Origin: Streptomyces sp. T39
GTDB lineage: Bacteria > Actinomycetota > Actinomycetes > Streptomycetales > Streptomycetaceae
Direction of reading: 5' to 3'
Assembly: GCF_008042045.1 (NCBI RefSeq)
Contig: NZ_RDBP01000012.1
Span: 1,427,729 to 1,491,728, forward strand
Length of the DNA stretch: 64,000 nucleotides
Positions 1 through 64,000 of this stretch are shown piece by piece. Numbering within the stretch: the first letter of the stretch is position 1; every line of letters begins with the position of its first letter. The translations under genes and the position numbers were made by a program. The notes under the pieces were generated by a model. It was not told where the DNA came from. It ran no database searches and worked only from the letters and a program-made list of their open reading frames with translations.

Positions 1-18
1 GAGACGAGGAAGAAACCC

Positions 19-993
19 GTGAGCGACGTTCGTAACGTGATCATCATCGGCTCCGGGCCCGCGGGCTACACGGCTGCCCTCTACACCGCGCGTGCTTCGC
101 TGAAGCCGCTGGTGTTCGAGGGCGCAGTCACCGCCGGTGGCGCGCTGATGAACACGACCGATGTGGAGAACTTCCCCGGTTTCCGCGACGGCATCATGGG
201 CCCGGACCTGATGGACAACATGCGCGCCCAGGCAGAGCGCTTCGGCGCCGAGCTGGTGCCGGACGACGTCGTGGCCGTGGACCTCACCGGGACCGTCAAG
301 ACCGTCACGGACACCGCCGGCACCGTGCACCGCGCCAAGGCCGTGATCGTCACCACCGGTTCGCAGCACCGCAAGCTCGGTCTCCCGAACGAGGACGCTC
401 TCTCCGGGCGCGGAGTCTCCTGGTGCGCCACCTGCGACGGCTTCTTCTTCAAGGACCAGGACATCGCCGTGATCGGCGGCGGTGACACCGCGATGGAGGA
501 GGCGACCTTCCTCTCGCGCTTCGCCAAGTCGGTCACCATCGTCCACCGCCGGGACACGCTGCGCGCCTCCAAGGCCATGCAGGACCGTGCCTTCGCCGAC
601 CCGAAGATCTCCTTCGCCTGGGACAGCGAAGTCGCGGAGATCCACGGCGACCAGAAGCTCTCCGGCCTGACGCTGCGCAACACCAAGACCGGCGCGACGT
701 CGGAGCTCGCCGTCACCGGTCTCTTCATCGCCGTGGGCCACGACCCGCGTACCGAGCTGTTCAAGGGCCAGCTCGAGCTCGATGACGAGGGCTACCTGAA
801 GGTGGCGGCTCCGTCGACGCGGACCAATCTCACCGGTGTCTTCGGTGCGGGCGATGTGGTGGACCACACCTACCGTCAGGCGATCACGGCTGCCGGCACC
901 GGCTGCTCCGCCGCCCTGGACGCCGAGCGCTTCCTCGCCGCGCTCTCGGACAGCGACAAGACCGCCGAGCCCGAGAAGACGCCCGTCGTCTGA
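19..993 (+). CDS. trxB: Thioredoxin reductase (NADPH)
   Basis: FAD- and NADPH-dependent enzyme that reduces thioredoxin in the cytoplasm. The 324-aa length is normal for low-molecular-weight TrxB. Visible are an N-terminal FAD-binding GxGxxG motif ([14 protein letters not shown], about residues 8-21), the redox-active CATC pair (Cys136 and Cys139), a second dinucleotide-binding motif ([12 protein letters not shown]) for NADPH, and a C-terminal FAD motif ending in GAGDV. The GTG start is followed by SDVRNV, the usual actinobacterial beginning. The gene sits 53 bp upstream of trxA, on the same strand, so the two probably form one unit supplying thiol reducing power. Its promoter lies outside the window. 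Confidence 0.97.
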
Positions 994-1046
994 CGACTCG
1001 ACTGCTTTCCTCCCACCCCCGCAGAGAAGAAGTTAAGGAGGCCGCC

Positions 1047-1379
1047 GTGGCCGGCGCCCTGAAGAACGTGACCGACAGCTCCTTCGAAGAGGACGTCCTC
1101 AAGAGCGACAAGCCCGTGCTGGTGGACTTCTGGGCAGCCTGGTGCGGCCCGTGCCGTCAGATCGCGCCCTCGCTCGAGGCCATCGCGGCCGAGCACGGCG
1201 ACAAGATCGAGGTCGTGAAGCTCAACATCGACGAGAACCCGGCCATCGCCGCCAAGTACGGCGTGATGTCGATCCCGACCCTCAACGTCTACCAGAACGG
1301 CGAGGTCGCCAAGACCATCGTCGGCGCCAAGCCGAAGGCCGCGATCGTGCGCGACCTCGAGGCGTTCCTCGGCGAGTAG
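1047..1379 (+). CDS. trxA: Thioredoxin
   Basis: Small cytoplasmic disulfide reductase, 110 aa, reduced by the TrxB encoded just upstream. The active site WCGPC is present (Cys33, Cys36) inside the thioredoxin fold, followed by the conserved cis-proline segment MSIPT and a normal C-terminal helix. The GTG start at 1047 follows a strong AAGGAGG-type ribosome binding site at about 1034-1041. Likely cotranscribed with trxB; a parS site and a strong hairpin terminator follow directly after its stop codon. Confidence 0.97.
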   Translation: MAGALKNVTDSSFEEDVLKSDKPVLVDFWAAWCGPCRQIAPSLEAIAAEHGDKIEVVKLNIDENPAIAAKYGVMSIPTLNVYQNGEVAKTIVGAKPKAAIVRDLEAFLGE

Positions 1380-1390
1380 TCGACCGCCGC

Positions 1391-1406
1391 TGTTTCACGT
1401 GAAACA
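1391..1406. promoter_or_regulatory. parS centromere site 1
   Basis: The perfect palindrome TGTTTCACGTGAAACA contains the ParB-binding core GTTTCACGTGAAAC at 1392-1405. Such sites cluster around oriC in Streptomyces and are loaded with ParB (encoded about 1 kb to the right) to form the segregation complex. This copy lies between the trxA stop codon and its terminator. Confidence 0.95.
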
Positions 1407-1438
1407 CGTAGGGCCCACCCTCAGGGGTGGGCCCTACG
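1407..1438 (+). terminator. trxA terminator hairpin
   Basis: A perfect 14-bp GC-rich stem (1407-1420 with 1425-1438) closes a TCAG loop directly downstream of trxA. There is no U-tract, as is common in high-GC actinobacteria. It could also stop transcription arriving from the convergent acetyltransferase gene. Confidence 0.85.
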
Positions 1439-1458
1439 CATGTGCACGAACGATCCGC

Positions 1459-2076
1459 TCACAGCGGTCGCAGTGCCGGTTCCTTCTGCACCGCACCCAG
1501 CAGACGGTCCAGAGCCAGCTCCACATCCTCCTTCCAGGAGAGCGTGGTTCGCAGCTCCAGCCGCAGCCGTGGGTGTCTCGGATGGGGGCGTACCGTCTTG
1601 AAGCCCACCGCCAGCAGGTGATCGACGGGCAGCACACACGCCGGCTCCTTCCAACGGGCATCACCGAACGCCTCGATGGCCCGGAAGCCGCGGCGGAGCA
1701 GATCCTTGGCGACCGTCTGCACGATCACCCTCCCCAGCCCCTGTCCCTGATAGCCGGGCATCACCCACGCCGTCATGAGCTGCACCGCATCCGCGGCGAC
1801 CGGGCTGGTGGGAAAGGCAAGGGACCGGGGAACATAGGCAGGCGGCGCATAGAGCACGAAGCCGACCGCCACATCGTCGACATAGACGACCCGGCCGCAC
1901 GACCCCCAGTCGAGAAGGACCCCGGAGATCCAGGACTCCTTCTCCTCCTGCGCGGTGCCCGCTCTTACCGCGGCTTCCCCGCTGACCGGATCAAGCTCCC
2001 AGAAGACGCACGAGCGGCAGCGCTGGGGAAGGTCCGAAAGGTTGTCCAGCGTGAGTGGTACGAGCCGACGCCCCAT
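1459..2076 (-). CDS. GNAT family N-acetyltransferase
   Basis: Predicted acetyl-CoA-dependent N-acetyltransferase of unknown substrate, 205 aa. The acetyl-CoA pyrophosphate loop is visible as PGYQGQGLGR (about residues 107-116), matching the Q/R-x-x-G-x-G/A signature, preceded by a beta strand (AVQLMTAWV) and followed by the helix VIVQTVAKDLLRRG. The N-terminal CRSCVFWE segment carries two cysteines close together, typical of the Streptomyces proteins found between trxA and parB. The ATG at 2076 opens a full-length domain. It is convergent with trxA. Position is conserved in streptomycetes but no physiological role can be assigned from sequence. Confidence 0.85.
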   Translation of the reverse strand: MGRRLVPLTLDNLSDLPQRCRSCVFWELDPVSGEAAVRAGTAQEEKESWISGVLLDWGSCGRVVYVDDVAVGFVLYAPPAYVPRSLAFPTSPVAADAVQLMTAWVMPGYQGQGLGRVIVQTVAKDLLRRGFRAIEAFGDARWKEPACVLPVDHLLAVGFKTVRPHPRHPRLRLELRTTLSWKEDVELALDRLLGAVQKEPALRPL

Positions 2077-2222
2077 GAAGGCTGTTCCTCGCTTCCCTGA
2101 CGTGCCGCGCCAAGCGCGGCGGCCAGCGCGCTCCTCTCGCGCAGCAGGCTGCTGACGAACCCGCCCACGACTCCGAGTCCCAGGCCTGCCGTCACCAGTT
2201 GGCCGCGGCTCACCTCGCGCAT
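1965..2222 (-). CDS. Possible small membrane protein overlapping the acetyltransferase start
   Basis: An 85-aa reading frame starting at ATG 2222 after a GAGGGCGGGG-like ribosome binding site. Its first ~50 codons have strongly GC-biased third positions and encode one hydrophobic stretch (VTAGLGLGVVGGFVSSLL) followed by an alanine-rich basic segment. The last 112 bp overlap the acetyltransferase gene in another frame, where the codon bias fades. It may be a real small gene or the remnant of one whose end has been lost by frameshift. No family recognised. Confidence 0.3.
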   Translation of the reverse strand: MREVSRGQLVTAGLGLGVVGGFVSSLLRERSALAAALGAARQGSEEQPSWGVGSYHSRWTTFRTFPSAAARASSGSLIRSAGKPR

Positions 2223-2320
2223 GACCCCCGCCCTCTTTCTGGGATGCCCCACAGTGGATGCGTCATACCAGAACGCATCGTAACCACCCAGCCCCGACAC
2301 CGGGTACCGCACAACGGCAA

Positions 2321-2360
2321 AGGGCGGGTTGTGTTCCGGTGAAGGAACACCACCCGCCCT
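2321..2360 (-). terminator. parAB terminator hairpin
   Basis: A 17-bp stem with a single mismatch (2321-2337 with 2344-2360) and a 6-nt loop lies just downstream of the parB stop codon on the minus strand. It probably ends the rsmG-parA-parB transcript. Confidence 0.75.
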
Positions 2361-2384
2361 CCGTACCGGGTGAGCAGCCGGGTC

Positions 2385-3479
2385 TCAGAGATCCTCGTCC
2401 TCGGCCGGCTCTCCGCCCGGACCGCTGTCCAGGACCTTGCCCTCGCCAGGAGCGAGAGTCCCGAGGATCCTCTCCAGGTCCTCCATCGACGCGAACTCGA
2501 CGACGATCTTGCCCTTCTTCTGCCCCAGATCGACCTTCACCCTGGTCTCGAAGCGATCCGAGAGGCGGGAGGCGAGGTCGCTCAGAGCCGGAGAGAGCCG
2601 AGTACCGGCACGGGGACCCTTAGGCCGCGTCGGGCTCTTCTGGTCCGCGTTGAGAAGCGTGACGATCTCCTCCACCGCACGCACCGACAGCCCCTCGGCC
2701 ACGATGCGATGGGCCAGCCGGTCCTGCTCCTCCGTGTCGTCCACGGAGAGAAGCGCCCGTGCGTGCCCGGCCGAGAGGACCCCGGCAGCCACACGACGCT
2801 GGACCGGCGGAGAGAGCTTCAGCAGACGCAGGGTGTTCGACACCTGCGGACGCGAGCGTCCGATCCTGTCGGCCAGCTGGTCATGCGTGCAGTTGAAGTC
2901 CTTCAGAAGCTGGTCGTAGGCGGCCGCCTCCTCCAGAGGATTCAGCTGCGCCCGGTGGAGGTTCTCCAGGAGGGCATCCAGCAGAAGCTTCTCGTCCTCG
3001 GTGTGCCGGACGATGGCGGGGATCCGTTCCAGGCCCGCTTCACGGCACGCCCGCCACCGGCGCTCGCCCATGATGAGCTCGTAGCGATCCGGCCCCAGCT
3101 GACGGACCACGACCGGCTGGAGAAGACCGACCTCCTTGATGGAGGTGATCAGCTCGGCCAGCGCATCCTCGTCGAAGACCTCGCGCGGCTGGCGAGGGTT
3201 GGGCGTGATCGCGTCGAGCGGCACCTCGGCGAAGTGGGCGCCGGCAGGCTCCGTCGTGGCGGGCGGAGTCTGCGCCGGGACAGGAGCGGTGGCGTCCGGC
3301 GCGGACGTCGCCGCAGGAAGTGTGGTCACCTTGGCCGCGGCCACACCGCGGTCCGAGGTCAGCACGGACGCCGCAGCGGGAGACGAGGTCCCGGTCGACG
3401 GGGCGGGCTGCTTCTCCTGGGGAGCCGCCGGGATCAGCGCACCGAGCCCACGCCCCAACCCTCTACGTCGCTCGCTCAC
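2385..3479 (-). CDS. parB: Chromosome partitioning protein ParB
   Basis: CTP-dependent DNA clamp that loads at parS sites and organises the origin region for segregation, especially in sporulating aerial hyphae. The 364-aa protein begins [16 protein letters not shown], the usual ParB start containing the ParA-interacting motif, followed by a ~95-residue Pro/Ala/Thr-rich linker. The N-terminal clamp domain contains the CTP-binding GERRWRA box and the [16 protein letters not shown] box. A helix-turn-helix region ([19 protein letters not shown]) reads parS, and a C-terminal dimerisation domain follows. The GTG start at 3479 overlaps the parA stop by 4 bp, indicating translational coupling. Upstream in-frame sequence is only the antisense of the parA end. 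Confidence 0.96.
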
Positions 3480-4549
3480 TGGATCCCTTCCGACATGTTC
3501 TGCTGATTGTTCTGAGCCGCGTGGGCGTGCTGCGGGTCGTAGCGGACCCCCACGCCACGCAGGGCGATCTCCCGGGCGGCTTCGAGGTAGGACAAGGAAC
3601 CGCTCGAACCCGGATCGTAGGTCAAAACCGTCTGCCCGTAGCTCGGCGCCTCCGAGATCCGCACAGAGCGCGGAATGCTGGTCCGCAGTACCTCTTCGCC
3701 GAAGTGGCTGCGGACCTCCTCCGCCACCTGCGACGCGAGCCGGGTACGGCCGTCGTACATGGTGAGGAGGATCGTCGAGACATGGAGCGCGGGATTCAGG
3801 TGGCCGCGCACCAGGTCCACATTGCGCAGCAGCTGACCGAGGCCTTCCAGCGCGTAGTACTCGCACTGGATGGGGATGAGCACCTCGGCCCCGGCGACCA
3901 TGGCGTTGACGGTGAGCAGTCCCAGCGACGGAGGGCAGTCGATGAGGATGTAGTCCAGGGGCTGCTCGTACGCCTGGATCGCGCGCTGAAGCCTGCTCTC
4001 CCGCGCCACCAGCGACACCAGTTCGATCTCCGCACCGGCGAGGTCGATGGTGGCGGGGGCGCAGAAGAGTCCTTCGACGTCGGGGACGGGCTGGACCACC
4101 TCGGAGAGGGGTCGGCTGTCCACCAGGACGTCGTAGATCGAGGGGACTTCCGCGTGGTGGTCGATCCCCAGCGCCGTGGAGGCGTTGCCCTGTGGATCCA
4201 GGTCCACCACCAGGACGCGCGCGCCATGCAGGGCCAGCGATGCCGCGAGATTGACCGTGGTCGTGGTCTTCCCGACGCCGCCCTTCTGGTTGGCAACGAC
4301 CATGACACGGGTGTGCTCAGGCCGGGGCAGCCCCTCACCGGCACGCCCCAGCGCCTCCACGGCCAGCTGAGCAGCACGGCCAATGGGGGTGTCGTCCATC
4401 GGCGGCGGTGTTTCACGTGAAACATCCTCCGCCGTGAACTCGGTACGGGGACCGGGGACCGGATCGGTCATCGGTCCCGCGATGTTGGCGTCGGACCGCA
4501 AGGATTCACTCTCCTCGACATCAGGCTCGCAATGAAGAGAGCCTGCCAT
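3476..4549 (-). CDS. parA: Chromosome partitioning ATPase ParA
   Basis: Walker-type ATPase that binds DNA nonspecifically and moves or anchors ParB-parS complexes; in Streptomyces it also tracks the hyphal tip. The deviant Walker A motif KGGVGKTTT (Lys89 and Lys94 from the chosen start), the VVDLDPQGN Walker A' segment and the LIDCPPSLG Walker B segment are all visible. The start at ATG 4549 gives 357 aa, the length I recall for S. coelicolor ParA. An upstream ATG at 4714 would give 412 aa, but that stretch contains a parS site and a perfect DnaA box and looks like leader DNA. A second parS site is embedded in the coding region as the codons for VSRET. Overlaps parB by 4 bp. Confidence 0.93.
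4410..4423. promoter_or_regulatory. parS centromere site 2, inside parA
   Basis: Perfect GTTTCACGTGAAAC palindrome located within the 5' part of the parA coding sequence, where it is translated as Val-Ser-Arg-Glu-Thr. ParB binding here could both nucleate the segregation complex and affect parAB transcription. Confidence 0.95.
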
Positions 4550-4603
4550 GCTTTCGGGGTCGTGAACCAGCGAGGCCCGTGGTTCTGTGGAGGAATCCAC
4601 CTC

Positions 4604-4612
4604 TGTGGACAA
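4604..4612 (-). promoter_or_regulatory. Perfect DnaA box in the parA leader
   Basis: TGTGGACAA, the reverse complement of TTGTCCACA, lies 55 bp upstream of the chosen parA start codon and between parS sites 2 and 3. It suggests, but does not prove, DnaA control of parAB. Confidence 0.6.
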
Positions 4613-4698
4613 CTCCGTAGCCCGCACGAGGGGCTTACGGCCCTTCATCGGGGCGGCAGCACGGCCGCGGCTGATGATTCCCTGCAGCAGTGAGCGAC

Positions 4699-4712
4699 GT
4701 TTCACGTGAAAC
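4699..4712. promoter_or_regulatory. parS centromere site 3, upstream of parA
   Basis: Third perfect GTTTCACGTGAAAC palindrome, in the rsmG-parA intergenic region 150 bp upstream of the chosen parA start. It overlaps the alternative upstream ATG, which would make the first residues MFHVK a translation of the parS site itself. Confidence 0.95.
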
Positions 4713-4797
4713 ACGATGCACGCGCCGCAGGACCGGGCCGGGACGACACTCCGAAATGCGTACCTATGGAAGCTTGTATGGCTCAGCGCCGGGTCGG

Positions 4798-5514
4798 CTA
4801 TCGGCGCCGCCGGGTGCGGCTCGTCCGCGCCGCCTTGGCGCGCTTGGCGGCGAACCTCACCCCACCGGGGCTCTCGCCGACCTCCACGCGCACCACGGTG
4901 GACAGGGGGTCGACGATCCCCTCACCCACCTGGAGGACGGACGTCTCGACCACACCGAGCTTGCTCAGTGCGGCGCGCGCTCCCTGGAGCTCCTCCTCGG
5001 CGGTGTCCCCCTTGAGGGCGAGCATCTCGCCGTAGGGACGGAGCAGCGGAACTCCCCAGCCGGCCAGCCGGTCGAGCGGAGCGACAGCCCGGGCGGTCAC
5101 CACATGGACGGGCGGCACCTTGCCGAGCATCTCCTCGGCGCGCCCGCGGACCACCGTCACATGATCGAGGCCCAGCAGCTCGACGACCTCCTGGAGGAAG
5201 TTGGTCCGGCGCAGCAGCGGCTCGAGAAGCGTGATCTTCAGGTCGGGCCGCACCAGAGCCAGCGGGATGCCCGGAAGCCCGGCGCCGGACCCGACATCGC
5301 AGACCGTCACGCCCTCCGGTACCACCTCGGAGAGGACGGCGCAGTTCAGCAGATGCCGCTCCCACAGCCGGGGCACCTCACGAGGCCCGATGAGCCCTCG
5401 CTTCACCCCCGCATCCGCGAGCAGCTCCGCATACCTCACGGCCTCCGGAAAGAACTCTCCGAAAACCGTCCGCGCCTCCTGGGGCGCCTGAGGAAGCTCC
5501 TCTGCCTCCGTCAC
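4798..5514 (-). CDS. rsmG: 16S rRNA (guanine-527 N7)-methyltransferase RsmG (GidB)
   Basis: SAM-dependent methyltransferase that modifies G527 of 16S rRNA; loss in Streptomyces gives low-level streptomycin resistance and often alters antibiotic production. The Rossmann SAM-binding motif CDVGSGAGLPGIPLAL is clear, followed by the acidic LLEPLLRR segment. The GTG at 5514 is chosen (238 aa, TEAEELPQAP) because GGAAGGA lies at proper spacing upstream; the ATG at 5538 lacks one. The C-terminus is very basic (RTSRTRRRR). It lies between jag and parA, the conserved order in actinobacteria, with a terminator separating it from jag. Confidence 0.95.
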   Translation of the reverse strand: MTEAEELPQAPQEARTVFGEFFPEAVRYAELLADAGVKRGLIGPREVPRLWERHLLNCAVLSEVVPEGVTVCDVGSGAGLPGIPLALVRPDLKITLLEPLLRRTNFLQEVVELLGLDHVTVVRGRAEEMLGKVPPVHVVTARAVAPLDRLAGWGVPLLRPYGEMLALKGDTAEEELQGARAALSKLGVVETSVLQVGEGIVDPLSTVVRVEVGESPGGVRFAAKRAKAARTSRTRRRR

Positions 5515-5583
5515 GGGAACCGTCCTTCCGTACCGCACTGCCGCAATGGGACTGTGGTGGGCTGACTATCAGGCTGACAAAGA

Positions 5584-5613
5584 TCGGCCCCGCCTGCGAA
5601 CAGACGGGGCCGA
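5584..5613 (-). terminator. Terminator after jag
   Basis: A perfect 9-bp stem (5584-5592 with 5605-5613) with a 12-nt loop lies 13 bp beyond the jag stop codon on the minus strand. It probably ends the rpmH-rnpA-yidD-yidC-jag transcript, leaving rsmG-parAB with its own promoter. Confidence 0.7.
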
Positions 5614-5626
5614 CACGACAAGCGGA

Positions 5627-6136
5627 TCAGGCAGGGAGTACGACGACGAAGCGCTGAGGCTCCTCGCCCTCGGACTCGCTGCGCAGGCCCGCGGCTGCCA
5701 CCGCGTCGTGCACGACCTTGCGCTCGAAGGGCGTCATCGGGTCGAGCTGCACGGGCTCTCCGGTCGACTTGACCTCGCTCGCGGCCTTGGCCCCGAGCTC
5801 CGCCAGCTCGGAGCGCTTGTTGGCCCGGAAGCCCGCGATGTCGAGCATCAGCCGGCTGCGGTCTCCGGTCTCCCGGTGCACGGCCAGGCGCGTCAGCTCC
5901 TGCAGGGCTTCGAGCACCTCGCCGTCCCGGCCCACGAGCTTCTGGAGGTCCTTGGTGCCCGCATCGCTGATGATCGAGACCGCTGCCCGGTCCGCCTCGA
6001 CGTCCATGTCGATGTCACCGTCGAGATCGGCGATGTCCAGCAGACCCTCGAGGTAGTCGGCGGCGATCTCGCCTTCCTGCTCGAGCCGGGTCAGGGTGTC
6101 GCCACCCTCGGGGGCGGAGATGGTGCCTTCCGTCAC
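5627..6136 (-). CDS. jag: Jag/KhpB RNA-binding protein (KH-R3H)
   Basis: RNA-binding protein of the SpoIIIJ-associated family, here 169 aa. The N-terminal 40 residues are acidic, then come a KH domain (about 45-110, with the KLVGRDGEVLEALQEL turn) and a C-terminal R3H domain (MTPFERKVVHDAVAAAGL then RFVVVLP). The Jag_N domain found in Firmicutes is absent, as in other actinobacteria. The start codon is 14 bp from the yidC stop, so it is in the yidC transcript. Confidence 0.93.
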   Translation of the reverse strand: MTEGTISAPEGGDTLTRLEQEGEIAADYLEGLLDIADLDGDIDMDVEADRAAVSIISDAGTKDLQKLVGRDGEVLEALQELTRLAVHRETGDRSRLMLDIAGFRANKRSELAELGAKAASEVKSTGEPVQLDPMTPFERKVVHDAVAAAGLRSESEGEEPQRFVVVLPA

Positions 6137-6150
6137 GGATGGACTCCTTC

Positions 6151-7419
6151 TTACTTCTTGGACGACGGGTGCTTCGGGCGCTGCGGGCCCTTGCGCTGTC
6201 CGGACTTGGGCTGGCGAGCGGAGCCGGCGGCCTTGCCGCCGGACGCCTTGGACCTGGTTCCCTCCGCGCCGCCCTTCTCGAGGGAGGGCTTCGCGTCGGT
6301 GGTGTCGCCCGAGCCCTTGGCCGCGGCACTGCCGGTGGGCGTGGACTGACGCTGCGACTTGGACTGGCGCTTCGGCTGCTGGCGGCGCTGCGCGGCGCTG
6401 CCGCCCTCCGCGTCCGCCGTCGCCGTGTCGCTCTTGATCACGGTGCCGTCGGCCTGTGCGGCCAGACCGGCCTTGGCCAGGCCCGTGATGAAGCGGCGCT
6501 CGTTGTCGTTACGGTCGGCGGTGCTCTTGGCGACGATCATCTGGACGATGGTGCGCTTGCGACGCGAGCGGACCTCGCCGTGAGCCACGACGGACTTGAC
6601 CAGGCGCTGGAGGTACTGGTCCTGGGCCTTGCTGCCGGGCGTGGGGTTCTGGTTGATGACGTACATCTGCTGGCCCATGGTCCACACGTTGGTGGTCAGC
6701 CAGTAGACGAGGACACCGACGGGGAAGTTGATGCCCATGACCGCGAAGATCACCGGGAAGATGTACATGAGCATCTTCTGCTGCTGCATGTACGGCGTCT
6801 TGACCGTGAGGTCGACGTTCTTCTGCATCAGCTGACGCTGGGTGAAGAACTGCGACGCCGACATCATGACGATCATGATCGCGGTGACGATGCGGACGTC
6901 CGTCAGGGAGGCGTTGAGTGCCTCGACCTTCTCGGGGGAGTCCATGAACTTCGCGGCGATCGGGGCACCGAAGATGTGTGCCTGCCGGGCGCTGTCCACC
7001 AGGCTCTGGTTGAGGACACCGATCTCGTCACCCGAGGCGATCTTGCTGAGCACGTGGTACAGCGCGAAGAAGAACGGCGACTGGGCGAGGATGGGAAGGC
7101 ACGAGGAGAGGGGGTTGGTCCCCGTCTCCTTGTACAGCTTCATCATCTCTTCGGACTGACGCTGCCGGTCGCTCTTGTAGCGCTCCTGGATCGCCTTCAT
7201 CTTCGGCTGGAGCGCCTGCATGTTCCGGGTCGACTTGATCTGCTTCACGAAGAGCGGAATCAGACAGATCCGGATGAGCACCACCAGGGACACGATGGAC
7301 AGTCCCCAGGCCCAGCCCGTGTCGGGGCCGAAGATCGCCCCGTACAGGCTGTGGAACTGGACGATGATCCACGAGACGGGTGTGGTGATAAAACTGAAGA
7401 TGCTGGCAATCGTGTCCAC
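6151..7419 (-). CDS. yidC: Membrane protein insertase YidC
   Basis: Oxa1/YidC/Alb3-family insertase that helps fold and insert inner-membrane proteins with or without SecYEG. The 422-aa protein lacks the large periplasmic domain of E. coli YidC. TM segments begin near residue 35; the second contains the conserved groove arginine ([12 protein letters not shown]), followed by a long cytoplasmic hairpin ([20 protein letters not shown]) and further TMs ([38 protein letters not shown]). The C-terminal 100 residues are a basic Gln/Lys/Ser-rich cytoplasmic tail that probably contacts ribosomes. Only 3 bp separate it from yidD. Confidence 0.96.
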
Positions 7420-7422
7420 TAA

Positions 7423-7782
7423 TCAGGCTCCTTGAGCATTGGGCGAGGTCTCTGCGGCCGGGCTCGGGGGTTCGTGTGCCGATCCCGGGGCAGGCACATC
7501 GGCGGCGGAGTGCCCGCCCTTGCTGCCGCGCAGGGCATCGCGCAGCATTTCGTGCCATCGGGGGCGTTTGCGCGGCGGCACATGATCCACACCGCCCGGC
7601 GACCACGGGTTGCACCGCAGGATCCGCCAGGCGGTCAGGGCCGTACCCTTCACCGCGCCATGCCGGTCGATGGCCGTAAATCCATAGTGGGAACACGACG
7701 GGTAATACCTGCAGACAGGCCCCAGCAGCGGGCTGATCGTCCATTGATAGATCTTGATCAGCGCCAGCAGTGGGTACTTCAT
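7423..7782 (-). CDS. yidD: Membrane protein insertion efficiency factor YidD
   Basis: Small peripheral membrane protein of the UPF0161/YidD family that assists YidC-dependent insertion. The 119-aa sequence carries the family core: [20 protein letters not shown], then [11 protein letters not shown] (two conserved cysteines) and [18 protein letters not shown]. The ~45-residue tail after PPRKR is low-complexity and variable. It overlaps rnpA by 4 bp (ATGA), indicating translational coupling. Confidence 0.94.
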
Positions 7783-8150
7783 CGCGCGCCCCCTCCCAGC
7801 AGCCGCTGCAGAGCGGCGTCCAGGTCTCGGGCCAGCTGTGCTTGATCGGCGTCACCCGCACCGGGCAGCGCCCGTACGACCACCAGGCTACCGGGGGGCA
7901 GGAGGGACAGACGATCGCGCATGAGGTGACGCAGTCTCCGCTTGACCTTGTTACGCACGACGGCGCCACCGACGGCCTTGCTCACGACGAAACCCGCACA
8001 CGTCGGGGAGGCGCTCTCCCCAGGCGCGTGCGGGTCCGTGGCACCGCTTCGTAGGTGGACGACGAGGAGCGGGCGTCCGGCCCGGCGTCCTCGGCGTACC
8101 GCAGTCGCGAAGTCCTCGCGCCGCCTCAGCCGATTCTCGGTAGGCAGCAC
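7779..8150 (-). CDS. rnpA: Ribonuclease P protein component
   Basis: Protein subunit that binds the RNase P RNA and pre-tRNA leader during 5' maturation of tRNAs. The 123-aa sequence starts [21 protein letters not shown] and contains the RNR signature region ([15 protein letters not shown]). It has a slightly Gly/Ala-rich insertion before FVVSKAVGG. The basic composition and place between rpmH and yidD are standard for bacterial origin regions. Confidence 0.95.
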
Positions 8151-8170
8151 GTCATGACCTGTTTAGGCGA

Positions 8171-8308
8171 TCAGGCGGACAGGTTGGCGCGACCCTTGCT
8201 GCGGCGGTTCGCCAGGATGGCGCGGCCGGCGCGGGTACGCATGCGCAGGCGGAAACCGTGGGTCTTCGCACGACGACGGTTGTTCGGCTGGAAGGTGCGC
8301 TTGCTCAC
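8171..8308 (-). CDS. rpmH: 50S ribosomal protein L34
   Basis: 45-aa, highly basic ribosomal protein. Translation from the GTG at 8308 reads [17 protein letters not shown] then [18 protein letters not shown] and ends NLSA, a canonical L34 of full length. The gene precedes rnpA by 20 bp and is divergent from dnaA across 360 bp. Confidence 0.95.
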
Positions 8309-8404
8309 TCGGGGGCTCCAGAAATGAATCGTTGGTGGCGGGACATCGCCTGGCTGTCACCGTGCGCCCACGAGTAGCTCGCGTTTACGCCCGAGTGCAC
8401 CGCT

Positions 8405-8423
8405 TCACGATCACTGATCGTGA
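8405..8423. repeat. Palindrome between rpmH and dnaA
   Basis: TCACGATCACTGATCGTGA is a perfect 9-bp inverted repeat around a single central C. It has the form of an operator for a dimeric regulator and lies about 100 bp upstream of the rpmH start. The binding protein is unknown. Confidence 0.55.
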
Positions 8424-8539
8424 TCTTTGCCCATCGGAGGCAGGCGGCAGCAGCCATCGACAACTCGACCTGGTCACGGTACGCGCGGCTACGCCATCCG
8501 GTCAAACCAGCTCATCGGCGGGGGTCGCTGTGCACAGGC

Positions 8540-8548
8540 TGTGGACAA
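8540..8548 (-). promoter_or_regulatory. DnaA box upstream of dnaA
   Basis: TGTGGACAA (reverse complement of TTGTCCACA), 121 bp before the dnaA start and flanked by a TGTGCACAG-like sequence. Consistent with autoregulation of dnaA by DnaA. Confidence 0.75.
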
Positions 8549-8668
8549 CAACTTGAACCGCACGAGTCGGCGCGACTACCGTGGCTGGACTCCCATTCTT
8601 TTCCTGCCTGTCTTCCTATCCCGTCCCGAGAACCACACATTCGTGGGACCTGCGAGAGAGCGTGCTTT

Positions 8669-10651
8669 GTGGCTGACGTACCTGCCGATCTTGCCGCAGT
8701 GTGGCCACGAGTGCTGGAGCAGCTCCTCGACGAGGGCCAGCAGGGCGTCGAGCCCAAGGACAAGCAGTGGATCGAGCGCTGCCAGCCACTCGCCCTCGTG
8801 GCCGACACGGCGCTGCTCGCCGTCCCCAACGAATGGGGCAAGCGCGTTCTGGAGGGCCGGCTCGCGCCGTTGATCAGCGAGACCCTCAGCCGTGAGTGCG
8901 GCCGCCCCATCCGTATCGCCATCACGGTGGACGACTCGGCGGGAGACCCGCCGCCCACGCCGGCGCCTCCCCGTCACCCGCAGCAGGGCTCCCGCTACGG
9001 AGCTCCGCAGCACGACGACTCGCGCACCGGCGGTGGATACGACTCCGGACGTCCGGGCGACGGCTACGACGGCGGCCCGTACGACGGTCCCCGCTCCGGC
9101 GACCCCTATGACGCCCGTCAGAACGACGGCTACGAGGCGCCGCGCCAGAACGACGGGTACGAACCGCCCCGGCAGGGCGACGGCTACGAGCCCTCCCGCC
9201 AGAACGACGCGTACGACAGCCCGCGCAAGAGCGACGGCTTCGACGGATCGCGGCAGAACGACCCCTACGACACGTACGGCCGTCGGCCGGAGGCCGACGA
9301 CGGCCTGCCGGGCGTCCGCCCCACCTACCCCGAGTACCAGCAGCGGCCCGAGCCCGGCGCCTGGCCGCGCACCGCGGAGGACCTGTCCTGGCAGCAGCAG
9401 CGCCTCGGCGGGTTCCAGGACCGCGACCTGTACGCCTCGCCCCCGTCCGGAAGGGACCGGCACGACTACCGGTCCCAGCCGCCGGAGCGCCAGCAGTACG
9501 ACCCGCGGCCCGAGCGGCGCGACCTGCCGGAGCCGGGGGCCGGACACCGCGGTGTGCCCTCCGGCGCTCCCGGTCCGCTGGGCGCGAAGCCGGCCCCCGC
9601 GCCGGGGCCCGGTGAGCCGCACGCCCGGCTGAACCCCAAGTACCTCTTCGACACCTTCGTGATCGGGGCGTCCAACCGGTTCGCCCATGCCGCGGCGGTC
9701 GCGGTCGCCGAGGCACCGGCCAAGGCGTACAACCCCTTGTTCATCTACGGGGAGTCGGGACTGGGCAAGACCCACCTCCTCCACGCGATCGGGCACTACG
9801 CGCGCAGCCTCTACCCGGGCACCCGGGTGCGGTACGTGAGCTCCGAGGAGTTCACCAACGAGTTCATCAACTCCATCCGCGACGGCAAGGGAGACACCTT
9901 CCGCAAGCGGTACCGCGACGTGGACATCCTGCTCGTCGACGACATCCAGTTCCTCGCGAGCAAGGAGTCGACGCAGGAGGAGTTCTTCCACACCTTCAAC
10001 ACGCTGCACAACGCCAACAAGCAGATCGTGCTCTCCTCCGACCGGCCGCCGAAGCAGCTGGTGACGCTGGAGGACCGGCTCCGCAACCGGTTCGAGTGGG
10101 GTCTGACGACGGATGTGCAGCCGCCCGAGCTGGAGACGCGTATCGCGATCCTGCGCAAGAAGGCCGTGCAGGAGCAGCTCAACGCCCCGCCGGAGGTGCT
10201 GGAGTTCATCGCCTCCCGTATCTCACGGAACATCAGGGAGCTGGAGGGCGCGCTGATCCGGGTGACGGCGTTCGCGTCGCTCAACCGGCAGCCGGTCGAT
10301 CTCGGGCTGACCGAGATCGTGCTCAAGGACCTGATCCCCGGTGGCGAGGACGCCGCTCCCGAGATCACCGCCGGCGCGATCATGGCGGCCACCGCCGACT
10401 ACTTCGGGCTGACGGTCGAGGACCTGTGCGGTTCGTCCCGCAGCCGTGTGCTGGTGACCGCACGCCAGATCGCGATGTATCTGTGCAGGGAGCTGACGGA
10501 CCTGTCGCTGCCGAAGATCGGCGCGCAGTTCGGCGGACGGGACCACACCACGGTGATGCACGCGGACCGCAAGATCCGTGCGCTCATGGCCGAACGCCGC
10601 TCGATCTACAACCAGGTCACGGAGCTGACCAACCGCATCAAGAACGGCTGA
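8669..10651 (+). CDS. dnaA: Chromosomal replication initiator DnaA
   Basis: AAA+ ATPase that binds DnaA boxes and opens oriC. From the GTG at 8669 ([15 protein letters not shown], the conserved Streptomyces start) the protein is 660 aa, much longer than E. coli DnaA because domain II is a long disordered linker. Residues ~130-205 of that linker contain an imperfect repeat of the form QNDGYEPPR. The AAA+ domain has Walker A GESGLGKT (from residue 361) and Walker [10 protein letters not shown]. Domain IV carries the DnaA signature in [16 protein letters not shown] and [13 protein letters not shown] further 83 codons are open upstream but show no coding character. A strong terminator follows. 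Confidence 0.97.
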
Positions 10652-10665
10652 CGCAGCGGCCTGCC

Positions 10666-10698
10666 AGGGCGCCCGGGGACCTGCTCCCCGGGCGCCCT
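10666..10698 (+). terminator. dnaA terminator
   Basis: Perfect 14-bp stem (10666-10679 with 10685-10698) with a 5-nt loop, 15 bp after the dnaA stop codon and followed by CGGCGTTTTCC. It shields oriC from dnaA read-through. Confidence 0.9.
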
Positions 10699-10948
10699 CG
10701 GCGTTTTCCGGCCCCGGACACGGGGCACCGGACCAGGGACACGAGGCCCCGCACGGAGGCCGCCCCGGGCCTGCATCAGAGTGGCGCAGAGCCGGTCGGA
10801 GTTCCCCCGTGGGGACCGCGCGGTGCCGCCGGAACACCCGGGAAAGCCGGTCGCGACGGCCTTCGAGGTGTCCCGAGGGCCGTTCCGGAGCCCGCTCCCA
10901 CCTCGAAGCCGGACAGGGTGTGTTCGAATACCCGGCGGCCGGAGTCGC

Positions 10949-11463
10949 TTCTCCACAGATTCGGGAGTGATTTTCCCTCCACAGCCTGGGGACCGCGAAG
11001 TTGTCCCGTACCGGTCCACAGGTGCGCCGTGGTCCGGGGAGTCCTGGCAGGTCAGCCGGTTGTGGATTTGTGGCCGAACGATCTCCACAGTCTGTGGACA
11101 CAGCCGTCGTCCACAGACCTTGATCCACCTTGTCCACCGGCAGCCCACAGGCAGGGGTCCGTTGCCCACAGCTTTTCCCCACCCCTGTCCACTGTTCGGC
11201 AACGGAACACCACAGCTCACCGGGTCGAGTGAAAGGCGTCACACCAAGGAGGTCGGTTGCCCTGTGGGGAACCTGGGTAAAGCTGGGGACGGCACTGGGG
11301 AGAAGTACCGGCGGGCTGTGCATCGGGTGTGCAGAACTTTCCCGTGTCCACAGAGACACCGGGTTGTCCACGGGTGCCGCCCACAGGCGCAGTGGACAAA
11401 AAACCTGGCCTGACCTGCTCAAACGGCGTTATCCACGGTTTCCACAGCACCTACTACTACTCC
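10949..11463. other. Origin of replication oriC
   Basis: The 1,006-bp dnaA-dnaN intergenic region holds no gene but is dense in DnaA boxes related to TTGTCCACA. Ones I can place with at most one mismatch to TTGTCCACA or TTATCCACA include 10949-10957, 11093-11101 (minus), 11107-11115, 11130-11138, 11162-11170, 11344-11352, 11364-11372, 11391-11399 (minus) and 11429-11437; weaker ones lie between, including 11438-11446. Both orientations occur, and almost every box departs slightly from the consensus, as in other Streptomyces origins that rely on many weak boxes. No classical AT-rich 13-mers are present. The right end has a CTA triplet tract, described separately. Confidence 0.95.
11429..11463 (+). 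other. Candidate basal unwinding element with DnaA-trios
   Basis: Two directly abutting DnaA boxes, TTATCCACG (11429-11437) and GTTTCCACA (11438-11446), are followed after four bases by CTACTACTACTCC (11451-11463). Read 3' to 5', the opposite strand is GAT-GAT-GAT-GAG, the arrangement of the DnaA-trio element described in B. subtilis, where DnaA loads on single strand next to two boxes. This is the relatively AT-rich end of oriC. Confidence 0.55.
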
Positions 11464-11657
11464 CACTCTGAGTTACCGGGGAATTCGCTTGGAAGGGGGT
11501 CCTGTGCACAACTCGGCGCCGGGGCTCCGGCTGCCTCCTGTCCTGACTTGACCCCGACCCGCACCGAGTGTCGGCGCGGTGCGTCAGACTGGTCTCCGGC
11601 ATCAAGCCGACGACGAAGGCCAGCAGGGCGAGCCAGCAACAGCAGGAGGCGGTTCCG

Positions 11658-12788
11658 GTGAAGATCCGGGTGGAGCGCGATGTACTCGCGGAGGCGGTGG
11701 CCTGGGTGGCCCGGAGCCTTCCGGCCCGTCCGCCGGCGCCGGTGCTCGCGGGCCTTCTGCTCAAGGCCGAGGACGGCGCCCTGAGCTTCAGCAGCTTCGA
11801 CTACGAGGTCTCGGCCCGGGTCTCCGTGGAGGCCGAGATCGACGAGGACGGCACCGTCCTCGTCTCCGGGCGCCTGCTGGCCGACATCTGCCGCGCCCTG
11901 CCCAACCGCCCGGTGGAGATCTCCACCGACGGTGTACGCGCGACCGTCGTCTGCGGCTCCTCCCGCTTCACCCTCCACACCCTGCCGGTGGAGGAGTACC
12001 CGGCCCTCCCCCAGATGCCGACGGCCACGGGCACCGTGCCCGGTGAGGTCTTCGCCTCCGCCGCCGCCCAGGTCGCCATCGCCGCGGGCCGCGACGACAC
12101 CCTCCCCGTCCTCACCGGTGTGCGCATCGAGATCGAGGGCGACACGGTCACCCTGGCCTCCACCGACCGGTACCGCTTCGCGGTCCGCGAGTTCCTGTGG
12201 AAGCCGGAGAACCCGGAGGCGTCCGCCGTCGCCCTGGTGCCCGCCAAGACGCTCCTGGACACCGCCAAGGCGTTGACCAGCGGCGACACGGTCACCCTCG
12301 CCCTGTCCGGCTCCGGCGCCGGTGAGGGCCTGATCGGCTTCGAGGGCGCCGGCCGCCGCACCACTACCCGGCTGCTCGAAGGCGACCTGCCGAAGTACCG
12401 CACGCTCTTCCCGACCGAGTTCAACTCGGTGGCGGTCATCGAGACCGCGCCGTTCGTCGAGGCCGTCAAGCGCGTGGCCCTGGTCGCCGAGCGGAACACC
12501 CCGGTGCGCCTGAGCTTCGAGAAGGGCGTGCTGATCCTCGAGGCCGGCTCCAGCGACGACGCACAGGCTGTGGAGCGGGTGGACGCCGAGCTGGAGGGCG
12601 ACGACATCTCGATCGCCTTCAACCCGACCTTCCTGCTCGACGGCCTGAGCGCGATCGACTCGCCGGTGGCCCAGCTGTCCTTCACCACCTCCACGAAGCC
12701 CGCACTGCTGAGCGGCCGGCCCGCGATGGACGCCGAGGCGGACGAGGCCTACAAGTACCTGATCATGCCGGTGCGTCTGAGCGGCTGA
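11658..12788 (+). CDS. dnaN: DNA polymerase III beta sliding clamp
   Basis: Ring-shaped processivity factor, 376 aa, made of three similar clamp domains. The protein begins KIRVERDVLAEAVAWVARSL and ends at the conserved clamp C-terminus YKYLIMPVRL, which forms the pocket for polymerase and other partners. The GTG start at 11658 follows a perfect AGGAGG at 11644-11649; about 30 open upstream codons lack such a signal. It lies immediately right of oriC, the standard actinobacterial order. Confidence 0.96.
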   Translation: MKIRVERDVLAEAVAWVARSLPARPPAPVLAGLLLKAEDGALSFSSFDYEVSARVSVEAEIDEDGTVLVSGRLLADICRALPNRPVEISTDGVRATVVCGSSRFTLHTLPVEEYPALPQMPTATGTVPGEVFASAAAQVAIAAGRDDTLPVLTGVRIEIEGDTVTLASTDRYRFAVREFLWKPENPEASAVALVPAKTLLDTAKALTSGDTVTLALSGSGAGEGLIGFEGAGRRTTTRLLEGDLPKYRTLFPTEFNSVAVIETAPFVEAVKRVALVAERNTPVRLSFEKGVLILEAGSSDDAQAVERVDAELEGDDISIAFNPTFLLDGLSAIDSPVAQLSFTTSTKPALLSGRPAMDAEADEAYKYLIMPVRLSG

Positions 12789-12889
12789 TCAGCGGCTTCT
12801 GAGCGCCTGACCCCACAGGTGTGCAACCGCGTCCGGGCGTAGGCTCGGACGCGGGTAGGAATCGGCACACAACGATTGAGGAATCTCAG

Positions 12890-13768
12890 ATGGAGCTCGG
12901 TCTCGTCGGCCTCGGCAAGATGGGCGGCAACATGCGCGAGCGCATCCGCCGCGCAGGTCACACCGTCATCGGCTACGACCGCAACCCGGATGTCGCGGAT
13001 GTCCACAGTCTCGAGGAGCTCGTGGGCAAGCTCAAGGGCCCGCGCGTCGTCTGGGTCATGGTCCCGGCGGGTGCCGCGACCCAGTCCACGATCGACGAAC
13101 TGGCCGAGCTGCTCTCCCCCGGCGACGTCGTCGTCGACGGCGGCAACTCCCGCTGGACGGACGACGAGAAGCACGCCGTCGAGCTGGGCATCAAGGGCAT
13201 CGGCTTCGTCGACTGCGGTGTCTCCGGCGGTGTCTGGGGCCTGGAGAACGGCTACGCCCTGATGTACGGCGGCGACGCCGAGCACGTGGCGAAGGTGCAG
13301 CCGGTCTTCGACGCCCTCAAGCCCGAGGGCGAGTTCGGCGCGGTCCACGCGGGCAAGGTCGGCGCCGGCCACTTCGCCAAGATGGTCCACAACGGCATCG
13401 AGTACGCGATGATGCAGGCCTACGCCGAGGGCTGGGAGCTGCTGGAGAAGGTCGACTCCGTCACCGACGTGCGCGAGGTCTTCCGCTCCTGGCAGGAGGG
13501 CACGGTCATCCGCTCGTGGCTGCTCGACCTCGCGGTGAACGCGCTGGACGAGGACGAGCACCTGGACGGGCTCCGCGGCTTCGCCCAGGACTCCGGAGAG
13601 GGCCGCTGGACGGTGGAGGCGGCCATCGACAACGCCGTGCCGCTGCCGGCCATCACCGCCTCGCTGTTCGCGCGGTTCGCCTCGCGTCAGGACGACTCCC
13701 CGCAGATGAAGATGATCGCCGCGCTGCGCAACCAGTTCGGCGGCCACGCGGTGGAGAGCAAGAAGTAG
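12890..13768 (+). CDS. gnd: 6-phosphogluconate dehydrogenase (decarboxylating), short type
   Basis: Oxidises 6-phosphogluconate to ribulose 5-phosphate in the pentose phosphate pathway. The 292-aa length matches the short, GndA-like class rather than the ~470-aa enterobacterial type. The Rossmann motif [12 protein letters not shown] is at the N-terminus; [16 protein letters not shown] and the catalytic segment [16 protein letters not shown] follow. In the short class cofactor preference is often NAD+, which cannot be decided here. Its place between dnaN and recF is a Streptomyces hallmark. The start at ATG 12890 follows GAGGAATCTCAG. Confidence 0.92.
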
Positions 13769-13823
13769 TCCACAGGTTGTGCACGGCGGTGCACAGCCGC
13801 CGGGGGAAGGTCGGCGCCACACC

Positions 13824-14951
13824 ATGCACGTCACGCATCTGTCGCTGGCCGACTTCCGCTCGTACGCCCGGGTCGAGGTCCCTCTCGATCCGGGCGTCAC
13901 CGCCTTCGTGGGGGCGAACGGGCAGGGCAAGACCAACCTCGTCGAGGCCGTCGGCTACCTGGCCTCCCTCGCCAGCCACCGGGTCTCCTCGGACGCCCCG
14001 CTGGTGCGCATGGGCGCCGACCGCGCGGTCATCAGGGCCGCGGTCGCCCAAGGCGACCGCTCCCAGCTGATCGAGCTCGAACTCAACCCGGGCAAGGCGA
14101 ACCGGGCCCGTATCAACAGGTCGTCCCAGGTCAGGCCCCGTGACGTGCTCGGCATCGTGCGGACGGTGCTGTTCGCTCCGGAGGACCTGGCCCTGGTCAA
14201 GGGCGACCCGGGCGAGCGCCGGCGGTTCCTCGACGAACTGGTCACCGCTCGCTCGCCGCGCATGGCGGGCGTCCGCTCCGACTACGACCGGGTGCTCAAG
14301 CAGCGCAACACCCTGCTGAAGTCGGCCGCCATGGCCCGGCGGCACGGCGGCCGGTCGATGGACATGTCGACCCTGGACGTCTGGGACCAGCACCTGGCCC
14401 GTACCGGGGCGGAGGTGCTCGCGCAGCGGCTGGACCTCGTCACCACCCTTCAGCCCCTCGCCGACAAGGCGTACGAGGCCCTCGCCCCCGGCGGCGGCCC
14501 GGTCGTCCTGGAGTACCGTTCCTCCGCCGGTGCGACGGGCGATGCGCACAGCCGCGAGGAGTTCTACGGGCAGTTGACGGCCGCCCTGGCCGACGTCCGG
14601 AAGCAGGAGATCGAGCGGGGCGTGACACTGGTGGGCCCGCACCGTGACGACCTGCTGCTGTCGCTGGGCCGCCTGCCCGCCAAGGGGTACGCGAGCCACG
14701 GGGAGTCCTGGTCCTGCGCGCTGGCGCTCCGCCTCGCCTCCTACGACCTGCTGCGCGCCGAGGGCAACGAGCCGGTGCTCGTGCTCGACGACGTCTTCGC
14801 CGAGCTGGACGCCCGCCGGCGGGAACGGCTGGCGGAACTGGTGGCCCCCGGCGAGCAGGTCCTGGTGACGGCCGCGGTCGACGACGACGTGCCCGGTGTG
14901 CTCGAGGGTGCGCGGTACGCCGTGGCGGACGGAGAGGTGACGCGCGTATGA
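13824..14951 (+). CDS. recF: DNA replication/repair protein RecF
   Basis: SMC-like ATPase that helps load RecA at gaps. 375 aa. The N-terminal Walker A motif [13 protein letters not shown], the ABC-type signature in the [16 protein letters not shown] region and the Walker B motif [16 protein letters not shown] are all visible. The ATG at 13824 begins [14 protein letters not shown], the normal start. It is coupled to the DUF721 gene by a 4-bp overlap. Confidence 0.96.
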
Positions 14952-15484
14952 GCGAGGACGAGAAGCGGGCCGTCCCGGAGGCGTCCGGGGTGGACCTGGC
15001 CCGGGTCGCGCTGCGGGCCGCCAAGGAGCAGGCCCGGGCGCGCGGGGCGGCGGCGCAGCAGAAGAAGCAGGCCAGGCGCGGCGGCGGACTGCGTTCCGGC
15101 GCGCGCGCGGACGGGCGCGACCCGCTGCCGCTGGGCGCGGCGATCAACCGCCTGATCACCGAGCGGGGCTGGGAGACACCGGCCGCCGTCGGCGGCGTGA
15201 TGGGCCGCTGGCCGCAGATCGTCGGGGACGACCTGGCCAGGCACTGCGTGCCCCTGCGGTACGACGAGGACCCCGACCAACGGCTGCTGACGGTGCAGTG
15301 CGACTCGACGGCCTGGGCGACGCAGCTGCGGCTGCTGGCGCCCCGTCTGGTCGCCCGGCTCAACGAGGACCTCGGGCACGGGACGGTCCGTGCGATCAAG
15401 GTGCTGGGACCGGGCGGCCCGCAGCGCCGTTTCGGCCCGCTGCGGGCGCCGGGAAGCACCGGTCCGGGGGACACGTACGGCTGA
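14948..15484 (+). CDS. DUF721 (DciA-like) protein
   Basis: 178-aa protein of the DUF721 family, whose characterised members (DciA) are replicative-helicase operators in bacteria lacking DnaC/DnaI. After a basic, Ala/Gln-rich N-terminal ~60 residues, the KH-like DUF721 domain runs from about residue 65 to 155 ([18 protein letters not shown], then [17 protein letters not shown] and INxLLG-like ending RAIKVLGP). Its start overlaps the recF stop. Position among replication genes supports a helicase-loading role; that function in Streptomyces is inferred. Confidence 0.88.
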
Positions 15485-17860
<2,376 letters not shown>

Positions 17861-17901
17861 GTCGGTCTCAGCTGACCGCACGAAAGGACCGAAGACCAGC
17901 A

Positions 17902-20493
<2,592 letters not shown>

Positions 20494-20496
20494 AGC

Positions 20497-21180
20497 GTGA
20501 GTGGAGCCACGGGCGCCGGAGCGGCCGCTTCCGGAGCGAACGGTGCCCGTGGCCCTGCCGCGGACTCCCAGGGTGGGCACCCCACCGCTGACGACAGGGG
20601 GACTACGGTGACCGACACCAGGGGCGGGCAGCCCCAGTACCAGATGTTCGGCGGCGAGCAGCCTGCTCCGCAGCAGGCCGGCCAGCCGTACCACCCGCCG
20701 CAGGCGTATCCCTCGCCCGGCGGCGCCCAGGACGGCAGGCAGCAGGCCGGCCGTCAGGGCGGGGGCGCCGCCGTGCGCCGGCCGCGTACGGGCGCCAGCA
20801 CGACGCCGCGTACGCGCAAGGCGCGGCTGCGGGTGGCCAAGGCCGACCCGTGGTCGGTGATGAAGGTCAGCTTCCTGCTCTCCATCGCCCTGGGCATCTG
20901 CACCGTGGTCGCGGCCGCGGTCCTGTGGATGGTCATGGACGCGATGGGCGTCTTCTCCACCGTGGGCGGCCAGATCAGTGACGCCACCGGCTCCGGGGAC
21001 AGCAACGGCTTCGACCTCCAGTCGTTCCTGTCGCTGCCGCGGGTGCTGGTCTTCACCTCGGTCGTCGCGGTGATCGATGTGGTCCTGGCCACGGCCCTGG
21101 CCACGCTCGGAGCCTTCATCTACAACCTCTCCGCCGGTTTCGTGGGCGGTGTGGAGCTCACCCTCGCCGAGGACGAGTAG
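20497..21180 (+). CDS. DUF3566 membrane protein
   Basis: 227-aa protein starting 3 bp after gyrA. The first ~120 residues are a cytoplasmic Gly/Gln/Pro-rich disordered region ending in basic segments. Then come two TM helices ([20 protein letters not shown] and [20 protein letters not shown]) separated by an extracellular loop. This is the DUF3566 arrangement, found next to gyrA throughout actinobacteria; the mycobacterial relatives bind the Wag31/CwsA polar growth machinery. Function here is inferred at most to be envelope-related. Confidence 0.87.
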
Positions 21181-21262
21181 CGCTCCACGGGGGTCCTCGG
21201 ATTCCGATTTTGGCGCTGCACGGTGGGTGCGCTAATCTTCAGAGGTCAGCGCGCAGCGCGGA

Positions 21263-21336
21263 GGGGCTATAGCTCAGTTGGTTAGAGCGCATCCCTGATA
21301 AGGATGAGGCCACAGGTTCAAATCCTGTTAGCCCCA
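21263..21336 (+). tRNA. tRNA-Ile (anticodon GAT)
   Basis: 74-nt cloverleaf. The acceptor stem GGGGCTA pairs with TAGCCCC (21329-21335), discriminator A at 21336. The anticodon loop CTGATAA gives GAT at 21297-21299. The T arm is CAGGTTCAAATCCTG. The 3' CCA is not encoded. Conserved position downstream of gyrA. Confidence 0.97.
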
Positions 21337-21515
21337 CAGTGACGATCGGCCCGGACGGAGACTCTCCGCCCGGGCCGATCTCGTTTGCCGGGCACCCGAG
21401 TTGAGGCTTCGGCGGCGCGGCCGACCGGTGCACGCAGGTCACCGATCGGTATCGGTCGGTGTGTATAGTCGGGCGCCAGAAGTCCTCATACGTCAAGGAA
21501 AGACGAGGTCGCGCG

Positions 21516-21650
21516 GTGAAGAAGCTTCTCCTGGTCGCACTGGCCGCCATCGGCGGGCTCCTCGTGTACCGCCAGATCCAGGCGGATCGCGCCGAGCAGG
21601 ATCTGTGGACGGAGGCGACCGACTCCGTGCCCGCAGGTTCGGGTGTCTGA
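21516..21650 (+). CDS. DLW-39 family micro-protein
   Basis: A 44-aa protein from the GTG at 21516: KKLLLVALAAIGGLLVYRQ, then IQADRAEQDLWTEATD. It has one N-terminal membrane helix and the conserved DLW triplet that names the family, found in many actinobacteria beside tRNA-Ile and gyrA. Function unknown. A strong terminator follows 18 bp after the stop. Confidence 0.85.
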   Translation: MKKLLLVALAAIGGLLVYRQIQADRAEQDLWTEATDSVPAGSGV

Positions 21651-21667
21651 GACGCACAGTCCTGGAG

Positions 21668-21702
21668 ACGAAGCCCCGGCCGCTCAGCGGCCGGGGCTTC
21701 GT
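21668..21702 (+). terminator. Terminator after DLW-39 gene
   Basis: Perfect 16-bp GC-rich stem (21668-21683 with 21687-21702) with a TCA loop. Confidence 0.9.
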
Positions 21703-21821
21703 GCCGTCCCGGGCCCCTTCGCGGCACGCGCTGTTGCCGGACCGTGACGCAACCCCCTTGAGTTCACCTCCGCAAATGACTAGCTTGCGAGAGCAAAGTC
21801 CGGCTGTGGAGGGGGAACACG

Positions 21822-23792
21822 GTGAGAGCAGGACGGCGCCGCCGCGAAGCGGTGGCCGCGATCGGTGCGGCGCTGCTCGTGCTGGCCGCGGCACCGCTGC
21901 CCGCCGCGGCCTCGGAGGCCGCCGGGCGGGCTTCCAGGGCACCGCAGACGAGCGCGGGCAGCGGTCTGGTGATGGTGCTGGACTCGTCCGGCTCCATGGC
22001 CGAGGACGACGGCACCGGACGCACGCGGATGGAGTCGGCCCGCCAGGCCGTCGGCACCGTCGTCGACGCCCTGCCCGACGGCCATCCGACCGGACTGCGG
22101 GTCTACGGCGCCGACCGCCCCTCCGGCTGCACGGACACCCGTGCGGTGCTGCCCGTGCGGCCACTCGACCGGGCGGGCCTGAAGGACGCCGTCCGCGGGG
22201 TGCGGCCCGGCGGGGACAGCCCGGTCGGGCTCGCGCTCACCGAGGCGGCGCGCGATCTCCCGGCGACGCCCGGCAGGACCGTCGCCACCCGCACGATCCT
22301 GCTGGTCTCCGACGGCGAGGACACCTGCGGAGGCCCCCGGGCGTGCGAGGTCGCCGCCAGGCTTGCCGGGGCCGACGCGAGCCTGCGCGTCGACACCGTG
22401 GGCTTCCAGGTGGGCGGCGCTGCCCGCGAGGAACTGGAGTGCGTGGCCAGGGCCGGCCACGGGCGCTACCACGACGCCCCCGACGCGGACGCGCTCGCAC
22501 GCCAGCTCCAGCGCTCCGCCGGGCTGTCGGCCGACGGCTACCGCTTCCGCGGCGCACCGGCCGCCGGCACGCCCGGCCCCGCCGGCGCACCGCTGCTCGT
22601 GCCGGGCCGGTACCTGGACACCATCGGCCCCGGCGAGCGGCGTCACTACGCCGTCGACCTCGACGCCCGCTCCACCGTGACCTTCGCGGCGACCGCGGTG
22701 CCCCGGCCGGGCACCGCGGTCGGCCCCCGTGACGGGCTGCGCACCCGGATCGCGTACGGCACGGAGGGTTCGTGCGGGTCGCGGACCGAGTACGTCGGGC
22801 AGGACGAGGGCGCGGCCCCGCTGACCTCCGCCGTGACACGTGTCCCCACCCCTCGGGGCGGCGGGCGCTGCGACCGGGCGGGCGGCTACCGGCTGGTCGT
22901 GGAGCGCGAGAGCGGGGCGGACACGGATTCCGCCCGCTGGCCCCTGGAGCTCGCCTACGAGGCACAGGAGCCGCTCGCCGAGGGGGTGACGCCCGCTCAG
23001 TCGCGGCCCGGGTACGGCAGCAGCGCGGACGCCGTGCTTCCGGCGGGCGATCCGACGGAGATCGCGGGCGGCACCGGCTTCAACGACGCCGAGGAGATCG
23101 CGGACGGGGTGTGGCGGGACGCGCTGCTGCCGTCGCAGACGCTCTGGTACAAGGTCCCGGTCGGATGGGGCCAGCAGCTGCGCTACGACGTGGAGTTCGG
23201 CAACGAGCCGCCCGTCGACGGCGGATCGGCGGCGCGTTCGTACGGGGCGACCCAGGTGTACACCCCGGCCCGCGTGCCGGTCGGTCCGGGCGCGGCGGGG
23301 TTCAGCCGTACGACCGCCTACGACGGCCGCCCGGCCGTGCTGGAGATGGGCACGGTCCCCGTCGCGTGGACCAACCGCCACGAACACCACCCGAACGTGG
23401 TGCCCGTGCACACGGCCGGCGACTTCTACATCGCCGTGACCCTCGGCGCGAAGGCCGCCGAGATCGCCCGGAACGCGCGGATCGCCGTCGTGCTGCGGGT
23501 GGCCGTCCTCGGCGACGAACTGGCCGGACCGCAGCACGACGCACCCGTGCGGGCCGGCGGGGGAGCCGGGGCGGGGGACAACAGGGGTGATTCGGCCGCG
23601 GGCCGAGACAGCGCCCCCGGCGCCGGGGCAGGATGGTCCGGCGCCGCGCAGGCGGCCGCGGTGGGCGGCGGCGCCGTTCTGGCCGCGACCGTCCTGGCGG
23701 TGCTCCTGCGGCGCAGGGCGGCGGCCACGGGGCCCCATGGCCGCGCGACGGACGCCTGGACGGACTCATCGAGCACGAGGAGAAGCGCGTGA
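21822..23792 (+). CDS. Membrane-anchored von Willebrand A domain protein
   Basis: 656-aa exported protein of unknown role. A signal peptide (GAALLVLAAAPLPAAASEA) precedes a VWA domain at about residues 45-230 with an intact MIDAS start (LDSSGSM) and the later TILLVSDGEDTCGG strand. Residues ~240-570 form a second extracellular domain, and a C-terminal TM helix (AVGGGAVLAATVLAVLL, about 608-630) plus a short basic tail anchor it. The second domain resembles the whole ectodomain of the next gene: compare GPGERRHYAVDLDA with RPGEKRYYRIDLDA and KVPVGWGQQ with RVPVDWGQQ. GTG start after GGAGGGGG; 4-bp overlap with the next gene. Confidence 0.88.
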   Translation: MRAGRRRREAVAAIGAALLVLAAAPLPAAASEAAGRASRAPQTSAGSGLVMVLDSSGSMAEDDGTGRTRMESARQAVGTVVDALPDGHPTGLRVYGADRPSGCTDTRAVLPVRPLDRAGLKDAVRGVRPGGDSPVGLALTEAARDLPATPGRTVATRTILLVSDGEDTCGGPRACEVAARLAGADASLRVDTVGFQVGGAAREELECVARAGHGRYHDAPDADALARQLQRSAGLSADGYRFRGAPAAGTPGPAGAPLLVPGRYLDTIGPGERRHYAVDLDARSTVTFAATAVPRPGTAVGPRDGLRTRIAYGTEGSCGSRTEYVGQDEGAAPLTSAVTRVPTPRGGGRCDRAGGYRLVVERESGADTDSARWPLELAYEAQEPLAEGVTPAQSRPGYGSSADAVLPAGDPTEIAGGTGFNDAEEIADGVWRDALLPSQTLWYKVPVGWGQQLRYDVEFGNEPPVDGGSAARSYGATQVYTPARVPVGPGAAGFSRTTAYDGRPAVLEMGTVPVAWTNRHEHHPNVVPVHTAGDFYIAVTLGAKAAEIARNARIAVVLRVAVLGDELAGPQHDAPVRAGGGAGAGDNRGDSAAGRDSAPGAGAGWSGAAQAAAVGGGAVLAATVLAVLLRRRAAATGPHGRATDAWTDSSSTRRSA

Positions 23793-25228
23793 AGAGGCAG
23801 CGCGGCAGGACACGGCTGGCGCTGGCCGGTGTCGTGGCGGTCTGTGCGGCGGCCGCGCTGCCCGCGCCGGCCCGGGCGGCGGGCGAGCCCAGCCCCTACT
23901 CGTTCGACAGCGCCGCGAAGGCCGTCGCGGGCACGGCCGTGAACACGAACGGGCCCGCGCTGGAGGCCGGTTCGACGTACAAGGACAGCATCAGGCCCGG
24001 CGAGAAGCGCTACTACCGCATCGATCTCGACGCGACGTCGAACGCCTACGTCTCCGCCGTCGCCGTCCCGAAGCTCGCGACCAAGGTCTCCTACGCGGAC
24101 GAGCTGTCGGTGAGCGTCGAGAACCGGTCGGGCACCTCGTGCAGCGAGGGCGAGGCCCGTTTCGGCTCGGCGGCCTACGCCCGCCCGGTGGCCGACTACG
24201 CGAGCCGCAGGGTCGACAAGGAGAGCACCACCTGCCAGGAGGCGGGCCCCTACTACGTGCTGCTGGAACGCAAGGGCGAGGCCACCTCGTCGCCGGAGCC
24301 GTGGGAGGTGGAGCTCCGCTTCGTCACGGAACCGAAGCTGAGCGGGAAGGCGCCCACGGCGGCGCCCGAGAACTGGCCGTCCGCCTCCCCCGCCGCCCCG
24401 GCGGGCGGACCCGTCGTGCGGGCGGGCGGGAACGGCTTCCACGACGCGACCGGCCTCGCACAGGGCGAGTGGCAGGACGAGATCCGGCCGGGCAGGACCC
24501 TCTTCTACCGGGTGCCCGTGGACTGGGGTCAGCAGGTCTTCGTCAGCGCCGACCTCGGCAGCAGCACGGCGGCCGATCCCGGGAGCGTCAGCAGCGCGCT
24601 GGCCCTCGCGCTGCACAACCCGGCGCGGGGCCTGGTGGACGAGGAGTCCGGCGTCTACTACGACGGCAAGCAGAAGTCGCTCGCCCTCGACCCGCTGCCG
24701 CCCGTCGCCTACGAGAACCGCTTCGACTCCGACAGCACCGTGAGCGCCGTGAGGTTCGCCGGCTGGTACTACCTCTCGGTCACCCTCAGCCCCGAGATCG
24801 CGGACGAGTTCGGGGACGAGCCCCTGCCGCTGACCCTGCGGGTGAACGTCGAGGGCGACGCCCGGTCCGGACCGGGCTACGACGGTCCGGCCGGCGACTT
24901 CCAGGTCACCGACGACGACCAGGAGGCGGCGGACAGCGGCAGGAACGCCGCCGAGGAGTCCACGAGCGCCACCATGCGCGTCGTGGCCGCGGCCGGGATC
25001 GGCACCGGCACGCTGCTCGTGCTCGCGCTCGGGCTCTGGACGCTGCTCGCCCGCCGCCGCGCGGCCGACCGCCAGGGGGACCCGGTGCAGCTCCCGGCAC
25101 AGGCGCACCCTGCGCCCGGCCAGGCCCCGGTGCCCGGTCATCCGGCCGGATACGGCTACCCGCCGCCGCAGGGCGGCCCGGGGCAGGGCTACGGGTACGG
25201 ACAGTACGGTCCGCCGCCGGGGCAGTAG
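23789..25228 (+). CDS. Membrane-anchored ectodomain protein, paralog of the preceding gene's second domain
   Basis: 479-aa exported protein. A signal peptide (LALAGVVAVCAAAALPAPARA) is followed by a ~370-residue extracellular domain related to the C-terminal part of the VWA protein upstream, then one TM helix (GIGTGTLLVLALGLWTLLA, about 408-430) and a cytoplasmic Pro/Gly/Tyr-rich tail ending in repeats such as GYGYPPPQGGPGQGYGYG. Cysteines in the shared domain (SGTSCSEGEARF, STTCQEAGPYY) suggest disulfides. The GTG start overlaps the upstream stop by 4 bp, so the pair is probably made in fixed ratio and may form a cell-surface complex. No known function. Confidence 0.85.
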   Translation: MKRQRGRTRLALAGVVAVCAAAALPAPARAAGEPSPYSFDSAAKAVAGTAVNTNGPALEAGSTYKDSIRPGEKRYYRIDLDATSNAYVSAVAVPKLATKVSYADELSVSVENRSGTSCSEGEARFGSAAYARPVADYASRRVDKESTTCQEAGPYYVLLERKGEATSSPEPWEVELRFVTEPKLSGKAPTAAPENWPSASPAAPAGGPVVRAGGNGFHDATGLAQGEWQDEIRPGRTLFYRVPVDWGQQVFVSADLGSSTAADPGSVSSALALALHNPARGLVDEESGVYYDGKQKSLALDPLPPVAYENRFDSDSTVSAVRFAGWYYLSVTLSPEIADEFGDEPLPLTLRVNVEGDARSGPGYDGPAGDFQVTDDDQEAADSGRNAAEESTSATMRVVAAAGIGTGTLLVLALGLWTLLARRRAADRQGDPVQLPAQAHPAPGQAPVPGHPAGYGYPPPQGGPGQGYGYGQYGPPPGQ

Positions 25229-25267
25229 ACCCGGCGGCGAGGGCGCCCGGCGCCGGCCGGCCCCGGG

Positions 25268-26533
25268 TCAGGCCTGGGTCAGGGCCCAGATGCCCACGGC
25301 GAAGCAGAGCAGCGCGACGATCAGCACCGGGACCGCCACCTTCGGGGGCGGTCCCGGTCGTGTGCGCACCGCCGGAGCGGGGGCGGGCGCGACCGGGGCG
25401 TGCTGCTGCTGCGCCGTGTAGGCGCGGGTCTGCGGCTGCTCGTACCGCACCGGAGCCGTCGGGTCCGAGGGCGCGTGCGCGGGAACGGGAGCGGGCTCGG
25501 GAAGGACGGGAGCGGGCGGGACCGTCCGCTGGGGCGAGGGCTGCTGCGGGGCCGTCTGCTGCGGGGGCGGCGCCAGATGGAAGCTGCCCGTCCGCGAGGC
25601 CGCCGGTGGTTGTGCCGCGGGTTGCTCGGGGGCGGCCCCGGTCTGCTGGTCGCGCTGGGGGCCCGCGGGCCCGAATCCTGCGGGCAGCGGGCCGATCTGG
25701 TCGAAGATCTCGACCGGCTCCTCGCCCTGCCCTGCGTCCGGCAGCGCCTCCACCGCGGCGCTCAGGGCCTTGCGCGCCCCTGTCGCCGTACGGAAGCGGG
25801 CCTGGGGGTCGGGCTGGAGAAGACCGGCGAGGACCTGCCACAGGGGCTCGGGGATGCCCTGGGGCGCTCCGGGGGTGCCGTGCCGTGCGAAGTGCTCGAT
25901 CAGGGCCTGGGAGTCCGGCTTGCGGCCTTCGAGGAGGTAGAGGCCGACCAGACCGACCGCGAACAGGTCGGCGGTGAAGTCCGGCTCCGCGCCGAGCATC
26001 TGCTCGGGTGCGAAGTAACCCGGAGTGCCGACCACGTAGTTGGTCTCCGTCAGCCGCGGTTCGCCCTTGCGCATGGAGATGCCGAAGTCGGAGAGGCGCA
26101 GATGCGGCCGCCCCGTCCCGGTCGCCTCCATCAGGATGTTGGCCGGCTTGATGTCACGGTGCACGACGCCCTCCGCGTGCACCGCGGCGAGCCCGGACAG
26201 CAGCTGGTCGAGGAGCGTGCACACGAACCGGGCGGGCAGCGGGCCGTAGTCGCCGATCACATGGGCCAGCGACCCCCCGCTGACCAGGTCCATCGTGAAC
26301 AGCACCTTGTCGTCGTCCGCGGCCCAGCTCGCGGGCGCCAGGACGTGCGGATGGTCGATGCGCAGCGCCTGCTCGCGGACGAAGCGCAGCAGGGTGTGCG
26401 CGTCGCTCTGCTGGAGCACCTTGGCCGCCACGTAGCGGCGCCGCCGGTGGTCCCAGGCACGCCAGACCGCGCCGACCCCGCCGCGTCCGATCGGGTCGAT
26501 CAGTTCGTACCGACCAGCGAAGACCTCACCCAT
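25268..26533 (-). CDS. Serine/threonine protein kinase
   Basis: 421-aa Hanks-type kinase anchored by a C-terminal TM helix (VPVLIVALLCFAVGIWAL). The kinase domain starts at RYELIDPIGRGGVGAVW; catalytic Lys38 (VAAKV), HRD in VVHRDIKPANIL and DFG in LSDFGIS are intact, so activity is expected. A Pro/Gln/Ala-rich linker of ~120 residues separates kinase from TM. After the TM only a few residues remain, so there is no extracellular sensor. The ATG at 26533 follows AGGAGCGG; earlier in-frame codons run into the neighbouring gene. It lies 46 bp downstream of an HTH regulator gene on the same strand and is likely cotranscribed. Confidence 0.9.
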   Translation of the reverse strand: MGEVFAGRYELIDPIGRGGVGAVWRAWDHRRRRYVAAKVLQQSDAHTLLRFVREQALRIDHPHVLAPASWAADDDKVLFTMDLVSGGSLAHVIGDYGPLPARFVCTLLDQLLSGLAAVHAEGVVHRDIKPANILMEATGTGRPHLRLSDFGISMRKGEPRLTETNYVVGTPGYFAPEQMLGAEPDFTADLFAVGLVGLYLLEGRKPDSQALIEHFARHGTPGAPQGIPEPLWQVLAGLLQPDPQARFRTATGARKALSAAVEALPDAGQGEEPVEIFDQIGPLPAGFGPAGPQRDQQTGAAPEQPAAQPPAASRTGSFHLAPPPQQTAPQQPSPQRTVPPAPVLPEPAPVPAHAPSDPTAPVRYEQPQTRAYTAQQQHAPVAPAPAPAVRTRPGPPPKVAVPVLIVALLCFAVGIWALTQA

Positions 26534-26579
26534 GGTGCCGCGCCCGCTCCTGGTTCCCTCGTGGAGGCGTACGCCTCGC

Positions 26580-27128
26580 TCAGCTCTGGTGCGCCTCGTA
26601 GTGGGCGACGGCGTCCGCTGTCCGGCCCGCTCCGTACACCCGGAGGAACTCTGCCAGTTCCGGGTGGGTGGGGGCGAGGGAGTCGGCCGCGTCGATGATG
26701 TCGCCCGCCGCCGCGACCGAACGCAGCAGCGACTGGATCTCGCGGACGACACGGCGCACGGTCGGCGCCCCGGAGGTGCCGGCGGACTGGCTCGTGCCGG
26801 TGAGGACGGAGCCGCCCTGCGACTTCTTGATCTCCTCCATCCGGCCCGTCGCCTCGACCGCGCTGACGCTGCCGTCGGCCACCTGGCTCGCGAGTTCCTG
26901 GAGCGCCTGGACCCGCTGGACCACGGCCGGATTGCCGATCTTGGCGCGCTGACCGCTCATCAGCTGGGAGAGCATCGGAGCCGACAGCCCGAGGACACCC
27001 GCGAGACGCGCCTGGTTGAGGCCCAGGTCGTCGATGAGCCGGCGGAACAGTGCGCCGAGCGGTTCCCCGTACCAGCTCCGCTGCAGTTCCCGGGCTCTTG
27101 CGGTCGTCTCCTGCTGCGCTGCGTCCAT
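26580..27128 (-). CDS. Helix-turn-helix DNA-binding protein
   Basis: 182-aa protein with an XRE-like HTH near residues 25-65 (LIDDLGLNQARLAGVLGL then SAPMLSQLMSGQRAKIGNP). The rest is helical with no recognised ligand domain. ATG 27128 follows GGGGAG. The gene precedes the Ser/Thr kinase by 46 bp on the same strand; the regulator may be a kinase substrate, which is inference. Its upstream region runs into the left arm of the tRNA-Ala inverted repeat. Confidence 0.82.
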   Translation of the reverse strand: MDAAQQETTARARELQRSWYGEPLGALFRRLIDDLGLNQARLAGVLGLSAPMLSQLMSGQRAKIGNPAVVQRVQALQELASQVADGSVSAVEATGRMEEIKKSQGGSVLTGTSQSAGTSGAPTVRRVVREIQSLLRSVAAAGDIIDAADSLAPTHPELAEFLRVYGAGRTADAVAHYEAHQS

Positions 27129-27242
27129 TGCGTCTCCCCATCGCTTCCCCAAGCGGCTTCGCTGCTGCGAACCTCGGGAGCATCTTACGGAGCGTGGTCG
27201 TCCACCGGGAGGCCCATGGGGAGTCCCGTGCTGCCAATCCTT

Positions 27243-27273
27243 TTGCAGGATCACGGGGGTGACCCGCTACTCT
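27243..27273 (+). promoter_or_regulatory. Candidate tRNA-Ala promoter (left copy)
   Basis: TTGCAG (27243-27248) and TACTCT (27268-27273), 19 bp apart, resemble vegetative -35 and -10 elements and lie ~50 bp upstream of the tRNA. Because the repeat is perfect, the same elements occur in mirror image at 27577-27607 for the minus-strand copy. Confidence 0.4.
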
Positions 27274-27325
27274 TGAGCACGGCGGTGGCCGGGTGACCGG
27301 ACCACCTCCTCGTGCACACCCTCAC

Positions 27326-27398
27326 GGGGCCTTAGCTCAGTTGGTAGAGCGCTGTCTTTGCATGGCAGATGTCAGGGGTTCGACTCCCCTAGGCTCCA
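27326..27398 (+). tRNA. tRNA-Ala (anticodon TGC), plus-strand copy
   Basis: 73-nt cloverleaf. Acceptor GGGGCCT pairs with AGGCTCC (one G-U), discriminator A at 27398, anticodon loop CTTTGCATG gives TGC at 27359-27361, T arm AGGGGTTCGACTCCCCT. CCA not encoded. Identical to the opposed copy at 27452-27524. Confidence 0.97.
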
Positions 27399-27400
27399 CT

Positions 27401-27449
27401 CGTGAAGACCCTTCCGACCTGCGAAAACGCGGTCCGGAGGGTCTTCACG
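27401..27449. terminator. Bidirectional terminator between the two tRNA-Ala genes
   Basis: 19-bp stem with two mismatches (27401-27419 with 27431-27449) around the 11-nt loop TGCGAAAACGC. It lies exactly between the 3' ends of the two opposed tRNAs and can stop transcripts from either side. Confidence 0.75.
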
Positions 27450-27451
27450 AG

Positions 27452-27524
27452 TGGAGCCTAGGGGAGTCGAACCCCTGACATCTGCCATGCAAAGACAGCG
27501 CTCTACCAACTGAGCTAAGGCCCC
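27452..27524 (-). tRNA. tRNA-Ala (anticodon TGC), minus-strand copy
   Basis: Exact reverse complement of the copy at 27326-27398, with anticodon at 27489-27491. All cloverleaf pairings are therefore retained. It is either a true second gene produced by inverted duplication or an assembly artefact. Confidence 0.9.
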
Positions 27525-27573
27525 GTGAGGGTGTGCACGAGGAGGTGGTCCGGTCACCCGGCCACCGCCGTGC

Positions 27574-27756
27574 TCAAGAGTAGCGGGTCACCCCCGTGAT
27601 CCTGCAAAAGGATTGGCAGCACGGGACTCCCCATGGGCGCCGCCCCGGCAGGCCGTAGCGGCGTGCGGTGAATTCCAGCGCCATGAGGAATCCGAGGACG
27701 GCGACAGCCGCTACGGCCCAGAGTCTCGCCCGTGGTTGGTGCCGTATGTGTATCAA
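27574..27756 (-). pseudogene. Inverted 5' fragment of the PAP2 gene
   Basis: The segment 27642-27790 is an exact reverse-complement copy of 27814-27962 and so contains the first 38 codons of the PAP2-family gene (from the TTG mirrored at 27756). Beyond 27642 the frame runs into the tRNA-Ala repeat arm and stops at 27574 after 22 unrelated codons. It encodes only the first membrane segment and is surely nonfunctional as a phosphatase. Confidence 0.8.
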
Positions 27757-27962
27757 CGTCGACCGCTCCGCTCGATGGTGACCGGACCGCACTCCTTCCG
27801 TCTCCCCGGAGGGGCGGTCCGGTCACCATCGAGCGGAGCGGTCGACGTTGATACACATACGGCACCAACCACGGGCGAGACTCTGGGCCGTAGCGGCTGT
27901 CGCCGTCCTCGGATTCCTCATGGCGCTGGAATTCACCGCACGCCGCTACGGCCTGCCGGGGC
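27642..27962. repeat. Second perfect inverted repeat, 149-bp arms, around the PAP2 gene start
   Basis: 27642-27790 pairs exactly with 27814-27962 (coordinate sum 55604), separated by a 23-bp spacer. It starts only 3 bp after the end of the tRNA-Ala inverted repeat, so the region is two adjoining palindromes covering 27212-27962. Confidence 0.97.
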
Positions 27963-29230
27963 CGATCACCACCCAGGCCCGGGAGGTGATGTTCCCGCCC
28001 AAATCGGGCGGCATACTCTACGCCGGCATGGCGCTGACGATGGTGGTGCTCACCTGGCGGCAGCGCTTCATCGCCCTCGGGGCGGCGATCGGGATCGACC
28101 TGGCCTTCTGGGCGGTCCGCTGGGCGGCCGGCATCGAGGTGACCGGCGGCCACCCCTTCGGCAACGGCGCGCTGTGGGTGATCCTGGGCGTCGCCGTCAT
28201 CGCCGTCACCCGCCGTACCGGCACGGAACGGCTGCTGCTGCTGAAGGGCGCGGGCCTGGCGCTGCTGCTGGTGGCCGGACGCAAGACCGGCGACACCTGG
28301 CTGCTGATCACCTCCAGGACCCGCCCCATGGTGCTCGACCAGTACGTCGCGACCGCCGACCACGCGCTGGGCGACCCGTCCTGGCTGGTGGGCCGCATCG
28401 TCACCGCCACCGGCCCGATCGGCTTCAACATCCTCGACTTCGTCTACGGCCAGCTGCCGGTGGCCGCGGTCGTCGTCGCCCTGTACCAACTGCGGCACGT
28501 GGCCTGCGAACGCCGCTTCCCGGTCCATCACCTGGTGCGCACGTTCCTGCTGATAGGCCTGCTCGGGCCCGCCTTCTACATGCTCTTCCCGGTGGTCGGC
28601 CCGCTCTTCGCCTACGGCACGGGAGCGGAGCACTGGGCGTCGATCAGCCTGTGGTCGCCGGACATGATGCCGAGCGCGCAGTGGGCGCTGGGCGACCTGT
28701 GGCCCGACACCGCCCCGCCCCCCGGCACCCCGCAGCCCATGCCGTTCGACGAGTTCACCCCGCGCAACTGCATGCCGAGCCTGCACACGGCGTGGGCCAC
28801 CGCGATCTTCCTCCACACCCGCAGGAGCCCCGGGTTCCTGCGCCACGCGGGAACGTTCTGGCTGATCGCCACCCTCGCCGCGACCCTCGGATTCGGCTAC
28901 CACTACGGCGTGGACCTCATCGCCGGCGTGGTGTTCACGCTCACCATCGAGGCGGCTCTGCGCACATACGACCGGGGCTGGGACCGGTCGGGTCTGCGGC
29001 TGGTGGCCTACGGCACCGCCGTCTTCACCGCGCTGCTGCTGTCGTACCGCTATCTGCCGGTGGAGATGGCCCGGCACCCGTGGATCGCCGGGCCTCTGCT
29101 CGTCCTGGCGATGGCGTCGGTGATCTACGCCTATCTCCGCACCGGCGCCCGCTGGGAGCGGGACTCGGCACCGGACGCCGCATCCGCCGACTCCGGCCGG
29201 GCCGGGGCCGGGGTGGCGCTCAGGGGATGA
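27848..29230 (+). CDS. PAP2-superfamily phosphatase/transferase, polytopic
   Basis: 460-aa integral membrane protein of the PAP2 (Aur1/IPT1-like) superfamily, expected to act on a lipid phosphate or transfer a phospho-alcohol at the outer membrane face. About a dozen hydrophobic segments are visible. The catalytic motifs are present: PSLHTAWATAIF (motif 2 histidine) and GFGYHYGVDLIAGVV (motif 3 histidine and aspartate). The TTG start at 27848 is uncertain: all DNA from 27814 is part of an inverted repeat and the true upstream sequence may be displaced. Internal alternatives such as ATG 27919 (MALEFTA) would drop the first helix. Substrate unknown. Confidence 0.85.
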   Translation: MIHIRHQPRARLWAVAAVAVLGFLMALEFTARRYGLPGPITTQAREVMFPPKSGGILYAGMALTMVVLTWRQRFIALGAAIGIDLAFWAVRWAAGIEVTGGHPFGNGALWVILGVAVIAVTRRTGTERLLLLKGAGLALLLVAGRKTGDTWLLITSRTRPMVLDQYVATADHALGDPSWLVGRIVTATGPIGFNILDFVYGQLPVAAVVVALYQLRHVACERRFPVHHLVRTFLLIGLLGPAFYMLFPVVGPLFAYGTGAEHWASISLWSPDMMPSAQWALGDLWPDTAPPPGTPQPMPFDEFTPRNCMPSLHTAWATAIFLHTRRSPGFLRHAGTFWLIATLAATLGFGYHYGVDLIAGVVFTLTIEAALRTYDRGWDRSGLRLVAYGTAVFTALLLSYRYLPVEMARHPWIAGPLLVLAMASVIYAYLRTGARWERDSAPDAASADSGRAGAGVALRG

Positions 29231-29549
29231 GGGAAGCCGCGTCCTGCGGCTCCCTCCCCGCAAGGTCGGGGACCTCGCGTCCGGCGGCCGACGCGGTCCG
29301 TTCCACCGCCTCCGACGAGGCCCTGACCTGCCCTTCCGTCCCGGTCGGGCAGGTCTTCTCCCCGGTTCCTAGCGTGTGTCCGGCCGCTCCGCATCCCGGA
29401 CTGGGCGATCCGGGGCGCACGGGCCGTGGGCCGTCCGGGTGGTGTTCATCCGAAGAACTGCGCGGCAGGGGCGTCGCTCCCACACTCCTCGAGATGCGTA
29501 CACATCATGAGAAAGGTATGTAAAGCGCTCAACCCGAAAGCGAGGGGTC
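29231..29549. other. Intergenic region with hairpins
   Basis: 319 bp without a convincing gene. Just after the PAP2 stop there is an imperfect stem built on AGCCGC/GCGGCT, and a 9-bp perfect stem (29325-29333 with 29347-29355) followed by TTCTC looks like a terminator. The right end, with GAGGGG at about 29543, is the leader of the next gene. Confidence 0.5.
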
Positions 29550-30170
29550 ATGGCCGCCTTGAAGGTCAGGAATCTGTGGACCGCGTTCGTCACCGCGTTC
29601 TTCGCACTGCTTGCCTCGGTGGGGCTCACCACCGCCACCGCGACCGCCGCCACGTCGCACCCGGCCGTCGCCGCGCCCGACGAGCCCGCCCGGGCCGGCA
29701 GCCGCACCGCCGGTACGAGTGTGCCGGAACAGAGCAGGAGGGCGGTGCCCCAGCGACTGCCCGCCGCACGCGGCAGCAGGTCGCTGCCGCCGACGATGAA
29801 GCAGCGCATCGGCGCCGAAGCCCACGGCGCCTCACCCGCCACCCGACGTCTGCGTGACCGCGAGGCCGAGGCCGCCGCGGCCGCCGAGACCGAAGGCCGT
29901 GCCGTGACCGCGTCCGCCACCGTCCCGGCCCCCGCCGCGGCCGCCGTCCCGGAGCGCACGCGCCGCGCCGCACTCGTCGCCGGTACCGCCGGAGGATCCC
30001 AGGAGACGACGACCTCCGCACCGTCCGGCCCGGCCGCGTCGACCCGTTCCACCGCGACCGCCGCTCCGTCCTCGCCCGCGACGGCCGGTTCCGCCGCGTC
30101 CGCCGCGCGGGCCGCGTCCCGCTCGTCCGCCCCGGCAGGCACCCGTGACGCGTACACCGTGGCAGCATGA
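29550..30170 (+). CDS. Secreted Ala/Thr/Ser-rich low-complexity protein
   Basis: 206 aa, with a signal peptide (LWTAFVTAFFALLASVGLTT then ATATAATS) and a mature part made almost only of Ala, Ser, Thr, Pro, Arg and Glu. No folded domain is evident. A short basic/acidic helix (PPTMKQRIGAEAHG, RLRDREAEAAAA) lies mid-protein. Codon third positions are strongly G/C and a GAGGGG ribosome binding site precedes the ATG, so it looks genuine. Possibly a wall-associated or processed exported peptide; function unknown. Confidence 0.7.
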   Translation: MAALKVRNLWTAFVTAFFALLASVGLTTATATAATSHPAVAAPDEPARAGSRTAGTSVPEQSRRAVPQRLPAARGSRSLPPTMKQRIGAEAHGASPATRRLRDREAEAAAAAETEGRAVTASATVPAPAAAAVPERTRRAALVAGTAGGSQETTTSAPSGPAASTRSTATAAPSSPATAGSAASAARAASRSSAPAGTRDAYTVAA

Positions 30171-30206
30171 GACGCCGGGAGCGGTGTTCGTGCCTCCCGG
30201 CGTCTC
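30169..30206. terminator. Bidirectional terminator
   Basis: Perfect 12-bp stem (30169-30180 with 30195-30206) with a 14-nt loop, lying between the convergent secreted-protein and DUF5324 genes and overlapping the stop codon of the former. Confidence 0.8.
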
Positions 30207-30228
30207 GGGACCTCGGGCCGGAGCCCTG

Positions 30229-30900
30229 TCAGCGGTTCTCGTCGCCGTCCGCCTCGTCCTGCTTCGCCCGGACCTCGGGATCGAGATCGGCCTTGGTGCT
30301 GCCGTCCACCGACGACAGCGGAGTCCGGTCGGAGACCTCGGTCGCGGCCGGCGGTTCCACCAGCCAGTCCGGGTTGGCCTGCTTGTCCCACCACTTCCAT
30401 GCGGCGAAGGCGCCTCCCGCGATCAGGCCGGCCAGTGCGACACCCTTGAAGACACGTCCGGCCCTGCAGCGCCGCTCGTGCTTCCTCACCAGCTTCTGGA
30501 TGTCCTTCGCCGACACCTGTCCGCGCAGGGCGGCGAGTGCGGCGGCGGACCTGGCCGCGGCCTCCGAGCCCACCGGCCTGGCGACGGCCACCGCGTGCCC
30601 GACACGGGGGACGGTGTAGTCGGCGGCCTGCCGTGCCGCCTTCCTGGCCTGGAGGGCCGCTCGCTGCGCCGTCTCGTCGATCTTCGGCGGCACATGCGGC
30701 GCCACATGGACGCCGTACTGCACACGTGCCTGAGCAGCGGCCTTGGAGACTGTCGGCGCGAGCCGGGCACGGGCCTCACGTGTGTAGAGAACGGCATGGT
30801 CCTTGGCCGAACCGGCGTAAGGCGCCACCACTTCCGCGGCGTGCAGCACGCTGTCCTTCGCCGTATCGGTCGCGGCGCGCACGCTGTCGATGCGGGTCAC
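30229..30900 (-). CDS. DUF5324 family protein
   Basis: 223-aa protein from the GTG at 30900 (TRIDSVRAATDTAKDSVL), chosen for the very strong GAGGAGGAG upstream. It is Ala/Arg-rich and helical (HAAEVVAPYAGSAKDHAVLY, RKAARQAADYTVPRVG), with one TM helix near residue 160 (GVALAGLIAGGAFAAWKWW) and an acidic C-terminal tail ending EADGDENR. DUF5324 proteins are confined to Streptomyces and relatives and have no known function; the apolipoprotein-like helices suggest membrane-surface association. Confidence 0.85.
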   Translation of the reverse strand: MTRIDSVRAATDTAKDSVLHAAEVVAPYAGSAKDHAVLYTREARARLAPTVSKAAAQARVQYGVHVAPHVPPKIDETAQRAALQARKAARQAADYTVPRVGHAVAVARPVGSEAAARSAAALAALRGQVSAKDIQKLVRKHERRCRAGRVFKGVALAGLIAGGAFAAWKWWDKQANPDWLVEPPAATEVSDRTPLSSVDGSTKADLDPEVRAKQDEADGDENR

Positions 30901-31172
30901 GGGATCCTCCTCCTCGGTGGCGTTGTGGACGACTGAGGTTTTGTCCGCAGTCGGCATGAGTTCCGCCTTTCCACCCGATGCGAAATCATGCCCGTTGAGA
31001 GCCGCCTCGGCATGCGGGGCTGGCATCCGGGTCATTGCGGCACGTGACGGAGGCATGCCCCGTCCGCCCGCTGACGCGCCGGTGCGCGATCGCCACCGGC
31101 CGCTTCTGCATGCCCTCCGCCCTTCCGTGCGAGGATCAGGCGCGTCAGAGGAAGACTTACGGAAGGCAGACC

Positions 31173-31706
31173 GTGGCCGAGCAGCTGTACGCCACTTTGA
31201 AGACCAACCGCGGCGACATCGAGATCCGGCTCCTGCCGAACCACGCGCCCAAGACGGTCAGGAACTTCGTCGAGCTCGCGACCGGTGAGCGGGAGTGGGT
31301 CCACCCGGCGACGGGCGCCAAGTCCACGGACCGGCTCTACGACGGAACGGTCTTCCACCGCGTGATCAGCGGTTTCATGATCCAGGGCGGCGACCCCCTG
31401 GGCAACGGCACCGGCGGCCCGGGATACGAGTTCGCCGACGAGTTCCACCCGGAGCTCGCCTTCGACAAGCCGTACCTGCTGGCCATGGCCAACGCCGGCC
31501 CGGGGACCAACGGCTCCCAGTTCTTCGTCACCGTCGCGCCGACCGCCTGGCTGACCCGCAAGCACACCATCTTCGGCGAGGTCACCGGTGACGCCTCCCG
31601 CAAGGTGGTCGACGCGATCGCCGGCACCGCGACCAACCCCCGCACCGACCGCCCGGTCGAGGACGTCGTCATCGAGTCCGTCGTGGTGGAGACCCGGAAG
31701 GGCTGA
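31173..31706 (+). CDS. Peptidyl-prolyl cis-trans isomerase, cyclophilin type
   Basis: 177-aa cytoplasmic cyclophilin. Active-site segments are visible: FHRVISGFMIQGGDP (catalytic Arg and the Phe-Met-Gln stretch), LAMANAGPGTNGSQFFVT and the terminal LTRKHTIFGEV. The GTG at 31173 (AEQLYATLKTNRG) gives a full domain; 46 upstream codons are open but unlikely. No signal peptide. In streptomycetes it precedes the rhomboid gene, as here. Confidence 0.93.
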   Translation: MAEQLYATLKTNRGDIEIRLLPNHAPKTVRNFVELATGEREWVHPATGAKSTDRLYDGTVFHRVISGFMIQGGDPLGNGTGGPGYEFADEFHPELAFDKPYLLAMANAGPGTNGSQFFVTVAPTAWLTRKHTIFGEVTGDASRKVVDAIAGTATNPRTDRPVEDVVIESVVVETRKG

Positions 31707-31740
31707 GGAGTCCGTCGTGAGGGGGACCCGGAAGGGCTGA
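31674..31740 (+). repeat. 33-bp tandem duplication of the cyclophilin gene end
   Basis: 31674-31706, the last 33 bases of the cyclophilin gene, is repeated at 31708-31740 with 3 differences. The second copy lies beyond the stop codon and includes a second TGA. A recent small duplication that leaves the protein unchanged. Confidence 0.85.
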
Positions 31741-31772
31741 GCCCGCCCGGATTCCCGCGTGGGAACCTTTAC

Positions 31773-31802
31773 GCCCCGTCCGTCCGTAAGGATGGACGGG
31801 GC
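31773..31802 (+). terminator. Hairpin upstream of the rhomboid gene
   Basis: 13-bp stem with one mismatch (31773-31785 with 31790-31802) and a GTAA tetraloop, between the cyclophilin and rhomboid genes. It may terminate the former or act as a leader structure for the latter, whose start is 31 bp downstream. Confidence 0.6.
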
Positions 31803-31833
31803 GATGTCGCGAGCCCAAGGACGAGGGGACCTC

Positions 31834-32736
31834 ATGGACCAGGCGCCAGGCAGTCCGCAGGAGCCGCAGGGCACCCATGGTGTGCCCGGCTGCTACCGCC
31901 ATCCGGACCGGGAGACCGGCATCCGGTGCACCCGCTGCGAGCGGCCGATCTGCACCGACTGCATGGTCAGCGCCTCCGTCGGCTTCCAGTGCCCCGACTG
32001 TGTGAGGACCGGCTCCGGCACGGGCCACGCGCCCGGCGCGAGCATGCCCCGCACGATGGCCGGCGGGGCGGTGACCTCCGACCCCCGGCTGGTCACCAAG
32101 ATCCTCATCGGCATCAACGCGGCCGTCTTCGTCGTCGGCCTGGCGCTGGGCGACGACTTCCTCAACCGGCTGACGCTGATCGCCGGCGCCTTCGACCGGG
32201 AGCTGGGCGAGCCCGTCGGGGTGGCCGCCGAGGACGAGTGGTACCGCCTGCTCACCTCCGTGTTCCTGCACGCGGAGATCTGGCACATCTTCTTCAACAT
32301 GCTGCTGCTGTGGTGGCTCGGCGGGCCGCTGGAGGAGGCACTCGGACGAGTGCGCTTCCTGGCGCTCTACCTGGTGTCCGGGCTGGCGGGCAGCGCCCTG
32401 ACCTATCTGATCGCCGAGCCGAACCAGGGCTCCCTCGGTGCCTCCGGGGCGATCTACGGTCTCTTCGGCGCGATGATCGTCCTGATGCGCCGGATGCGGT
32501 ACGACCTGCGGCCCGTCGTCGCACTGCTGGCGATCAATCTGGTGATCACCTTCGTCGCGCCCGGCATCGCCTGGGAGGCGCATGTCGGCGGCCTGGTCGG
32601 GGGCGCCCTCGTGGCCTACGGGATGGTCCACGCGCCGAAGGGCCGCTGGCGGACACCGGTGCAGTTCGGCTCCTGCGCGCTGGTCCTGCTGATCGCCGTC
32701 GTGCTCATCGCGGTGCGTACCGCCGAGCTCACCTAG
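31834..32736 (+). CDS. Rhomboid family intramembrane serine protease
   Basis: 300-aa membrane protease. An N-terminal B-box-like zinc motif (CYRHPDRETGIRCTRC, then CTDC and CPDC) precedes six TM segments. The catalytic dyad is present: Ser204 in GASGAIYGLFG and His250 in EAHVGG; the WHIFFNMLLLWWLGGPLEE segment is the typical L1 region. The ATG at 31834 follows ACGAGGGG. Substrates are unknown. The combination of a zinc finger and a rhomboid domain is characteristic of actinobacterial members. Confidence 0.93.
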   Translation: MDQAPGSPQEPQGTHGVPGCYRHPDRETGIRCTRCERPICTDCMVSASVGFQCPDCVRTGSGTGHAPGASMPRTMAGGAVTSDPRLVTKILIGINAAVFVVGLALGDDFLNRLTLIAGAFDRELGEPVGVAAEDEWYRLLTSVFLHAEIWHIFFNMLLLWWLGGPLEEALGRVRFLALYLVSGLAGSALTYLIAEPNQGSLGASGAIYGLFGAMIVLMRRMRYDLRPVVALLAINLVITFVAPGIAWEAHVGGLVGGALVAYGMVHAPKGRWRTPVQFGSCALVLLIAVVLIAVRTAELT

Positions 32737-32760
32737 CGAGATCCTGCTTCCGGCGGAGCT

Positions 32761-32972
32761 TTCCCCACAGTTGTCCACAGCGTGTGCCGGATGGTGTGCA
32801 TGTCGTGGGGAACAGACGTGCCCCTCGTCACTGACCTGGGAATTCCCGGTCAGGACAAGGGGCACGGTACGTCACCGGCATGGCCGAAGAAGTCACATCG
32901 GCGTCAACGTCCCGAGAGTTATCCACAGATCGTCAGACCTTTTCCCCCGGCTGTGGAAAACCGTGTGGACAA
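32761..32972. promoter_or_regulatory. DnaA-box cluster outside oriC
   Basis: Three perfect boxes: TTGTCCACA (32771-32779), TTATCCACA (32919-32927) and TGTGGACAA (32964-32972, minus), plus weaker ones at 32761-32769 and 32952-32960. They fill the rhomboid-crgA intergenic region ~21 kb from oriC. From memory, S. coelicolor has DnaA-box clusters near the origin (called H69, H24 and D78), and this may be the H69 equivalent; such clusters can titrate DnaA. Confidence 0.75.
32818..32865. terminator. Terminator between rhomboid gene and crgA
   Basis: Long imperfect stem (GTGCCCCT...CTGACCTGGG folding back on CCCGGTCAG...AGGGGCAC) between these convergent genes. It sits inside the DnaA-box cluster. 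Confidence 0.65.
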
Positions 32973-33009
32973 CCTCAGGGCAGAGCTTGACGACCGGCCT
33001 GCCGGGACG

Positions 33010-33267
33010 CTACTTCCACTGCGTCGAGACGCCGAAGCCCGCCGCGATGAAGCCGAAGCCGGCGACGATGTTCCAGTTGCCGAAGCTCTGGATCGGCAGC
33101 TCGCCCTCGGTCACGTAGAAGAGGACGATCCAGACGAGACCGATGAGGAAGAGCGCGAGCATCACCGGAGCCACCCAGCTTCGGCTGGTCAGCTTGATGG
33201 TCGCCGCCTGCTTCGAGGCCGGCGGCGGCGTGAAGTCGGCCTTCTTGCGGATACGTGACTTCGGCAC
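33010..33267 (-). CDS. crgA: Cell division protein CrgA
   Basis: 85-aa membrane protein that coordinates growth and inhibits or times FtsZ-ring formation in Streptomyces; the mycobacterial protein binds FtsZ, FtsI and FtsQ. It has a basic N-terminus ([15 protein letters not shown]), two TM helices ([20 protein letters not shown] and [16 protein letters not shown]) with a short outer loop, and the family ending STQWK. Length and motifs are canonical. Confidence 0.96.
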
Positions 33268-33408
33268 GAGGGACTCTCCTGTCGATGCGCTGCGTGACCG
33301 CGCAGGTAACTGTGGCTGGCGCCGTGGCGGGCGCCGAGGGGGACCGCTGCCTCCCCCGGGCGTCCGTTAGCGTAGTGCTTCCGCGGTGCCGAAGGAGATA
33401 AGGGTACG

Positions 33409-34176
33409 TTGAGCAATTCAGCCGACTCCCCCCGAGGGCCGGTCAGCCGCTTCACCTGGCGACCGGTCCGCCTGCTCACGGCTGCGGTTTTCGCACTCGC
33501 GGGCGTCATCTTCGTGACCAGTTTCAACACCGCAAAGGGTACGGACCTGCGGACCGATGCGTCCATGCTCAAGCTCAGCGACCTGATCAGGCAGCGCAGC
33601 ACCGACAACGGGGACCTGGAGGAGTCGACCGCGGCCCTCCGCCACGACGTCGACACCCTCGCCCGCCGGGACGACGGCTCGACCGAGGCGCAGGACGCGG
33701 AGCTGGCCGCGCTGGAGAAGGCGGCCGGGACGGAGAAACTGACGGGCGACGCGGTGAGCGTCACCCTCGACGACGCCCCACCGAACGCCCAGGCTGCCCC
33801 CGGCTACCCCGAACCGCTCGCCAACGACCTGGTCATCCACCAGCAGGACCTCCAGGCGGTCGTCAACGCCCTCTGGCAGGGCGGCGCCGAGGGCATCCGC
33901 GTCATGGACCAGCGGCTGATCTCCACCAGCGCCGTGCGGTGCGTGGGCAACACCCTGATCCTCCAGGGCCGCGTCTACTCCCCGCCCTACAGGATCACCG
34001 CGGTCGGGGACCGGGACAGCCTCAAGAAGGCCCTCGCCCAGTCGCCCGCCGTCCAGAACTACCAGCTGTACGTGAAGGCCTACGGGCTGGGCTGGAAGGT
34101 CGACGAGGACGACTCCGTGACCCTGCCCGGCTACACGGGCACGGTGGATCTCCACTACGCGGAACCCGTCGAGTGA
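33409..34176 (+). CDS. DUF881 family membrane protein
   Basis: 255 aa. One N-terminal TM helix (LLTAAVFALAGVIFVTSF) is followed by a coiled coil (about 60-105) and the extracytoplasmic DUF881 domain (PLANDLVIHQQDLQAVVNAL, then GGAEGIRVMDQRLISTSAVRC). The start is TTG at 33409, 11 bp from AAGGAG. DUF881 proteins sit near division and wall genes in Gram-positives; exact role unknown. Divergent from crgA across 141 bp. Confidence 0.88.
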   Translation: MSNSADSPRGPVSRFTWRPVRLLTAAVFALAGVIFVTSFNTAKGTDLRTDASMLKLSDLIRQRSTDNGDLEESTAALRHDVDTLARRDDGSTEAQDAELAALEKAAGTEKLTGDAVSVTLDDAPPNAQAAPGYPEPLANDLVIHQQDLQAVVNALWQGGAEGIRVMDQRLISTSAVRCVGNTLILQGRVYSPPYRITAVGDRDSLKKALAQSPAVQNYQLYVKAYGLGWKVDEDDSVTLPGYTGTVDLHYAEPVE

Positions 34177-34332
34177 TCATCCGTTCCACCGGCGTGGCGG
34201 CAGGCGTCCGCTCGCTGGGGCCGAACCGGCCGCCCGTGCTGTGACGGACGGCAAACGGCAGGCTTTCCACAGCTGACCCACGGGCCCCCGCCGACCTTTA
34301 GTCTGGTCCCGTACCGAACGGAAAGGGACGGC

Positions 34333-34506
34333 ATGTACGGCTGGATCTGGCGGCATCTGCCGGGGAACGCATGGGTGCGGGGGATCATCTCGCTCGTGCT
34401 GGCCCTCGCGGTCGTCTACGTGTTGTTCCAGTACGTCTTCCCGTGGGCGGAACCGCTGCTCCCGTTCAACGACGTGACGGTCGACGGAGAGGGGGCCGGC
34501 CGGTGA
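34333..34506 (+). CDS. Small membrane protein
   Basis: 57 aa: MYGWIWRHLPGNAWVRG, then the TM helix IISLVLALAVVYVLFQYVFP and a short acidic tail (FNDVTVDGEGAGR). The ATG at 34333 follows AAAGGGACGGC. Its stop overlaps the pabA GTG by 4 bp, so it is translationally coupled to pabA. Similar small proteins precede pabA in streptomycetes; function unknown. Confidence 0.8.
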   Translation: MYGWIWRHLPGNAWVRGIISLVLALAVVYVLFQYVFPWAEPLLPFNDVTVDGEGAGR

Positions 34507-35141
34507 GCGCGCGCATCCTGGTCGTCGACAACTACGACAGCTTCGTGTTCAACCTCGTCCAGTACCTGTACCAGCTCGGCGCCGAGTGCGAGGTCGTGCG
34601 CAACGACGCAGTCCGCCCCGAGCACGCGCGGGACGGCTTCGACGGCGTGCTGCTCTCCCCGGGCCCCGGGGCTCCCGAGGAGGCCGGGGTCTGCATCGAG
34701 ATGGTGCGCCACTGCGCCGACAACGGCATCCCGGTGTTCGGTGTCTGCCTGGGGATGCAGTCCATGGCCGTCGCGTACGGGGGTGTCGTCGACCGCGCCC
34801 CCGAGCTGCTGCACGGCAAGACCTCGCCCGTCACCCACGAGGGCAAGGGCGTCTTCGCCGGGCTTCCCTCGCCCTTCACCGCGACCCGCTACCACTCGCT
34901 GGCGGCCGAACCGGCCGAGCTGCCCGACGAGCTGGAGGTCACCGCTCGCACGGCCGACGGCATCATCATGGGCGTCCGGCACCGTGAACTGCCGGTCGAG
35001 GGGGTGCAGTTCCACCCCGAGTCCGTTCTGACCGAGCACGGCCACCTGATGCTCGCGAACTGGCTGGAGCAGTGCGGGGACACCGGCGCGGTCGGGCGTT
35101 CGGCGGGACTCGCACCGGTGGTGGGCAAGGCACTGGCGTGA
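34503..35141 (+). CDS. pabA: Aminodeoxychorismate/anthranilate synthase component II (glutamine amidotransferase)
   Basis: 212-aa class I glutamine amidotransferase that supplies ammonia to a chorismate-utilising partner (PabB for folate or TrpE for tryptophan). The catalytic triad is visible: Cys82 in GVCLGMQ and the His/Glu pair in VQFHPESVLTEHG. VVDNYDSFVFNLVQYL is the usual start. GTG 34503 overlaps the gene before, and its TGA overlaps the sortase gene after. No synthase component I is nearby; PabA versus TrpG cannot be separated by sequence alone. Confidence 0.92.
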   Translation: MSARILVVDNYDSFVFNLVQYLYQLGAECEVVRNDAVRPEHARDGFDGVLLSPGPGAPEEAGVCIEMVRHCADNGIPVFGVCLGMQSMAVAYGGVVDRAPELLHGKTSPVTHEGKGVFAGLPSPFTATRYHSLAAEPAELPDELEVTARTADGIIMGVRHRELPVEGVQFHPESVLTEHGHLMLANWLEQCGDTGAVGRSAGLAPVVGKALA

Positions 35142-36520
35142 GCGCCGGGCACCCCGGGCACGAGCACGAGGAGCCGGCCGGACACGGCGGCGAGGGCTAC
35201 GACCCGCTGACCGATCCGCTGCCCCGGAGCGGCCACGGCTCGCCCTGGTTCAGGACGTCCGGCGTCCCGGCCGAGGACGGGCCCGCACAGGAGCCGTACG
35301 TGCCGGGGACACCGCCCCGGACGTACGTTCCGCCGCCGGACCAGGAGCCGTACGACTGGTACGACCGCGAGGGCTACCGCCAGGACTGGTACGGCCCCGA
35401 CGGTGCCGGCGGACCCGAGGCGCCGCCCGCACCCGCGCCCGGATACCCGCAGGCCCCCCCTGTCCCCCGGGCCCGTCATGCCGCCGTGCCGGGACCGGCC
35501 GGGGACCGTCCCGCCGGGCCCGGGCCCGCCGTGGCGCCCGGAGCCGGACTCCTGCCCGGGCCCGAGGCCGCGGGCGAGCCCGTGCCGGAGCCGGTGGCAG
35601 TGCCCGAACCGGCGCCCCTGGCCGACCCGTTGCCCGTGGCCGACGACGAGACGGTCGCGCTGCGCACCGCGCAGACCCGCCGTGCGGCAGAGGTGCCGCC
35701 CGGCCCCGGGCGGGCCGAACGCCGCCGGGCGGCGAAGGGCCGCGGCCACCGGCGCGGTGCGCCCGCCGCCGCCGCGGCGGGCGGGGCGGCGGCCGGGCCC
35801 GTGAAGCCGATGTCCCGCATGGAGGCCAGACGCGCGGCCAAGGCGGCGAAGGACAGCCCCGCTGTCGTCGCGAGCCGGGCGATCGGCGAACTGTTCATCA
35901 CCTTCGGCGTGTTGATGCTCCTCTTCGTCACCTACCAGCTGTGGTGGACGAACGTGCTGGCCGGACAGCAGGCCGACAGGGCGGCGAGCAGGATCCAGGA
36001 CGACTGGGCCAAGGGCCGCAAGCCCGACGCCTTCGAACCGGGCCAGGGCTTCGCCCTGATGTACATCCCCAAGCTCGACGTCGTCGTCCCCATCGCCGAG
36101 GGCATCGACAAGCACAAGGTGCTCGACCGCGGCATGGTCGGGCACTACGCGGAGGGCAAGCTCAAGACCGCCATGCCCGAGGACGAGCAGGGCAACTTCG
36201 CGGTCGCCGGCCACCGCAACACCCATGGCGAACCGTTCCGCTACATCAACCGCCTCGAACCGGGTGATCCGATCGTCGTCGAGACGCAGGACACCTACTA
36301 CACGTACGAGATGGCGAGCATCCTGCCGCAGACGATGCCGTCCAACGTCGCCGTGATCGATCCCGTGCCCCGCGGTTCGGGCTTCACGAAGCCCGGCCGG
36401 TACATCACACTCACGACCTGCACCCCGGAATTCACGAGTACCTACCGGATGATCGTGTGGGGCAAGATGGTCGAGGAACGGCCGCGCAGCCAGGGCAAAC
36501 CGGACGCACTCGTCGGCTGA
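35138..36520 (+). CDS. srtE1: Class E sortase with long cytoplasmic extension
   Basis: 460-aa membrane transpeptidase. The first ~235 residues are a Pro/Gly/Ala-rich cytoplasmic region with Tyr-rich patches; a TM helix (IGELFITFGVLMLLFVTYQLW) precedes the sortase beta-barrel. Catalytic His lies in FAVAGHRNTHG, catalytic Cys428 in TLTTCTPEF, and the Arg in STYRMIVWG. In S. coelicolor two class E sortases at this locus cleave LAXTG signals and attach long chaplins for aerial growth. The tandem paralog follows 26 bp downstream; the start overlaps the pabA stop by 4 bp. The E1/E2 labels follow order. Confidence 0.92.
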   Translation: MSAGHPGHEHEEPAGHGGEGYDPLTDPLPRSGHGSPWFRTSGVPAEDGPAQEPYVPGTPPRTYVPPPDQEPYDWYDREGYRQDWYGPDGAGGPEAPPAPAPGYPQAPPVPRARHAAVPGPAGDRPAGPGPAVAPGAGLLPGPEAAGEPVPEPVAVPEPAPLADPLPVADDETVALRTAQTRRAAEVPPGPGRAERRRAAKGRGHRRGAPAAAAAGGAAAGPVKPMSRMEARRAAKAAKDSPAVVASRAIGELFITFGVLMLLFVTYQLWWTNVLAGQQADRAASRIQDDWAKGRKPDAFEPGQGFALMYIPKLDVVVPIAEGIDKHKVLDRGMVGHYAEGKLKTAMPEDEQGNFAVAGHRNTHGEPFRYINRLEPGDPIVVETQDTYYTYEMASILPQTMPSNVAVIDPVPRGSGFTKPGRYITLTTCTPEFTSTYRMIVWGKMVEERPRSQGKPDALVG

Positions 36521-36546
36521 GACACTTCGAGACAGGAAAAGGTGCT

Positions 36547-37224
36547 GTGGCACGTGCACGAGGCCGGATCGCCGGCGCCATCAGCGTCTTCGGAGAGCTG
36601 CTGATCACCACGGGCGTCGTCCTGGGACTCTTCGTCGTCTACTCGCTGTGGTGGACGAACGTCCTCGCCGACCGGGAAGCGTCCGCGCAGGGCGACCGCA
36701 TGCGCAACGGCTGGGAGAGCACCGGCCCCGGGGCGCTGGACACCAAGGACGGCATAGGTTTCCTCCACGTACCGGCCATGGACGAGGGCGAGGTGCTGGT
36801 CAAGAAGGGCACCGACACCAAGGCGCTCAACAAGGGCATCGCCGGCTACTACACGGACCCCGTCGAGTCCGCCCTCCCCTGGGACGCCCAGGGCAACTTC
36901 TCGCTCGCCGCGCACCGGGACGGGCACGGCGCCAAGTTCCACAACATCCACAGGATCAAGAACGGTGATCCGATCGTCTTCGAGACGAAGGACACCTGGT
37001 ACGTCTACAAGGTCTACAAGACGCTCCCCAAGACCTCGAAGTACAACGTGGACGTGCTCCAGCCCGTCCCGGAGGAGTCCGGGAAGAAGAAGCCGGGCCG
37101 CTACATCACGCTGACGACGTGCACCCCCGTCTACACCTCGGACTTCCGCTACATCGTGTGGGGCGAACTGACCCGCACCGAGAAGGTGGACGCGAAGCGG
37201 ACCCCGCCGGCCGAGCTGAGCTGA
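36547..37224 (+). CDS. srtE2: Class E sortase
   Basis: 225-aa paralog of the preceding sortase without the long cytoplasmic extension. The TM segment (VFGELLITTGVVLGLFVVYS) is followed by WWTNVLAD, nearly the same as its neighbour. Catalytic His is in FSLAAHRDGHG, Cys192 in TLTTCTPVY and Arg in SDFRYIVWG. GTG 36547 is chosen because it places RARGRIAG before the TM and has AGGAAAAGG upstream. Probably cotranscribed with srtE1. Confidence 0.93.
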   Translation: MARARGRIAGAISVFGELLITTGVVLGLFVVYSLWWTNVLADREASAQGDRMRNGWESTGPGALDTKDGIGFLHVPAMDEGEVLVKKGTDTKALNKGIAGYYTDPVESALPWDAQGNFSLAAHRDGHGAKFHNIHRIKNGDPIVFETKDTWYVYKVYKTLPKTSKYNVDVLQPVPEESGKKKPGRYITLTTCTPVYTSDFRYIVWGELTRTEKVDAKRTPPAELS

Positions 37225-37272
37225 GGCGGCCGGTCCGGCGACCTGCCGGGTCCGGGCCGGGGACGGCTCCTG

Positions 37273-37328
37273 GCCTGTCCGGCGGCCTGTCCGTCCCGGG
37301 GCCTGCCTGTCCGGCGGCCTGTCCGTCC
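37273..37328 (+). repeat. Direct repeat in sortase-pknB intergenic region
   Basis: A 24-bp unit (37273-37296) recurs exactly at 37305-37328, with further partial copies of its CCTGTCCGTCCGGCGG core. The DNA is GC-rich and noncoding, between convergent genes. Confidence 0.8.
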
Positions 37329-37430
37329 GGCGGCCTTGCACCCGGGTGTCGGCAGAATGCCGCACTCCGCCGCCCCCACGAGACCCCCCGAAGGCTCCGC
37401 AGGGCCCTGCCGGCGGCTGCGCGGACCCAC

Positions 37431-37470
37431 GGGAAGGCCCCGGCACCTGGTGAGGCGCCGGGGCCTTCCC
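37431..37470. terminator. Bidirectional terminator between srtE2 and pknB
   Basis: Perfect 14-bp stem (37431-37444 with 37457-37470) and 12-nt loop, 18 bp beyond the pknB stop codon. Confidence 0.88.
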
Positions 37471-37487
37471 ATGGCCGTCGTACGGCG

Positions 37488-39488
<2,001 letters not shown>

Positions 39489-39667
39489 AACCTTCCAGCC
39501 CTCTCCGTCAGTCCCGACCGCACCCGTGTGTGGTCCGCCGGTGTGCTGTTCGCGCATACGCTACCGGGCAGGTGATGCCTGCTCCGCCCGGGAGCGTCAG
39601 CTGATACCCGACCGGTATCGCAACCGGAACCGCAATGTGCAGGTATGCGGGCCGGAGGTGATCCTCG

Positions 39668-41125
39668 TCACTTGTCGTCGAGCACTGCCTTCATGACGGC
39701 CTTCGCGATCGGGGCCGCGAGGCCGCCACCGGAGATGTCGTCACGACGGGCTTCGCTGTCCTCGACGACCACGGCCACGGCCACCGGCGAGCCGTCCGCG
39801 CCCTTGGCGTACGAGATGAACCAGGCGTACGGGTTCTTGCTGTTGTTCTCGCCGTGCTGGGCGGTACCGGTCTTGCCGCCGACCTTCACGCCGTTGATCG
39901 CCGCGTTGCCGCCGGTGCCGCGCTCGACCACGTTCTCCATCATCTGCTGGAGCAGCTGCGCGTTCTCCGCGGAGATCGGCCGGCTCATCTCCTCCGGCTC
40001 GTTCTGCTGGATGACCTCCAGGCCGGGAGACTCCAGCTTGTCGATCATGTACGGCTTCATGAGCTTGCCGTCGTTGGCGATCGCCGCCGTCACCATGGCC
40101 ATCTGGAGCGGGGTGGCCGCCGTGTTGAACTGGCCGATGGAGGACTGCGCGTTGCCGTCGCGGCTCATGTTCTTGTCGTAGACGGAGGTGGCGGCGCGGA
40201 CGGGGGTGTCGATCTCCCCGTTGTTGAAGCCGAACTTCTCCGCCGTCTCGACCATCTTGTCCCGGGTCACGTCGTCACCGAGCTTGGCGAAGACGGAGTT
40301 GCAGGAGACCTCCATGGCACGGTTCAGGCTGGCGTTCTCGCAGCCCTTGGCGTGGTTGACCATGGGGGTCTTGGTGCCGGGGAGGATGTACGGCTCGGGA
40401 GTGTCCGTCGGCTCGTCGATGTCCTCGACCTTGCCGTTCTCCAGCGCGGCGGCCGCCGTGACGACCTTGAAGGTCGAGCCGGGCGGGTACGTCTCGCGCA
40501 GGGCGCGGTTGAGCATCGGCTTGTCGGTGTCCTTGGTCAGGGACACCCACGCCTTCTCGTCGTCCTTGAGCCGGCCGGCGAAGGAGGAGGGGTCGTACGA
40601 CGGGGTCGAGGCCAGCGCGAGGATCCTGCCGGTCTTCGGGTCGATCGCCGCGACGGCGCCCTTCTTCTTGCCGAGACCCTCGAAGGCCGCCTTCTGGGCC
40701 TTGCCGTTGAGGGTGGTGACGACGTTGCCGCCCTTCTTCTTGTCGCCGGTGAACATCGCCATCGTGCGGTCGAAGAAGAGCTGGTCCGAGTTGCCGCTGA
40801 GGATGCCGTCCTCGAGCTTCTCGATCTGGTTGGCGCCGAAGACCTGGGAGGCGTACCCGGTGACCGGGGCCCACATGGGGCCGTCCGCATAGGTGCGCTT
40901 GTACTTGTAGTAGTTGTCGTCCGTCTCCACGGAGCCGGTCACGGCCTTGCCGTCGACGATGATGTTGCCGCGCTCGTGGGCGTAGCGCTCGATCTCCACC
41001 CGCTTGTTCAGCTTGTGGGTGTTCAGCTCGTCGGCCCGGACGTACTGGAGCCAGTTGTCCCGGATCATCAGGGCGAGGACCAGGATTCCGCAGAAGATCG
41101 CGATCCGGCGCAGGGGCTTGTTCAC
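39668..41125 (-). CDS. pbpA: Penicillin-binding protein (class B transpeptidase) PbpA
   Basis: 485-aa wall transpeptidase with an N-terminal membrane anchor (IAIFCGILVLALMI). The penicillin-binding motifs are intact: SxxK as Ser217-Thr-Phe-Lys220, SxN as Ser274-Cys-Asn276, and KTGT at 418-421. The small dimerisation domain is shorter than in FtsI. The GTG start overlaps the ftsW/rodA stop by 4 bp, so polymerase and transpeptidase are coupled, as expected for a SEDS-bPBP pair. In mycobacteria PbpA works in septal synthesis. Confidence 0.95.
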   Translation of the reverse strand: MNKPLRRIAIFCGILVLALMIRDNWLQYVRADELNTHKLNKRVEIERYAHERGNIIVDGKAVTGSVETDDNYYKYKRTYADGPMWAPVTGYASQVFGANQIEKLEDGILSGNSDQLFFDRTMAMFTGDKKKGGNVVTTLNGKAQKAAFEGLGKKKGAVAAIDPKTGRILALASTPSYDPSSFAGRLKDDEKAWVSLTKDTDKPMLNRALRETYPPGSTFKVVTAAAALENGKVEDIDEPTDTPEPYILPGTKTPMVNHAKGCENASLNRAMEVSCNSVFAKLGDDVTRDKMVETAEKFGFNNGEIDTPVRAATSVYDKNMSRDGNAQSSIGQFNTAATPLQMAMVTAAIANDGKLMKPYMIDKLESPGLEVIQQNEPEEMSRPISAENAQLLQQMMENVVERGTGGNAAINGVKVGGKTGTAQHGENNSKNPYAWFISYAKGADGSPVAVAVVVEDSEARRDDISGGGLAAPIAKAVMKAVLDDK

Positions 41126-42549
41126 GGTCGGACCACCTGGGTCATCTCGGCGTCGGGGGACGGGGCGGGTGCGGGCGCGGGACGGCGCGCGGTGTCGCTG
41201 ATCCGGATCAGGATGCCGATCAGGGCCCAGTTGGCGATGACGGACGAACCACCTGCCGCGAGGAACGGCATCGTCATACCGGTCAGCGGGATGAGACCCA
41301 TCACGCCGCCCGCGACGACGAACACCTGGAGCGCGAAGGCGCCCGAGAGACCGATCGCGAAGAGCTTGCCGAACGGGTCGCGCGCCGCGAGCGCCGTGCG
41401 CACACCGCGCTCGATGATCAGGCCGTACAGCAGCAGGAAGGCCATCACGCCGGTCAGGCCGAGTTCCTCGCCCACGGTGGCGAAGATGAAGTCGGAGTTC
41501 GCGGCGAAGCTGATGAGGTCCGAGTTGCCCTGTCCGAGACCGGTGCCGATCACGCCACCGGAGCCGAAGGACATCAGCACCTGGGTCATCTGGTCGCACG
41601 CGTTGATCATGTTGGAGCCCTCGGGCGCCGTCTCCAGGCACCCGAAGGGGTCGATCCAGGCGGCGACGCGGGACTGGACGTGGCTGGCGAACGAGGCCAC
41701 CACCACGGCACCGCCCGCGGACATCAGCAGACCGATGACGATCCAGCTGGTCCGCTCGGTGGCGACGTACAGCATGATCACGAACATGCCGAAGAAGAGG
41801 AGCGAGGTGCCGAGGTCGTTCTCGAAGACCAGGATGAGCAGGCTCATCGCCCAGATCGTCAGGATCGGGCCCAGGTCGCGGCCGCGCGGCAGGTAGAGGC
41901 CCATGAAGCGGCGGCTCGCCAGGGCGAGGGCGTCGCGCTTGACCATGAGGTAGCCGGAGAAGAAGACCGCGATCACGATCTTCGCGAACTCACCGGGCTG
42001 GATGGAGAATCCGCCGACGCGGATCCAGATCTTGGCGCCGAAGACGTCCGCGCCGAGGCCGGGGACCAGCGGCAGCAGCAGGAGCACCATCGCCGCGGCC
42101 ATCGAGATGTACGTGAAGCGCTGCAGCACCCGGTGGTCCTTGAGGACCAGGAGCACGCCCACGAACAGCGCGATGCCGAGCGCGGAGTACATCAGCTGGT
42201 TGGTGGCCTGCGGGGCGAAGTCGCTGCGGGCCATCAGGCGCGGCGACTGGTCCAGCCGCCAGATCAGCACCAGACCCAGCCCGTTCAGCAGGGTGGCCAG
42301 CGGCAGCAGCAGCGGATCGGCGTACTTGGCGAACCTGCGCACCACGACGTGCGCCACCGCGGCGAGCAGGCCGAGGCCCAGCCCGTAGCCGAGGACGCCC
42401 GCGGGCAGCTCGCCGTCGAGGGCGAGGCCCACGTTGATGTACGCGAACACCGGGATCGCGACGGCGAAGCCGAGCAGGATCAGCTCGGTGTTCCGCCGGC
42501 TCGGCGCGTCGATCGCGCCGATCGTGGTCGTGTTGGTGACAACGCTCAT
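41122..42549 (-). CDS. rodA: SEDS peptidoglycan glycosyltransferase (FtsW/RodA family)
   Basis: 475-aa polytopic membrane protein that polymerises lipid II. About ten to twelve TM segments are visible. SEDS signature parts include SIQPGEFAKIVIAVFFSGYL, VFENDLGTSLLFFGMF (with the catalytic-type acidic residue), FIFATVGEELGLTG and GMTMPFLAAGGSSVIANW. The extracellular loop QSRVAAWIDPFGCLETAPEG contains two cysteines counting CDQ downstream. The family member next to PbpA and PknB in actinobacteria is usually called RodA or FtsW; the name is not settled by sequence. Confidence 0.93.
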   Translation of the reverse strand: MSVVTNTTTIGAIDAPSRRNTELILLGFAVAIPVFAYINVGLALDGELPAGVLGYGLGLGLLAAVAHVVVRRFAKYADPLLLPLATLLNGLGLVLIWRLDQSPRLMARSDFAPQATNQLMYSALGIALFVGVLLVLKDHRVLQRFTYISMAAAMVLLLLPLVPGLGADVFGAKIWIRVGGFSIQPGEFAKIVIAVFFSGYLMVKRDALALASRRFMGLYLPRGRDLGPILTIWAMSLLILVFENDLGTSLLFFGMFVIMLYVATERTSWIVIGLLMSAGGAVVVASFASHVQSRVAAWIDPFGCLETAPEGSNMINACDQMTQVLMSFGSGGVIGTGLGQGNSDLISFAANSDFIFATVGEELGLTGVMAFLLLYGLIIERGVRTALAARDPFGKLFAIGLSGAFALQVFVVAGGVMGLIPLTGMTMPFLAAGGSSVIANWALIGILIRISDTARRPAPAPAPSPDAEMTQVVRP

Positions 42550-42574
42550 GGTGGAGAAGGCCCCCTACGGCCCA

Positions 42575-44062
42575 CTACTGCTTGCCGCAGTTGGAGGCCA
42601 GCCTCTGCTCCTCCTCCGAGAGGGTGGGACCCGGAGAGGGAGAGGCTGCGTTCGGCTTGGTCTTGTTGCCCTGGGTCGTCGGCGTGCCGCCGGTCTCGCC
42701 CTCGCCTTCGGCGGGAGGCGGGGTGCTGGCGCTGTCCGCCGCCTCGCGGCGCTGCTCGTCCTTCTTGCAGGCGGTCGCCTGCAGGGCGAGCTCCTCGATC
42801 TTGGCGCGGGCCCGGTCGAGGCTGTCCTGCGTGATCGTCGCCTCCACCTGCTTGCGCTGGTAGGGCGGTAGGTACTTGAGTTCGATCTCGGGGTGGTCCT
42901 TCTGGACGTTCGAGAGCGAGACCCACGCGAGGTCCTGGCTGATGCCCTGGTAGAGCGCGACGTGCTCGTCCTTGGAGCCCACGTAGTACTGGGTCTGCGT
43001 CCAGCGGTACCCGCTGTACAGACCGCCGCCGACCACGGCGAGCGCGAGCACGATGAAGAACGACCGCTTCAGCCACTTGCGGCCGCCGCGCTTGGCGAAG
43101 TCGTCGTCGGTGTAGGCCCCGAAGGAGCCCTCGGGAGGCATCCCGCCGTAGCCGTCGCCCGACCCGGGAGGGCCGAAGCTGCCGCCCGGAGCGGTCGGGG
43201 CGGACGGGCGCCCGAGACCGGCCGCGCGCCCGGCCGGGGTCTGCATCGCACCGCCGTCGTTGAGCTGGAGCTGGTTCTCGGCGACCGCGCCGACGACGAC
43301 CGGGATGTCGCTGAGCTGACCGGCCAGGGTGTCACCGCCGTCGACGTCGAGGACGTCCGCGACGATGCAGGTGATGTTGTCGGGACCGCCGCCGCGCAGG
43401 GCGAGCTGGATCAGGTCCTGAACCGTCTCCTGCGGGCCCTGGTAGCTCGCGAGGGTGTCCTCCATCGTCTGGTGGGAGACCACGCCGGAGAGACCGTCGG
43501 AGCAGATCAGATAGCGGTCGCCCGCCCTGACCTCACGGATCGAGAGATCGGGCTCGACATGGTCGCCGCTGCCCAGCGCGCGCATCAGCAGGGAGCGCTG
43601 CGGATGAGTGGTCGCCTCCTCCTCGGTGATGCGGCCCTCGTCGACGAGCCGCTGCACCCAGGTGTGGTCCTGGGTGATCTGCGTGAGCACCCCGTCCCGG
43701 AGGAGGTACGCGCGGGAGTCGCCGACGTGCACGAGGCCGAGGCGCTGGCCGGTCCACAGCAGGGCGGTCAGCGTGGTGCCCATGCCCTCGAGCTGCGGGT
43801 CCTCCTCGACCATCATCCGGAGCTGGTCGTTGGCCCGCTGCACGGCGCTGCCGAGCGAGGTCAGGATGTCGGAGCCGGGCACGTCGTCGTCGAGGGTGAC
43901 GAGCGTGGAGATGACCTCGGACGAGGCGACCTCGCCGGCCGCCTGGCCGCCCATGCCGTCGGCGATGGCCAGCAGCCGGGGGCCGGCGTAGCCGGAGTCC
44001 TCGTTGCCCTCACGGATCATGCCCTTGTGCGATCCGGCGGCGAAACGCAGAGAAAGACTCAT
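42575..44062 (-). CDS. pstP: PP2C-family Ser/Thr phosphatase PstP
   Basis: 495-aa membrane phosphatase opposing PknB. The PP2C domain (1-240) carries the metal-binding residues in REGNEDSGYAG, AIADGMGGQAAGE, CSDGLSGVV and GGPDNITCIVADV. A Gly/Pro linker, a TM helix near residue 320 (FFIVLALAVVGGGLYSG) and an extracellular helical tail of ~150 residues with two cysteines (ATACKKDEQ, ASNCGKQ) follow. The ATG at 44062 (SLSLRFAAGSHKGMIR) has GAGGTG upstream. 25 bp before rodA in the operon. Confidence 0.95.
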   Translation of the reverse strand: MSLSLRFAAGSHKGMIREGNEDSGYAGPRLLAIADGMGGQAAGEVASSEVISTLVTLDDDVPGSDILTSLGSAVQRANDQLRMMVEEDPQLEGMGTTLTALLWTGQRLGLVHVGDSRAYLLRDGVLTQITQDHTWVQRLVDEGRITEEEATTHPQRSLLMRALGSGDHVEPDLSIREVRAGDRYLICSDGLSGVVSHQTMEDTLASYQGPQETVQDLIQLALRGGGPDNITCIVADVLDVDGGDTLAGQLSDIPVVVGAVAENQLQLNDGGAMQTPAGRAAGLGRPSAPTAPGGSFGPPGSGDGYGGMPPEGSFGAYTDDDFAKRGGRKWLKRSFFIVLALAVVGGGLYSGYRWTQTQYYVGSKDEHVALYQGISQDLAWVSLSNVQKDHPEIELKYLPPYQRKQVEATITQDSLDRARAKIEELALQATACKKDEQRREAADSASTPPPAEGEGETGGTPTTQGNKTKPNAASPSPGPTLSEEEQRLASNCGKQ

Positions 44063-44203
44063 GCGCACCTCACCCGTCGGCTCGCCGCTCGACTGTCGCG
44101 CCAGCCGGTCTCGAGCCACACTGCCCACCCTCCGGTCGGGAGCCCGTGCCGGTCGCCGGTGGCGACCACGGCGGCTCGCTCGCTCCGCTCGCTCATTGTC
44201 GTA

Positions 44204-44716
44204 CTACTTCCGCAGCTCGATGACGGTCTTGCCGATGCGAATCGGCGCGCCCAGCGGAATCGGGGTCGGCGTGGTGAGCCGGGTCCGGTCGAGATACGTG
44301 CCGTTGGTGGACCCGAGATCCTCGACGATCCACTGGCCGTCTCGATCGGGGTAGATCCTGGCATGCCTGCTGGACGCGTAGTCGTCGTCCAGCACGATGG
44401 TCGAATCGTGCGCCCGTCCCAGGGTGATCGTCTGCCCTTGGAGGGCGACGGTGGTGCCCGTCAGGGTGCCCTCGGACACGACCAGCTTGGTCGGCGCCCC
44501 CCGGCGCTGGCGGCCGCCGGCCTGCTGCCGCTGCTGCGGCGGCGCGGCGGGCTGGCGCGCCTGCTGCGGCCGTGCGTCGGCGGTGCGGCGTGAACCGCGC
44601 TGCGTGACGCGCGTACCGAACAGGTCGCTGCGGATGACCTGGACGGCCACGATGACGAACAGCCACAGAACGGCCAGGAAACCCAGCCGCATGACCGTCA
44701 GGGTCAGCTCTGACAT
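44204..44716 (-). CDS. fhaB: FHA-domain protein FhaB (FipA-like)
   Basis: 170-aa protein with an N-terminal TM helix (LGFLAVLWLFVIVAVQVI), a Gln/Arg/Ala-rich linker and a C-terminal FHA domain (about 80-165) showing the phosphothreonine-binding residues in LGRAHDSTIVLDDDYASSRH and LGSTNGTYLD. In mycobacteria FipA/FhaB links PknB signalling to FtsZ and PBPs. It starts 10 bp after fhaA. Confidence 0.94.
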   Translation of the reverse strand: MSELTLTVMRLGFLAVLWLFVIVAVQVIRSDLFGTRVTQRGSRRTADARPQQARQPAAPPQQRQQAGGRQRRGAPTKLVVSEGTLTGTTVALQGQTITLGRAHDSTIVLDDDYASSRHARIYPDRDGQWIVEDLGSTNGTYLDRTRLTTPTPIPLGAPIRIGKTVIELRK

Positions 44717-44726
44717 TGCCCCCGCT

Positions 44727-45584
44727 TCACCCTTCGGCTTGCCGGTAAACGATGGTGGTGCTGCCCACGACGATCCGCGAGCCGTCGCGGAGCGTAGCGC
44801 GGGTGGTGTGCTGCCCGTCTACCACGATGCCGTTGGTAGACCCGAGATCCTGGATCGTCGAGGGCGTTCCGGTCCGGATCTCACAGTGCCGGCGCGATAC
44901 GCCGGGGTCGTCGATCCGCACATCGGCGTCGGTGCTGCGTCCCAGCACCAGCGTCGGGCGGGAGATCTGATGGCGTGTGCCGTTGATCTCGATCCAGCGT
45001 CGTACTGCCGCGTTCGCCGGCCCGCCCGGGCCGGCGGGGCCCGGTGCGCGCTGGCCGGCCGCGGGGCCGGGACGGCCGCCGGGCATGCCGGGCGGCGGAG
45101 CCGCCGGCATCGGCGGTGCTCCCGCGGGAGGACCCGCTGGAGGGTAGCCGTAGCCGCCGCGCGGTGCGCCGCCCTGGGCGGGCGCGGGCCCGCCGGACGA
45201 CTGTGACGTACTCGACGCCAGGGTGCGGCTGCGCACCCGGTACAGACCGGTGTCGAGGTCGTCGGCCTTCTCCAGGTGGACCTTGATCGGGCCCATGAAG
45301 GTGTAGCGCTGCTGCTTGGCGTAGTCGCGGACCAGGCCCGACAGCTCGTCGCCGAGCTGGCCCGAGTAGGGGCTCAGGCGCTCGAAGTCGGGCGCGCTGA
45401 GCTCCACGATGAAGTCGTTGGGGACGACCGTCCGGTCGCGGTTCCAGATCGTCGCGTTGTTGTCGCACTCGCGCTGGAGGGCGCCCGCGATCTCGACAGG
45501 CTGGACCTCGGACTTGAACACCTTGGCGAAGGTGCCGTTGACCAGGCCTTCGAGACGCTGTTCGAAACGCTTCAGGACTCCCAT
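44727..45584 (-). CDS. fhaA: FHA-domain protein FhaA
   Basis: 285 aa. The N-terminal DUF3662 domain (MGVLKRFEQRLEGLVNGTFA to about 125) is followed by a Pro/Gly/Ala-rich linker and a C-terminal FHA domain with LVLGRSTDADVRIDDPGVSR and LGSTNGIVVDG. FhaA binds phosphorylated MviN in mycobacteria and restrains peptidoglycan synthesis. First gene of the signalling operon; the promoter should lie in 45585-45960. Confidence 0.95.
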   Translation of the reverse strand: MGVLKRFEQRLEGLVNGTFAKVFKSEVQPVEIAGALQRECDNNATIWNRDRTVVPNDFIVELSAPDFERLSPYSGQLGDELSGLVRDYAKQQRYTFMGPIKVHLEKADDLDTGLYRVRSRTLASSTSQSSGGPAPAQGGAPRGGYGYPPAGPPAGAPPMPAAPPPGMPGGRPGPAAGQRAPGPAGPGGPANAAVRRWIEINGTRHQISRPTLVLGRSTDADVRIDDPGVSRRHCEIRTGTPSTIQDLGSTNGIVVDGQHTTRATLRDGSRIVVGSTTIVYRQAEG

Positions 45585-45960
45585 GGGGCACCTCCTCCGT
45601 CGTTGTCGTCCTGGTACTGCTTACTGATCGTATCCACGCGTCGGGAAATCGGCTGGTTCCCCTTGTCTGCCCCGTCGATGAGTGTCACCCCTCACACGGA
45701 TCGTAGAGGCGGCCTCAGAACAGTGTCCCGCACCCGGGAGGCATACAGGAGGAGTGGGGGAGAGTGCTCTTCGTTCCGTGCCGCCCGCCCCCTGCCGATG
45801 CTCCCCCTCGTCCCGTTCCGCGCCGCCCGTCCTCTTCCCTGTTCGCTCGGGCGGGGTCCGAAACAACGGATGTGAATCCACCCTCGGCAGCGTGCTAATC
45901 TTCTGCATGTCGCCAGGGGGTCGCACCGAACAGGTGGGGCACCCGGAGACAACACCCAAT
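45585..45960. promoter_or_regulatory. fhaA upstream / tRNA-Leu upstream region
   Basis: 376 bp without a convincing gene. It should contain the leftward promoter of the fhaA operon and the rightward promoter of tRNA-Leu. GCTAATCTTCTGCATG near 45893-45908 may hold the tRNA -10 (AATCTT). Two related CCGTTCCGTGCCGCCCG / CCGTTCCGCGCCGCCCG stretches lie at 45774-45830. Confidence 0.4.
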
Positions 45961-46044
45961 GCGCGGGTGGCGGAATAGGCAGACGCGCTGGATTCAGGTT
46001 CCAGTGCCCGAAAGGGCGTGGGGGTTCAACTCCCCCCTCGCGCA
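45961..46044 (+). tRNA. tRNA-Leu (anticodon CAG)
   Basis: 84-nt class II tRNA. Acceptor GCGCGGG pairs with CTCGCGC, discriminator A at 46044; anticodon CAG at 45995-45997; long variable arm TGCCCGAAAGGGCG; T arm GGGGGTTCAACTCCCCC. CCA not encoded. Confidence 0.97.
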
Positions 46045-46053
46045 CAGAGGAGA

Positions 46054-46090
46054 CGGGTCTCCACCGGACGAAAGTCCCGGTGGGGGCCCG
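46054..46090 (+). terminator. tRNA-Leu terminator
   Basis: GC-rich hairpin with a GAAA-centred loop (CGGGTCTCCACCGG folding on CCGGTGGGGGCCCG) followed by TTTCTCGTTG, 10 bp after the tRNA. Confidence 0.8.
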
Positions 46091-46179
46091 TTTCTCGTTG
46101 TGCTGTGTTCTCCGACTCCGACGACGGCCCGGCGGGGCTCGGGGTCCGACGGTGCGGCGGCGTCCGGCAGGAGTGCGAT

Positions 46180-46193
46180 GTTTCACGTGGAAC
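46180..46193. promoter_or_regulatory. parS-like site 4, one mismatch
   Basis: GTTTCACGTGGAAC differs from the perfect parS by one base; flanks ATG/CAT extend the symmetry. It lies 131 bp upstream of the DUF2252 gene and about 35 kb right of oriC, still inside the zone where Streptomyces parS sites occur. Confidence 0.8.
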
Positions 46194-46323
46194 ATCGCGG
46201 AGATCCCGGGCGGTTTCCGGTGGCCGCCGGAGGTTCACCGGGGGAGACGCCGGTCACGGCCCGGCGGTACGGTCGGGGTACGTGAAATTCAGGGCGTACG
46301 GACGCCCCGGGGGAGGCAGCGGC

Positions 46324-47808
46324 ATGAACGACGCCGAGATACGGATGCCGGCGCAGCGACCGGTCACGGGGACCGCCACGGGCACCGGACGCATCCCCGA
46401 GGTGCCCGGCTTCGCCTCCCGTGCGAGTGCCGGGCGGCAGGACGCCGACGGGCCGCTCCGGTCCCCCAAGGAGATCGGCAAGGCGATCAGGGACCGGATC
46501 CCCCGGTCCGGCCACGATTCCCTCGTGCTCACGGAGGACCGCCCCGACGCCGTGCGGGCGGTGGAGGAGTCCAGCCGCGGCCGCGTCCCCGAGCTCACCC
46601 CGATCCGTGTGGGGCGGATGACCGCCTCGCCGTTCGCGTTCCTGCGGGGTTCCGCCGGCCTCATGGCGCACGATCTGGTGGGCACGCCGGTCACGGGGAT
46701 CGCCGCTCAGCTCTGCGGCGACGCCCATGCGGCGAACTTCGGTCTCTACGGGGACGTCCGCGGCGGCCTGGTGATCGACCTGAACGACTTCGACGAGACG
46801 GTCGTCGGGCCGTGGGAGTGGGACCTCAAGCGTCTCGCGGTCTCGCTGGTGCTCGCCGGGCGGGTCGCGGGGGCGGACGAGGACATCTGCCGGGCGGCCG
46901 CTTTCGACACCGTCGGCGCCTACCGCCGCACCATGCGGTTGCTGGCGAAGCTTCCCGCCCTGGAGGCATGGAACGCGATCGCCGACGAGGAACTGGTGTC
47001 GCACACCGACGCCCGCGATCTGCTCGGCACCCTGGAGCGGGTCTCCGCCAAGGCCCGCAGGAACACCAGCGCCCGGTTCGCGGCCAAGTCCACGGAGAGC
47101 GTGACGGCGGAGGACGGCACCGCCGAATGCCGCTTCGTGGACGCTCCGCCCGTGCTCCGGCGGGTGCCGGACGCCGAGGCCGCGGCGGTCGCCTCCGCGC
47201 TCGGGCCCTATCTGACCACCGTGTCGGAGGACCGCCTCCCGCTGCTCGCCCGGTACGCCATCCATGACGTGGCCTTCCGTGTGGTGGGCACGGGCAGCGT
47301 GGGCACCCGGTCGTACGTCGTGCTGCTGCTCGACCACCGGGGAGACGCGCTGATCCTCCAGGTGAAGGAGGCCCGTCCTTCGGCTCTGGAGCCTCATCTG
47401 CGTGCCGCGGGCTTCCCCGTCCAGCCGGCGGGCCATGAGGGCCGGCGGGTGGTCATGGGACAGAAGCGGATGCAGGTGGTGAGCGACATCCTGCTCGGCT
47501 GGACGACGGTGGAGGGCCGGCCCTTCCAGGTCCGCCAGTTCAGGAACCGCAAGGGCAGCGTGGACGCGGCCGCCCTCACCCCTGACCAGCTCGACGACTA
47601 CGGGCGGATGACGGGCGCTCTGCTGGCCCGGGCGCACGCGCACAGCGCCGACCCGAGGCTGCTCGCCGGGTACTGCGGCAAGAACGAGGAGCTCGACGAG
47701 GCCGTCGCCTCCTTCGCGGTCACCTACGCCGACCGCACGGAGGCCGACCACGCGGATCTGCTGGCCGCGGTGAAGAACGGCCGCATCGCCGCTGAACTGG
47801 GAGTGTGA
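46324..47808 (+). CDS. DUF2252 domain-containing protein
   Basis: 494-aa protein of the DUF2252 family, distantly kinase/aminoglycoside-phosphotransferase-like. Visible segments are FLRGSAGLMAHDL, the catalytic-loop-like QLCGDAHAANFGLYGDV, then IDLNDFDETVVGPWEWDLKR, and VKEARPSALEPHL. The ATG at 46324 (MNDAEIRMPAQ) is preceded by GGGGGAGG; an upstream GTG would add about 14 residues. Function unknown. Monocistronic, between tRNA-Leu and the J-domain gene. Confidence 0.85.
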   Translation: MNDAEIRMPAQRPVTGTATGTGRIPEVPGFASRASAGRQDADGPLRSPKEIGKAIRDRIPRSGHDSLVLTEDRPDAVRAVEESSRGRVPELTPIRVGRMTASPFAFLRGSAGLMAHDLVGTPVTGIAAQLCGDAHAANFGLYGDVRGGLVIDLNDFDETVVGPWEWDLKRLAVSLVLAGRVAGADEDICRAAAFDTVGAYRRTMRLLAKLPALEAWNAIADEELVSHTDARDLLGTLERVSAKARRNTSARFAAKSTESVTAEDGTAECRFVDAPPVLRRVPDAEAAAVASALGPYLTTVSEDRLPLLARYAIHDVAFRVVGTGSVGTRSYVVLLLDHRGDALILQVKEARPSALEPHLRAAGFPVQPAGHEGRRVVMGQKRMQVVSDILLGWTTVEGRPFQVRQFRNRKGSVDAAALTPDQLDDYGRMTGALLARAHAHSADPRLLAGYCGKNEELDEAVASFAVTYADRTEADHADLLAAVKNGRIAAELGV

Positions 47809-47841
47809 CAGGGGACCGGGGTGCGCCCGTAGGCTGGACGG

Positions 47842-48723
47842 GTGACCGAGGAAGCCGCCGGGGGGCCCAGCACCCGGAACGACGAAGAGCGCGACGCGCG
47901 GCAGGACGCCGAGCACGACGTACCGCGGGAGTCACCCGGGGACGCGTCGCAGCGGCCGGAGGCCCGTCTGGCGCGGGCGGTGCGCGTCGCCGAGCAGGCG
48001 CTGATCGAGTTCGAGATCGCGCTCGAGACGTTCCGGGTGGAGGTGGAGAACTTCTCCCGCCTGCACCATCAGAAGCTCGGGCCCATGTACACGCGCCTGG
48101 ACGAGCTGGACGCCCGTATCGCCGAGGCGCGCGCGGCCCACAGCGGGGACCCGGAGGATCTGCGCAGGGCGCAGGAGGCGCGGGCGCTGGTGATGCCCAT
48201 GCCGGGCGTCGACGAGCTCTTCCACGACTGGATGGACAGCGACGGCCTCTCGCCCGAGGCGGCGGCCATGCTCACCGATCAGCCCGTACGCGGGCCGAAG
48301 CGGGTGCGGCCGAGTGACGAGGCGCGCCGGCTCTACCGGGAGCTGGCCCGCAAGGCGCATCCGGACCTGGCGCAGGACGAGGGCGAGCGGGCACGCCGGG
48401 ACGAGTTCATCGCCCGGGTGAATGCCGCCTACGGGCTCGGTGACGCGGCGAAGCTGCGGGAGCTGGCCGAGGAGTGGGAGGCCGGTCCGGTCCCGCCCCA
48501 GCCCGAGCTGAGCGAGAGCGACGAGCTCTATGCCCGTCTCGAGTGGCTGTCGCAGCGCAAGGAGCTGCTGACCGCCGTCGCCAGGGAGCTGGAGGACAGT
48601 GCCATCGGCGCCATGCTGCGGATGGCGCCCGATGATCCGGACGGACTGCTCGACGAGATCGCCGAACAGCTGCTGGCCCAGGTCGCCGAGCGGGAGAAGG
48701 AACTCGCCGGTCTGGTGCAGTAG
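47842..48723 (+). CDS. J-domain-like protein
   Basis: 293 aa, largely helical and charged. Residues ~60-115 form a coiled coil (QALIEFEIALETFRVEVENF). Residues ~155-195 resemble a J domain with the HPD tripeptide (RLYRELARKAHPDLAQDEGE, then FIARVNAAYGLGD), so it may stimulate an Hsp70 partner. A second coiled coil ends the protein. GTG 47842 is the first good start, with only a weak ribosome site. The exact role is unknown. Confidence 0.78.
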   Translation: MTEEAAGGPSTRNDEERDARQDAEHDVPRESPGDASQRPEARLARAVRVAEQALIEFEIALETFRVEVENFSRLHHQKLGPMYTRLDELDARIAEARAAHSGDPEDLRRAQEARALVMPMPGVDELFHDWMDSDGLSPEAAAMLTDQPVRGPKRVRPSDEARRLYRELARKAHPDLAQDEGERARRDEFIARVNAAYGLGDAAKLRELAEEWEAGPVPPQPELSESDELYARLEWLSQRKELLTAVARELEDSAIGAMLRMAPDDPDGLLDEIAEQLLAQVAEREKELAGLVQ

Positions 48724-48848
48724 GTTCGTCGGGCCGTCCGGGCGCCCCTGCGGAGCGGCCGGGCCGCCGCCGTCCGACGACAAGCACACGTTCGACAGGC
48801 ACACGTTCAGCCACAGGACCAGGTACGTACGAGAGAAGGCATCACCCC

Positions 48849-49193
48849 ATGAACTTCGCCCCGCTGCCCGCCGTGGACGCCGCCGCGGTACCGGCCGACG
48901 GTCTGGTCGTGGACGTCAGGGAAGCCGACGAGTGGGCGGCCGGCCATGTCGACGGCGCACTGCACGTCCCGATGAGCGACTTCGTCGCGCGCTTCGGCGA
49001 GGTGACGGAGGCCGTGGCCGACGGTCGGCGGGCCTATGTCATGTGCCGCGTCGGCGGCCGGTCGGCACAGGTCACCCAGTACCTGGTGCAGCAGGGCATC
49101 GACGCCGTGAACATCACCGGCGGAATGCTGGCCTGGGAGGGGGCGGGCCGCCCGATGGTGGCCGAGACCGGGGACCCCGCCTTCGTGCTCTGA
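48849..49193 (+). CDS. Rhodanese-like domain protein
   Basis: 114-aa single-domain rhodanese. LVVDVREADEWAAGHVDGALHVP is the conserved CH2A-type start, and the active-site loop CRVGGRSAQ contains the catalytic cysteine. Likely a cytoplasmic sulfurtransferase or persulfide carrier. ATG 48849 after a GAGAGAAGG leader. Convergent with the paa operon. Confidence 0.9.
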   Translation: MNFAPLPAVDAAAVPADGLVVDVREADEWAAGHVDGALHVPMSDFVARFGEVTEAVADGRRAYVMCRVGGRSAQVTQYLVQQGIDAVNITGGMLAWEGAGRPMVAETGDPAFVL

Positions 49194-49280
49194 CACCGCG
49201 GAGTGCGGAGTAGCAGGAGTCCGCGGAGTCCTCTGACTCCGCGGGACCCTGTGGACTTTCCGGCCCCTCCGGAACGGCGG

Positions 49281-49336
49281 GGCCGGCCCGGAACGGCCTT
49301 GGCTGTCCCGGACGGCCGGCCCGGAACGGCCTTGGC
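49281..49336 (+). repeat. 23-bp direct repeat
   Basis: A 23-bp unit at 49281-49303 recurs exactly at 49314-49336 (33-bp period) in the rhodanese-paaE intergenic region. A third, degenerate GGAACGGC copy precedes it at 49271. Confidence 0.85.
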
Positions 49337-49344
49337 CGTTCCGG
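49321..49344. terminator. Bidirectional terminator between rhodanese gene and paaE
   Basis: Perfect 11-bp stem CCGGAACGGCC/GGCCGTTCCGG with a TT loop, 15 bp from the paaE stop codon. It can serve both convergent genes. Confidence 0.85.
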
Positions 49345-49358
49345 GCGTCGGGCCGTCG

Positions 49359-50414
49359 TCAGCGGTCGAAGTCCAGCTCGACCTCCGCGGTCGCCGGGTG
49401 CGACTGGCACGCCAGCACGTAGCCCGCCTCCGTCTCCTCCGGTTCCAGCGCGTAGTTGCGGTCCATGCGGACCTCGCCGGAGACCAGGAACGCGCGGCAG
49501 GTGCCGCAGACGCCGCCCTTGCAGGCGTACGGCGCGTCCGCCCGGCTGCGCAGCACGGTCTCCAGCAGCGACTCCCCCTCCTGCACGGGCCAGGACCCGG
49601 AACGGCCGTCGAGGGTGGCCGTGAGCGACGCATGGGCGGGAGCGGCGGCGCGGGCGGCCGAAGGGGCCGAACCGTCGTCCACGTGGAAGATCTCCTGGTG
49701 GATGCGGCCGCGGTCGACCCCGAGACCGCGCAGGGCCTGTTCTGCGCCCTGCACGAGGCCGAACGGCCCGCAGAGGAACCAGCCGTCGACCTCGCCCACC
49801 GAGAGCAGCGCGGGCAGCAGCGCCGTCAGCCGCTCCCGGTCCAGCCTGCCGGACGGCAGACCGGCCTGCTGCTCCTCGCGGGAGAGGGCCGTGACCAGCT
49901 GGAACCGGTCGGGCCAGCGGTCCTTGAGGTCGGCGACCTCGTCCAGGAACATCGTCGAGGCCGCGGTGCGGTCGCTGCGGATCAGGCAGAACCTCGACCG
50001 GGGCTCCGTGGCGAGCACGGTCGCGGCCATGGACAGCACCGGTGTGATCCCGCTGCCGCCGACGACCGCGGCGAAGTACCCGGGGCGGGGCGGCATCAGG
50101 AAACGGCCCATGGGCGCCATGACCTCGACGACGTCACCGACCGCGAGTTCCTTGAGGGCGTACGTCGAGAACTCGCCGCCGTCGACGAGCCGGATGCCCA
50201 CCCGCAGGACCGGAGGGGATCCTGCGGGAGCGGCAGGAGCGCAGATCGAGTACGTACGCCGGATCTCCGCGCCGCCCACGATCCGGCGCAGGGCCAGGTG
50301 CTGACCCGGGGTGTGGCGGAACGTCTCGTGCAGTTCGGGCGGCACGTCGAAGGTGACGGCGACCGAGTCGTCGGTGAGCTGCTCGACGGCGCCGACCCGG
50401 AGCGGATGGAACAT
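49359..50414 (-). CDS. paaE: Phenylacetyl-CoA epoxidase reductase subunit PaaE
   Basis: 351-aa flavin/iron-sulfur reductase that passes electrons from NADPH to the PaaABC oxygenase. N-terminal FAD domain (RRTYSICAPA), NADPH domain (GGSGITPVLSMAATVL and WFLCGPFGLV) and C-terminal plant-type 2Fe-2S ferredoxin domain with CKGGVCGTC and a distal Cys in LACQSHP. The start codon directly abuts the paaD stop, so it is the last gene of paaABCDE. Confidence 0.95.
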   Translation of the reverse strand: MFHPLRVGAVEQLTDDSVAVTFDVPPELHETFRHTPGQHLALRRIVGGAEIRRTYSICAPAAPAGSPPVLRVGIRLVDGGEFSTYALKELAVGDVVEVMAPMGRFLMPPRPGYFAAVVGGSGITPVLSMAATVLATEPRSRFCLIRSDRTAASTMFLDEVADLKDRWPDRFQLVTALSREEQQAGLPSGRLDRERLTALLPALLSVGEVDGWFLCGPFGLVQGAEQALRGLGVDRGRIHQEIFHVDDGSAPSAARAAAPAHASLTATLDGRSGSWPVQEGESLLETVLRSRADAPYACKGGVCGTCRAFLVSGEVRMDRNYALEPEETEAGYVLACQSHPATAEVELDFDR

Positions 50415-50918
50415 CTACAGCTCCTTGAAGTGGTCGAAGGGTTCGCGGCAGGAGACACAGCGGCGCAGCGCCTTGCACGCCGTCGAGGAGAACCGGCTGA
50501 GCAGTTCGGTCTCCGTCGAGCCGCAGTGCGGGCAGCGCACCGAGAGGGAGAGGGGGACCGGCCCGTCCGAGGCGTGGGAGCGTGGCGGGGCTATGCCGAA
50601 CTCGCTGAGCTTGCGGCGGCCCTCTGCCGTGATGTCGTCCGTCGACCAGGCCGGGCTGAGCACCTTGACCACGGAGACGTCCGCCACTCCGTGCTCGTGC
50701 AGCACGCGCTCGATGTCAGCGGTCATCGTCTCCACGGCGGGGCAGCCCGTGTACGTCGGGGTGAGTTCGACCCGGACCTGGTCGGGGCCGGTCAGGCGCA
50801 CCTCCCGGATGACGCCCAGCTCCTCGAGGGTCAGCACCGGCAGCTCCGGATCGGGCACGGCGCCGGCGATGCTGCGCAGCCGGGCCTCCACGCTCGTGTC
50901 CTGCGTCCTCGTCACCAT
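50415..50918 (-). CDS. paaD: PaaD, MIP18-family iron-sulfur assembly protein for the phenylacetyl-CoA epoxidase
   Basis: 167 aa. MIP18/DUF59 domain (SIAGAVPDPELPVLTLEELGV, then TPTYTGCPAVETM) plus the C-terminal zinc-binding region CPHCGSTET and CVSC typical of PaaD. It is thought to mature the Fe-S cluster of PaaE. ATG 50918 gives a 7-bp overlap with the paaC end. Not a catalytic subunit. Confidence 0.93.
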   Translation of the reverse strand: MVTRTQDTSVEARLRSIAGAVPDPELPVLTLEELGVIREVRLTGPDQVRVELTPTYTGCPAVETMTADIERVLHEHGVADVSVVKVLSPAWSTDDITAEGRRKLSEFGIAPPRSHASDGPVPLSLSVRCPHCGSTETELLSRFSSTACKALRRCVSCREPFDHFKEL

Positions 50919-51688
50919 GACGCCCCCGGGTGGCTGCGGTGCAGATGCTGCATCTCCGCCAGCATCCGGCCGAACGACTCGGTGTGCAGGCCCTGCCGGC
51001 CCGCGCCCGCGGCCCAGGCGCCCGTGCGCGGCCCCGAGGGAACCGTCAGCGTGGCCTGCTTCAGCACGCCGCCGACGTGCTCCAGCCACCTCGCCTCCAT
51101 GGACGCCAGGGTCTCTGGGGCGAGGCCCAGTCCTTCGAGGGGAGCGAACAGCTCCCCGGTGAAGCGCCAGAGCGCGTCGCAGGCCCGCTGCATCCGCTCA
51201 TGGCTCTCGGCGGTGCCGTCGCCGAGGCGGGCCACCCAGTGCTCCGCGTGGTCGCGGTGGTAGGCGACCTCCTTGACGGCCTTGGCGGCCAGGCCCGCGA
51301 AGGGGCCGTCACCGGCGGCGAGCTCCTTGTAGAGCAGGCTCTGGTGGACGGAGAAGTAGAGCTGGCGGGCGATGGTGTGGGCGAAGTCGCCGTTCGGCTG
51401 CTCGACCAGCTGGAGATTGCGGAACTCGCGCTCCTCGCGCAGGTAGGCGAGTTCGTCCTCGTCTCCGGCGAGGGAGAGCAGGATCCGGGCCTGTCCCAGC
51501 AGGTCGAGGGCGATGTTGGCGAGGGCCACCTCCTCCTCGAGGACGGGGGCGTGCCCGGCCCACTCGCCCAGTCGGTGGGAGAGCACCAGGGCGTCGTCGC
51601 CCAGCGCGAGGGCGGCACGGGCCGTCGCCGCGTCCTGCGCGGAGGCGGGATCCGGGCTCGCCGTGGGGTGCGTGGTCGTGGTGGTCAC
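50912..51688 (-). CDS. paaC: Phenylacetyl-CoA epoxidase structural subunit PaaC
   Basis: 258-aa ferritin-like helical protein, partner of catalytic PaaA. LGDDALVLSHRLGEWAGHAP and EEEVALANIALDLLGQAR are the typical N-terminal helices; YHRDHAEHWVARLGDGT is the second half-site. The GTG at 51688 overlaps the paaB stop by 4 bp. Diiron ligands are partly lost, as in known PaaC proteins that have a structural role. Confidence 0.93.
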   Translation of the reverse strand: MTTTTTHPTASPDPASAQDAATARAALALGDDALVLSHRLGEWAGHAPVLEEEVALANIALDLLGQARILLSLAGDEDELAYLREEREFRNLQLVEQPNGDFAHTIARQLYFSVHQSLLYKELAAGDGPFAGLAAKAVKEVAYHRDHAEHWVARLGDGTAESHERMQRACDALWRFTGELFAPLEGLGLAPETLASMEARWLEHVGGVLKQATLTVPSGPRTGAWAAGAGRQGLHTESFGRMLAEMQHLHRSHPGASW

Positions 51689-51975
51689 AGGTGCTGCACC
51701 CCTTCCGGGATCTCGTAGAACGTGGGGTGCCGGTACGGCTTGTCCGCCGAGGGCTCGAAGAACGGGTCCTTCTCGTCGGGGGAGGACGCGGTGATCGAGG
51801 TGGACGGGACCACCCACAGGGAGACGCCCTCGTTGCGGCGGGTGTACAGGTCCCGGGCGTTCCGCAGGGCCATTTCGGCGTCAGGGGCGTGCAGGCTGCC
51901 GGCGTGCGTGTGGGACAGGCCGCGGCGCGAGCGCACGAAGACCTCCCACAGCGGCCATTCGGTCGAACTGCTCAT
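51685..51975 (-). CDS. paaB: Phenylacetyl-CoA epoxidase subunit PaaB
   Basis: 96-aa small subunit. [20 protein letters not shown] and [20 protein letters not shown] are the family core. It bridges PaaA and PaaC in the oxygenase. Overlaps both neighbours by 4 bp, so the subunits are translated in a coupled chain. Confidence 0.95.
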
Positions 51976-52940
51976 GCCGTCGCCTCCACGGACTCGGTGT
52001 GCTGTGCGGTGCTGTGCTTCTCCGCGTACGCGGCGGCTGCTTCACGGACCCAGGCGCCCTCTTCGTGGGCCCGGCGGCGCTGGGTGATGCGCTGCTCGTT
52101 GCAGGGGCCGTTGCCCTTGAGCACCTCCTGGAACTCCGTCCAGTCGATGGCTCCGAAGTCGTGGTGGCCCCGCTCGTCGTTCCACCGGAGGTCGGGGTCG
52201 GGGAGCATGAGGCCCAGCGATGCGGCCTGGGGGACGCAGATGTCGACGAAGCGCTGGCGCAGCTCGTCGTTGGAATGGCGCTTGATCTTCCAGGCCATCG
52301 ACTGGGCCGAGTGGGCGGAGGCGTCGTCCGGGGGGCCGAACATCATGAGGGAGGGCCACCACCAGCGGTCCACCGCGTCCTGCGCCATGGCGTGCTGCTC
52401 GGGTGTGCCCTTCGAGAGGGCGAGGAGCAGCTCGTACCCCTGGCGCTGGTGGAAGGACTCCTCCTTGCAGATCCGGACCATCGCGCGGGCGTAAGGGCCG
52501 TAGCTGCAGCGGCAGAGCGGGACCTGGTTGGTGATGGCGGCCCCGTCGACGAGCCAGCCGATGGCGCCGACGTCGGCCCAGGTCAGGGTCGGGTAGTTGA
52601 AGATCGACGAATACTTCTGACGCCCGGTGTGGAGCTTGTCCAGCAGCTCGTCGCGGCTGGTGCCCAGGGTCTCCGCGGCGCTGTACAGATACAGGCCGTG
52701 GCCTGCCTCGTCCTGGACCTTGGCCATGAGGATCGCCTTGCGGCGCAGGGAGGGCGCCCGCGTGATCCAGTTGGCCTCGGGCTGCATCCCGATGATCTCC
52801 GAGTGCGCGTGCTGGGCCATCTGGCGGACGAGCGTGGCCCGGTAGGCGTCGGGCATCCAGTCGCGCGGCTCGATGCGCTCGTCGGCGGCCAGCGCGGCGT
52901 CGAACGCCGCCTCGTACCCATCCGCAGTCACTGCCGTCAT
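51972..52940 (-). CDS. paaA: Phenylacetyl-CoA epoxidase catalytic subunit PaaA
   Basis: 322-aa diiron monooxygenase subunit that forms the 1,2-epoxide of phenylacetyl-CoA. Metal ligands lie in [19 protein letters not shown] and [17 protein letters not shown] (ExxH motifs), with other helices conserved. First gene of paaABCDE. The region upstream carries the PaaR-type palindrome 13 bp before the start codon, then a GGGGAG ribosome site. Confidence 0.96.
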
Positions 52941-52953
52941 CGGGACTCCCCTA

Positions 52954-52971
52954 CCGACCGATCGTTCGGTT
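52954..52971 (-). promoter_or_regulatory. PaaR-type operator 1 (paaABCDE)
   Basis: ACCGACCGATCGTTCGGT, an imperfect palindrome centred on CGATCG, lies just upstream of the paaA ribosome binding site. Its reverse complement is identical to the site between paaN and paaH. Position fits repression by the TetR-family protein encoded at 59396. Confidence 0.8.
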
Positions 52972-53015
52972 CATTGGCTTCAATGGTGAGTCGAGGGCCC
53001 TTAGGGTGTCAACCC

Positions 53016-53024
53016 TGTGGATAA
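53016..53024 (-). promoter_or_regulatory. Perfect DnaA box upstream of paaA
   Basis: TGTGGATAA (reverse complement of TTATCCACA), 45 bp beyond the PaaR-type operator. The 174-bp intergenic region otherwise shows no gene. Confidence 0.55.
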
Positions 53025-53114
53025 CCGACGGGGGCGGCGCGCGCCACGCGTACGGCGTGACGGGGCGGCTGTGCGACCGCGCGGACGACGAGGACGACGA
53101 GGATCGGGGCGGGG

Positions 53115-53993
53115 ATGAGGTCCTACGAGCACGAGGACGGCACAGGCGTCGGCAGCCTGGGCTCCGGCCCGCCTCCCCCGCGGACCCCGGAGTCCGGCGA
53201 GTCCGTTCCCGCCGGCCCGGCGCCGGCCGAGTCCGCCTCCGCCCGGCCGGCGACCGCCGGGCCCGCGCCTGTGAGCCCGGGATCCGCCGAACCCTCACGC
53301 ACGGGGGCGGAGGCCGGCGAGTCCGATCCCACCGTCGGCATCGCCGCGCTCTCGCTGCCGTACCAGGTGGTCGCCGCGATCGGTCTCGCCCTCGTCGGGG
53401 TCTTCGCCTGCGTCCATCTCGCGATGGTCTTCCTGCACGTGGCGCCCGCCAACACGGTGACCAGGAGCCACGGCGACGCGGTCCGGTGGTGGGTCTTCCC
53501 GGAGTTCGAACAGAACTGGCGCCTCTTCGCCCCGAACCCGCTCCAGCAGAACGTCGCCGTTGAGGTGCGGGCCGAGTACCTGGGTGCCGACGGGCAGCGC
53601 AGGACCACCGGCTGGATCGACATGACGGCGCAGGACGCCGAGGCCATCCGCGGCAACCTCTTCCCCAGCCATGTGCACCAGAACCAGCTCCGCCGAGGCT
53701 GGGACTTCTACCTCGGATCCCACGACGCCGACAACCGTCCGAGCGGGGTCCGGGGCCGCCTGGCAGAGCAGTACCTGCGCCGGATCGCCATGCAGCGGCT
53801 GGACGGCGAGGGCCTCGACGGCCCGGTCCAGCGCGTCCAGCTCAGGTCGTCCAGCCGCTCGGTCAAGGCACCGGAGTGGAGTGCCGAGAAGACCGACACC
53901 CGGCCCGTGCACCGTGTGCTGGAGTGGTGGACGATCACCCCCGCCGACCTTCCCGAGGGCGTCGGCAACGGCCGTACGGAGGCGCTCCGATGA
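53115..53993 (+). CDS. DUF5819 family membrane protein
   Basis: 292 aa. A ~75-residue Pro/Ala/Gly-rich N-terminal region precedes one TM helix (AAIGLALVGVFACVHLAMVF); the rest is extracytoplasmic and carries the family segment VFPEFEQNWRLFAPNPLQQN. It overlaps the following HTTM gene by 4 bp. DUF5819 and HTTM proteins are regular partners in actinobacteria; the pair may modify exported proteins, which is inference. Confidence 0.87.
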   Translation: MRSYEHEDGTGVGSLGSGPPPPRTPESGESVPAGPAPAESASARPATAGPAPVSPGSAEPSRTGAEAGESDPTVGIAALSLPYQVVAAIGLALVGVFACVHLAMVFLHVAPANTVTRSHGDAVRWWVFPEFEQNWRLFAPNPLQQNVAVEVRAEYLGADGQRRTTGWIDMTAQDAEAIRGNLFPSHVHQNQLRRGWDFYLGSHDADNRPSGVRGRLAEQYLRRIAMQRLDGEGLDGPVQRVQLRSSSRSVKAPEWSAEKTDTRPVHRVLEWWTITPADLPEGVGNGRTEALR

Positions 53994-55306
53994 ACCCGAG
54001 CCCCCTGCCCCCGGGACCGATACCGGCGCCGCCCCCCTCTCCCGTGCCCGAGCCGCCCGGACGGGCCGGTTCCGCAGGCCCGGGCCCCGTCCTGCCGCCC
54101 GCCGCTGACGCGTCCCGGCCGGCCGGCACCGCGGCCGGCGGCAGGGCCGCGCGGGCTCTCCAGCGCGTCACGGCGACGGCGCTGGGTCCGTACCAGAGCG
54201 CCGTGGTCCGTATCGGGTTCGCCGCGACCTGGCTGGTGTTCCTGCTCTTCGAGCTGCCCAACCGGCACCGCCTGTACGGTCCGGAGGGGCCGTTCAGCTG
54301 GGACATGGGCCGGCAGATGGTCGCGGGCAGCGACGCCTTCACCGGTCTGCTCTGGTCCCAGAGCACCCTGTGGTTCGAGGCGGTCTACGCCGTCTCCGTC
54401 CTGTCGAGCCTGCTGCTGCTGATCGGCTGGCGCACCCGTGCCATGTCGGCGCTCTTCCTGTTCGGGGTGCTGTCGCTGCAGAACCGGACGATCCTCGTCG
54501 GCGACGGCGGCGACAACGTCGTGCACCTGATGGCGATCTACCTGGTGTTCACCCGGTGCGCCCGGGTCTGGTCCCTCGACGCACGCCGAGCGGCCCGCCG
54601 GGCTCCCGGCGGCCCGGCAGGTGACGTGGCGGGGCCGCTGCTGTGGGCCCTGCTCGGCATCGGGCTGTTCGCCGGCACTCTGAGCAACGTGACGGACAGG
54701 TTCGTCGTCCCCCTGCTGTGGACCCTGTGGGTGATCCAGGGACTGTGGTGGCTGGTCAGCCGTTACGCGCACGGGAGCCAGCCGTACGTGCTGCTCGACT
54801 GCCTGGCGAACCTCGTGCACAACGCCGCCCTGGTGGTGATCATGGCCGAGGTCTGCCTGATCTACGCGACGGCCGGCTGGTACAAGATCCAGGGGTCGCG
54901 CTGGCAGGACGGCACGGCGCTGTACTACCCGCTCAAGCTGGAGTACTTCACGCCCTGGCCGGCGCTCTCGGACCTGCTCGCGGCGAGCGGCCTGATGGTG
55001 ATGGTCCTGACCTACGCCACCGTGTTCGTCCAGGTCGCCTTCCCGTTCACGCTGTTCAACCGGAAGGTCAAGAACGTCCTGCTGGTGGCCATGATCGTGG
55101 AGCACGCGGGCATCGCCGTCATCCTCGGGCTGCCGTTCTTCTCGCTCGCGATGATCGCGGCGGACGCCGTCTTCCTGCCGACCGTCTTCCTGGTGTGGCT
55201 GGGCGCGGTGACCGTGCGGACGCGCGACCGGCTGCTCGGCCGGGCCCCCTGGGCGAAGCGCCTGGGGGCCGGCGACGGCGGCCCGCCGCGTACGCTCGTC
55301 GGGTGA
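53990..55306 (+). CDS. HTTM domain membrane protein (gamma-carboxylase-like)
   Basis: 438-aa polytopic membrane protein related to the N-terminal membrane domain of vitamin K-dependent gamma-carboxylase (HTTM). Family parts visible: VRIGFAATWLVFLLFELPNR, RLYGPEGPFSWDM, LIGWRTRAMSALFL, then NGGDN-like GDGGDNVVHLMAIYLVF, and YATAGWYKIQGSRWQDGTAL. The soluble C-terminal carboxylase domain is absent. The ATG at 53990 overlaps the DUF5819 stop; 38 open upstream codons belong to that gene's frame shadow. Substrate unknown. Confidence 0.88.
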   Translation: MNPSPLPPGPIPAPPPSPVPEPPGRAGSAGPGPVLPPAADASRPAGTAAGGRAARALQRVTATALGPYQSAVVRIGFAATWLVFLLFELPNRHRLYGPEGPFSWDMGRQMVAGSDAFTGLLWSQSTLWFEAVYAVSVLSSLLLLIGWRTRAMSALFLFGVLSLQNRTILVGDGGDNVVHLMAIYLVFTRCARVWSLDARRAARRAPGGPAGDVAGPLLWALLGIGLFAGTLSNVTDRFVVPLLWTLWVIQGLWWLVSRYAHGSQPYVLLDCLANLVHNAALVVIMAEVCLIYATAGWYKIQGSRWQDGTALYYPLKLEYFTPWPALSDLLAASGLMVMVLTYATVFVQVAFPFTLFNRKVKNVLLVAMIVEHAGIAVILGLPFFSLAMIAADAVFLPTVFLVWLGAVTVRTRDRLLGRAPWAKRLGAGDGGPPRTLVG

Positions 55307-55956
55307 GCACCACCGAGGAACCGCTGCAGTACGACGAGGGCTACGGCCCCGAGATCGGCGTCGGCCCGCACCCGCTGCCGTGGCCGCAGGGCGAGCGGTA
55401 CGACCCCGAACTGCTGGCAGCCGGCGACCGCCGCAATGTCGTCGACGAGTACCGCTACTGGACGCGTGAGGCCATCGTCGCCGACCTCGACACCCGGCGG
55501 CACGGCTTCCACGTGGCGGTGGAGAACTGGGGCCACGACTTCAACATCGGGTCCGTGGTGCGCACGGCCAACGCCTTCCTGGCGAGGGAGATCCACATCG
55601 TGGGCCGCAGGCGCTGGAACCGTCGCGGTGCGATGGTCACCGACCGCTACCAGCATGTGCGGCACCATCCGGACACCGCCTCGCTGACCGCCTGGGCGGC
55701 GGCGGAGGACCTGCCCGTCATCGGGATCGACAACCTGCCGGGTGCCGTGCCGCTGGAGCGGACCGAGCTGCCCCGCCGCTGTGTGCTGCTGTTCGGACAG
55801 GAGGGGCCCGGGCTGACCGAGGAGGCGCGCGCGCACGCGACGATGGTCTGCTCGATCGCCCAGTTCGGTTCGACCAGGTCGATCAACGCGGGAGCGGCGG
55901 CGGCCATCGCGATGCACTCCTGGGTGCAGCGGCACGCCGACGTGCCGATGCCCTGA
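55303..55956 (+). CDS. TrmH/SpoU family RNA methyltransferase
   Basis: 217-aa SPOUT-fold methyltransferase expected to 2'-O-methylate tRNA or rRNA. The three SPOUT motifs are visible: NWGHDFNIGSVVRTANAF, LLFGQEGPGLTEEA and IAQFGSTRSINAGAAAAIAM. The GTG at 55303 overlaps the HTTM stop by 4 bp. It is convergent with paaN. Confidence 0.92.
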   Translation: MSTTEEPLQYDEGYGPEIGVGPHPLPWPQGERYDPELLAAGDRRNVVDEYRYWTREAIVADLDTRRHGFHVAVENWGHDFNIGSVVRTANAFLAREIHIVGRRRWNRRGAMVTDRYQHVRHHPDTASLTAWAAAEDLPVIGIDNLPGAVPLERTELPRRCVLLFGQEGPGLTEEARAHATMVCSIAQFGSTRSINAGAAAAIAMHSWVQRHADVPMP

Positions 55957-56079
55957 GCGGGCCGCGGAGCCCGGGTGGCCCGGGTGGGCCCGGGGCGACC
56001 GCACGCGGCGGCCCGGGCCGGCCCGTCCGCCGGGAGCAGGGCCCGGGTCGCCCCGCAGCCCCCTCCCGACGGTGACGAC

Positions 56080-57756
56080 TCAGGCCTGTCGCCGGACCTC
56101 CACCACACGGAAGCGGTTGGACACGAAGGCCCCGTCGCACAGCGCCGCATTGGCCGCCGGGTTGCCCCCGGAGCCGTGGAAGTCGGAGAACGCCGCCGTC
56201 TGGTTGACGTAGACGCCCCCCGTGAGGTTCAGCGAGAGCTGGGCCGACTCGTCGAGGCAGACCTCCTCCAGCGCCCGCTCCGTCTCCTGCGAGGTGGTGT
56301 ACGCGCCGACCGTCATCGCGCCCTTGTCGCGGATCGTGCGGCGCAGCAGCTCCAGGGCGTCGTCGGTCGAGTCGACGGCGACGACGAAGGAGACCGGCCC
56401 GAAGCACTCCGAGAGGTACGCAGGCTCGGACTCCTGGGACTCCCACAGCTTGCGTGCGCCGTCGAGCTTGACCATCACCGGCGTGCGGACCGTCGCGTCG
56501 GGGAACTCCGGGTGGGTCACCTCGCGGGACGCCAGCACCACCTCGCCGAGGCCGGAGGCCGCCTCCAGGCGGGCCTTGACATCGGGATTGACGAGGGCGC
56601 CGAGCAGGGCGTTGGCCCGGGCGTCGTCGCCGAGCAGTCCGCTCACGGCGGCCGCCAGGTCGGCGGCCACCTCGTCGTACGTCCTCGGTCCCTGGTCGGT
56701 GGAGATGCCGTCCCGGGAGACCAGGACGTTCTGCGGGGTGGTGCACATCTGGCCGCTGTAGAGGGAGAGCGAGAAGGCGAGGTTGGACAGCATGCCCTTG
56801 TAGTCGTCGGTGGAGTCGACGACGACCGTGTTGACGCCGGCCTTCTCGGTGTAGACCTGCGCCTGCCGGGCGTTGGCCTCCAGCCAGTCGCCGAAGGCGG
56901 TGGAGCCCGTGTAGTCGATGATCCTGATCTCGGGCCGGACGGCCAGCGTCCTGGCGATCCCCTCACCGGGGTGCTCGGCGGCCAGGGCCACGAGATTCGG
57001 GTCGAAGCCGGCCTCGGCCAGGACCTCGCGCGCGACCTTCACGGTGAGGGCCAGCGGGAGCACGGCGCGCGGGTGCGGCTTGACCAGGACGGGGTTGCCC
57101 GTGGCCAGCGAGGCGAAGAGGCCCGGGTAGCCGTTCCACGTGGGGAAGGTGTTGCAGCCGATCACCAGGGCGATGCCGCGGCCCGCCGTGGTGAACGTCT
57201 TGCGCAGCTCCAGAGGGTCGCGCTTGCCCTGGGGCTTGGACCAGTCGGCCGCGGCCGGGGTCCGGGTCTGCTCCGCGTACGCGTACGCCACGGCCTCCAG
57301 GCCGCGGTCCTGCGCGTGCGGGCCGCCCGCCTGGAACGCCATCAGGAACGCCTGCCCGCTGGTGTGCATCACGGCGTGGGCGAACTCGTGGGTGCGGGCG
57401 CTGATGCGGGCCAGGATCTCGATGCAGACCAGGGCCCTGGTCTCGGGGCCGGCCTCGCGCCAGGCCGCGGTCCCCGCGCGCATGGCGGGGAGCAGCACGT
57501 CCAGGTCGGCGTGCGGGTACTCGATGCCGAGTTCCGGTCCGTAGGGCGACACCTCGCCGCCCGTCCAGCCGTCCGTGCCCGGTTGATCCAGGTCGAAGCG
57601 GGTGTTCCGGAGGGCCTCGAAGGCCGCGAGGCCGTCCGCCGGCGCCGTGTCGCCGTATGCCTTGGGGTGCTCCGGGTGGGGGGACCAGTAGGCGCGCGTG
57701 CGGATCGCTTCGAGGGCCTGGTCGAGCGTGGGCCGGTGGGTCTCGGTCAGCTGCAT
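56080..57756 (-). CDS. paaN: Phenylacetic acid degradation protein PaaN (aldehyde dehydrogenase family)
   Basis: 558-aa ALDH-family enzyme that oxidises the semialdehyde formed after oxepin-CoA ring opening. Catalytic Glu region QVYTEKAGVNTVVVD and nucleophilic Cys in SGQMCTTPQNVL are intact; LVKPHPRAVLPLALT is the cofactor region. It lacks the C-terminal enoyl-CoA hydratase domain of E. coli PaaZ, so a separate hydratase is needed. Divergent from paaH across 122 bp containing the second PaaR-type operator and a DnaA box. Confidence 0.92.
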   Translation of the reverse strand: MQLTETHRPTLDQALEAIRTRAYWSPHPEHPKAYGDTAPADGLAAFEALRNTRFDLDQPGTDGWTGGEVSPYGPELGIEYPHADLDVLLPAMRAGTAAWREAGPETRALVCIEILARISARTHEFAHAVMHTSGQAFLMAFQAGGPHAQDRGLEAVAYAYAEQTRTPAAADWSKPQGKRDPLELRKTFTTAGRGIALVIGCNTFPTWNGYPGLFASLATGNPVLVKPHPRAVLPLALTVKVAREVLAEAGFDPNLVALAAEHPGEGIARTLAVRPEIRIIDYTGSTAFGDWLEANARQAQVYTEKAGVNTVVVDSTDDYKGMLSNLAFSLSLYSGQMCTTPQNVLVSRDGISTDQGPRTYDEVAADLAAAVSGLLGDDARANALLGALVNPDVKARLEAASGLGEVVLASREVTHPEFPDATVRTPVMVKLDGARKLWESQESEPAYLSECFGPVSFVVAVDSTDDALELLRRTIRDKGAMTVGAYTTSQETERALEEVCLDESAQLSLNLTGGVYVNQTAAFSDFHGSGGNPAANAALCDGAFVSNRFRVVEVRRQA

Positions 57757-57810
57757 GACGGACCAACTCCTCGTCGAGCTGGGCAGGGGAGTGATGACAG
57801 AGTTAGAGTA

Positions 57811-57828
57811 ACCGAACGATCGGTCGGT
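57811..57828 (+). promoter_or_regulatory. PaaR-type operator 2 (paaN / paaH-paaR)
   Basis: ACCGAACGATCGGTCGGT, exact reverse complement of operator 1, placed between the divergent paaN and paaH genes. One site here could control both directions. Confidence 0.82.
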
Positions 57829-57848
57829 ACAAGGGGGCCTGTCGCGTC

Positions 57849-57857
57849 TGTGGACAA
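57849..57857 (-). promoter_or_regulatory. Perfect DnaA box in the paaN-paaH region
   Basis: TGTGGACAA, 20 bp beyond the operator and 21 bp before the paaH start codon, so near or within the paaH leader. Confidence 0.55.
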
Positions 57858-57878
57858 CGCATCGGGGAGGATCGCTCC

Positions 57879-59399
57879 ATGACCGCCATCGACAGCAGCC
57901 GCACCGTCGCCGTGGTCGGCACGGGCACCATGGGCCAGGGCATCGCCCAGGTCGCGCTCACCGCAGGCCACCCGGTGCGTCTCCTCGACGCCCTCCCGGG
58001 GCGGGCCGAGGAAGCGGCGCAGGCCGTCGGCGCCCGTCTCGACCGGCTGGTGGAGAAGGGCCGGATGGCCCCCGCCGACCGCGATGCCGCGCGCGCCCGG
58101 CTGCACCCGGCGTCCGATCCCGGCGAGCTGGCCGACGCCGCGCTCGTCGTCGAGGCCGTGCTGGAGCAGCTGTCGGTCAAGCAGGAGCTGTTCGCCGAGC
58201 TGGAGAAGATCGTCGGCGACGACTGCCTGCTCGCCACCAACACCTCCTCGCTCTCCGTCACGGCCGTCGCGGGAGCCCTGCGCAACCCCGGCCGCTTCGT
58301 GGGCCTCCACTTCTTCAACCCGGCGCCCCTGCTGCCCCTCGTCGAGGTCGTCAGCGGCCACGCGACGGACGAGGCGGCGGCCGTGCGTGCCGCGGCGACG
58401 GCGGCCGCATGGGGCAAGACCCCGGTCCGCTGCGCCGACCTGCCCGGCTTCATCGTCAATCGGATAGCCAGGCCCTTCTACGCCGAGGCCTTCGCCATCC
58501 ACGAGGAGCACGGGATCGACCCCGCGACGATCGACGCGGTCCTGCGCGAGTGCGGCGGCTTCCGTATGGGCCCCTTCGAGCTCACCGATCTGATCGGCCA
58601 GGACGTGAACGAGGCGGTGACCCGTTCCGTGTGGGAATCGTTTTTCCACAGTCCGAAGTTCCAGCCGTCCCTCGCGCAGCGCCGCCTCGTCGAGTCCCGG
58701 CGGCTCGGCCGCAAGTCGGGCCACGGCTGGTTCTCCTACGCCGAGGGCGCCGGTCGCCCCGTGCCGGTGGACGCGGCGCCCCAGGAGGCCCCCGCGTACG
58801 TCGTCGCCGAGGGGGACCTCGGCCCCGCCGCCGAGCTGCTCGGGATGATCCGCGAGGCCGGCATCACCGTGCGGCAGGAGGACGAGGACGGCGGCACCCG
58901 GCTGGTGCTGCCCAGCGGCGGACAACTGGTGCTCGCCGACGGGCAGATGGCCTGCGAGTTCCGGGACGTCGTCTACTTCGACCTCGCGCTCGACTACCGG
59001 ACCGCCGGACGCGTCGCGCTCTCCGCGGCCCCCGGCGCCGTGGGGGACGACACCCTCGCGCAGGCCACGGGCCTGTTCCAGGCCCTGGGCAAGAAGGTCA
59101 CCGTCATCGGCGACGTGCCCGGCATGATCGTCGCGCGGACGGTCGCGATGCTGGGCGACCTCGCGCTCGACGCGCTCTCCCGGCGGGTCGCCTCCGCGCA
59201 GGACATCGACACGGCGATGCGGCTCGGGGTCAACTACCCCCTGGGTCCCGTCGAGTGGCAGGAGAAGCTGGGCCGCGACTGGGCCTGGGAACTGCTGGAC
59301 AACCTCCACCGGACCGTGCCCACCGGGCGCTACGCACGCAGCCTCGGCCTGCACCAGTGGTCGTACGCGGCGGACACCGCGGACGGGGACGTGTCGTGA
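57879..59399 (+). CDS. paaH: 3-hydroxyacyl-CoA dehydrogenase PaaH
   Basis: 506-aa NAD-dependent dehydrogenase for the 3-hydroxyadipyl-CoA step of phenylacetate breakdown. N-terminal Rossmann motif (VAVVGTGTMGQGIAQVAL), catalytic-region NTSSLSVTAVA and GLHFFNPAPLLPLVEVV, and two C-terminal 3HCDH domains (RPFYAEAFAIHEEHGID; second copy near GMIVARTVAMLGDLALDAL). This two-domain length is usual for PaaH. ATG 57879, with GGGGAGGAT upstream. Overlaps paaR by 4 bp. Confidence 0.92.
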   Translation: MTAIDSSRTVAVVGTGTMGQGIAQVALTAGHPVRLLDALPGRAEEAAQAVGARLDRLVEKGRMAPADRDAARARLHPASDPGELADAALVVEAVLEQLSVKQELFAELEKIVGDDCLLATNTSSLSVTAVAGALRNPGRFVGLHFFNPAPLLPLVEVVSGHATDEAAAVRAAATAAAWGKTPVRCADLPGFIVNRIARPFYAEAFAIHEEHGIDPATIDAVLRECGGFRMGPFELTDLIGQDVNEAVTRSVWESFFHSPKFQPSLAQRRLVESRRLGRKSGHGWFSYAEGAGRPVPVDAAPQEAPAYVVAEGDLGPAAELLGMIREAGITVRQEDEDGGTRLVLPSGGQLVLADGQMACEFRDVVYFDLALDYRTAGRVALSAAPGAVGDDTLAQATGLFQALGKKVTVIGDVPGMIVARTVAMLGDLALDALSRRVASAQDIDTAMRLGVNYPLGPVEWQEKLGRDWAWELLDNLHRTVPTGRYARSLGLHQWSYAADTADGDVS

Positions 59400-59986
59400 C
59401 CACGGCCAGGCGGGACACCTACACCCCCGAGACGCTGCTGACCGTCGCCGTGCGGATCTTCAACGAGCGCGGCTACGACGGCACCTCCATGGAGCATCTG
59501 TCCCGCGCGGCGGGCATCTCCAAGTCCTCGATCTACCACCACGTCGCGGGCAAGGAGGAGTTGCTGCGGCGGGCCGTCAGCAGGGCCCTCGACTCCCTCT
59601 TCGCGATCCTCGACGAGAGCGGAGCAGGGCGGGGCCGGGCCGTCGAGCGCGTCGAGTACGTCACCCGCCGCACCGTCGAGGTGCTGATGGCGGAACTCCC
59701 CTATGTGACGCTGCTGCTGCGCGTCCGGGGCAACACCAAGACCGAGCGCTGGGCCATGGAGCGCCGGCGCGAGTTCGACCAGCGGGTCGCCGACCTGCTG
59801 AAGGCCGCCGCCGCCGACGGCGACCTGCGGGCCGACGTGGACACACGGCTGGCGACCAGGCTGCTCTTCGGCATGGTCAACTCGCTCGTCGAGTGGTACC
59901 GCCCGCAGCCGGGCGGCGGTTACGACGGCGAGCAGGTGGCCGAGGCGGTCGTCCGCATGGCCTTCGACGGACTGCGCACGCCGTAG
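59396..59986 (+). CDS. paaR: TetR-family regulator, probable PaaR
   Basis: 196-aa TetR repressor. The HTH is at the N-terminus (TVAVRIFNERGYDGTSMEHL then RAAGISKSSIYHHVAGKEEL); the C-terminal half is the ligand-binding helical domain. Position after paaH, with which it overlaps by 4 bp, and the shared palindrome at paaA, paaN/paaH and the 2-oxoacid dehydrogenase operon make it the likely PaaR, whose known ligand is phenylacetyl-CoA. It would also repress itself as part of paaH-paaR. Confidence 0.88.
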   Translation: MTTARRDTYTPETLLTVAVRIFNERGYDGTSMEHLSRAAGISKSSIYHHVAGKEELLRRAVSRALDSLFAILDESGAGRGRAVERVEYVTRRTVEVLMAELPYVTLLLRVRGNTKTERWAMERRREFDQRVADLLKAAAADGDLRADVDTRLATRLLFGMVNSLVEWYRPQPGGGYDGEQVAEAVVRMAFDGLRTP

Positions 59987-60008
59987 CGGTCCGGGCGCCG
60001 GCCCGGCG

Positions 60009-60557
60009 CTAGGCCGACGGCCGGTCCGGGTCCCCGCCGAGGCCGGGAGCCGGGATCCCCGGCACGGGGCCGAGGTCCGTCTCCTCGAAGACCAGCAGCG
60101 TCCGTGTGGACAGCACCTCCGGAATGGACTGGAGGCGGGTGAGGACCAGTTCCCGCAGAGTCCGGTTGTCCGCCGTGTGCACCAGCAGCAGGACGTCGAA
60201 GTCACCGCTGACGAGCGCGATGTGAGCCGCGCCGGGCAGCGCCTGGAGCTGTTCCCGGACGGTGCGCCACGAGTTCTGGACGATCTTGAGCGTGATGTAC
60301 GCGGAGGCCCCCTGGCCCGCGCGCTCGTGGTCGACCCGGGCGCTGAAGCCGCGGATCACACCGTCGTCGATGAGCCGGTTGATGCGCGCGTAGGCGTTGG
60401 CGCGCGAGACATGGACCCGTTCGGCGACGGAGCGTATCGAGGCACGGCCGTCCGTCTGGAGCATCCGCAGGATGTCGCGGTCGATGGCGTCCAGGGGGCG
60501 CGCGGGGGGCGTGGGATCCGTACGGTCCCCTCCGTCGGCCATTTGTTCAGTGGACAT
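60009..60557 (-). CDS. Lrp/AsnC family transcriptional regulator
   Basis: 182 aa. An AsnC-type HTH (ILRMLQTDGRASIRSVAERV then HVSRANAYARINRLIDDGVI) is followed by the RAM ligand domain (AYITLKIVQNSWRTVREQ, ALVSGDFDVLLLVHTAD) and a Pro-rich tail. ATG 60557. Divergent from the bkd operon across 225 bp, the usual place for BkdR, so it is probably that operon's activator or repressor responding to branched-chain or aromatic amino acids. Confidence 0.9.
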   Translation of the reverse strand: MSTEQMADGGDRTDPTPPARPLDAIDRDILRMLQTDGRASIRSVAERVHVSRANAYARINRLIDDGVIRGFSARVDHERAGQGASAYITLKIVQNSWRTVREQLQALPGAAHIALVSGDFDVLLLVHTADNRTLRELVLTRLQSIPEVLSTRTLLVFEETDLGPVPGIPAPGLGGDPDRPSA

Positions 60558-60575
60558 GTCCCCCCGCCTTCCCCT

Positions 60576-60624
60576 TGTGGACGACCTGTCTCCATCTGAA
60601 GCTGTGGAGAACCGTTTGTCCACA
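60576..60624. promoter_or_regulatory. DnaA-box cluster between lrp and bkdA
   Basis: Three boxes in 49 bp: TGTGGACGA (60576-60584), TGTGGAGAA (60603-60611), each with one mismatch, and a perfect TTGTCCACA (60616-60624). It lies 50 kb from oriC in the regulatory region of a metabolic operon. Confidence 0.6.
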
Positions 60625-60658
60625 GGCTGCCCGTGCCTGTAGCCAAAATGCGCCCACG

Positions 60659-60676
60659 ACCGAACAATCGGTAGGT
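60659..60676 (+). promoter_or_regulatory. PaaR-type operator 3 (bkd operon)
   Basis: ACCGAACAATCGGTAGGT differs at two positions from the operator at paaN/paaH and lies 106 bp upstream of the bkdA start. It suggests that the paa regulator also acts on this operon. Confidence 0.65.
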
Positions 60677-60782
60677 GAGGCGCGCCACACCCGGCCGGGC
60701 CTCCCTTCAGCATTCGTCGTCGCCTTCGGCTTCGTTTCGTCGGCGCTCCCACGAGGAGGTGCTCCCGTTGAGGAAGAGCAGC

Positions 60783-61934
60783 ATGACGGTCCAGGAGCTG
60801 CCCGGTGACACCGCGGCCTACCGGCCCACCCCGCCACCGGCCTGGCAGCCGCGCACGGACCCCGGACCCCTGCTCCCGGACCCGGAGCCGTACCGCGTCC
60901 TGGGCACCGAGGCGGCCGCCGCCGTCGACCCGGAGCTGCTGCTGCGGCTCTACGCGGAGCTCGTACGCGGCCGCCGCTACAACGCCCAGGCGACCGCGCT
61001 GACCAAGCAGGGCCGCCTTGCCGTCTACCCGTCGAGCACCGGCCAGGAGGCCTGCGAGGTCGCCGCGGCGATGGCCCTCGAGGAGCGGGACTGGCTCTTC
61101 CCCAGCTACCGCGACACCCTCGCCGCCGTCGCCCGCGGCCTCGACCCGGTGCAGGCCCTGACGCTGCTGCGCGGCGACTGGCACACCGGGTACGACCCGC
61201 ACGAGCACCGCATCGCGCCCCTGTGCACCCCGCTCGCCACCCAGCTGCCGCACGCCGTCGGGCTGGCGCACGCCGCCCGCCTCAAGGGCGACGACGTGGT
61301 GGCGCTCGCCATGGTCGGCGACGGCGGCACCAGTGAGGGCGACTTCCACGAGGCCCTGAACTTCGCGGCCGTCTGGCAGGCGCCCGCCGTCTTCCTCGTC
61401 CAGAACAACGGCTTCGCGATCTCCGTGCCGCTCGCCAAGCAGACCGCGGCCCCCTCCCTCGCCCACAAGGCCGTGGGCTACGGGATGCCCGGCCGGCTCG
61501 TCGACGGCAACGACGCCGCTGCCGTCCACCAGGTGCTGACCGAGGCCGTGGAGCGGGCCCGGCGCGGCGGCGGCCCCACGCTGATCGAAGCCGTCACCTA
61601 CCGCATGGACGCCCACACCAACGCCGACGACGCCACGCGCTACCGCGGTCCGAGCGAGGTCGAGACCTGGCGGGCACACGACCCGATCCTGCTGATCGAG
61701 CGCGAGCTGACCCGGCGCGGGCTGCTCGACGACCAGGTCAGGAAGGCCGCCGCCGACGCCGCCGAGACGATGGCGGCCGAGCTGCGCGACCAGATGAACG
61801 CCGAGCCCGTCCTGGACCCGATGGACCTGTTCACCCACGTCTACGCCGAGCGGACGGGCCAGCTGCGTGAGCAGGCGGCCCAGCTGACCGCCGAGCTGGA
61901 CGCCGCGGCCGACGCCGAGGGAGAAGCACGATGA
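60783..61934 (+). CDS. bkdA: 2-oxoacid dehydrogenase E1 component, alpha subunit
   Basis: 383 aa. Thiamine diphosphate motif GDGGTSEGDFHEALNFAAVW to VQNNGFAIS is complete; the phosphorylation-loop-like YRMDAHTNADDATRYR follows. Family comparison favours branched-chain 2-oxoacid (or a phenylpyruvate-like aromatic) over pyruvate because E1 is a heterotetramer with an Lrp regulator beside it. ATG 60783 follows GAGGAAGAGC; upstream codons are open but poor. 4-bp overlap with the beta gene. Symbol follows the Streptomyces bkd convention and could equally be bkdF. Confidence 0.9.
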   Translation: MTVQELPGDTAAYRPTPPPAWQPRTDPGPLLPDPEPYRVLGTEAAAAVDPELLLRLYAELVRGRRYNAQATALTKQGRLAVYPSSTGQEACEVAAAMALEERDWLFPSYRDTLAAVARGLDPVQALTLLRGDWHTGYDPHEHRIAPLCTPLATQLPHAVGLAHAARLKGDDVVALAMVGDGGTSEGDFHEALNFAAVWQAPAVFLVQNNGFAISVPLAKQTAAPSLAHKAVGYGMPGRLVDGNDAAAVHQVLTEAVERARRGGGPTLIEAVTYRMDAHTNADDATRYRGPSEVETWRAHDPILLIERELTRRGLLDDQVRKAAADAAETMAAELRDQMNAEPVLDPMDLFTHVYAERTGQLREQAAQLTAELDAAADAEGEAR

Positions 61935-62935
61935 CCACGGCCGCTGCGAAGCCGGTGACCATGGCCCAGGCCCTCCAGCGCGCGATGCGCGACGCGATGG
62001 CCGAGGACCCGACCGTCCACGTCATGGGAGAGGACGTCGGCACCCTCGGCGGCGTCTTCCGGGTCACCGACGGGCTGGCCAAGGAGTTCGGCGACGACCG
62101 CTGCACCGACACGCCGCTGGCCGAGGCGGGCATCCTCGGCACGGCCGTCGGCATGGCGATGTACGGGCTGCGGCCCGTGGTCGAGATGCAGTTCGACGCC
62201 TTCGCCTACCCGGCGTTCGAGCAGTTGATCAGCCACGTCGCCCGGATGCGCAACCGCACTCGCGGCGGCATGGCCCTCCCCCTGACCATCCGGGTGCCGT
62301 ACGGCGGCGGGATCGGCGGCGTCGAGCACCACAGCGACTCGTCCGAGGCCTACTACATGGCGACGCCCGGCCTCCACGTCGTCACCCCGGCCACCGTCGA
62401 GGACGCCTACGGGATGCTCCGGGCCGCCATCGCCTCGGACGACCCGGTCGTCTTCCTGGAGCCCAAGCGGCTCTACTGGTCCAAGGCCCCGTGGTCGCCG
62501 GAGGCGCCCACCGCCGTCGAACCGATCGGCCGTGCCGTGGTCCGCCGTCCGGGCCGCAGCGCCACCCTCATCACCTACGGCCCGTCCGTCCCCGTCTGCA
62601 TGGAGGCGGCCGAGGCCGCCCGGGCCGAGGGCTGGGACCTGGAGGTCGTCGATCTCCGGTCGCTCGTGCCGTTCGACGACGAGACGGTCTGCGCCTCGGT
62701 GCGGCGTACCGGCCGGGCCGTCGTCGTCCACGAGTCCAACGGTTTCGGCGGGCCCGGCGGCGAGATCGCGGCACGGGTCACCGAGCGCTGCTTCCACCAC
62801 CTGGAGGCACCGGTGCTGCGGGTCGCGGGCTTCGACATCCCGTATCCGCCCCCCATGCTGGAGAAGCACCATCTGCCGGGCGTCGACAGAGTGCTGGACG
62901 CGGTCGCGCGGCTGCAGTGGGAGGCGGAGAGCTGA
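61931..62935 (+). CDS. bkdB: 2-oxoacid dehydrogenase E1 component, beta subunit
   Basis: 334 aa. Conserved parts of the transketolase-like beta subunit: MGEDVGTLGGVFRVTDGL, DTPLAEAGILGTAVGMAMYG, VVEMQFDAFAYPAFEQLISH and VVHESNGFGGPGGEIAARV. It pairs with the alpha subunit to form the ThDP site. Its TGA shares one base with the E2 ATG. Confidence 0.93.
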   Translation: MTTAAAKPVTMAQALQRAMRDAMAEDPTVHVMGEDVGTLGGVFRVTDGLAKEFGDDRCTDTPLAEAGILGTAVGMAMYGLRPVVEMQFDAFAYPAFEQLISHVARMRNRTRGGMALPLTIRVPYGGGIGGVEHHSDSSEAYYMATPGLHVVTPATVEDAYGMLRAAIASDDPVVFLEPKRLYWSKAPWSPEAPTAVEPIGRAVVRRPGRSATLITYGPSVPVCMEAAEAARAEGWDLEVVDLRSLVPFDDETVCASVRRTGRAVVVHESNGFGGPGGEIAARVTERCFHHLEAPVLRVAGFDIPYPPPMLEKHHLPGVDRVLDAVARLQWEAES

Positions 62936-64000
62936 TGGCCCAGGTGTTGGAGTTCAAGCTTCCGGACCTCGGTGAAGGGCTCACCGAGGCCGAGATCGTG
63001 CGCTGGCTCGTCGCGGTGGGCGACGTCGTCGCCATCGACCAGCCCGTCGTCGAGGTGGAGACGGCCAAGGCCATGGTCGAGGTGCCCTGCCCCTACGGCG
63101 GTGTGGTCACCGCCCGCTTCGGCGAGGAGGGCACGGAACTGCCGGTCGGCGCACCGCTGCTGACCGTCGCCGTGGGCGCCGTGGACCCGGCCGGGATCAC
63201 GGACGGCGGCGCCTCGGCGGGCGCGCCCTCCCCCACGGCGCGAGCGGCGGACGCCGCGCGGCCGTCCCCGGAGACCTCCGAGTCCTCGGGGAACGTGCTC
63301 GTCGGCTACGGCACGGGGGCACCTGCCGCCCGTCGCCGTCGCCTGCGGCCCACGCCGGTCGCGGGCGCCCGTCCCACGGCTGCGCCGGTCGCCGCCCCGG
63401 CGGCCGTCACCACCGCGCCGCCGGCGAAGGCCCCCGTCCGGAGCGGGCCCGGGGTCGCGGAGGCGGCCCCGCAGGACGGTCCGGTGGCCGTGATCTCCCC
63501 GCTGGTGCGCAAGCTCGCCCGCGAGAACGACCTGGACCTGCGCCGGCTCACCGGGTCGGGTCCCGACGGCCTGATCCTGCGGGCCGACGTCGAACGTGCC
63601 CTCAGGGCTCCGGCCGTGCCGGAAGCGGCGCCCGCACGCCCCGCCGCACAGAGCGCGCCCGCCCGGGGCGAGCGGGTGCCGCTGCGCGGCGTGCGCGGGG
63701 CGGTGGCCGACAAGCTCTCGCGCAGCAGGCGCGAGATCCCCGACGCCACCTGCTGGGTCGACGCCGACGCCACGGAGCTGATGGCGGCCCGCGCCGCGAT
63801 GAACGCCGCAGGCGGACCGAAGATCTCGCTCCTCGCCCTGCTCGCCCGCATCTGCACGTCGGCGCTCCGGCTCCACCCCGAGCTCAACTCCGTGGTCGAC
63901 ATGGAGGCCCGTGAGATCGTACGGCTGCCCGAGGTGCATCTCGGCTTCGCCGCGCAGACCGAACGGGGCCTGGTGGTCCCGGTGGTGAAGGACGCGCACA
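62935..64000 (+). CDS. bkdC: 2-oxoacid dehydrogenase E2 (dihydrolipoamide acyltransferase), 3' end beyond window
   Basis: First 355 codons of an E2 gene, cut off by the window end. One lipoyl domain with Lys45 in VEVETAKAMVEV, an Ala/Pro-rich linker, a peripheral-subunit-binding domain (SPLVRKLARENDLDLRRLTG then GLILRADVERAL, about 186-221), a second linker and the start of the catalytic domain (VPLRGVRGAVADKLSRSRRE onward). The catalytic HxxxD at the C-terminus is not in the window. A single lipoyl domain is usual for branched-chain E2. Confidence 0.92.
   Translation, partial: MAQVLEFKLPDLGEGLTEAEIVRWLVAVGDVVAIDQPVVEVETAKAMVEVPCPYGGVVTARFGEEGTELPVGAPLLTVAVGAVDPAGITDGGASAGAPSPTARAADAARPSPETSESSGNVLVGYGTGAPAARRRRLRPTPVAGARPTAAPVAAPAAVTTAPPAKAPVRSGPGVAEAAPQDGPVAVISPLVRKLARENDLDLRRLTGSGPDGLILRADVERALRAPAVPEAAPARPAAQSAPARGERVPLRGVRGAVADKLSRSRREIPDATCWVDADATELMAARAAMNAAGGPKISLLALLARICTSALRLHPELNSVVDMEAREIVRLPEVHLGFAAQTERGLVVPVVKDAH

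Follow-up and report, generated by a model that had tools for sequence, protein, structure and literature searches.

We found that the mirror-image pair of tRNA-Ala(TGC) genes in the draft genome of Streptomyces sp. T39 is almost certainly an artefact of the sequencing library and the assembly, of the fold-back type. The feature is most likely not genomic, and only one of the two tRNA genes, the one at 27326-27399, is likely to be real. The window, that is, the whole stretch of DNA analysed, is 64,000 nucleotides long and corresponds to C24:1427729-1491728, in a draft of 8.27 Mb and 292 contigs. Within it, the right-hand tRNA-Ala and the sequence from about 27450 to 27780 are most likely not genomic. 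On our reading, a gap of unknown size belongs at this place, and the real sequence there is missing.

A scan for inverted repeats identified two exact reverse complements, 27212-27412 (plus strand) and 27438-27638 (minus strand), of 201 bp each around a 25-bp centre (palindrome 1). A mismatch-tolerant version has arms of 208 bp at 99% identity, separated by 11 bp. ARAGORN finds one intact tRNA-Ala(TGC) per arm, at 27326-27399 on the plus strand and at 27451-27524 on the minus strand, the latter wholly inside the right arm. The exact arms and the ARAGORN result confirm the perfect 201-bp inverted repeat with two tRNA-Ala(TGC) genes that a preliminary description of this DNA had claimed, and the 25-bp centre, said there to hold a terminator hairpin, does fold as a terminator-like hairpin. 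The symmetry of palindrome 1 is far beyond chance.

The preliminary description recognized palindrome 1 but missed a second exact palindrome that abuts it. Palindrome 2 starts 3 bp beyond the first (join at 27639-27641, from the sequence and the inverted-repeat scan) and has 149-bp arms at 27642-27790 (minus strand) and 27814-27962 (plus strand). Its 23-bp centre, 27791-27813, is part of a hairpin, and ARAGORN detects no tRNA in it or its arms. The right arm contains the start of a gene for a DUF5933/PAP2-family protein (27848-29230, plus strand; Pfam DUF5933, 9.5e-70; PAP2_3, 2.5e-17), hereafter the PAP2 gene, and we judge this arm genuine, as it is continuous with the PAP2 open reading frame. 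We judge most of the left arm to be spurious: it would be an inverted duplicate of the beginning of the PAP2 gene with the sequence before it, and its geometry is that of the other abutting and gap-edge palindromes described below. The order along the locus is left flank, tRNA-Ala, hairpin, inverted copy, 3 bp, inverted copy, hairpin and PAP2 gene. At a minimum arm length of 20 bp and a maximum seed distance of 1.5 kb, these two are the only exact inverted repeats in the 64-kb window; at the same arm length, the right-hand join of the PAP2 gene lacks an exact palindrome.

Folding of 27396-27455, around the centre of palindrome 1, gave -48.7 kcal/mol, and folding of 27765-27835, around the centre of palindrome 2, gave -60 kcal/mol; in each case 0 of 200 shuffles was as good, and both energies overstate the natural hairpins because the folded stretches take in part of the exact arms. 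The first fold contains a terminator-like hairpin after the tRNA-Ala (27404-27446, plus strand), which we propose as one fold-back point; the centre of palindrome 2 is the proposed second. In one relative, G030, a hairpin of different sequence directly follows the tRNA-Ala (-38.1 kcal/mol), which is independent support for a natural hairpin at the centre of palindrome 1. A search of genome contigs, from which the own genome was possibly left out, returned no match to the exact terminator stretch. Imperfections are confined to the interior of each hairpin, and from there outwards to the tips of the arms the match is exact; this pattern would follow from the fold-back of an end on a natural stem and its subsequent extension.

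Palindromes are abundant in this contig. We took a census of exact inverted repeats (seeds at most 1.5 kb apart) in 1.6 Mb of C24 (1240001-2840000 of 3.61 Mb; L067-L106 and L127-L166), with nested or clustered rows tallied singly. Arms reach a length of 20 bp or more in 119 of them, 30 bp or more in 74, 50 bp or more in 53 and 100 bp or more in 33. One such cluster, at G000:C24:2197425-2198272, contributes 10 rows; these overlapping exact inverted repeats have arms of 33-54 bp, lie away from gaps and look like a repeat array. As controls, we scanned stretches of three relatives in the same way: at the 20-bp threshold, G129 (400 kb) and G030 (220 kb) have five repeats each and G094 (180 kb) has three. 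No repeat in these 800 kb reaches 30 bp, and the longest arm is 26 bp.

The palindromes of C24 are associated with gap edges. We counted 44 runs of exactly 100 N in the 1.6 Mb. By convention, a run of this kind marks a scaffold gap whose length is undefined. At 22 of 88 edges (left, 12 of 44; right, 10 of 44), the gap coincides exactly with the outer end of a palindrome whose arms measure 30 bp or more, so that 17 of the 44 gaps have a flush palindrome on at least one side and five on both. Random edges gave a mean of 0.049 (within 5 bp) and a maximum of 2 in 3000 trials, versus the 22 observed. The control stretches of G129, G030 and G094 are free of N, and the association with gap edges is measurable in C24 alone. 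The 74 repeats divide into 22 flush with a gap, eight that span a gap, 12 that form six abutting pairs and 32 that are none of these. The six pairs, the T39 tRNA-Ala locus included, abut without a gap, from a 4-bp overlap to 4 bp apart; they look like gap pairs with the gap removed, or like two fold-back contig ends placed end to end. Of eight readable contig ends fetched from the own genome, one, the start of contig C1, has a palindrome (92 bp, from base 1), and the other seven have none.

We aligned eight regions of the contig (A-H) to relatives. Compared with a relative, D, E (the tRNA-Ala locus) and F each contain an inverted copy. Region D (1329739-1329941) lacks a gap and has arms of 93 bp around a 17-bp centre; here adjacent sequence recurs inverted in the own genome, whereas in the relatives the flanking alignments enclose other sequence, 177 bp in G129 and 249 bp in G030. 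At F (gap 1494286), the gap-side arm matches G030 in reverse and the outer arm matches it forward. For A, B, C and G, the relatives compared offer no match to the inner arms, so that these four regions count neither for nor against an inverted copy. At H (G000:C24:1538000-1539500; gap 1538606), alignment to G129 revealed post-gap sequence that repeats the pre-gap sequence in direct orientation, probably overlapping contig ends left unmerged.

A query of 26900-28300 matched all 150 genomes searched, the own genome included. Among the matches listed, the left flank and tRNA match separately from the PAP2 part in relatives, and matches of the left flank often reach the right foot of the terminator at 27441-27445. 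We judge the left arm of palindrome 1, with its upstream flank and tRNA gene, to be genuine: relatives are colinear through the tRNA. The tRNA flank and the PAP2 part can lie far apart: in the complete genomes G118 and G141, for example, the matches listed are separated by about 140 and 169 kb, respectively. Among the matches listed for 391 same-genus relatives, no single alignment has the PAP2 gene adjoining this tRNA, and none joins it to the gene near 29427, although divergence may also break alignments. In the window, the PAP2 gene lies between the tRNA-Ala and the gene near 29427. G030 and G157 lack it there: some hundreds of bases beyond their tRNA comes the gene region that starts near window position 29427. 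Judging from these sequences, the PAP2 gene is therefore likely to be an addition in this lineage.

We kept 80 of 383 PAP2 loci (79 from Streptomyces, one from an Actinobacteria bacterium). Their fetched flanks contain a tRNA at five of the 80 loci, one of them a tRNA-Ala with anticodon AGC, and a tRNA-Ala(TGC) at none. Three of the 80 (L212, L240 and L263) contain exact inverted repeats of 30 bp or longer. Those at L212:2155-3380 and L240:2150-3368 are 84 and 72 bp long, about 1.06 kb apart and away from contig ends, and they reach into the PAP2 homologue of two Streptomyces; they are possibly real, because they are similar in both.

The arrangement of tRNA and PAP2 gene bears on whether the structure could be a real repair scar, in which a double-strand break between the tRNA-Ala and the PAP2 gene left ends that folded into hairpins in the cell, were copied and were joined. 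End joining occurs in Streptomyces, the geometry of two abutting fold-backs with a 3-bp join fits, and the absence of PAP2-tRNA adjacency from the listed matches suggests that the site may be rearranged. However, like structures occur dozens of times in the contig, and their position exactly at a gap at a quarter of the edges is unexpected of a cellular event. We therefore regard a repair scar as very improbable. We give an equally slim chance to a true double fold-back, in which a chromosome break next to the tRNA-Ala was repaired by hairpin-primed copying of the two ends and end joining, in the same event that brought PAP2 to the tRNA; long perfect palindromes with short centres, perhaps dozens of them, would then persist in the chromosome.

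An artefact of library and assembly accords better with the tRNA content of relatives. We examined 27 tRNA-Ala loci, taken from 29 loci (L008-L036) that the 26900-28300 query had retrieved from relatives, with the PAP2 loci L014 and L015 set aside; the 27 relatives are the best-scoring of 149, not a random draw. A comparison of tRNA-Ala copy number in relatives had been proposed in the preliminary description, and ARAGORN found exactly one tRNA, a tRNA-Ala(TGC), in 27 of 27 loci, with no second copy such as a genuine duplicate would be expected to show. The inverted second arm of palindrome 1 has no counterpart in the relatives examined. Exact inverted repeats of at least 20 bp are present in six of the 29 loci, and the longest arms, 30 bp (L029, from G127), are too short to contain a tRNA. 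From the contig census and its absence in relatives, we judge the right arm, beyond the hairpin stem, to be a spurious inverted copy of 27212-27412, and the tRNA-Ala within it to be spurious likewise.

These results also bear on the suggestion that the palindrome is a functional or protected convergent tRNA-Ala pair, real and maintained. ARAGORN finds both copies intact, but the single copy in all 27 relatives, the lack of any tRNA in the adjoining palindrome 2 and the enrichment of similar palindromes at gap edges leave this reading next to no credence. The two tRNA genes with head-to-head transcription and complementary RNAs that had been envisaged are unsupported, given that the genome most likely lacks the right-hand copy. 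The preliminary description had left three options (very recent, protected or artefact), of which the contig census and the relatives strongly favour the artefact and disfavour a real maintained pair. It is just as hard to credit that true palindromes are difficult to assemble and hence have neighbouring gaps: gaps and palindromes are indeed associated, but we would expect an assembler to stop near the centre and not at the outer end of the second arm, and this idea also has against it the empty 800 kb of three relatives at arms of at least 30 bp and the one tRNA here in 27 relatives. We rejected convergent tRNA genes, a cellular repair scar and assembly-breaking real palindromes, each for the reasons stated with it.

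We infer the following fold-back chemistry and false closure for the artefact. On each side, single-stranded ends would fold back at a natural hairpin: on the left at the terminator of the tRNA-Ala, on the right at the hairpin that precedes the PAP2 gene. A polymerase would extend the folded ends, and the resulting reads would pass along a sequence and then return over it. The assembler or a gap filler would extend both contig ends into such fold-back reads, and the gap would be falsely closed by butting the two palindromic ends together. In keeping with an artefact, the arms are identical around a hairpin centre (the folded stretches including part of the exact arms), the structure recurs in the same assembly at gaps and at one of the contig ends fetched, and it is absent at the same place in every relative examined.

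Comparable artefacts have been described. The portion of PMC10908179 consulted reports chimeric reads from sonicated and enzyme-treated libraries, arising at inverted repeats or palindromes through single-strand pairing. As far as that portion goes, the fold-back reads resemble our case in that natural inverted repeats seed pairing after fragmentation and the read continues on the opposite strand; they differ in being seen at the read level in human DNA, whereas here the product would be built into a bacterial assembly, at gaps or joins. Artificial inverted-repeat reads from nanopore ligation libraries, microbial DNA standards included, are described in the part of PMC13141652 consulted; according to that part, library making yields artificial inverted repeats, as we propose here. 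The third of the PAP2 loci with a long inverted repeat, in Streptomyces ossamyceticus NRRL B-3822 contig_439 (L263:1-509), has an exact inverted repeat with 201-bp arms and a 107-bp centre that starts from the contig end. This is the same signature in another draft, although in another species and another gene neighbourhood, and at a single contig end rather than two joined.

Some observations weigh against an artefact. There is no N anywhere in the window, 66 of the 88 gap edges are without a flush palindrome, 32 of the 74 palindromes neither meet nor span a gap and have no abutting partner, and only one of the eight readable contig ends fetched has a palindrome. The exact hairpin at L029, which lies outside the 800-kb controls, indicates that 30-bp arms occur naturally too.

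On the artefact reading, a tRNA gene that is probably false can be disregarded, together with a false palindrome. Exact palindromes that are flush with gaps or contig ends, or paired and abutting, further serve as a signature of falsely extended contig ends in a high-GC draft. Genes at the inverted repeats of C24 may be annotated as inverted fragments, and automatic annotation would otherwise list extra tRNAs and inverted gene fragments.
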